Shown: positions 1 through 20,515 of the stretch, in pieces
Numbering within the stretch: the first letter of the stretch is position 1
Layout: each line of letters begins with the position of its first letter
DNA from: a virus
IMG/VR virus record: IMGVR_UViG_3300002143_000027
Span: 1-20,515 of that record
Length of the DNA: 20,515 bases
Reading direction: 5' to 3' (one strand)
Notes under the pieces: generated by a model
Seen by the model: only the letters and a program-made list of their open reading frames with translations
What the model was told of the DNA's origin: nothing
Database searches by the model: none
Position numbers and translations under genes: made by a program

Positions 1-258
1 AATCATTTCAAGCGTTGGGATTGGGTTCTTGATGAAATGATTTTTGCGTTTGATTCTAAATTAAACGATTGGGAAGAACAATTTTATTCTGGAGAACATG
101 ACATTCAATGGAAAAAACTTGAAAATGACTGTAGTGAAATGATAAAAGGTCCAAAAGATACATTTAAAATTGATACCAAAGGTATGAAGATTTACGAAAC
201 AAGAGTGAAAAATGGTTTCCGTTTGTTCGGGAAATATTATTCAGGGCTGTGGGATTAA
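1..258 (+). CDS. Conserved phage protein of unknown function, 5' end outside the window
   Basis: The reading frame is open from the first base, so this is the C-terminal part (85 residues) of a longer protein. An internal ATG at 37 exists, but residues upstream of it (NHFKRWDWVLDE) continue the same protein style, so I treat the gene as truncated by the window edge. The text is rich in Trp and acidic residues and ends with GFRLFGKYYSGLWD, a tail I associate with a protein common in marine T4-like phages. No catalytic motif is visible. The next gene starts 5 bases downstream, consistent with one transcript. Function unknown. Confidence 0.8.
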   Translation, partial: NHFKRWDWVLDEMIFAFDSKLNDWEEQFYSGEHDIQWKKLENDCSEMIKGPKDTFKIDTKGMKIYETRVKNGFRLFGKYYSGLWD

Positions 259-263
259 CAATT

Positions 264-416
264 ATGAGAAATTTAGTAATCGATGAGATTTTAAAATTGA
301 TTGAACTTACTGAGATAGAAATGTACGGAATGAAACCTTGGGATCAATGGAGCAATCTAGACTTGTTAGAGTTTTACGGTAAGTTGAGAATTGATATTGA
401 AACTGAAGAATATTAA
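264..416 (+). CDS. Small acidic phage protein, 50 aa
   Basis: ATG at 264 gives a 50-residue protein (starts MRNLVIDEILKLIEL, ends DIETEEY). It begins 5 bases after the upstream stop and its stop codon abuts the next ATG (TAAATG), which supports translation as part of a packed phage operon. The middle (SNLDLLEFYGKL) recalls a short helical segment seen in small proteins of marine T4-like phages. No Shine-Dalgarno of note, no cysteines, no membrane segment. Function unknown; reality is inferred from spacing and composition. Confidence 0.6.
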   Translation: MRNLVIDEILKLIELTEIEMYGMKPWDQWSNLDLLEFYGKLRIDIETEEY

Positions 417-569
417 ATGCCAAATATAACAGTACATATAACCGATGAATTCAATACAGTATGGTCAGTGGAGTGTTTAAGTTCCGATGAAGCACTTAAT
501 GTGGTCCGACAATGGTTAACTAATATGGATAAAACTCCTATATTCGAGATCTCAATACAAATACATTAA
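417..569 (+). CDS. Small phage protein of unknown function, 50 aa
   Basis: ATG at 417 directly follows the TAA at 414-416, giving a 50-residue product (MPNITVHITDEF at the start, FEISIQIH at the end). The alternating hydrophobic pattern at both ends suggests a small beta-alpha-beta fold, with a helix around SSDEALNVVRQWL. It is the last gene before the inverted repeat and promoter at 581-647, so it probably ends a transcript unit. Function unknown. Confidence 0.6.
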   Translation: MPNITVHITDEFNTVWSVECLSSDEALNVVRQWLTNMDKTPIFEISIQIH

Positions 570-580
570 TTGTTGTTTAA

Positions 581-631
581 ATACCACAGAATAATAACCC
601 TACAGTTGCAAAGGTTATTATTTTGTGGTAT
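581..631. repeat. Long inverted repeat (19-nt arms) around a promoter
   Basis: Left arm 581-599 (ATACCACAGAATAATAACC) and right arm 613-631 (GGTTATTATTTTGTGGTAT) are complementary along all 19 positions except one, which becomes a G-U pair in RNA. The loop is 13 nt (600-612). A transcript from upstream would fold into a long AU-rich stem. No run of T follows, so it is not a classical intrinsic terminator. The -35 box of the promoter below lies in the loop and the -10 box begins inside the right arm. Confidence 0.85.
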
Positions 632-634
632 ACT
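606..634 (+). promoter_or_regulatory. Sigma70-like promoter P1 (TTGCAA-N17-TATACT)
   Basis: TTGCAA at 606-611 and TATACT at 629-634 are separated by 17 bases, with TGG just before the -10 (extended -10). Expected transcription start is near 641, 27 bases before the ATG at 668. The -35 has the same TTGCA core as the promoters at 10673, 15044 and 16636. It likely drives the small genes at 668-1558 using host RNA polymerase. Confidence 0.7.
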
Positions 635-647
635 GTACTATACAGTA
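631..647. repeat. Short perfect inverted repeat at the P1 start site
   Basis: TACTGTA-CTA-TACAGTA is a perfect 7-bp inverted repeat with a 3-base centre. It overlaps the end of the -10 box and the predicted transcription start, a classical operator position. The CTGT...ACAG halves recall LexA sites, but the spacing between them is 5 instead of 8, so a LexA site is not claimed. Confidence 0.5.
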
Positions 648-667
648 ACAAACAAAGGGAAAAAGAT

Positions 668-880
668 ATGATGTTATTCACAGGCTACACAAGCAAAAAA
701 GAACTCAAAGCGGCAGTTGGCTCCAAATTGGTGTACCAGGAGACTAGTATGTTTGGACCAGAGTATGTGGCCACAGGTAGTTTTGTTGGCGCACACCGGC
801 CGCTAGTTACAGGCCTTAAAGGGCGTGAGTTCTTTGCAAAGGTTACGATGAAGAACAATTTAATTGCGGCTGTTGAGTAA
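668..880 (+). CDS. Small conserved phage protein, 70 aa
   Basis: I chose ATG 668 (MMLFTGYTSKKELKAAVG) because AAAGGGA at 654-660 is well placed as a ribosome binding site and because P1 starts transcription near 641, which excludes the longer TTG-initiated frame from 623. The protein is basic, with a Gly-rich central part (GPEYVATGSFVGAHRPLV) and an ending FFAKVTMKNNLIAAVE. I recall similar short proteins in cyanomyoviruses. No known domain or catalytic motif. It is the first gene after the promoter and so probably an early, host-interaction type of gene, which is inference. Confidence 0.75.
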   Translation: MMLFTGYTSKKELKAAVGSKLVYQETSMFGPEYVATGSFVGAHRPLVTGLKGREFFAKVTMKNNLIAAVE

Positions 881-893
881 TTAGGAGTAAGTG

Positions 894-1040
894 ATGAAAG
901 AAACTTTAAATACACTATATAATCAATTAGTAATGTTATGTGAAGTCCGTTGGTCGTTAGACCTAGTTTCTAATCAAGAAACTGAATCAAGAATTATAGA
1001 AATTAAAGAGAAGATCTTGAAATTAGAAGGAATTATATAA
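894..1040 (+). CDS. Small helical phage protein, 48 aa
   Basis: ATG 894 is preceded by AGGAG at 883-887. The 48 residues (MKETLNTLYNQLVML ... IKEKILKLEGII) have a heptad-like Leu/Ile pattern through much of the length, suggesting a short coiled coil. The stop overlaps the next start (TAATG), so translation is probably coupled to the membrane peptide at 1040. A GTG at 891 in the same frame would add one residue. Function unknown. Confidence 0.6.
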   Translation: MKETLNTLYNQLVMLCEVRWSLDLVSNQETESRIIEIKEKILKLEGII

Positions 1041-1138
1041 TGAAATCTTTATTAAATGATATCATAACCGCTTTAACAATTGCTTGCATAATTGGAGCAC
1101 CATTCGGATTGTACTTTGCCTTTATAATGAAACCATGA
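1040..1138 (+). CDS. Single-pass membrane peptide, 32 aa
   Basis: ATG 1040 overlaps the upstream stop and encodes 32 residues with one long hydrophobic stretch (residues about 8-28, ALTIACIIGAPFGLYFAFI) and a lysine near each end. It has the look of a small phage inner-membrane peptide. The stop (TGA 1136-1138) overlaps the next ATG at 1135 as ATGA. Overlaps on both sides support it as a real gene. Role unknown. Confidence 0.6.
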   Translation: MKSLLNDIITALTIACIIGAPFGLYFAFIMKP

Positions 1139-1338
1139 TACTTGAGAAATTTAAAATGAATAATACTAAACGTGAATTTAATGTAGATTCTAAAATCGAT
1201 TTACAAAGATATAATGAATTTTTATCTAATCGGGGTTGGAAATTACCTTGCCCATTCATACTGGAAGAACCTTACATTTCTATTCCAACAATGATCATTG
1301 ATAAAATTGTTCATAAGTATATCAATACCAATGGCTAA
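1135..1338 (+). CDS. Small conserved phage protein, 67 aa
   Basis: ATG 1135 overlaps the upstream stop (ATGA) and gives 67 residues. Another in-frame ATG at 1156 is possible (MNNTKREFNVDSK). The segment GWKLPCPFILEEPYISIPTMI resembles a small protein I know from marine T4-like phages, where a short charged N-terminal part precedes a CPF-L-EPY motif. One cysteine, no metal site. The gene end overlaps the next start by 8 bases. Function unknown. Confidence 0.65.
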   Translation: MILEKFKMNNTKREFNVDSKIDLQRYNEFLSNRGWKLPCPFILEEPYISIPTMIIDKIVHKYINTNG

Positions 1339-1558
1339 TATTCATTTTTTACGTAAATTGGCGTCTGATGAACTTATGGATACCCTCTACTTTGCAACTG
1401 GTAAGGTTCCAGTAAAAGAAAAATTAGCATCAGATTGGAAATTGTCTGCTGGAAAATTTAAAGTTAGTATAGTAACTAATAGAAACATAACGGTTAACGG
1501 TGATAAATGTAAGTCTACACCTGAAGCAAAATATACAATTCAATTATTACTAGATTAA
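1331..1558 (+). CDS. Small phage protein of unknown function, 75 aa
   Basis: ATG 1331 (MANIHFLRKLASDEL) lies inside the end of the previous gene; the frame could open earlier at 1298, but 1331 gives the usual short overlap. The 75-residue product is basic, with a helix at the start and probable beta strands at FKVSIVTNRNITVNG and AKYTIQLLLD. It is the last gene before the strong terminator at 1581-1616. No recognised domain. Confidence 0.65.
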   Translation: MANIHFLRKLASDELMDTLYFATGKVPVKEKLASDWKLSAGKFKVSIVTNRNITVNGDKCKSTPEAKYTIQLLLD

Positions 1559-1580
1559 TATTCAATAGGATTAATTATTT

Positions 1581-1616
1581 AACGGCAGGGGGGTAATCCT
1601 CTTGTCGTTTTTTTTT
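1581..1616 (+). terminator. Intrinsic terminator
   Basis: AACGGCAGGGGG (1581-1592) pairs with TCCTCTTGTCGTT (1597-1609), allowing G-U pairs, and is followed by a run of nine T (1608-1616). It sits 23 bases after the stop at 1558 and just before a T4-type late promoter, so it separates the small-gene unit from the late block. Confidence 0.9.
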
Positions 1617-1630
1617 GGATATTCAAATTA

Positions 1631-1638
1631 TATAAATA
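1631..1638 (+). promoter_or_regulatory. T4-type late promoter (TATAAATA)
   Basis: TATAAATA is the exact T4 late promoter element, recognised in T4 by the gp55/gp33/gp45 system. It is in an intergenic spacer right after a terminator and 32 bases before the start at 1670, a natural place for a transcription start near 1645. It probably drives the block 1670-8566. The downstream genes look virion-related, which fits late expression. Confidence 0.75.
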
Positions 1639-1669
1639 TATAAAATACTATTTATTAATGGAGATAACG

Positions 1670-2770
1670 ATGCAAAGTTTTAAAGATTATTTAATAGAAG
1701 CCACTACATTAAAGGCAGAAGACTACGAAGCTGCTATAGTAATTGGGTGGCATGAAGTTTGTGGTATGAAGTTGGACCCTAACATAGCAGGTATCTCAGA
1801 ACTACAGTATGAGATATTAAAGATCAACCCTAAAGTCATCGAGACTGGTCGTCGTGTGGCCACTGCATTACTCAATGGTAATCATGCAAAGAGGGGCTCT
1901 AAGGCAGAAGTATATGGTCGTATATCAAACCCTATCTCTGCATACTGGAAGTCGTTTGGCGCTAGTAATACAACCCCTAAGACAGACGTTATGATTGGTA
2001 AACAACGTTTCTCGGTCAAGGTTGGTCAGGCGCAGTTGATGTCTGGTGGTAAATCAGAGTCTACTGCAACATTCAACGTCGCAATTAAACAAATCAAAGG
2101 CCTGGAAAAAAACCCACAAACCAAAAAGGTGGCGGCGATACTTGAGAACTTCGTTACTGCATCACTAGCCCCTGGGCAACTAAGGGCGATTGTCAAGTCA
2201 GGTAAGAATGAAGTCGTGAACGCTGGTGAGTCCGCACATAAAGAATGTATGAAGGAACTTGGTAAACTATTTGAACAATCTAAAGAATTTAAAATTGCAT
2301 TTGCACGTGAGGCGATGAGTGGGTTTGGTAAGTTTGGCGAGAAATCCGACTCTGCTGCTGAGTTTATGTTAGTAACTTCACATGATGGATCTGATGTACA
2401 AGTTCACTCTGTATACGATGATGCATACTGCGAATCAATTGCAAACAAGATGAAACTCCAGGCACGTTTCAAAACAACTTCACGCAAAATCAAGGGGGAG
2501 AAGACTGGAGAATATAACTTCTGGTCTGTTGTATCACTTATCGTTGACGCCTCAGATAAAGTTAAGAAAGAGGGATATACTCCTGAAGAAGTTGATTCGA
2601 TCAACGAATTCTTTGACTTAGGTAAAATTGCTACTTCTATTAAGAGTGCGGTTGCATCAGCATTCAATAAAATGAAATCTATCCTAAGTAGTGGTATTGA
2701 TTCGGTACTACAGTTCTTAGGTGTTGAGGTTGAAATTCAATCTAAAGATACGATTGACTTCACGAAATGA
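1670..2770 (+). CDS. Putative late or internal head protein with a possible nuclease-like core, 366 aa
   Basis: I chose ATG 1670 over ATG 1658 because GGAG at 1660-1663 is 6 bases upstream of it. The product starts MQSFKDYLIEA, strikingly like the T4 capsid-targeting leader MKTYQEFIAEA as I remember it, with a possible prohead-protease cut after Glu10. Residues 75-140 hold E80, D106 and S115-V-K117 with Q120 close behind, which loosely resembles a PD-(D/E)XK nuclease core but lacks the acidic residue before the lysine. The last 40 residues form an amphipathic helix with Ile and Leu. Codon use looks slightly more GC-rich than the genes after it. First gene behind the late promoter. Exact function unknown. 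Confidence 0.8.
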   Translation: MQSFKDYLIEATTLKAEDYEAAIVIGWHEVCGMKLDPNIAGISELQYEILKINPKVIETGRRVATALLNGNHAKRGSKAEVYGRISNPISAYWKSFGASNTTPKTDVMIGKQRFSVKVGQAQLMSGGKSESTATFNVAIKQIKGLEKNPQTKKVAAILENFVTASLAPGQLRAIVKSGKNEVVNAGESAHKECMKELGKLFEQSKEFKIAFAREAMSGFGKFGEKSDSAAEFMLVTSHDGSDVQVHSVYDDAYCESIANKMKLQARFKTTSRKIKGEKTGEYNFWSVVSLIVDASDKVKKEGYTPEEVDSINEFFDLGKIATSIKSAVASAFNKMKSILSSGIDSVLQFLGVEVEIQSKDTIDFTK

Positions 2771-2805
2771 ATATCTTTTCTAAAATCACACAATGGATTA
2801 ACTAA
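2767..2805 (+). CDS. Possible 12-residue coupling peptide
   Basis: ATG 2767 overlaps the stop of the upstream gene (ATGA) and its own stop overlaps the next start (TAATG at 2803-2807), encoding MNIFSKITQWIN. Overlaps on both sides allow ribosomes to pass from one large gene to the next across a 34-base gap that otherwise has only a weak ribosome binding site. It may be a translational coupling device rather than a functional peptide. Low certainty. Confidence 0.3.
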   Translation: MNIFSKITQWIN

Positions 2806-4043
2806 TGATCTCATTTAACAAATTTGTCACAGAAGAGAAAAATGTCCATATGGCCCATCTAGAGGATCTTGTCCTTGATGGTGGTGTTGAAGGTGTTCGT
2901 CAAGCGATTAATGCATTACAATCGTTACGTGATATGCTTGCTGGTAATTCTAAGTCTAAAACTAATGTAACAGTTAAGTGGGATGGTGCCCCAGCAGTAT
3001 TTGCTGGTACTGATCCAACTGATGGTAAATTCTTTGTTGCTAAAAAGGGTATCTTTAATAAGAGTCCTAAAGTATACAAGAGTCATAAAGATATTGAAGC
3101 AGATACCTCTGGAGATCTAACTAACAAATTAAAAGTTGCGTTTGATGAATTGTCAAAGGTTAACATTAAAGGTGTTATTCAAGGTGATATCATGTTTACT
3201 AAACCAGATTTAAAATCTGAAACAGTTGACGGTGTTAAGTATTGGGTTTTCCATCCTAACACAATAGCATATGCCATTGAAGCAAATAGTGATGAGGGTA
3301 AAAAAGTTCGTGCCGCAAAGATTGGTATAGTATTTCATACAGTATATACTGGCAACTCATTTGAGAATATGTCTGCTTCTTATGGGTTTGATATTAGTAC
3401 ACTTAAACACGGTAATAGTTTATGGGCAGTTAGTGCAAATCTACAAGATATGTCTGGTACTGCAACTATGACTAATTCTGAAACTGGTTTAGTCACTGCA
3501 CAGTTATCAAGGGTTGGCCAACTATTTAAGTCTGTTCCTGCATCTTTCTTTGATGAAATATCAAACGATAAAGGTTTTAACATATCTGTTAATACATTTA
3601 ACAATACATTCTTTCGGAATAAAGCATCACAACCAGCCCCTGCAAAGAAAGTTAATGATTTAATTAATTTCATTAAAGCAAAATATCAAAAAGAGATGGA
3701 TAAACGGTCAACTGATGCCGGTAAAAAGAAACAAAAAGAAGAATTAGATCAAATATTATCAATATTAGGTGGAACTGGTAAAAATAATATGGCAAATGTC
3801 TTCGAAATGCAACAATTACTGTCTGATGCGAAGCTAATTATTATAAATAAGTTAGACACATTGAATATGACTAAGACCTTTGTCAAAACTAGTAATGGAT
3901 ATAAAGTTACTAAGGCAGAAGGTTTTGTTGCTATCGATACTATCGCTGGAGGGGCAGTCAAACTTGTAGATCGTTTGGAGTTTAGTACAAATAACTTTGA
4001 TCCAGGCGTTATAAAAGGTTGGCAATCTTCCAATCGAAGATAA
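2805..4043 (+). CDS. Ligase-like nucleotidyltransferase domain protein, 412 aa
   Basis: The protein carries signatures of the covalent nucleotidyltransferase (DNA/RNA ligase, capping enzyme) superfamily: motif I K58-W-D-G61 within VTVKWDGAPAVFAG; a motif III-like strand VIQGDIMFT at 124-132; EGFV at 372-375 fitting motif IV; and VKLVDR at 385-390, with K386 fitting motif V. A spacer of about 240 residues between motifs III and IV is longer than in T4 ligases. I recall close homologues in cyanomyoviruses, usually labelled hypothetical. The N-terminus MISFNKFVTEE resembles those of neighbouring proteins in this block. If active it would form a lysyl-AMP at K58 and join or modify nucleic acid ends. 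Family placement is inferred from motifs; substrate unknown. Confidence 0.75.
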   Translation: MISFNKFVTEEKNVHMAHLEDLVLDGGVEGVRQAINALQSLRDMLAGNSKSKTNVTVKWDGAPAVFAGTDPTDGKFFVAKKGIFNKSPKVYKSHKDIEADTSGDLTNKLKVAFDELSKVNIKGVIQGDIMFTKPDLKSETVDGVKYWVFHPNTIAYAIEANSDEGKKVRAAKIGIVFHTVYTGNSFENMSASYGFDISTLKHGNSLWAVSANLQDMSGTATMTNSETGLVTAQLSRVGQLFKSVPASFFDEISNDKGFNISVNTFNNTFFRNKASQPAPAKKVNDLINFIKAKYQKEMDKRSTDAGKKKQKEELDQILSILGGTGKNNMANVFEMQQLLSDAKLIIINKLDTLNMTKTFVKTSNGYKVTKAEGFVAIDTIAGGAVKLVDRLEFSTNNFDPGVIKGWQSSNRR

Positions 4044-4069
4044 TTTTATTAAATGGGATTAGGAACAAA

Positions 4070-4858
4070 ATGTTATCGTTTAAAGAACTAATAGCTGTAG
4101 ATTATACAGGCACTGGCGATGTTCAACTCGCTAAAAATGCAAAACGTCGGAAAGACGTTGAAGACGTCTTAGAAGACTCTTCCGAGGTTGAAGAAGGTAA
4201 AAATGATTATGATATCTATCATAAATCATATTCTTCTGCTGTACAGCATGCAATAGAACAAGTTAAAAAACGAGGATACGAAATCGACATGGACGACTAT
4301 CATAATAAAGTCGCCGTAGGACCTCGTAAACCATCGGTCGGAAAAACAAACTCCTTCTCAATCGATCTTACCAAATCAGGGAAACCTGTTAAGAATAAAC
4401 TTCACATGCAAGTCTATGGCATGGAAGGCGGTAAGTACGAACTTAATATGTACACCGAAGGTCTTGAAGAAGACTTTGAATTTAGCGAAGAACTACTATC
4501 TGAAGAAGATGTAAATTTATTCGTCGTTGATGAAGCTATACTAACTCCAGCCGATCGTGCTCGTAAAAAACAAATCCTAAGACGTAGTAAATCTCGCATT
4601 GCAATTGGTAGACTAATTGCATCACGTCGTATGGCATCCAAATCAGTTGTTCAGAGACGTGCTAAAAGGCGTGCTCGTGCAATGGTATTCAAGAAGATCT
4701 TGAAAGGTCGTGCAAAATCATCCCTTTCATACGCAACTCGTGGTAGTGTAGAGAAATTAGTTAACAAACGTAAAAACATGACTGATAGATTGACTAAACG
4801 GTTAATCCCTAAAGTTCGTAAAGATGCCGTTATGCGGTTATCAGGTTTAAACAAATAA
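4070..4858 (+). CDS. Modular basic protein of the late block, 262 aa
   Basis: ATG 4070 (MLSFKELIAVDYTG) has AGGA at 4061-4064 and follows the upstream stop by 26 bases; a longer frame from 4019 would overlap the previous gene and is not preferred. Three parts are visible: an acidic linker; a central domain at about 47-130 (YHKSYSSAVQHAIEQ ... KYELNMY) that I associate with marine phage proteins; and a very basic helical C-terminal part from about 160 with many Arg/Lys and the ending RLIPKVRKDAVMRLSGLNK. The basic tail could bind DNA. The N-terminal leader is of the same M-x-x-FK type as its neighbours. Probable virion or head-internal protein; function unknown. Confidence 0.75.
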   Translation: MLSFKELIAVDYTGTGDVQLAKNAKRRKDVEDVLEDSSEVEEGKNDYDIYHKSYSSAVQHAIEQVKKRGYEIDMDDYHNKVAVGPRKPSVGKTNSFSIDLTKSGKPVKNKLHMQVYGMEGGKYELNMYTEGLEEDFEFSEELLSEEDVNLFVVDEAILTPADRARKKQILRRSKSRIAIGRLIASRRMASKSVVQRRAKRRARAMVFKKILKGRAKSSLSYATRGSVEKLVNKRKNMTDRLTKRLIPKVRKDAVMRLSGLNK

Positions 4859-4865
4859 TAACTAT

Positions 4866-5921
4866 ATGAAAAAATTTAGTGAGTATATAATTGAGGTTCT
4901 TAATCCTAAAGAAATTGTGTTTTCATTTGGTAGATTCAATCCACCAACTAATGGGCATGAAAAATTACTAGATAAAGTTGCATCGGTAACAAAAGGTTCT
5001 ACATATAGAATTTATCCATCTCATTCATCAGATCCAAAGAAAAACCCTTTGGGATGGGATGAAAAAATTAAATTTATGCGTAAGATGTTTCCTAAACATG
5101 CTCGCAGTATTATTGCAGATAAATCTATTAAGACCGCAATCGATGTAGTTAATAAATTATACGAAGAAGGTTACACTAAAGTTAGCATGGTAGTTGGTTC
5201 AGATAGAATTTCTGAATTCGATACACTATTAAATAAATACAATGGCGTAAAAGGTCGGCATGGATTTTATAACTTTAAAGAAGGTATCACAATTGTATCA
5301 GCCGGTGAACGTGATCCAGATTCTGATGATGTGGATGGTATGTCTGCTTCTAAATTACGTGGAGCCGCATCCAATAATGATTTAGAGACATTCTCTAAAG
5401 GAATGCCTAATGGATATAAAGAAGCACAAAAACTATTAAATGCTATTCGTAAAGGTATGGGTCTTAAAGAGTCTTATGACTTTAGGAGACATATCAAACT
5501 TGAAAGCGTTTCAGAAGAACGTGAATCTTATATTAGAGGTGAATTATTTAAAGAGGGTGATTTGGTTGAGTCAAAGGGTGATGATCAGTATGGGCAAGTT
5601 GTATTACTTGGTTCAAACTATGTCCTTATTGAATATACTAATGGTAATCGTAAACGTAAATGGTTATCAGATGTTAAATTAGTTTCAGAGGAAGTGTTAA
5701 AAGAAAACGAAGAAATTAAACTTGATGAATCTGATTTAGATATAATTGACAATGGGACTGTTCAAAATAGTAAACATGTTCTCGCTCTCCGAGCTTTTAA
5801 TATTTCAGAAATGAAAATAACTAAACCAATAACTACAGTCGCAAGCCTAAAACTAAATAGTAATAAATACTCCACATTAATGCAAAAAATGCATGAAGAA
5901 CGTAAAGGGAAAAAGAAATGA
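4866..5921 (+). CDS. Cytidylyltransferase/NMNAT-like nucleotidyltransferase with a KOW-like tail, 351 aa
   Basis: Residues 18-31 read VFSFGRFNPPTNGH, the nucleotide-binding motif of the HxGH cytidylyltransferase superfamily (T28-N-G-H31). VVGSDR at 109-114 and GMSASKLRGAA at 158-168 match its later strand and the SxSxxR-type motif. Such proteins transfer AMP or CMP to phosphorylated substrates such as NMN, phosphopantetheine or glycerol phosphate. Residues about 230-275 (EGDLVESKGDDQYGQVV ... RKRKWLSDVKLV) look like a small KOW/SH3-type beta barrel. The leader MKKFSEYIIEV contains I-I-E, close to the T4 capsid-targeting form. No clear Shine-Dalgarno; starts 7 bases after the upstream stop. 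Substrate cannot be told from sequence. Confidence 0.8.
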   Translation: MKKFSEYIIEVLNPKEIVFSFGRFNPPTNGHEKLLDKVASVTKGSTYRIYPSHSSDPKKNPLGWDEKIKFMRKMFPKHARSIIADKSIKTAIDVVNKLYEEGYTKVSMVVGSDRISEFDTLLNKYNGVKGRHGFYNFKEGITIVSAGERDPDSDDVDGMSASKLRGAASNNDLETFSKGMPNGYKEAQKLLNAIRKGMGLKESYDFRRHIKLESVSEERESYIRGELFKEGDLVESKGDDQYGQVVLLGSNYVLIEYTNGNRKRKWLSDVKLVSEEVLKENEEIKLDESDLDIIDNGTVQNSKHVLALRAFNISEMKITKPITTVASLKLNSNKYSTLMQKMHEERKGKKK

Positions 5922-6961
5922 AATTTAAAGATCTATTATCTAAGTTGAACGAGAAAAATGAACTCGGTACACCAGCAACTACAAAGGCATATGCTTCTGC
6001 CACTCCTAGTCAAGGTAAGGTAGGATTTAATCCCGATTCAGCGGTCGATGGTGTTGCATTGGCGAACGAGTTAGTCCAAGGTATAAAAGCACAAATTACC
6101 AAGGCAAGGCCGAATATTGATATTGACTCAGACGGTGACGTTGATGCAATGGATAAGAAGAATGATAATATTCCGGACGAAACTCCTGATAGTAAAAAAG
6201 ATACTCTTACACTGATCAAGACTCGTGCTGCAGAACGTGTCAGCACCAAGAACGAAGGTGTTTCTGAAGGACAGTATCAAAGTCAATATAAATCAAAAAA
6301 ATATGCTATTGCTTATGCTAAACATAGAGCAAAAACATTTCGTGATCCTGAGGATGGAATTGAAATATGGTCAATGCCAGATGGGGGGTTTGATGTGGTT
6401 CATAATATGAATTCAAATGGACGTAATCATCTCGTTACCAACGGCGGTAAGAAATTAGGTACAATTGGTCCTCGTCAGCAAGGTGTGTCCGAAAAAGCAG
6501 TAAGTGAAGAAGTCGAATCTATTACTGAGTTGACAGCTGAAGAAAAAAGACTTGTCAATACAATGTATGATAAGAAAGGCAATCTTACTGCAATCGGTAA
6601 AAAAGTTATGGACCACGGTAAGAAAAACGGGTTCCCTCATAACACTAGTGCTTCTCAAGGCCAAAGAATGGACGGCAAAAGCACAATGTATAGTGAAGAC
6701 ATTCAGATTGACGAATCTGAAGATAAATCACTTGCACGTCTAAGGCAATTAGTACGATTTGGATTAATGGATAAATCAAAATTACCATTAATCACTCGTG
6801 CTATGGGTAATTTAGAAAAGGGTAATGTAACAAATCCTACAGAACGATCTGTATTATTTGATCTATTGGATGAATTAATTGGTATTGTTACTGGAGACGA
6901 CACAATGTTTGCAAAGGTTCGTATGTCAGTTCAAAGAGAAGATAATGATGTCGGAAGATGA
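5918..6961 (+). CDS. Modular late protein with an EF-hand-type calcium loop, 347 aa
   Basis: ATG 5918 overlaps the previous stop (ATGA). Residues 68-79 (DIDSDGDVDAMD) form a canonical 12-residue EF-hand/dockerin loop with D68, D70, D72, G73 and D79. Further modules are a stretch at 120-186 rich in aromatic and His residues, a part at 205-250 (LTAEEKRLVNTMYDKKGN), and a C-terminal helical module from about 268 (RLRQLVRFGLMDKSKLPLI ... TGDDTMFAKVRMSVQRE) that I associate with marine phage virion proteins. Linkers are Ser/Glu/Gln-rich. The start MKFKDLLSKLNEK resembles the leaders of this block. Likely structural or head-internal; exact role unknown. Confidence 0.75.
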   Translation: MKFKDLLSKLNEKNELGTPATTKAYASATPSQGKVGFNPDSAVDGVALANELVQGIKAQITKARPNIDIDSDGDVDAMDKKNDNIPDETPDSKKDTLTLIKTRAAERVSTKNEGVSEGQYQSQYKSKKYAIAYAKHRAKTFRDPEDGIEIWSMPDGGFDVVHNMNSNGRNHLVTNGGKKLGTIGPRQQGVSEKAVSEEVESITELTAEEKRLVNTMYDKKGNLTAIGKKVMDHGKKNGFPHNTSASQGQRMDGKSTMYSEDIQIDESEDKSLARLRQLVRFGLMDKSKLPLITRAMGNLEKGNVTNPTERSVLFDLLDELIGIVTGDDTMFAKVRMSVQREDNDVGR

Positions 6962-7013
6962 TCATAGTTTAACTGATATTAATAATAAAAACTTAAAAAA
7001 AAAAATATGTTAA
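6948..7013 (+). CDS. Possible 21-residue ORF ending at an 11-A tract
   Basis: ATG 6948 overlaps the end of the previous gene in another frame and runs for 21 residues (MSEDDHSLTDINNKNLKKK then I-C) to TAA 7011. It crosses a run of 11 A (6995-7005). A -1 shift there would carry the frame into the coiled-coil gene at 7007. It may be noise, a coupling ORF, or the true N-terminus of the next protein if the tract is slippery or mis-sequenced. Confidence 0.25.
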   Translation: MSEDDHSLTDINNKNLKKKIC

Positions 7014-7333
7014 ATACAAATAATATAGAACTTCAAGAACTATTTAAAGAGCATCTAGCTAATGATAGTAAGAGATTAGATCGTATTGAATATAAGATTG
7101 ATAAATTGTCTGAAACTGTAGTCTCATTGGCACGAGTTGAAGAAAAAGTTAATTCTTTAAATAGAGATTCTGCAAGAACGAATGATGGTCTGGCAAAACT
7201 TGAATCTCGTTTGGAAGTAGTTGAGGGAAAGGTTGATAATAATAATGTAACAGTTAAAATTATCAATAATATATTTTGGATTGGTCTTACCGCATTGGTT
7301 GGTAGTATCATCGCATGGGTTTTTACACGTTAA
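7007..7333 (+). CDS. XhlA-like coiled-coil protein with C-terminal membrane anchor, 108 aa
   Basis: The protein has a charged helical region with heptad-like spacing (about 12-80, LDRIEYKIDKLSETVVSL and onward) followed by one membrane segment near the C-terminus (about 85-105, IFWIGLTALVGSIIAWVF) and a final Arg. This order and length match the haemolysin XhlA / phage holin-associated type, which acts with a holin at the inner membrane. A membrane-tethered structural role is also possible. No clear ribosome binding site besides the A-rich tract, so translation may depend on upstream ribosomes. Confidence 0.65.
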   Translation: MLNTNNIELQELFKEHLANDSKRLDRIEYKIDKLSETVVSLARVEEKVNSLNRDSARTNDGLAKLESRLEVVEGKVDNNNVTVKIINNIFWIGLTALVGSIIAWVFTR

Positions 7334-7351
7334 TAATAAAAAGGGGTTTCT

Positions 7352-8152
7352 ATGATAGATATGAAAGAAGCATACCTAAAGGTTCTAGGTCATAACCAGA
7401 AAACTTTAGAAGAAAAAACACAACTTGGTCGCCCTTCTTGGGTTCCAGCATCGGTACAAGATGAAGATGTATCCGATTTTATGGGGGCGGCCGCAAATGC
7501 ACATAAATCTGGTAAAGATACTTTTGAAATTGGAAATAAGAAGTTTAAAATTACAATGGGTAAAAAAACTGTAGATAATATTACTAAAGAAGATGTTGTT
7601 GTTACATGCGAGAAGTGTGATAAAGTGCATGAAGGTTCTTGCGACAGTTCAACATACGATACAAAAGACAAAAGTGATGTTAAAGAACGTACTGATAAAT
7701 CTGCTAATGCAACAATTATGGTTGTTAAACCAGGCAAAGATGAAAAGGGTATAGCCCATCCAGTAATCCGTGTACCTAAAAATAAACAAAGGGAATATCT
7801 TTCTAAAGGTTACGTACTTGCTGAAGATGTACATTCAGAATTAATCACTACTCTAAGTGAGAATGGTTTTGATGATGATGAAATCGCTTCTATCATTAAA
7901 AAACTAGAAGAAAAAACTGAACCACAAATGATGGGTGATAACCTATCTGATGGTGAATTAGATTTTGTCGCTATCCATGAAATCGAAGTAATTGATATGA
8001 CACCTGAGAAACCAGATTTTGATAAAGATATTGAACAAGCTAAACACCTTGCGACAACTCCTATCAATCAAAAGAAAATTGTTGATTATCCAAATTCTGG
8101 TAAACCAGAAGTGGCAGTTAAGTCTCAATCTGTCGCACCTAAAACTAAGTAA
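7352..8152 (+). CDS. Late-block protein with W-[VI]-P domain and CCHC-like zinc site, 266 aa
   Basis: AAGGGG at 7341-7346 supports ATG 7352 (a second ATG is at 7361). Residues 28-69 (PSWVPASVQDEDVSDF ... KKFKITM) align without gaps to residues 28-69 of the next gene. Residues 86-97 read CEKCDKVHEGSC, a C-x2-C-x3-H-x3-C pattern that could bind zinc. The rest is acidic and linker-like, with a short helix pair at about 160-185 (LSENGFDDDEIASIIKKLEE) and a Lys/Pro-rich end. No known enzyme motif. Function unknown; probably virion-related from its place behind the late promoter. Confidence 0.75.
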   Translation: MIDMKEAYLKVLGHNQKTLEEKTQLGRPSWVPASVQDEDVSDFMGAAANAHKSGKDTFEIGNKKFKITMGKKTVDNITKEDVVVTCEKCDKVHEGSCDSSTYDTKDKSDVKERTDKSANATIMVVKPGKDEKGIAHPVIRVPKNKQREYLSKGYVLAEDVHSELITTLSENGFDDDEIASIIKKLEEKTEPQMMGDNLSDGELDFVAIHEIEVIDMTPEKPDFDKDIEQAKHLATTPINQKKIVDYPNSGKPEVAVKSQSVAPKTK

Positions 8153-8161
8153 GGAATTGAA

Positions 8162-8566
8162 ATGGATTTTAAATCAGAAGTAAAACTAATGTCAAAGACA
8201 TTGTCTGGAATGGTAAACGGTGAAAAATTTACACCTAAACTAATTCCTTGGATACCAAGTACTATCGAAGAGTCTAAAATACCTACTTTCATTCAAGCAG
8301 TTAAATCTGCTTATGAAATTAATAAATCTGAAATTGACTTTGATGGTTCTAAATTTGAAGTTTCATTTGTAAAAGAAGAAAATAAATTGACATACAAACC
8401 TGGAATCCGTGGTAGGTTTGATATAATGTTGAATGAACAACGTATAACATCTTTTACAGATTTAATGAAAGCTAAAGTCTTTATTGCTACAAGGCAACCA
8501 GTAGTAGATAATTCTACCAAGAAATCATTTACGAATTCTACTGTGAAGTCTATAAAAACTTTGTAA
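8162..8566 (+). CDS. Paralogue of the upstream W-[VI]-P domain protein, 134 aa
   Basis: AAGGAA at 8151-8156 supports ATG 8162, 9 bases after the previous stop. Residues 28-69 (IPWIPSTIEESKIPTF ... SKFEVSF) match the same residues of the upstream protein at W30, P32, F43 and at a Lys/Phe pair near the end, with many conservative changes. The zinc-like and linker parts of the neighbour are absent. The end is Ser/Thr/Lys-rich. The two probably arose by duplication and may form a complex. Function unknown. Confidence 0.7.
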   Translation: MDFKSEVKLMSKTLSGMVNGEKFTPKLIPWIPSTIEESKIPTFIQAVKSAYEINKSEIDFDGSKFEVSFVKEENKLTYKPGIRGRFDIMLNEQRITSFTDLMKAKVFIATRQPVVDNSTKKSFTNSTVKSIKTL

Positions 8567-8582
8567 AAGTTTGTATAAGTAG

Positions 8583-8610
8583 TTGTAGGTAATGTTCCTA
8601 TAACTATAAT
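8583..8610 (+). promoter_or_regulatory. Sigma70-like promoter (TTGTAG-N16-TATAAT)
   Basis: TTGTAG at 8583-8588 and a perfect TATAAT at 8605-8610 are 16 bases apart, in the only sizeable gap (8567-8625) of this part. The predicted start leaves a short leader with GAGG at 8616-8619 before ATG 8626. The -35 is weak compared with the TTGCA promoters. Confidence 0.5.
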
Positions 8611-8625
8611 AATGATGAGGATAGA

Positions 8626-8997
8626 ATGGCAGATTTATTTGATGTTTTGAATGAAGAAAATTTTGTTCTATACGCCGCAAAGTGTTATACGAATCCTCAA
8701 TGTACTGAGATATCAGAATTTTATACTGATCTAAACCGATTTAAGTATCTAAAGAGATTAATTAATAGGTACATGGAACATAATGATCTACAATATAGGT
8801 TAATTCTTAATCATATTATTGTAATATATAATGTGTTTGGTATTAAACCTGCTAATAGAATGATGCGATATAAACTAGAAAAAATTTATCTACCAGTAAT
8901 TAAACCATTTCTAGTTTATTTAAATTATATAACAGAGGATGAAATGGTAGATACTCCGTTAAACCTAACTGTAGTTAATGTATTAAGGAATATTTAA
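8626..8997 (+). CDS. Conserved phage protein of unknown function, 123 aa
   Basis: GAGG at 8616-8619 precedes ATG 8626. The product is largely helical, with segments NFVLYAAKCYTNPQC, LNRFKYLKRLINRYME and LILNHIIVIYNVFGIKPANRMM. I recall this pattern from a protein family widespread in T4-like phages of aquatic bacteria, where it also stands just before a homologue of the next gene. Cys20 and Cys26 are the only cysteines. No catalytic motif, no signal peptide. Start and frame are secure; function is unknown. Confidence 0.8.
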   Translation: MADLFDVLNEENFVLYAAKCYTNPQCTEISEFYTDLNRFKYLKRLINRYMEHNDLQYRLILNHIIVIYNVFGIKPANRMMRYKLEKIYLPVIKPFLVYLNYITEDEMVDTPLNLTVVNVLRNI

Positions 8998-9603
8998 ATG
9001 GGGATTATTCAAAGAGGTGCTGACCTTTTTTACACATTCAGGTTTATTAAACTATTGGTAACACAATGGAAGAATACTGATGCATATAAATTAGGTATAG
9101 TAGATGATGAAGGTAAACAATTAAAAAAAGTTAATGACTTTACTACTGATGAAGAAAAATCAGCATATACATTATTCCATAGGTTAGTGTATAACATGAA
9201 GCGATTAATAAATAAACTACCATTAATAGGTAAAACTCGCCTTGCAACACTGGCTTCTGCTTTATGGTTGATAAAAGAAGAGACAGGAATGAGCGAAACC
9301 AGAATTACAAAATTAATGGAAAAATACGTTAATGATAATAACCTTAATTTAGATACAACTATATTCGAAGGTAACAATTGGTTAATAGAATCAAATGGCG
9401 ATTTACGTAAAGGTACATATACTCTATTGGAAAACATTGCATCGCCAAAGACTGGTGAAATTATTGCCAGGCCGGGTACTGATATAAGGGTTATAGATTT
9501 TACTTCACCAATTGGATCACTGTTTGGTTCAAATATTTACGAAGTTCTACATATTCCAACTAAACAATATATATTTATTTCTGTTGGAGATATTGTTAGA
9601 TGA
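8998..9603 (+). CDS. Conserved phage protein of unknown function, 201 aa
   Basis: ATG 8998 immediately follows the upstream TAA, with AAGGAA at 8985-8990. The N-terminal part (FRFIKLLVTQWKNTDAYKLGIVDDEGK) and a helical middle (LFHRLVYNMKRLINKL) match a protein I know from marine T4-like phages, annotated hypothetical or structural. Residues about 105-201 are a second part with likely beta strands (GTYTLLENI, RVIDFTSPIG, YIFISVGDIV). The stop overlaps the next ATG (ATGA). A virion or assembly role is likely but unproven. Confidence 0.8.
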   Translation: MGIIQRGADLFYTFRFIKLLVTQWKNTDAYKLGIVDDEGKQLKKVNDFTTDEEKSAYTLFHRLVYNMKRLINKLPLIGKTRLATLASALWLIKEETGMSETRITKLMEKYVNDNNLNLDTTIFEGNNWLIESNGDLRKGTYTLLENIASPKTGEIIARPGTDIRVIDFTSPIGSLFGSNIYEVLHIPTKQYIFISVGDIVR

Positions 9604-9791
9604 TTACGTTCAAAGAATTCCTTAATCAGGGTGTACCCAAAGAATTACGGCAAGATGAAGATGCAGCCGTTAACTCAGTTGCAGCCGGCGGGGTTAATAT
9701 GAATGTTACAGGTGGAGTGAGAAAAGACAAACGTTCTAAATGGTCAATGGAACATATGCATCGTCGTGCATCTGGTGCCTTTACAAAATAG
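9600..9791 (+). CDS. Small conserved phage protein, 63 aa
   Basis: ATG 9600 overlaps the previous stop as ATGA. The start MITFKEFLNQG again shows the M-x-x-FK-[DE]-F-L leader seen in the late block, but without the L-x-E cut-site pattern. A Gly/Val/Asn-rich centre (VAAGGVNMNVTGGV) is followed by a basic tail (KWSMEHMHRRASGAFTK). The end of the gene overlaps the -35 box of the next promoter. Function unknown; possibly a small virion protein. Confidence 0.7.
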   Translation: MITFKEFLNQGVPKELRQDEDAAVNSVAAGGVNMNVTGGVRKDKRSKWSMEHMHRRASGAFTK

Positions 9792-9808
9792 CGTAAATAT
9801 GGTATAAT
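9780..9808 (+). promoter_or_regulatory. Sigma70-like promoter for the spanin genes (TTTACA-N17-TATAAT)
   Basis: TTTACA at 9780-9785 and TATAAT at 9803-9808 are 17 bases apart, with TGG before the -10 (extended -10). The -35 lies inside the 3' end of the preceding gene. The leader of about 45 bases ends with GGGA at 9850-9853 before ATG 9861. This is the closest match to the bacterial consensus in the window. Confidence 0.75.
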
Positions 9809-9860
9809 AACATAGTGCTCCAGCAGGGTAGTAGCTATTATTAGTTAATGGGAAAATATT

Positions 9861-10319
9861 ATGTTTGGTATAACTCAATTGATAAGAATTATCGTAGTTT
9901 TTGCTATTGTAGCAATTATCGCAGCAGGACTATGGTATGTCACTGGCCTAAGAGCAGACTTGGCGGTCAGTCAACAAAACAGTAAGACTTTAGAAGACGC
10001 TATAACAAAGCAACAACAAGTCATTGCTCAAATCCAAGAAGAACAAAAACAAATCAGTAAGATAAATACTGAACTTGCAGATAGAATCAGTAAGCAGAAT
10101 CTCGATGTTAAAGTACTTAATGATAAATTTAATGTTAGTAAGAATGGTACTGTACGAGATTTTGGTAAACTTGCAGTTGAAAAACCAGCAGTCATTCAAA
10201 AAGTTATTAATAATGCAACGGTATTAGCTTATAGATGTATGGAAATTGCATCAGGGTCTAAATTAAATGAAGGTGAAAAAAATGAAGAATGTCCTAATCT
10301 CATTAACACTATTAAGTAG
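9861..10319 (+). CDS. Inner-membrane spanin subunit (Rz-like), 152 aa
   Basis: One N-terminal membrane segment (about residues 8-28, IRIIVVFAIVAIIAAGLWYV) is followed by a long Gln/Lys-rich coiled coil (about 32-95), as in Rz-type i-spanins. With its partner it fuses inner and outer membranes in the last step of lysis of Gram-negative hosts. The next gene begins inside this one in another frame and encodes a lipoprotein, the classical overlapping Rz/Rz1 order. Cys residues near the C-terminus (RCMEI and NEECPN) may form disulfides, as in some spanins. No endolysin or canonical holin is adjacent. Confidence 0.8.
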   Translation: MFGITQLIRIIVVFAIVAIIAAGLWYVTGLRADLAVSQQNSKTLEDAITKQQQVIAQIQEEQKQISKINTELADRISKQNLDVKVLNDKFNVSKNGTVRDFGKLAVEKPAVIQKVINNATVLAYRCMEIASGSKLNEGEKNEECPNLINTIK

Positions 10320-10671
10320 CATTTCTGGTTGTGCTAGTTTCTCATCTTTCTTTAGCGACCCAGTTAAACCTATTCAGGTTAAAACAGTTGCCGTTGAAAA
10401 GACTAAACTTAACATACCAAATCCAACTCCACTTAAATTAAAACCTACTAAATGGGTGGTAATTACTGTTGACAATGCTCAAGAAGTATTTGCTAAACTT
10501 AAAAAAGATGGTGTAGATGTAGTACTTTTTGGAATAACTGATGATGGTTATAAAGAATTAAGTATGAATTTTTCAGAAATTAGAAATTATATAAGTACTC
10601 AACACAATATAATAGCAAAATATAAAGAGTATTATGAACCGTTAGGTGCAATGCCTGAGACTAAAAATTAA
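10282..10671 (+). CDS. Outer-membrane lipoprotein spanin subunit (Rz1-like), 129 aa
   Basis: ATG 10282 is chosen because AAGGTG at 10270-10275 precedes it and it gives a standard signal peptide MKNVLISLTLLSSISGC; ATG 10267 is also in frame. The lipobox I-S-G-C puts the lipidated Cys at residue 17. A Pro-containing linker (IPNPTPLKLKPTKW) is followed by a folded part (VVITVDNAQEVFAKLKK and on to NIIAKYKEYYE) that I have seen in lysis-associated proteins of marine T4-like phages. The gene starts 38 bases inside the i-spanin gene. It is larger than lambda Rz1 but of the same type. Confidence 0.8.
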   Translation: MKNVLISLTLLSSISGCASFSSFFSDPVKPIQVKTVAVEKTKLNIPNPTPLKLKPTKWVVITVDNAQEVFAKLKKDGVDVVLFGITDDGYKELSMNFSEIRNYISTQHNIIAKYKEYYEPLGAMPETKN

Positions 10672-10672
10672 C

Positions 10673-10701
10673 TTGCAAAATACCCAATAGTGTGTTATAA
10701 T
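10673..10701 (+). promoter_or_regulatory. Sigma70-like promoter for nrdA (TTGCAA-N17-TATAAT)
   Basis: TTGCAA at 10673-10678 and TATAAT at 10696-10701, 17 bases apart, with TGT before the -10. The -10 is enclosed by a small inverted repeat AGTGT (10689-10693) / ACACT (10704-10708). The start site should be near 10708, giving a leader of about 34 bases for nrdA. Same -35 core as the promoters at 606, 15044 and 16636. Confidence 0.75.
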
Positions 10702-10716
10702 AGACACTTAGGAAAA

Positions 10717-10749
10717 ATGAATTACATGGAGCATTGGATTAATGGATAA
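10717..10749 (+). CDS. Possible 10-residue leader peptide overlapping the nrdA start
   Basis: ATG 10717, right behind AGGA at 10710-10713, encodes MNYMEHWING and stops at 10747-10749, 5 bases past the nrdA ATG. Translation of this leader could deliver ribosomes to nrdA. It may be accidental, since GGAG at 10728-10731 can serve nrdA directly. Confidence 0.25.
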   Translation: MNYMEHWING

Positions 10750-13030
10750 AATTACTGTAGTTAAACGTAATGGGGTCAAAGAACCCTTTGACGTTAATAA
10801 GATTCATAAAGTGTTGGAATGGGCTACAAATGAGATTAATGGAGTATCTATTAGTGAGATAGAACTTCGTGCGAATATTCAGATTCATGATGGTATGACC
10901 ACTGAAGGTATACATGAATTGGTGATCAAATCGTCATCTGAATTGATATCTGAACAATCCCCAAACTATCAGTACGTGGCAGCACGTTTGGTAAACTATA
11001 AAATTCGTAAAGAAGTATATGGTGAGTTTGACCCTTGGAGTTTATCTAAATTAATTGATACTAATGTTGAACGTGGCGTGTATGATAGAGATATTTTAAA
11101 TAAGTATAGTGAAAATGAAATCGAAACATTAAATAACTATATTAAACACGAACGTGATTTCTCATTCACATTTGTAGGTATGGAACAATTTCGTGGCAAG
11201 TATTTGGTACAGAATCGTAACACTAAACAGTTATACGAAACTCCTCAAATGCTTTATATTATGATATCTGCTACTCTATTTGGATCATACCCCAAAGAAA
11301 CTAGATTAAAATATGTTAAAGAATATTACGATGCAATCTCTACTTTTTATATTTCTCTTCCAACCCCTATTATGGCTGCTGTCCGTACCCCTACTCGTCA
11401 GTTTTCAAGTTGTGTCCTTATTGAGTCAGGTGATAGTCTGGATTCCATCAACTCTACCGCTACCTCTATCGTTAGGTATATTTCTAAGAAAGCTGGGATC
11501 GGAATTGGAGTTGGGAGTATTAGGTCTATTGGTTCTAATATTGGCGACGGTAGTATCGTACACACTGGCCTTATCCCTTTTCTTAAATATTTTCAGTCTG
11601 CTGTAAAATCGTGTTCTCAAGGTGGCGTGAGAGGTGGTGCAGCAACAATTTATATTCCTGCTTGGCACTTGGAGTTCGAGAACCTTGTTGTATTAAAAAA
11701 CAATAAGGGTACTGAAGAAAACCGAGTTCGCCATATGGATTATGCTTTCCAGTTTAATAAGTTGATGTATGAGCGTCTAATTACTGGTGGTGTTATAACT
11801 TTATTTTCCCCTAATGATGTTCCTGATCTATATGATGCATTTTATTCTGATCAGGTTAAGTTTAAAGAACTTTATCTTAAATATGAATCTAGTACAAAGC
11901 TTCGTAAAAAAACTATTCCAGCATTGGAACTGTTCAGCAGTTTCCTAACAGAACGTAAGGATACTGGGCGGATCTATTTGATGAACGTAGATCATGCAAA
12001 TGATCATGGTGCATTTGATCCCTCTGTTGCACCTATCCGAATGTCCAACCTCTGTACCGAGATCAATTTGCCAACTAAACCATTAATTAATTCGGAGGAT
12101 TCGAATGGAGAAATCAGTCTGTGTACTTTGTCAGCAATTAACTGGGGGCTCATTAACGAAACGAAAGAGTTTGAAAAGTACTGCGACCTTACAGTTAGGG
12201 CACTTGATGAACTACTCGACTACCAAGCATACCCCGTACTTGCTGCAGAACAAAGCACAAAAAACAGAAGGCCACTTGGTGTAGGAATTATAAATTTTGC
12301 TTTTTTCCTTGCAAAACGTGGATTAAAGTATGATGAAGATTCATTAGAGACTGTGGATAAGTTTGCTGAAGCATGGTCATTCTATTTGATTAAAGCATCT
12401 GCTGATCTCGCAAAAGAAAAGGGTAAGATACCAAAAAACCACGAAACGAAATATGGACTTGGAATATGTCCAGTAGATACATATAAAAAAGAAGTTGATG
12501 AGTTAGTATCAAGACCCTTGAGTATGGATTGGTCTGGTTTACGTGGACAATTAATGATGACGGGTATTCGTAATTCAACCTTGATGGCATTGATGCCTGC
12601 GGAAACATCTGCACAAATTAGCAACTCTACAAATGGTATTGAACCACCTCGTGCATTAGTTTCATATAAACAATCAAAAGATGGTATCATGGCTCAAGTA
12701 GTTCCTGGTATCCACCACTTAAAAAATAGATATGATTTATTGTGGGACCAAAAATCTCCAGAAGGCTATTTAAAGATATGTGCTGTATTGCAAAAATATA
12801 TCGATCAAGGTATATCAGTTAATACATCATACAACCCTGAGAACTACCCTGAACATAAAGTACCAATGTCTGAGATGATAAAGCACTTGATAATGTTTTA
12901 TAAGTATGGTGGAAAACAGTTGTATTACTTTAATACATTTGATGGTTCTGGTGAAATGAAAGAAGATCCTATTATTAATGACGATTCTGTATCCGACGAT
13001 GAAGAAGATTGCGAAAGTTGCAAGTTGTAA
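10742..13030 (+). CDS. nrdA: Class I ribonucleoside-diphosphate reductase large (alpha) subunit, 762 aa
   Basis: Reduces ribonucleoside diphosphates to deoxy forms in the cytoplasm, with NrdB. An ATP-cone-like region is at the N-terminus (KITVVKRNGVKEPFDVNKI). Active-site residues are in place: C224 in FSSCVLIES, N436-L-C438-T-E440, C461 in SLCTLSAINWG, the tyrosine pair Y728-Y729 in LYYFNT for radical transfer, and the C-terminal redox pair in DCESCKL (C757, C760). Length and order match class Ia enzymes such as E. coli and T4 NrdA. No intron or split is present, unlike some phage nrd genes. GGAG at 10728-10731 precedes the start. The gene leads an operon with nrdB and glutaredoxin. Confidence 0.97.
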   Translation: MDKITVVKRNGVKEPFDVNKIHKVLEWATNEINGVSISEIELRANIQIHDGMTTEGIHELVIKSSSELISEQSPNYQYVAARLVNYKIRKEVYGEFDPWSLSKLIDTNVERGVYDRDILNKYSENEIETLNNYIKHERDFSFTFVGMEQFRGKYLVQNRNTKQLYETPQMLYIMISATLFGSYPKETRLKYVKEYYDAISTFYISLPTPIMAAVRTPTRQFSSCVLIESGDSLDSINSTATSIVRYISKKAGIGIGVGSIRSIGSNIGDGSIVHTGLIPFLKYFQSAVKSCSQGGVRGGAATIYIPAWHLEFENLVVLKNNKGTEENRVRHMDYAFQFNKLMYERLITGGVITLFSPNDVPDLYDAFYSDQVKFKELYLKYESSTKLRKKTIPALELFSSFLTERKDTGRIYLMNVDHANDHGAFDPSVAPIRMSNLCTEINLPTKPLINSEDSNGEISLCTLSAINWGLINETKEFEKYCDLTVRALDELLDYQAYPVLAAEQSTKNRRPLGVGIINFAFFLAKRGLKYDEDSLETVDKFAEAWSFYLIKASADLAKEKGKIPKNHETKYGLGICPVDTYKKEVDELVSRPLSMDWSGLRGQLMMTGIRNSTLMALMPAETSAQISNSTNGIEPPRALVSYKQSKDGIMAQVVPGIHHLKNRYDLLWDQKSPEGYLKICAVLQKYIDQGISVNTSYNPENYPEHKVPMSEMIKHLIMFYKYGGKQLYYFNTFDGSGEMKEDPIINDDSVSDDEEDCESCKL

Positions 13031-13062
13031 AATATATATTTTAATGGATTGTAGGAAAATAA

Positions 13063-14184
13063 ATGTCAGTATTTAAAATTAAAAGAAAATCGCATCTAGA
13101 ATCTAATATGTTTTTTGATGATCATGTAGACATAGCCAGGTATGACATTGTACGATATCCTCAGTTTGAAAAAATTACAGATAAACAATTAGGTTTCTTT
13201 TGGAGACCAGAAGAAGTAGACTTATCAAAGGATAGTAAAGACTTTCATTCATTAAACACGCATGAAAAACATATCTTTACATCTAACTTAAAAAGACAGA
13301 TACTACTTGATTCAGTGCAGGGGCGTAGTCCAAACCTTGCGTTTCTACCTATAACATCTGTACCAGAGATGGAGACTTTAGTTTCCACTTGGGCTTTCTT
13401 TGAAACAATCCACTCTCGATCGTATACCCATATCATACGAAACATCTATTCGAATCCATCGATTGTCTTTGATGATATAATGACCATAAAAGAAATATCT
13501 GATTGTGCAGTAGATATTTCCAAGTACTATGACGATTTAATAGAGTATTCTAAATGGCAATCATTACTTGGTTACGGTAAACATACAGTAAACGGTAAAG
13601 AGATTATTATTGATGAATACCAATTGAAAAAGAAATTATATTTGTGCATGATGTCTGTTAACATCTTAGAGGGTATTCGTTTCTATGTATCATTCGCTTG
13701 TTCATGGGCATTTGCTGAGATGAAAAAGATGGAAGGTAATGCTAAGATCATTAAACTAATTGCACGAGATGAAAATACCCATTTGGCGGCAACTACTAGT
13801 ATCTTGAAGGGTCTAATAAAAGAAGATAAAGACTATGAAAAGATTCGTATAGAATGTGGAGATGAGATAGTTGATATGTTTAAATCTGCTATAGAGCAAG
13901 AAAAGATTTGGGCAGGATATCTGTTCAAAGATGGTTCTATGATTGGTTTAAATGAGAAGTTATTATCGGACTATATAGAATGGATAGGTAATAGAAGGAT
14001 GAGGGCAATTGGTGTAAATTCACCATATCATGTTTCTCAAACAAACCCACTCCCTTGGACTGAAAGGTGGATATCTGGTGGTAGTGTACAAGTTGCACCA
14101 CAAGAAACAGAGTTAAGTTCTTATATAACTGGTGGCGTTAAACAAGACATTACCGAAGAAACTTTTAAAGGAATGAGTTTATGA
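13063..14184 (+). CDS. nrdB: Class I ribonucleotide reductase small (beta) subunit, 373 aa
   Basis: Carries the diiron-tyrosyl radical centre used by NrdA. Metal ligands D83 (LLDSVQGRSP), E114 and H117 (FETIHSRSY), E203 (ILEGIRFY), E237 and H240 (ARDENTH) are all present, and Y121 is the expected radical tyrosine, so this is a Tyr-radical class Ia type rather than a Tyr-less Ic type. Length matches E. coli NrdB. AGGA at 13053-13056 lies 6 bases before ATG 13063, 32 bases after the nrdA stop. The stop overlaps the glutaredoxin start (ATGA), coupling reductant to enzyme. Confidence 0.97.
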   Translation: MSVFKIKRKSHLESNMFFDDHVDIARYDIVRYPQFEKITDKQLGFFWRPEEVDLSKDSKDFHSLNTHEKHIFTSNLKRQILLDSVQGRSPNLAFLPITSVPEMETLVSTWAFFETIHSRSYTHIIRNIYSNPSIVFDDIMTIKEISDCAVDISKYYDDLIEYSKWQSLLGYGKHTVNGKEIIIDEYQLKKKLYLCMMSVNILEGIRFYVSFACSWAFAEMKKMEGNAKIIKLIARDENTHLAATTSILKGLIKEDKDYEKIRIECGDEIVDMFKSAIEQEKIWAGYLFKDGSMIGLNEKLLSDYIEWIGNRRMRAIGVNSPYHVSQTNPLPWTERWISGGSVQVAPQETELSSYITGGVKQDITEETFKGMSL

Positions 14185-14426
14185 TAACTATGTATACTAG
14201 GAGTTCACCACCATGTCCTAATTGTATTCAAGCAAAGAATCTAGCTAGTTCAAAGAATATAAAGTTTGATAATGTTGAAATAGGTGTAGATATCACAATG
14301 GAAAAATTTAAAGAGTTATATCCAACGGCCAGGTCTGTACCACTGATATTAGATGACGATGGAAACCTTATAGGCGGATACTTAGATTTTATAGTTTACG
14401 TACAAATGAAAGAAATGAGCATATGA
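14181..14426 (+). CDS. Glutaredoxin, 81 aa
   Basis: The active site C12-P-N-C15 sits after the first beta strand (MITMYTRSSPPCPNC). The cis-Pro region ARSVPLIL and a GG motif (LIGGYLDF) follow in the expected order, and the length is typical of small glutaredoxins such as T4 NrdC. It very likely reduces the C-terminal disulfide of the neighbouring NrdA. ATG 14181 overlaps the nrdB stop, and its own stop overlaps the next ATG at 14423, so the genes are coupled. Confidence 0.92.
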   Translation: MITMYTRSSPPCPNCIQAKNLASSKNIKFDNVEIGVDITMEKFKELYPTARSVPLILDDDGNLIGGYLDFIVYVQMKEMSI

Positions 14427-14593
14427 TTAAAAAATCTTTTGATTGCGATAATTGCGGAATGTTTTATTCATTGTCATACGATGAGGAAAATGCTATTCAA
14501 GAACCTACCTATTGCCCCTATTGTGCTGAAAATCATAGACCAGAGAAGGGAGATGAATTAGAATTGGATGACGACTACTTCCAAGAAGAATAA
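14423..14593 (+). CDS. Small zinc-ribbon protein, 56 aa
   Basis: Starts inside the glutaredoxin stop (ATGA). Two Cys pairs, C8-x2-C11 (CDNC) and C31-x2-C34 (CPYC), 19 residues apart, form a typical zinc ribbon; the last 17 residues are strongly acidic (GDELELDDDYFQEE). Acidic-tailed zinc ribbons of this size occur in T4-like phages. A nucleic-acid or RNA polymerase binding role is possible but not shown. Confidence 0.8.
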   Translation: MIKKSFDCDNCGMFYSLSYDEENAIQEPTYCPYCAENHRPEKGDELELDDDYFQEE

Positions 14594-14596
14594 TTG

Positions 14597-15028
14597 ATGT
14601 GGTTACATAATGGGGTTGAAATAACTGAAATCGATGAAAGATATGTTGCATTTGTTTATATTATAACTAATCTTACTAATAATAGGAAATATATAGGTAA
14701 GAAATTAACTAAATTTAGTAAGAGTAAAGTTATAAAAGGTAAGAAGAAACGATTAAAAATTGATTCAGATTGGCGAACATATTGGTCATCATCTGAAGAA
14801 CTTAAGAAGGATGTCGAAGCACTAGGAGAACATAATTTTCGCAGAGAAATTCTACATTTATGTTTATCTAAGGGGGAAGCAAGTTATATCGAAGCTGATG
14901 AACAGTTCTCGCAGAAAGTATTACTAGACAATACCTTCTATAACGGAATTATTAACTGCAAGATCCACAAGACACATGTCAAACATTTATGGACAAATTC
15001 AGTGTCGAATTCATCAAAATCACCTTAA
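14597..15028 (+). CDS. SegE-like GIY-YIG endonuclease, 143 aa
   Basis: ATG 14597 lies 3 bases after the zinc-ribbon stop; a TTG just before could add one residue. FVYIIT at 19-24 and KYIGKK at 31-36 form the two halves of the GIY-YIG motif, and R82/R83 (NFRREIL) and E99 (YIEADEQF) fit the catalytic Arg and Glu of the family. The arrangement with DWRTYWSSSEEL between them is the T4 SegE-like type. Such enzymes cut DNA and can spread by homing; location right behind nrd genes is a common homing place. There is no DNA-binding tail beyond the core, so specificity may be low. Confidence 0.75.
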   Translation: MWLHNGVEITEIDERYVAFVYIITNLTNNRKYIGKKLTKFSKSKVIKGKKKRLKIDSDWRTYWSSSEELKKDVEALGEHNFRREILHLCLSKGEASYIEADEQFSQKVLLDNTFYNGIINCKIHKTHVKHLWTNSVSNSSKSP

Positions 15029-15043
15029 ATTATAAAAAAACAC

Positions 15044-15072
15044 TTGCATTTTATATAAAATTGGTGTATAAT
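15044..15072 (+). promoter_or_regulatory. Sigma70-like promoter (TTGCAT-N17-TATAAT)
   Basis: TTGCAT at 15044-15049 and TATAAT at 15067-15072 are 17 bases apart in the gap 15029-15103. The start site is expected near 15079, giving a leader of about 25 bases with no clear ribosome binding site before ATG 15104. The -10 overlaps the inverted repeat at 15063-15084. Confidence 0.75.
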
Positions 15073-15084
15073 GTATATTACACC
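15063..15084. repeat. Inverted repeat around the -10 of the promoter at 15044
   Basis: GGTGTA (15063-15068) and TACACC (15079-15084) are perfect 6-bp arms with 10 bases between, and two further inner pairs. The TATAAT box begins in the left arm. It is either an operator or the top of an RNA hairpin in read-through transcripts. Confidence 0.6.
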
Positions 15085-15103
15085 ATAAATTGAAACACTA
15101 TAG

Positions 15104-15952
15104 ATGATTATAATAGATTACAGTCAAATTGCATTGAGCAACATTATTGCACAAAAAATGGCACCAGATGATGAGATGATACGTCATATGATTCTTAATT
15201 CTATTCGTATGTACAATAAAAAGTTCAAGAAAGAATATGGACAAGTTATACTCGCATGTGATGGTAGTAATACATGGCGCAGATCATATTTTCCCAATTA
15301 TAAAGCATCACGTCGTAAAGGTCGCTCAGAATCTACTATAGACTGGAACGCTATTTTTGAAATACTTAATAAAGTCCGTGATGAAATTAGGGATAATACT
15401 CAATATAAAGTATTACACTTTGATGGTTGTGAAGCAGACGACATCATTGGTACACTGGCATTAAATACACAAGAGTTTGGTAACAATGAACCAGTAATGA
15501 TTGTGTCATCTGATCACGATTTTATTCAACTTCAAAAATTTGGCATTAAACAATATTCGCCAATACAAAAGAAATATGTTACAGAAAAAGATCCAAATGC
15601 TTACCTATTTGAGCATATACTTAGGGGTGATACTGGTGATGGTATACCTAACGTATTATCTGGCGATAACGTATTCGTCGATGGTGTAAGACAAACTCCA
15701 CTATCTAAAACTAAGATTAACCTATGGGCACCAAATGCATTAAAACTTAATGAGGTTATGCCTGAAGATGTTTATCGTAATTATCAACGTAATAAGACTT
15801 TGATCGATTTAACGATGGTCCCAGAAGTACATAAATCTAAAATTATAAATACTTTTGAAAATTATGTTACCCCACATAAAACCAAGTTTCTCAACTACTT
15901 GATCAAAAATCGTTGTAAATTGCTTATTGAATGTATAGAGGAATTTTATTAA
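15104..15952 (+). CDS. rnh: T4 RNase H-type 5'-3' exonuclease (FEN-1 family), 282 aa
   Basis: Removes RNA primers and 5' flaps during lagging-strand synthesis. Acidic metal-binding residues appear in family order: D5 (IIIDYSQI), D53 (ACDGSNTWR), E110/D112/D113 (EADDIIG), D137/D139 (SSDHDFIQL) and D176/D179 (GDTGDGIPN). The basic stretch YKASRRKGR at 67-75 fits the helical arch that binds DNA. The length is close to that of T4 RNase H. It has its own promoter (15044), no obvious Shine-Dalgarno, and is followed after one base by the next gene. Confidence 0.93.
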   Translation: MIIIDYSQIALSNIIAQKMAPDDEMIRHMILNSIRMYNKKFKKEYGQVILACDGSNTWRRSYFPNYKASRRKGRSESTIDWNAIFEILNKVRDEIRDNTQYKVLHFDGCEADDIIGTLALNTQEFGNNEPVMIVSSDHDFIQLQKFGIKQYSPIQKKYVTEKDPNAYLFEHILRGDTGDGIPNVLSGDNVFVDGVRQTPLSKTKINLWAPNALKLNEVMPEDVYRNYQRNKTLIDLTMVPEVHKSKIINTFENYVTPHKTKFLNYLIKNRCKLLIECIEEFY

Positions 15953-15953
15953 A

Positions 15954-16391
15954 ATGTCTAAAATGTTATCGATATCAGAGATATTTACTATTATAGAAAA
16001 TGCTAAAACTAATAAAGAGAAATCTGAATTAATTTTGAAGCATAATTGCCTTGCATTGAGAGATATATTAAAAGGCTCTCTAGACGACTCTATTGAATGG
16101 TCTATACCAACTGGGTCACCACCATACAAAAAAGATAATGTCGCCCCTGATCTAACACTTTCAAACTTACACAGACAATCTAGTAAACTAAGGTACTTTG
16201 TAAAAGGTGGCCCTGGTGACAAAATGAATATTGCTAAACGGGAACGAATGTTTATCAATATCTTAGAATCTATTCATACGCCTGATGCGGAAATTCTGAT
16301 AGCTATGAAAGATAAACAACTTAATAAGTTGTTTCCGTCCTTGACTAAGAAATTGGTCAAGAGTGTTTTTCCAAAACTCATTGTGAAATAA
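15954..16391 (+). CDS. Conserved T4-like phage protein of unknown function, 145 aa
   Basis: GAGGAA at 15937-15942 stands 11 bases before ATG 15954. Segments KEKSELILKHNCLALRDIL, IPTGSPPYKKDN and RERMFINILESIHTPDAEI, followed by MKDKQL and a lysine-rich end, match a family I know from marine T4-like phages, always of unknown function. It is all-helical in appearance. The same protein type is often near replication genes, which fits its place after the RNase H-type nuclease. No catalytic motif. Confidence 0.8.
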   Translation: MSKMLSISEIFTIIENAKTNKEKSELILKHNCLALRDILKGSLDDSIEWSIPTGSPPYKKDNVAPDLTLSNLHRQSSKLRYFVKGGPGDKMNIAKRERMFINILESIHTPDAEILIAMKDKQLNKLFPSLTKKLVKSVFPKLIVK

Positions 16392-16401
16392 TAATATAAT
16401 T

Positions 16402-16432
16402 AGGAGGACAAGAAATACTATTCGTTATGTAA
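16402..16432 (+). other. Orphan Shine-Dalgarno followed by an ATG-TAA minimal ORF
   Basis: A perfect AGGAGG at 16402-16407 has no usable start codon at normal distance; the first ATG (16427-16429) is immediately followed by TAA (16430-16432). The next true gene starts at 16459 with its own site. This may be the remnant of a lost small gene or a ribosome-loading element. Confidence 0.3.
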
Positions 16433-16458
16433 ATTCATAAACTCGAAGAAGGGTGCCT

Positions 16459-16620
16459 ATGTCAAAAAGTCAGATTGAAAGATTAAGAAGAGACTCGAAA
16501 GAGTTATCGCATTATATACAACGGCTAAAGAAGGAGGGTGATCAACAAAGGGCATATACTATGATCAAGAAACGTGATTTTATCGAGAGACAATTAACTG
16601 ACATGGAGGAGTATTCTTAG
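16459..16620 (+). CDS. Small coiled-coil protein, 53 aa
   Basis: GAAGGGTG at 16448-16455 precedes ATG 16459. The 53 residues (MSKSQIERLRRDSKELSHYI ... RQLTDMEEYS) are highly charged with a heptad-like pattern, suggesting a helical hairpin or short coiled coil. No known domain. It is the last gene before the promoter/inverted repeat at 16636-16677. Small charged proteins in this position are often early, host-directed proteins; this is inference. Confidence 0.65.
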   Translation: MSKSQIERLRRDSKELSHYIQRLKKEGDQQRAYTMIKKRDFIERQLTDMEEYS

Positions 16621-16635
16621 CAACTCAGAAATGAC

Positions 16636-16664
16636 TTGCATAGTCCTCCCAAGTATGGTATAAT
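16636..16664 (+). promoter_or_regulatory. Sigma70-like promoter inside an inverted repeat (TTGCAT-N17-TATAAT)
   Basis: TTGCAT at 16636-16641 and TATAAT at 16659-16664 are 17 bases apart with TGG before the -10. The start is expected near 16671, within the right arm of the repeat at 16646-16677. It likely drives the block from 16698 to at least 19765. Confidence 0.8.
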
Positions 16665-16677
16665 ATTTACTTGGGAG
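16646..16677. repeat. Perfect 10-bp inverted repeat enclosing a -10 box
   Basis: CTCCCAAGTA (16646-16655) and TACTTGGGAG (16668-16677) are perfectly complementary; the 12-base centre TGGTATAATATT holds the extended -10. RNA reading through from upstream would form a stable stem followed by TACTTTT, a weak terminator-like end, whereas RNA starting at this promoter would contain only part of the right arm and could not fold. Confidence 0.85.
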
Positions 16678-16697
16678 TACTTTTGTGATTTAATTAC

Positions 16698-17249
16698 ATG
16701 AACATATTTTATTTAAATACAAACCCGCTACAATGCGCTAAAGAACATTGTGATAAACACGTAGTCAAGATGATTCTTGAGTACGCCCAACTACTATCTA
16801 CTGCTCATCGTGTACTCGATGGTGTACAAGCAACCGCACTGACCAAATCTGGTCGAAACCAAAAAGTCTGGAAATTAGAAAATAGTTCACTCGATTCTGC
16901 TTTGTATAAAGCGACTCATATGAACCATCCTTCGGCGATATGGGTACGACAGTCCTACAAGAATTACGAACATTTGCACGAGTTGTTCTACCACTTGTGC
17001 AAAGAATATACCAAACGGTATGGTAAAGTTCATAAAACAGAACGCCTTATGATAGATCTGTTTGCAGCACCAGTTAACATTGATATCAAGGCACCTTTCA
17101 CAGAACCACCACCCGCAATGCCAGAGTACTGTAAGGTTCCAGGAAACTCGATAGAGTCTTATCGTAAGTACTATATACATGAGAAGTCGCGATTTGCTAC
17201 ATGGAAAAAACGCGAAATTCCATACTGGTTTATACAAGGAATTAAATAA
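16698..17249 (+). CDS. Conserved phage protein of unknown function, 183 aa
   Basis: First gene behind the promoter at 16636. The N-terminus MNIFYLNTNPLQCAKEHCDKHVVKMILEYA and the later motif LSTAHRVLDG match a family common in aquatic T4-like phages. Conserved-looking residues include the C-x4-C of CAKEHC, H21, H37 and several Trp/Tyr near the C-terminus (KSRFATWKKREIPYWF). The many His, Cys and Asp suggest a metal or active site, but I cannot assign an activity. Its stop overlaps the next ATG (TAATG). Some databases attach a DNA glycosylase label to related proteins; I do not see T4 DenV-like motifs. Confidence 0.8.
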   Translation: MNIFYLNTNPLQCAKEHCDKHVVKMILEYAQLLSTAHRVLDGVQATALTKSGRNQKVWKLENSSLDSALYKATHMNHPSAIWVRQSYKNYEHLHELFYHLCKEYTKRYGKVHKTERLMIDLFAAPVNIDIKAPFTEPPPAMPEYCKVPGNSIESYRKYYIHEKSRFATWKKREIPYWFIQGIK

Positions 17250-17500
17250 TGCCAACCTATTCATATGCATGTACATCATGTGATAAAGAATTCGATCTGA
17301 TCGTTAAGATCTCTGATAGAATGAATGCCGAAAAAAAACCATGCCCATCATGCGGAAATGTCACGAGTATTAACTACATAATGCGTTCCCCAAAGATTGT
17401 AACTGGAGTTGGAAGCCTTTTAAGTAAGACCGATAACGGATGGAAAGAAGTACTTTCTAAGATAAAGTCAAATTTAGTTATTAATAATATCCATGATTAG
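17249..17500 (+). CDS. FmdB-like zinc-ribbon protein, 83 aa
   Basis: MPTYSYACTSCDKEFDLIVKI at the start and PCPSCG at 31-36 give C8-x2-C11 and C32-x2-C35, the layout of the FmdB/CxxC-CxxC regulatory zinc-ribbon family. AAGGAA at 17236-17241 lies 7 bases before ATG 17249. The C-terminal part (GWKEVLSKIKSNLVINN) is helical. In bacteria these are putative regulators of unknown mechanism; T4-like marine phages often carry one. It stands just before phoH. Confidence 0.85.
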   Translation: MPTYSYACTSCDKEFDLIVKISDRMNAEKKPCPSCGNVTSINYIMRSPKIVTGVGSLLSKTDNGWKEVLSKIKSNLVINNIHD

Positions 17501-17503
17501 CAT

Positions 17504-18238
17504 ATGAAAAAGCCATCACCATTAACTAGAAAATCGACTCAAATGAGGGAGTTCTCAGTTAAACCAACTAAATTAAGGTTAGAACATCTAATTGCATTAG
17601 AACCTATCACAGAAAATCAAACAGTAGTGTTTGATGCATTTGATAAAGATTATCATATGGTATTGTCTGGTGCAGCTGGATCTGGTAAAACTTTTATTGC
17701 TATGTTTCTTGCATTAGAACAAGTATTAAATAAAGATAATAGATTAGATAAAGTTATTATTGTAAGGTCAGTTGTTCCTACGAGGGATATTGGATTTTTA
17801 CCTGGAACTGAAGATGAGAAGAAAGCATCTTACACATTACCCTATGTGTCTATTTCAGCTGAGTTGTTTGACGATCCTATTGCTTATGATAAGTTAGTAG
17901 CACAAGGTAATATGGAATTTTTAACAACATCGTTCATTCGTGGGATTACACTTAAGAATGCTATTATCATTGTAGACGAAATGCAGAACCTTAATTTCCA
18001 TGAGTTAGATTCTATTATTACACGAGTCGGCGAAAATTGTCGGTTCATCTTATGTGGAGACTATTACCAATCAGACTTTGAAAAGAAGAATGATAAGGAA
18101 GGTGTCCTCAAGTTCTTAAATATTCTCGATAATATGAAAATGTTTAAGCACGTCCAGTTCACTTGGTCAGATATTGTAAGATCAGATCTAGTGCGTGAAT
18201 ATATTATAACAAAGGAGATGCTAGAAAGCAAAGGTTAA
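17504..18238 (+). CDS. phoH: PhoH-like ATPase, 244 aa
   Basis: Walker A GAAGSGKT at 56-63 and Walker B IIIVDEMQN at 154-162, with VRSVVPTRDIGFLPGT between and FILCGDYYQSD after, are the standard PhoH layout of a superfamily 1-like P-loop ATPase. Cellular PhoH has been linked to phosphate stress and RNA metabolism; the phage role is unsettled. Length is typical of phage PhoH. No clear Shine-Dalgarno before ATG 17504, 3 bases behind the upstream stop. No phosphate-regulation box is visible nearby. Confidence 0.95.
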   Translation: MKKPSPLTRKSTQMREFSVKPTKLRLEHLIALEPITENQTVVFDAFDKDYHMVLSGAAGSGKTFIAMFLALEQVLNKDNRLDKVIIVRSVVPTRDIGFLPGTEDEKKASYTLPYVSISAELFDDPIAYDKLVAQGNMEFLTTSFIRGITLKNAIIIVDEMQNLNFHELDSIITRVGENCRFILCGDYYQSDFEKKNDKEGVLKFLNILDNMKMFKHVQFTWSDIVRSDLVREYIITKEMLESKG

Positions 18239-18239
18239 A

Positions 18240-18449
18240 ATGGCTAAATTTAAACGTTTTGAAGGTGGACAATCACAAAAACCAGGCGAGCGACGCAGAG
18301 AAGATCTAGATAAATTCGATTCAGTTACACGTCGTAAAAATAAACTAGAGAAACGGCAATCTGAATTTGGGATTACACGAAGAATTAATAATACTACTGA
18401 CTACTTATATAATGATACCATTAACGAAGACCCAAAAGAAAATATTTGA
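18240..18449 (+). CDS. Small basic phage protein, 69 aa
   Basis: ATG 18240 is 1 base behind the phoH stop with AAAGG just upstream. The product is highly charged and basic for the first 50 residues (MAKFKRFEGGQSQKPGERRRED, then RRKNKLEKRQSEFGITRR) and acidic at the end. It is probably helical or disordered and may bind nucleic acid. It overlaps the next gene by 38 bases. Function unknown. Confidence 0.65.
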   Translation: MAKFKRFEGGQSQKPGERRREDLDKFDSVTRRKNKLEKRQSEFGITRRINNTTDYLYNDTINEDPKENI

Positions 18450-19116
18450 ACATATTGGTGCTGATCTTGGGTATAAAGATTTAACTACTTCTACTGTAGA
18501 CGGTAAACGAGTATATAATTTACCTAGTGGTAAACAGTATCCTTCTATAACTAGTGTTCTAAGTATATTAAGTGCGGATGGTATACGAGCATGGAGAGAA
18601 CGAGTTGGAGCAGAAGAAGCTAATCGTATATCTGGAAAGGCATCTAGGCGTGGTACTGCTGTTCACCTTATTGCTGAGAAATATTTAAACAATGACCCTG
18701 ATTATAAAACAGGACTTATGCCAGATGTGGTAGATACATTTAAAAGTATCCAACCTATATTAGATGAAAGAATTGGAAAAATTTATGGACAAGAGTTACC
18801 TTTATATTCTGATTACTTGGGTGTCGCTGGACGTGTCGATTGCGTGGCTGAGTTTGATGGGATACCTTCTATCATCGATTTTAAAACAAGTAAACGTGTA
18901 AAAACATATGATCACATTCATAGTTATTTTATGCAAGAGTCTGCATATGCAGTTATGTGGGAGGAGAGGACTAATATACCAATTGTTAACTTAGTTACAA
19001 TTATTGCAGTTGATGACAATCCACCTTTAGTGTTTAAAGAACACAGAGACAATTGGACTGCGCCATTGATTGAAACTATAACAAGATTTAAACGTGAAAA
19101 ATTTTTTGGAGCATAA
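18412..19116 (+). CDS. PD-(D/E)XK exonuclease, RecB/Cas4-like, 234 aa
   Basis: I chose ATG 18412 (MIPLTKTQKKIFEHIG); a longer frame from a TTG at 18367 would overlap more of the upstream gene. Motifs in order: GTAVHLIAEKY with H85, E129 in GQELPLYS, D143 in GRVDCVAEF, and D156-F-K158-T-S-K161 as the PD-(D/E)XK core with its trailing lysine. This is the RecB/AddB-type nuclease layout used in DNA recombination and degradation; T4-like marine phages often carry such an exonuclease near phoH. No iron-sulfur cysteines of the Cas4/AddB type are seen. Confidence 0.88.
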   Translation: MIPLTKTQKKIFEHIGADLGYKDLTTSTVDGKRVYNLPSGKQYPSITSVLSILSADGIRAWRERVGAEEANRISGKASRRGTAVHLIAEKYLNNDPDYKTGLMPDVVDTFKSIQPILDERIGKIYGQELPLYSDYLGVAGRVDCVAEFDGIPSIIDFKTSKRVKTYDHIHSYFMQESAYAVMWEERTNIPIVNLVTIIAVDDNPPLVFKEHRDNWTAPLIETITRFKREKFFGA

Positions 19117-19117
19117 T

Positions 19118-19765
19118 ATGGATTTATTAGAATTATTAAAAGGTGCGAATAAACAACCTAAAGATTTCTTTACAAATAGGCCAATTGGGCAAGTACATGA
19201 ATTTTATTTATCTGGAGAGATCGAAAGTTCCGATCAATATATTGAATGGTTTGATTGCATTAGGCACGCAAGTGAACAAGACTTTGTTAAACTTTATATT
19301 AATAGCCCTGGTGGTGATCTATTCACTGCAATACAATTTATGCGAATACTTGCTGAAACTAATGCGACAGTATGTTGTTCAGTTGAAGGTGCGTGTATGT
19401 CTGCATCGACTATGATTTTCTTATGTGGAGATCAATTTGAAGTTACCCCACATTCTATGTTCATGTTCCATAATTACTCTGGGGGCGCATTTGGTAAGGG
19501 AGGGGAGATGATAGACCAATTACAGCATGAACGTAAATGGTCGGAAAACTTATTACGTGAGATATACGAGAACTTTTTAACTGAAACTGAGATAACATCT
19601 ATCCTTGATAATCGTGATATATGGATGGATGGTACTGAAGTTATTAAGAGATTAGGTAGTAAAATGCTTGCCCTACAAGCCAAAGCGGATGAACAGAATC
19701 TTAAAAACATTGAAATAAAAGATGTACCAACTATCAAAAAGAAGAAAGAAACTTCTAAAATATAA
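19118..19765 (+). CDS. ClpP-like serine protease, 215 aa
   Basis: GGAG at 19108-19111 supports ATG 19118. KLYINSPGGDLFTAIQF at 58-74 is the ClpP/SppA strand-turn; S95 in GACMSAS fits the nucleophile, H118 in MFMFHNYSGG the catalytic His, and D167 or D171 in LDNRDIWMDGTE the Asp. The Lys-rich end (KKKKETSKI) extends past the usual core. Such phage proteases may cut virion or host proteins; no partner unfoldase is seen here. It is the last gene before the Fe-S gene pair. Confidence 0.9.
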   Translation: MDLLELLKGANKQPKDFFTNRPIGQVHEFYLSGEIESSDQYIEWFDCIRHASEQDFVKLYINSPGGDLFTAIQFMRILAETNATVCCSVEGACMSASTMIFLCGDQFEVTPHSMFMFHNYSGGAFGKGGEMIDQLQHERKWSENLLREIYENFLTETEITSILDNRDIWMDGTEVIKRLGSKMLALQAKADEQNLKNIEIKDVPTIKKKKETSKI

Positions 19766-19773
19766 AGAAAATG

Positions 19774-19781
19774 TATAAATA
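19774..19781 (+). promoter_or_regulatory. Candidate T4-type late promoter before the Fe-S genes
   Basis: TATAAATA lies in the 27-base gap 19766-19792. If used, transcription would start only about 6 bases before ATG 19793, giving a nearly leaderless mRNA, and no Shine-Dalgarno is visible. The same octamer occurs by chance inside coding regions here, so this is uncertain. Confidence 0.35.
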
Positions 19782-19792
19782 ATATTAATCTT

Positions 19793-20122
19793 ATGGAACA
19801 AATAACAATAACAGATGATGCAATACTTAAAATTGCAGATTTAATAGCAGAAGAAAATAATTCTTTATTAAAATTACGCACGTTTGTTCAGGGTGGTGGG
19901 TGCTCTGGTATGCAATATGGATTTACATTAGATGAAGTGCAAAATGAAGACGACTTTGTTATTAACAAAAATAATGTAACGGTGTTGATAGACTCTATGA
20001 GTATGCAATATTTAACTGGCGCAGTTATTGATTATAAAGAAGATAATATGGGCTCTAGTTTTTCAATAAAAAACCCAAATGCACAGACAAGTTGTGGATG
20101 CGGTAGCAGTTTCTCGGTATAA
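19793..20122 (+). CDS. A-type iron-sulfur carrier, ErpA/IscA-like, 109 aa
   Basis: The three cluster-binding cysteines of A-type carriers are present: C37 in [11 protein letters not shown], and C101 and C103 in [11 protein letters not shown]. The C-terminal CGCGSSFS-[IV] ending and the KNPNA stretch are closest to ErpA, as I recall it from E. coli. These small proteins accept [4Fe-4S] or [2Fe-2S] clusters from the IscU scaffold and pass them to target enzymes. Length (109) is normal. The gene is 6 bases upstream of iscU and probably cotranscribed. It is AT-rich like its neighbours, so adaptation to the phage seems old. Confidence 0.92.
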
Positions 20123-20128
20123 ACTATT

Positions 20129-20515
20129 ATGTCTTACAGCCAAGCAGTCATTGACCACTATGAAAACCCTCGTAACGTAGGATCGTTTGAAAAAGATGAT
20201 CCTACTGTTGGTACTGGTATGGTGGGCGCCCCAGCGTGCGGTGATGTGATGAAACTTCAGATTAAAGTAGAGAAAGGTATAATCGTAGATGCTAAATTTA
20301 AAACCTACGGCTGTGGAAGTGCGATTGCATCAAGTTCGCTCCTTACTGAATGGGTCAAAGGAAGGACACTTGACGAAGCGGCAAAGATTCAAAATAGCGA
20401 AATTGCTGCTGAACTCGCCCTACCCCCTGTTAAAATTCATTGTTCAATACTTGCAGAAGATGCGATTAAAGCCGCAGTAGAGGACTACAAAAATAAACAT
20501 GTTAACAGTAACTGA
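20129..20515 (+). CDS. iscU: Iron-sulfur cluster scaffold protein IscU, 128 aa, complete
   Basis: IscU assembles Fe-S clusters with the cysteine desulfurase IscS. All key residues are intact: C37 and D39 (GAPACGDVMK), C62 (TYGCGSAIASSS), H104 and C105 (VKIHCSILAEDA), and the chaperone-binding LPPVK motif at 98-102 recognised by HscA. The protein follows the E. coli sequence, as I remember it, along nearly its full length, including VIDHYENPRNVGSF and TEWVKG. No IscS, HscA/B or ferredoxin is in the window, so it would have to work with host partners. The stop codon is the last base of the window. No clear Shine-Dalgarno; probably coupled to the erpA-like gene. Confidence 0.96.
   Translation: MSYSQAVIDHYENPRNVGSFEKDDPTVGTGMVGAPACGDVMKLQIKVEKGIIVDAKFKTYGCGSAIASSSLLTEWVKGRTLDEAAKIQNSEIAAELALPPVKIHCSILAEDAIKAAVEDYKNKHVNSN

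Follow-up and report, generated by a model that had tools for sequence, protein, structure and literature searches.

What is the product of a gene that recurs through marine T4-like phages as a hypothetical protein? The DNA analysed here (the window) is a 20,515-nucleotide viral stretch, positions 1 to 20,515 of IMG/VR record IMGVR_UViG_3300002143_000027, and a sequence-only reading of it had proposed that positions 2805-4043 encode a virion-linked, ligase-like nucleotidyltransferase within a structural block. The open reading frame is a real gene on the plus strand with a 412-residue product (Table 1). Residues 13-399 match Pfam DUF6267 (PF19782; E 5.5e-98, 329 bits where the curated cut-off is 27, covering positions 1-373 of the 376-position model), and the product matches phrog_455 (E 1.5e-91), both families without an assigned function. 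Searches with the window protein alone found relatives on 394 viral contigs. DUF6267 relatives occur in approximately 470 phage records, nearly all from T4-like marine phages, and SAR11 and methylotroph phages also encode them; the records carry the label hypothetical, just as had been said of the marine homologues. A literature search found no paper mentioning DUF6267. A cellular origin was considered and appears unlikely, the matches in genome collections being nearly all on MAG or single-cell contigs and read as viral carry-over; those in bacterial and archaeal genomes (loci L393-L430), mostly of this kind, are taken to be phage contigs that were binned together with unrelated organisms.

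Table 1. Features of the DUF6267 locus in the window; residue numbers are those of the 412-residue product.
Feature	Position	Strand	Remarks
DUF6267 / phrog_455 protein, predicted ligase-type nucleotidyltransferase fold	2805..4043	+	412 aa; PF19782, phrog_455, AlphaFold
Capsid-targeting-like propeptide, residues 1-10 (MISFNKFVTE)	2805..2834	+	Putative gp21-type cut after E10; disordered in model
Motif I, K58-W-D-G61	2976..2987	+	K58, D60, G61 in 255/255; K58 presumed nucleotide-accepting lysine
Motif Ia-like, F76-F84	3030..3056	+	Invariant K81 (255/255) where Arg is usual
Motif III, Q126-G-D128	3180..3188	+	Q126, D128 in 255/255; on strand 124-132
Motif IIIa-like strand, G174-Y181	3324..3347	+	H178, T179, Y181 in 255/255; strand 173-182
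Helical insertion, residues ~212-355, between motifs IIIa and IV	3438..3869	+	Helices 224-353 in model
Motif IV, E372-G-F-V375	3918..3929	+	E372, G373 in 255/255; strand 373-378
Motif V, K386-L-V-D-R390	3960..3974	+	K386, V388, R390 in 255/255
Upstream neighbour, start MQSFKDYLIEA	1670..2770	+	Capsid-targeting-like; conserved TPKTD...SxK, putative PD-(D/E)XK-like
Downstream neighbour, likely start MLSFKELIAVD	4070..4858	+	ORF called from 4019; family relatives tagged 12/48
Cytidylyltransferase/NMNAT-like protein, tag MKKFSEYIIEV	4866..5921	+	PF01467 (E 8.8e-5); phrog_395 (E 5.9e-77)

The motifs from which the proposal was made, KWDG (residues 58-61), QGD (126-128), EGFV (372-375) and VKLVDR (385-390), are all present where they had been placed. 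Homologues were collected from four clades: the long clade to which the window belongs, those of HTVC008M and Syn1, and a short cyanophage clade. Conservation was scored on an alignment of 255 distinct homologues reaching down to approximately 28% identity. K58, D60, G61, D128, E372, G373 and K386 are identical in 255/255, including the three residues (K58, E372 and K386) that had been singled out for a conservation check. All seven named positions are among the 38 columns, out of 412, that show identity of 99% or more (hypergeometric p=3e-8), and the test is a fair one because the positions were picked from one sequence. W59 varies between W and Y and G127 between G, A and C, and there are further invariant residues at H15, H18, E20, K81, P151-N152, H178-T179, Y181, N267 and K343. 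Motif III has Asp where RNA ligases have Glu, and motif V reads K-x-V-x-R, not K-x-K, so that the second Lys is absent; both are non-canonical. DUF6267 probably undergoes nucleotidylation of an active lysine. An inactive protein of nucleotidyltransferase fold, retained as a structural or scaffold component, might be expected to carry a large helical insert and altered motifs III and V as DUF6267 does, but the invariance of all predicted catalytic residues across 255 sequences is unexpected of a dead enzyme and makes this reading very improbable.

The fold was predicted with AlphaFold, using 73 window-clade and related sequences as input, and the resulting model (pLDDT 89.1, pTM 0.86; residues 1-11 disordered, pLDDT < 50) has its strands and motifs in the order of ligase-type nucleotidyltransferases. 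D128, E372-G373 and K386 lie on or beside strands 124-132, 373-378 and 383-388, the 57 residues before K58 are mostly helical, motif V is followed by only 26 residues, and an all-helical block separates motifs IIIa and IV. The sequence-only reading had counted an insertion of about 240 residues, and the span between motifs III and IV is indeed 244 residues, but the true insert is shorter (about 140 residues, helical), since known RNA ligases already have approximately 70-105 residues there (E99-E204 in Rnl2; E227-E312 in the N. gruberi enzyme, positions taken from mutant names in PDB titles) and the beta-strands up to residue 210 of the model are part of the core. A second model, of a 303-residue cyanophage form in which the helical insert is much reduced, reached pLDDT 91.9 and pTM 0.88.

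Foldseek comparison of the window model to the PDB placed a DNA ligase on top and mostly ligases among the other plausible matches, none with a significant E-value; all Foldseek E-values against the PDB, those of the short form included, are above 0.08. VIA-align ranked the N. gruberi RNA ligase first (Z 8.4), followed by TbREL1 (8.3), T4 Rnl2 (7.8), T4 Rnl1 (7.5) and tRNA ligase (7.5), interspersed with helical bundles that match the insert. Matches of the window model to DnaK, BAR-domain and similar proteins were set aside as insert-derived because they disappeared once the insert-poor short form was modelled. The best 50 PDB matches of the short form are all ligases, at modest Z (no higher than 9.0), and are led by the N. 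gruberi RNA ligase (Z 9.0, 174 residues, 3.8 Å); RNA ligases score approximately 5.6-9.0 and DNA ligases, T4 gp30 included, approximately 5.7 or less. A fold search of BFVD gave RNA ligases as the first annotated ligase-type matches outside the protein's own family. The comparison with T4 Rnl1, Rnl2 and DNA ligases that had been called for thus returned ligases, with RNA ligases ahead in the short form, and the claim of a nucleotidyltransferase fold is borne out by two models, the fold comparison and motif invariance. On the models, DUF6267 very likely has the covalent nucleotidyltransferase fold.

Sequence comparison gave no such relationship. PDB sequence searches, run with the single protein and again with a profile of 73 sequences, returned no relevant match, a Pfam search up to E 1 matched DUF6267 alone and no ligase family, and hhalign to the T4 Rnl2 family (PF09414) gave a probability of 0.1-0.2%, no more signal than an unrelated control. 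The model has no OB domain beside the nucleotidyltransferase domain, unlike DNA ligases of the gp30/LigA type. Since sequence profiles show nothing, the ligase link rests on fold and motif invariance, and since neither a profile link to any ligase family nor an OB domain was found, DUF6267 is a remote new family that should not be filed as a member of an RNA or DNA ligase family. Its identity as a ligase-type nucleotidyltransferase is, on the modelled structures, well supported. Most superfamily members that lack an OB domain are RNA ligases, and nucleic-acid ligation is on balance favoured as the predicted activity. The sequence-only reading had gone further and suggested an RNA or DNA ligase that could repair host-cut tRNA or genome ends early in infection. 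For a tRNA-repair ligase like T4 Rnl1 that counters host anticodon nucleases, Rnl1 is among the fold matches (Z 7.2-7.5) and possible delivery in the phage head would fit early repair, but the N. gruberi enzyme outscores Rnl1 in both models, the annotated neighbourhoods that were inspected showed no polynucleotide kinase partner, and near-universal conservation would be unusual for a counter-defence gene; a tRNA-repair role is improbable.

Delivery in the head is suggested by the N-terminus. T4 internal proteins reach the prohead core via a capsid-targeting sequence that gp21 cleaves after Glu, the site in Alt being ITE-6 (PMC5694885, PMC9958956). The window protein starts with MISFNKFVTE, which resembles a short targeting peptide ending in a hydrophobic-x-Glu cut site, and continues with EKNVHMAHLED beyond the putative cut site; T4 IPII/IPIII start with MKTYQEFIAEA. 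The tag was searched for as M-x(1-5)-[FYL]-x2-[FYLIHM]-[ILVMF]-x-E, a regular expression defined after the sequences were seen, with control families and agreement with proteomes as guards against over-reading. The same pattern recovers the IPII/IPIII start from T4. It matches 58 of 81 close homologues as well as the Melnitz, C48C1 and DLP6 proteins, but 0/161 homologues of the Syn1 type and short cyanophage form and 0/113 members of two neighbouring control families; at internal methionines the background is 13 of 3586. The HTVC008M clade has mostly a shortened tag (MYNDLLVEDKN), and the pattern counts 5/81 there. Cyanophage homologues start straight at the conserved core (MAKNTHLEHLED), so that a cut after E10 would leave the window protein with a nearly untagged start. 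A gp21-family protease was found in 8/8 complete genomes searched, T4 included; the window is a 20.5-kb fragment.

Published virion proteomes bear on this point through cyanophages. The DUF6267 proteins S-SZBM1_141 and S-CREM2 gp87, both cyanophage forms without the tag, are absent from the respective virion lists, in which the tagged cytidylyltransferases of the same phages, S-SZBM1_140 (MRFRQFIIEA) and S-CREM2 gp154 (MKNFSSFLTEA), are present (PMC9146016 Table 1; PMC10665884 Table 3). The cytidylyltransferase-type neighbour enzyme is also reported in virions of S-SM1 (PMC3037559) and, as NMNAT, of S-SCSM1 (PMC9602691), and the authors of these proteomes caution that carry-over is possible (PMC9146016, PMC10665884, PMC3037559, PMC9602691). 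A proteome of a phage with a tagged DUF6267 homologue was searched for and none was found. The earlier description as virion-linked is therefore supported indirectly by a T4-type capsid-targeting N-terminus in the window's clade, but does not extend to the untagged cyanophage homologues that are missing from two virion lists. A plain virion structural protein was also considered and set aside because catalytic-type residues are invariant and virion lists do not include the cyanophage homologues. From the N-terminal sequences, packaging of DUF6267 in the virion appears somewhat likely in the window's clade, and head delivery there is a good, cheaply testable prediction.

Capsid-targeting-like starts also occur in the window on the genes at 1670, 2805, 4070, 4866, 5918 and 9600 (weaker at 4070, 5918 and 9600), and the run of consecutive tagged genes suggests a block of head-delivered proteins. 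In phage C48C1, five of eight genome-wide N-terminal tag matches cluster around the DUF6267 locus (L338-L345, 57-68 kb). A further match, MKDYSHFMVEA, is on a 499-residue ORF at 19.4 kb, approximately 4 kb past the prohead protease gene (14.7 kb); this ORF perhaps encodes the major capsid protein.

The neighbourhood includes a second enzyme. In 173 of the 173 loci with room for it, DUF6267 is followed within 3 kb by a cytidylyltransferase/NMNAT-like gene; S-CREM2, outside this set, is an exception in which the two genes are far apart. The best named relatives of the window's version (4866-5921) are NMN adenylyltransferases, weak matches far below the cut-off. BFVD entries of 591-915 residues named cytidyltransferase also contain the DUF6267 fold (e.g. 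S-PM2 A0A0M6VVW4), which implies fusion and a shared pathway, and phrog_455 covers both proteins; no fused ORF was found in the loci examined, and the fusions appear in BFVD and PHROG only. Two probable annotation errors were noted here: phrog_4808, labelled as the alpha subunit of ribonucleotide reductase, matches the 4866-5921 product in its C-terminal part, and the BFVD entry H8ZNG8, named NrdB, contains the DUF6267 fold.

This pairing, the fused entries, the neighbour's resemblance to NMN adenylyltransferases and the non-canonical motifs III and V would all suit an enzyme that does not ligate and instead transfers a nucleotide to a protein, a small molecule or the 5' end of an RNA, possibly in NAD+ metabolism with the NMNAT-like neighbour. 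Such an enzyme is unlikely, as the closest folds are nick-sealing RNA ligases, superfamily members lacking the OB domain mostly ligate RNA, and S-CREM2 keeps the two genes apart. The strict pairing would also be explained, as a conjecture, by a ligase that uses NAD+ and whose released NMN is recycled.

The slot directly upstream of DUF6267 holds several apparently unrelated proteins, each with a PD-(D/E)XK-like D...[SE]xK pattern (window 1670-2770; L082 8947-10005; L083 8478-9977; L329 4658-5995; L247 8700-10001; L084 9079-9996). The patterns read TPKTD...SVK, PSDI...SLKK, VDF...FSVK, IDF...VSVK and PKSDF...SHK, and the proteins have no match in Pfam. This slot may hold a swappable nuclease that is paired with the ligase-like gene. 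Elsewhere in the window, overlapping genes at 9861-10671 look as if they encode an inner spanin of the Rz type (weak PHROG matches) and an outer spanin that is a lipoprotein, and 19094-20515 encodes a ClpP-like protease followed by an IscA-type and then a NifU/IscU-type Fe-S assembly protein that reaches the contig end.

The placement in a structural block holds in part. In relatives, virion-detected proteins are encoded downstream, but the gene itself sits just past uvsX and the gp41 helicase gene, either directly or a few genes on (HTVC008M, Syn1, DLP6, Melnitz, S-CAM8 and S-SZBM1). DUF6267 is present in 371 records named Synechococcus and 61 named Cyanophage, nearly as often as UvsX (375 and 61), and is essentially universal in T4-like cyanophages. 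T4-like cyanophages lack a recognised DNA ligase and, for the most part, RNase H. Clokie et al. (2010, PMC2984593) note that g30 is missing from cyanomyoviruses and that distant homologues may have escaped recognition or be absent. A T4 RNase H homologue is encoded at 15104-15952 of the window, though cyanophages are reported to be mostly without it. Among 16 distinct large DUF6267-positive genomes, 15 have no ATP-DNA-ligase domain (PF01068) and PF01653 is absent from all 16, whereas T4 and 19 other T-even phages (n=20) show the reverse, PF01068 without DUF6267.

These distributions, the position past uvsX and gp41, and the suggestion that distant g30 homologues went unrecognised raise the possibility that DUF6267 is the missing DNA ligase, replacing gp30 in the sealing of Okazaki fragments and recombination nicks, with the capsid tag secondary in some clades. 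We consider this a serious rival, though a doubtful one. The anti-correlation comes down in essence to a single split between two clades and so does not amount to many independent events, and DLP6 carries both DUF6267 and PF01068, so any replacement of gp30 is not strict. Known DNA ligases have an OB domain, which DUF6267 lacks; its fold is nearer to RNA than to DNA ligases, and the host ligase could be enough. Near-universality in cyanophages without gp30 nevertheless points to a role in replication or repair at least as much as to tRNA repair.

The explanation we prefer, with some reserve, is that DUF6267 is a ligase-type nucleotidyltransferase that seals nucleic-acid ends and, in the window's clade, is delivered with the virion. 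It would be a remote covalent nucleotidyltransferase family whose core is of the RNA-ligase type and in which a helical insertion takes the place of an OB or C-terminal domain. K58 would accept AMP from ATP or NAD+, and the adenylate would be handed to a 5'-phosphate end, sealing a break. In the window's clade, the first 10 residues would bring the protein into the prohead core, a gp21-type protease would cut off the tag after E10, and the enzyme would enter the cell together with the DNA and its tagged NMNAT-like and nuclease-like neighbours; cyanophages would produce the untagged version during infection. A fuller scheme, in which DUF6267 is an unrecognised OB-less, RNA-ligase-type ligase of marine T4-like phages that replaces gp30, is head-loaded in some clades with its NMN-adenylyltransferase-like partner and may use NAD+ while the partner recycles NMN, seems rather unlikely as a whole.

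The observations new here are the capsid-targeting-like tag in DUF6267, its near-universality in cyanophages without gp30 and its conserved cytidylyltransferase/NMNAT-like partner. The family is nearly universal in sequenced T4-like cyanophages, yet is named only as a DUF, and the predicted ligase-type fold makes a stated gap testable, namely that cyanomyoviruses have a T4 replisome and no recognised DNA ligase. The tag pattern suggests that the gain or loss of approximately ten residues can shift an enzyme of T4-like phages from ordinary expression to head delivery or back, and the tag offers a simple means to list head-delivered proteins in marine phages.

Among known systems, the N-terminus resembles the tags of T4 IPII/IPIII and Alt, and related phages encode a gp21-type protease. 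T4 DNA ligase gp30 has the superfamily fold predicted for DUF6267, which might replace it functionally where gp30 is missing; DUF6267 differs in being without the OB domain and undetected by PF01068, and DNA ligases score lower in fold. T4 RNA ligase 1 is likewise phage-derived (Z 7.2-7.5), but its helical domain is C-terminal whereas DUF6267 has its helices in the insertion that separates motif IIIa from motif IV. T4 Rnl2 and trypanosome RNA-editing ligase 1 (Z ~7-8) resemble DUF6267 in being without an OB domain and share its order of motifs I, Ia, III, IIIa, IV and V. Rnl2 gives no profile-profile signal, has a C-terminal domain where DUF6267 has its 26 residues past motif V, and carries motif Ia as R55, twenty residues past K35, where DUF6267 has K81. 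In the N. gruberi RNA ligase an OB domain is found at the N-terminus, motif III has Glu and motif V reads K-x-K. This nick-sealing enzyme (Rnl5 type; PDB 5cot, 6vt0, 6vt1) has no helical insert, unlike DUF6267, and only 9-15% identity to it, but is the top fold match of both models (Z 8.4 and 9.0), with the same motif order and the same spacing of 14 residues between motifs IV and V (E312-K326).
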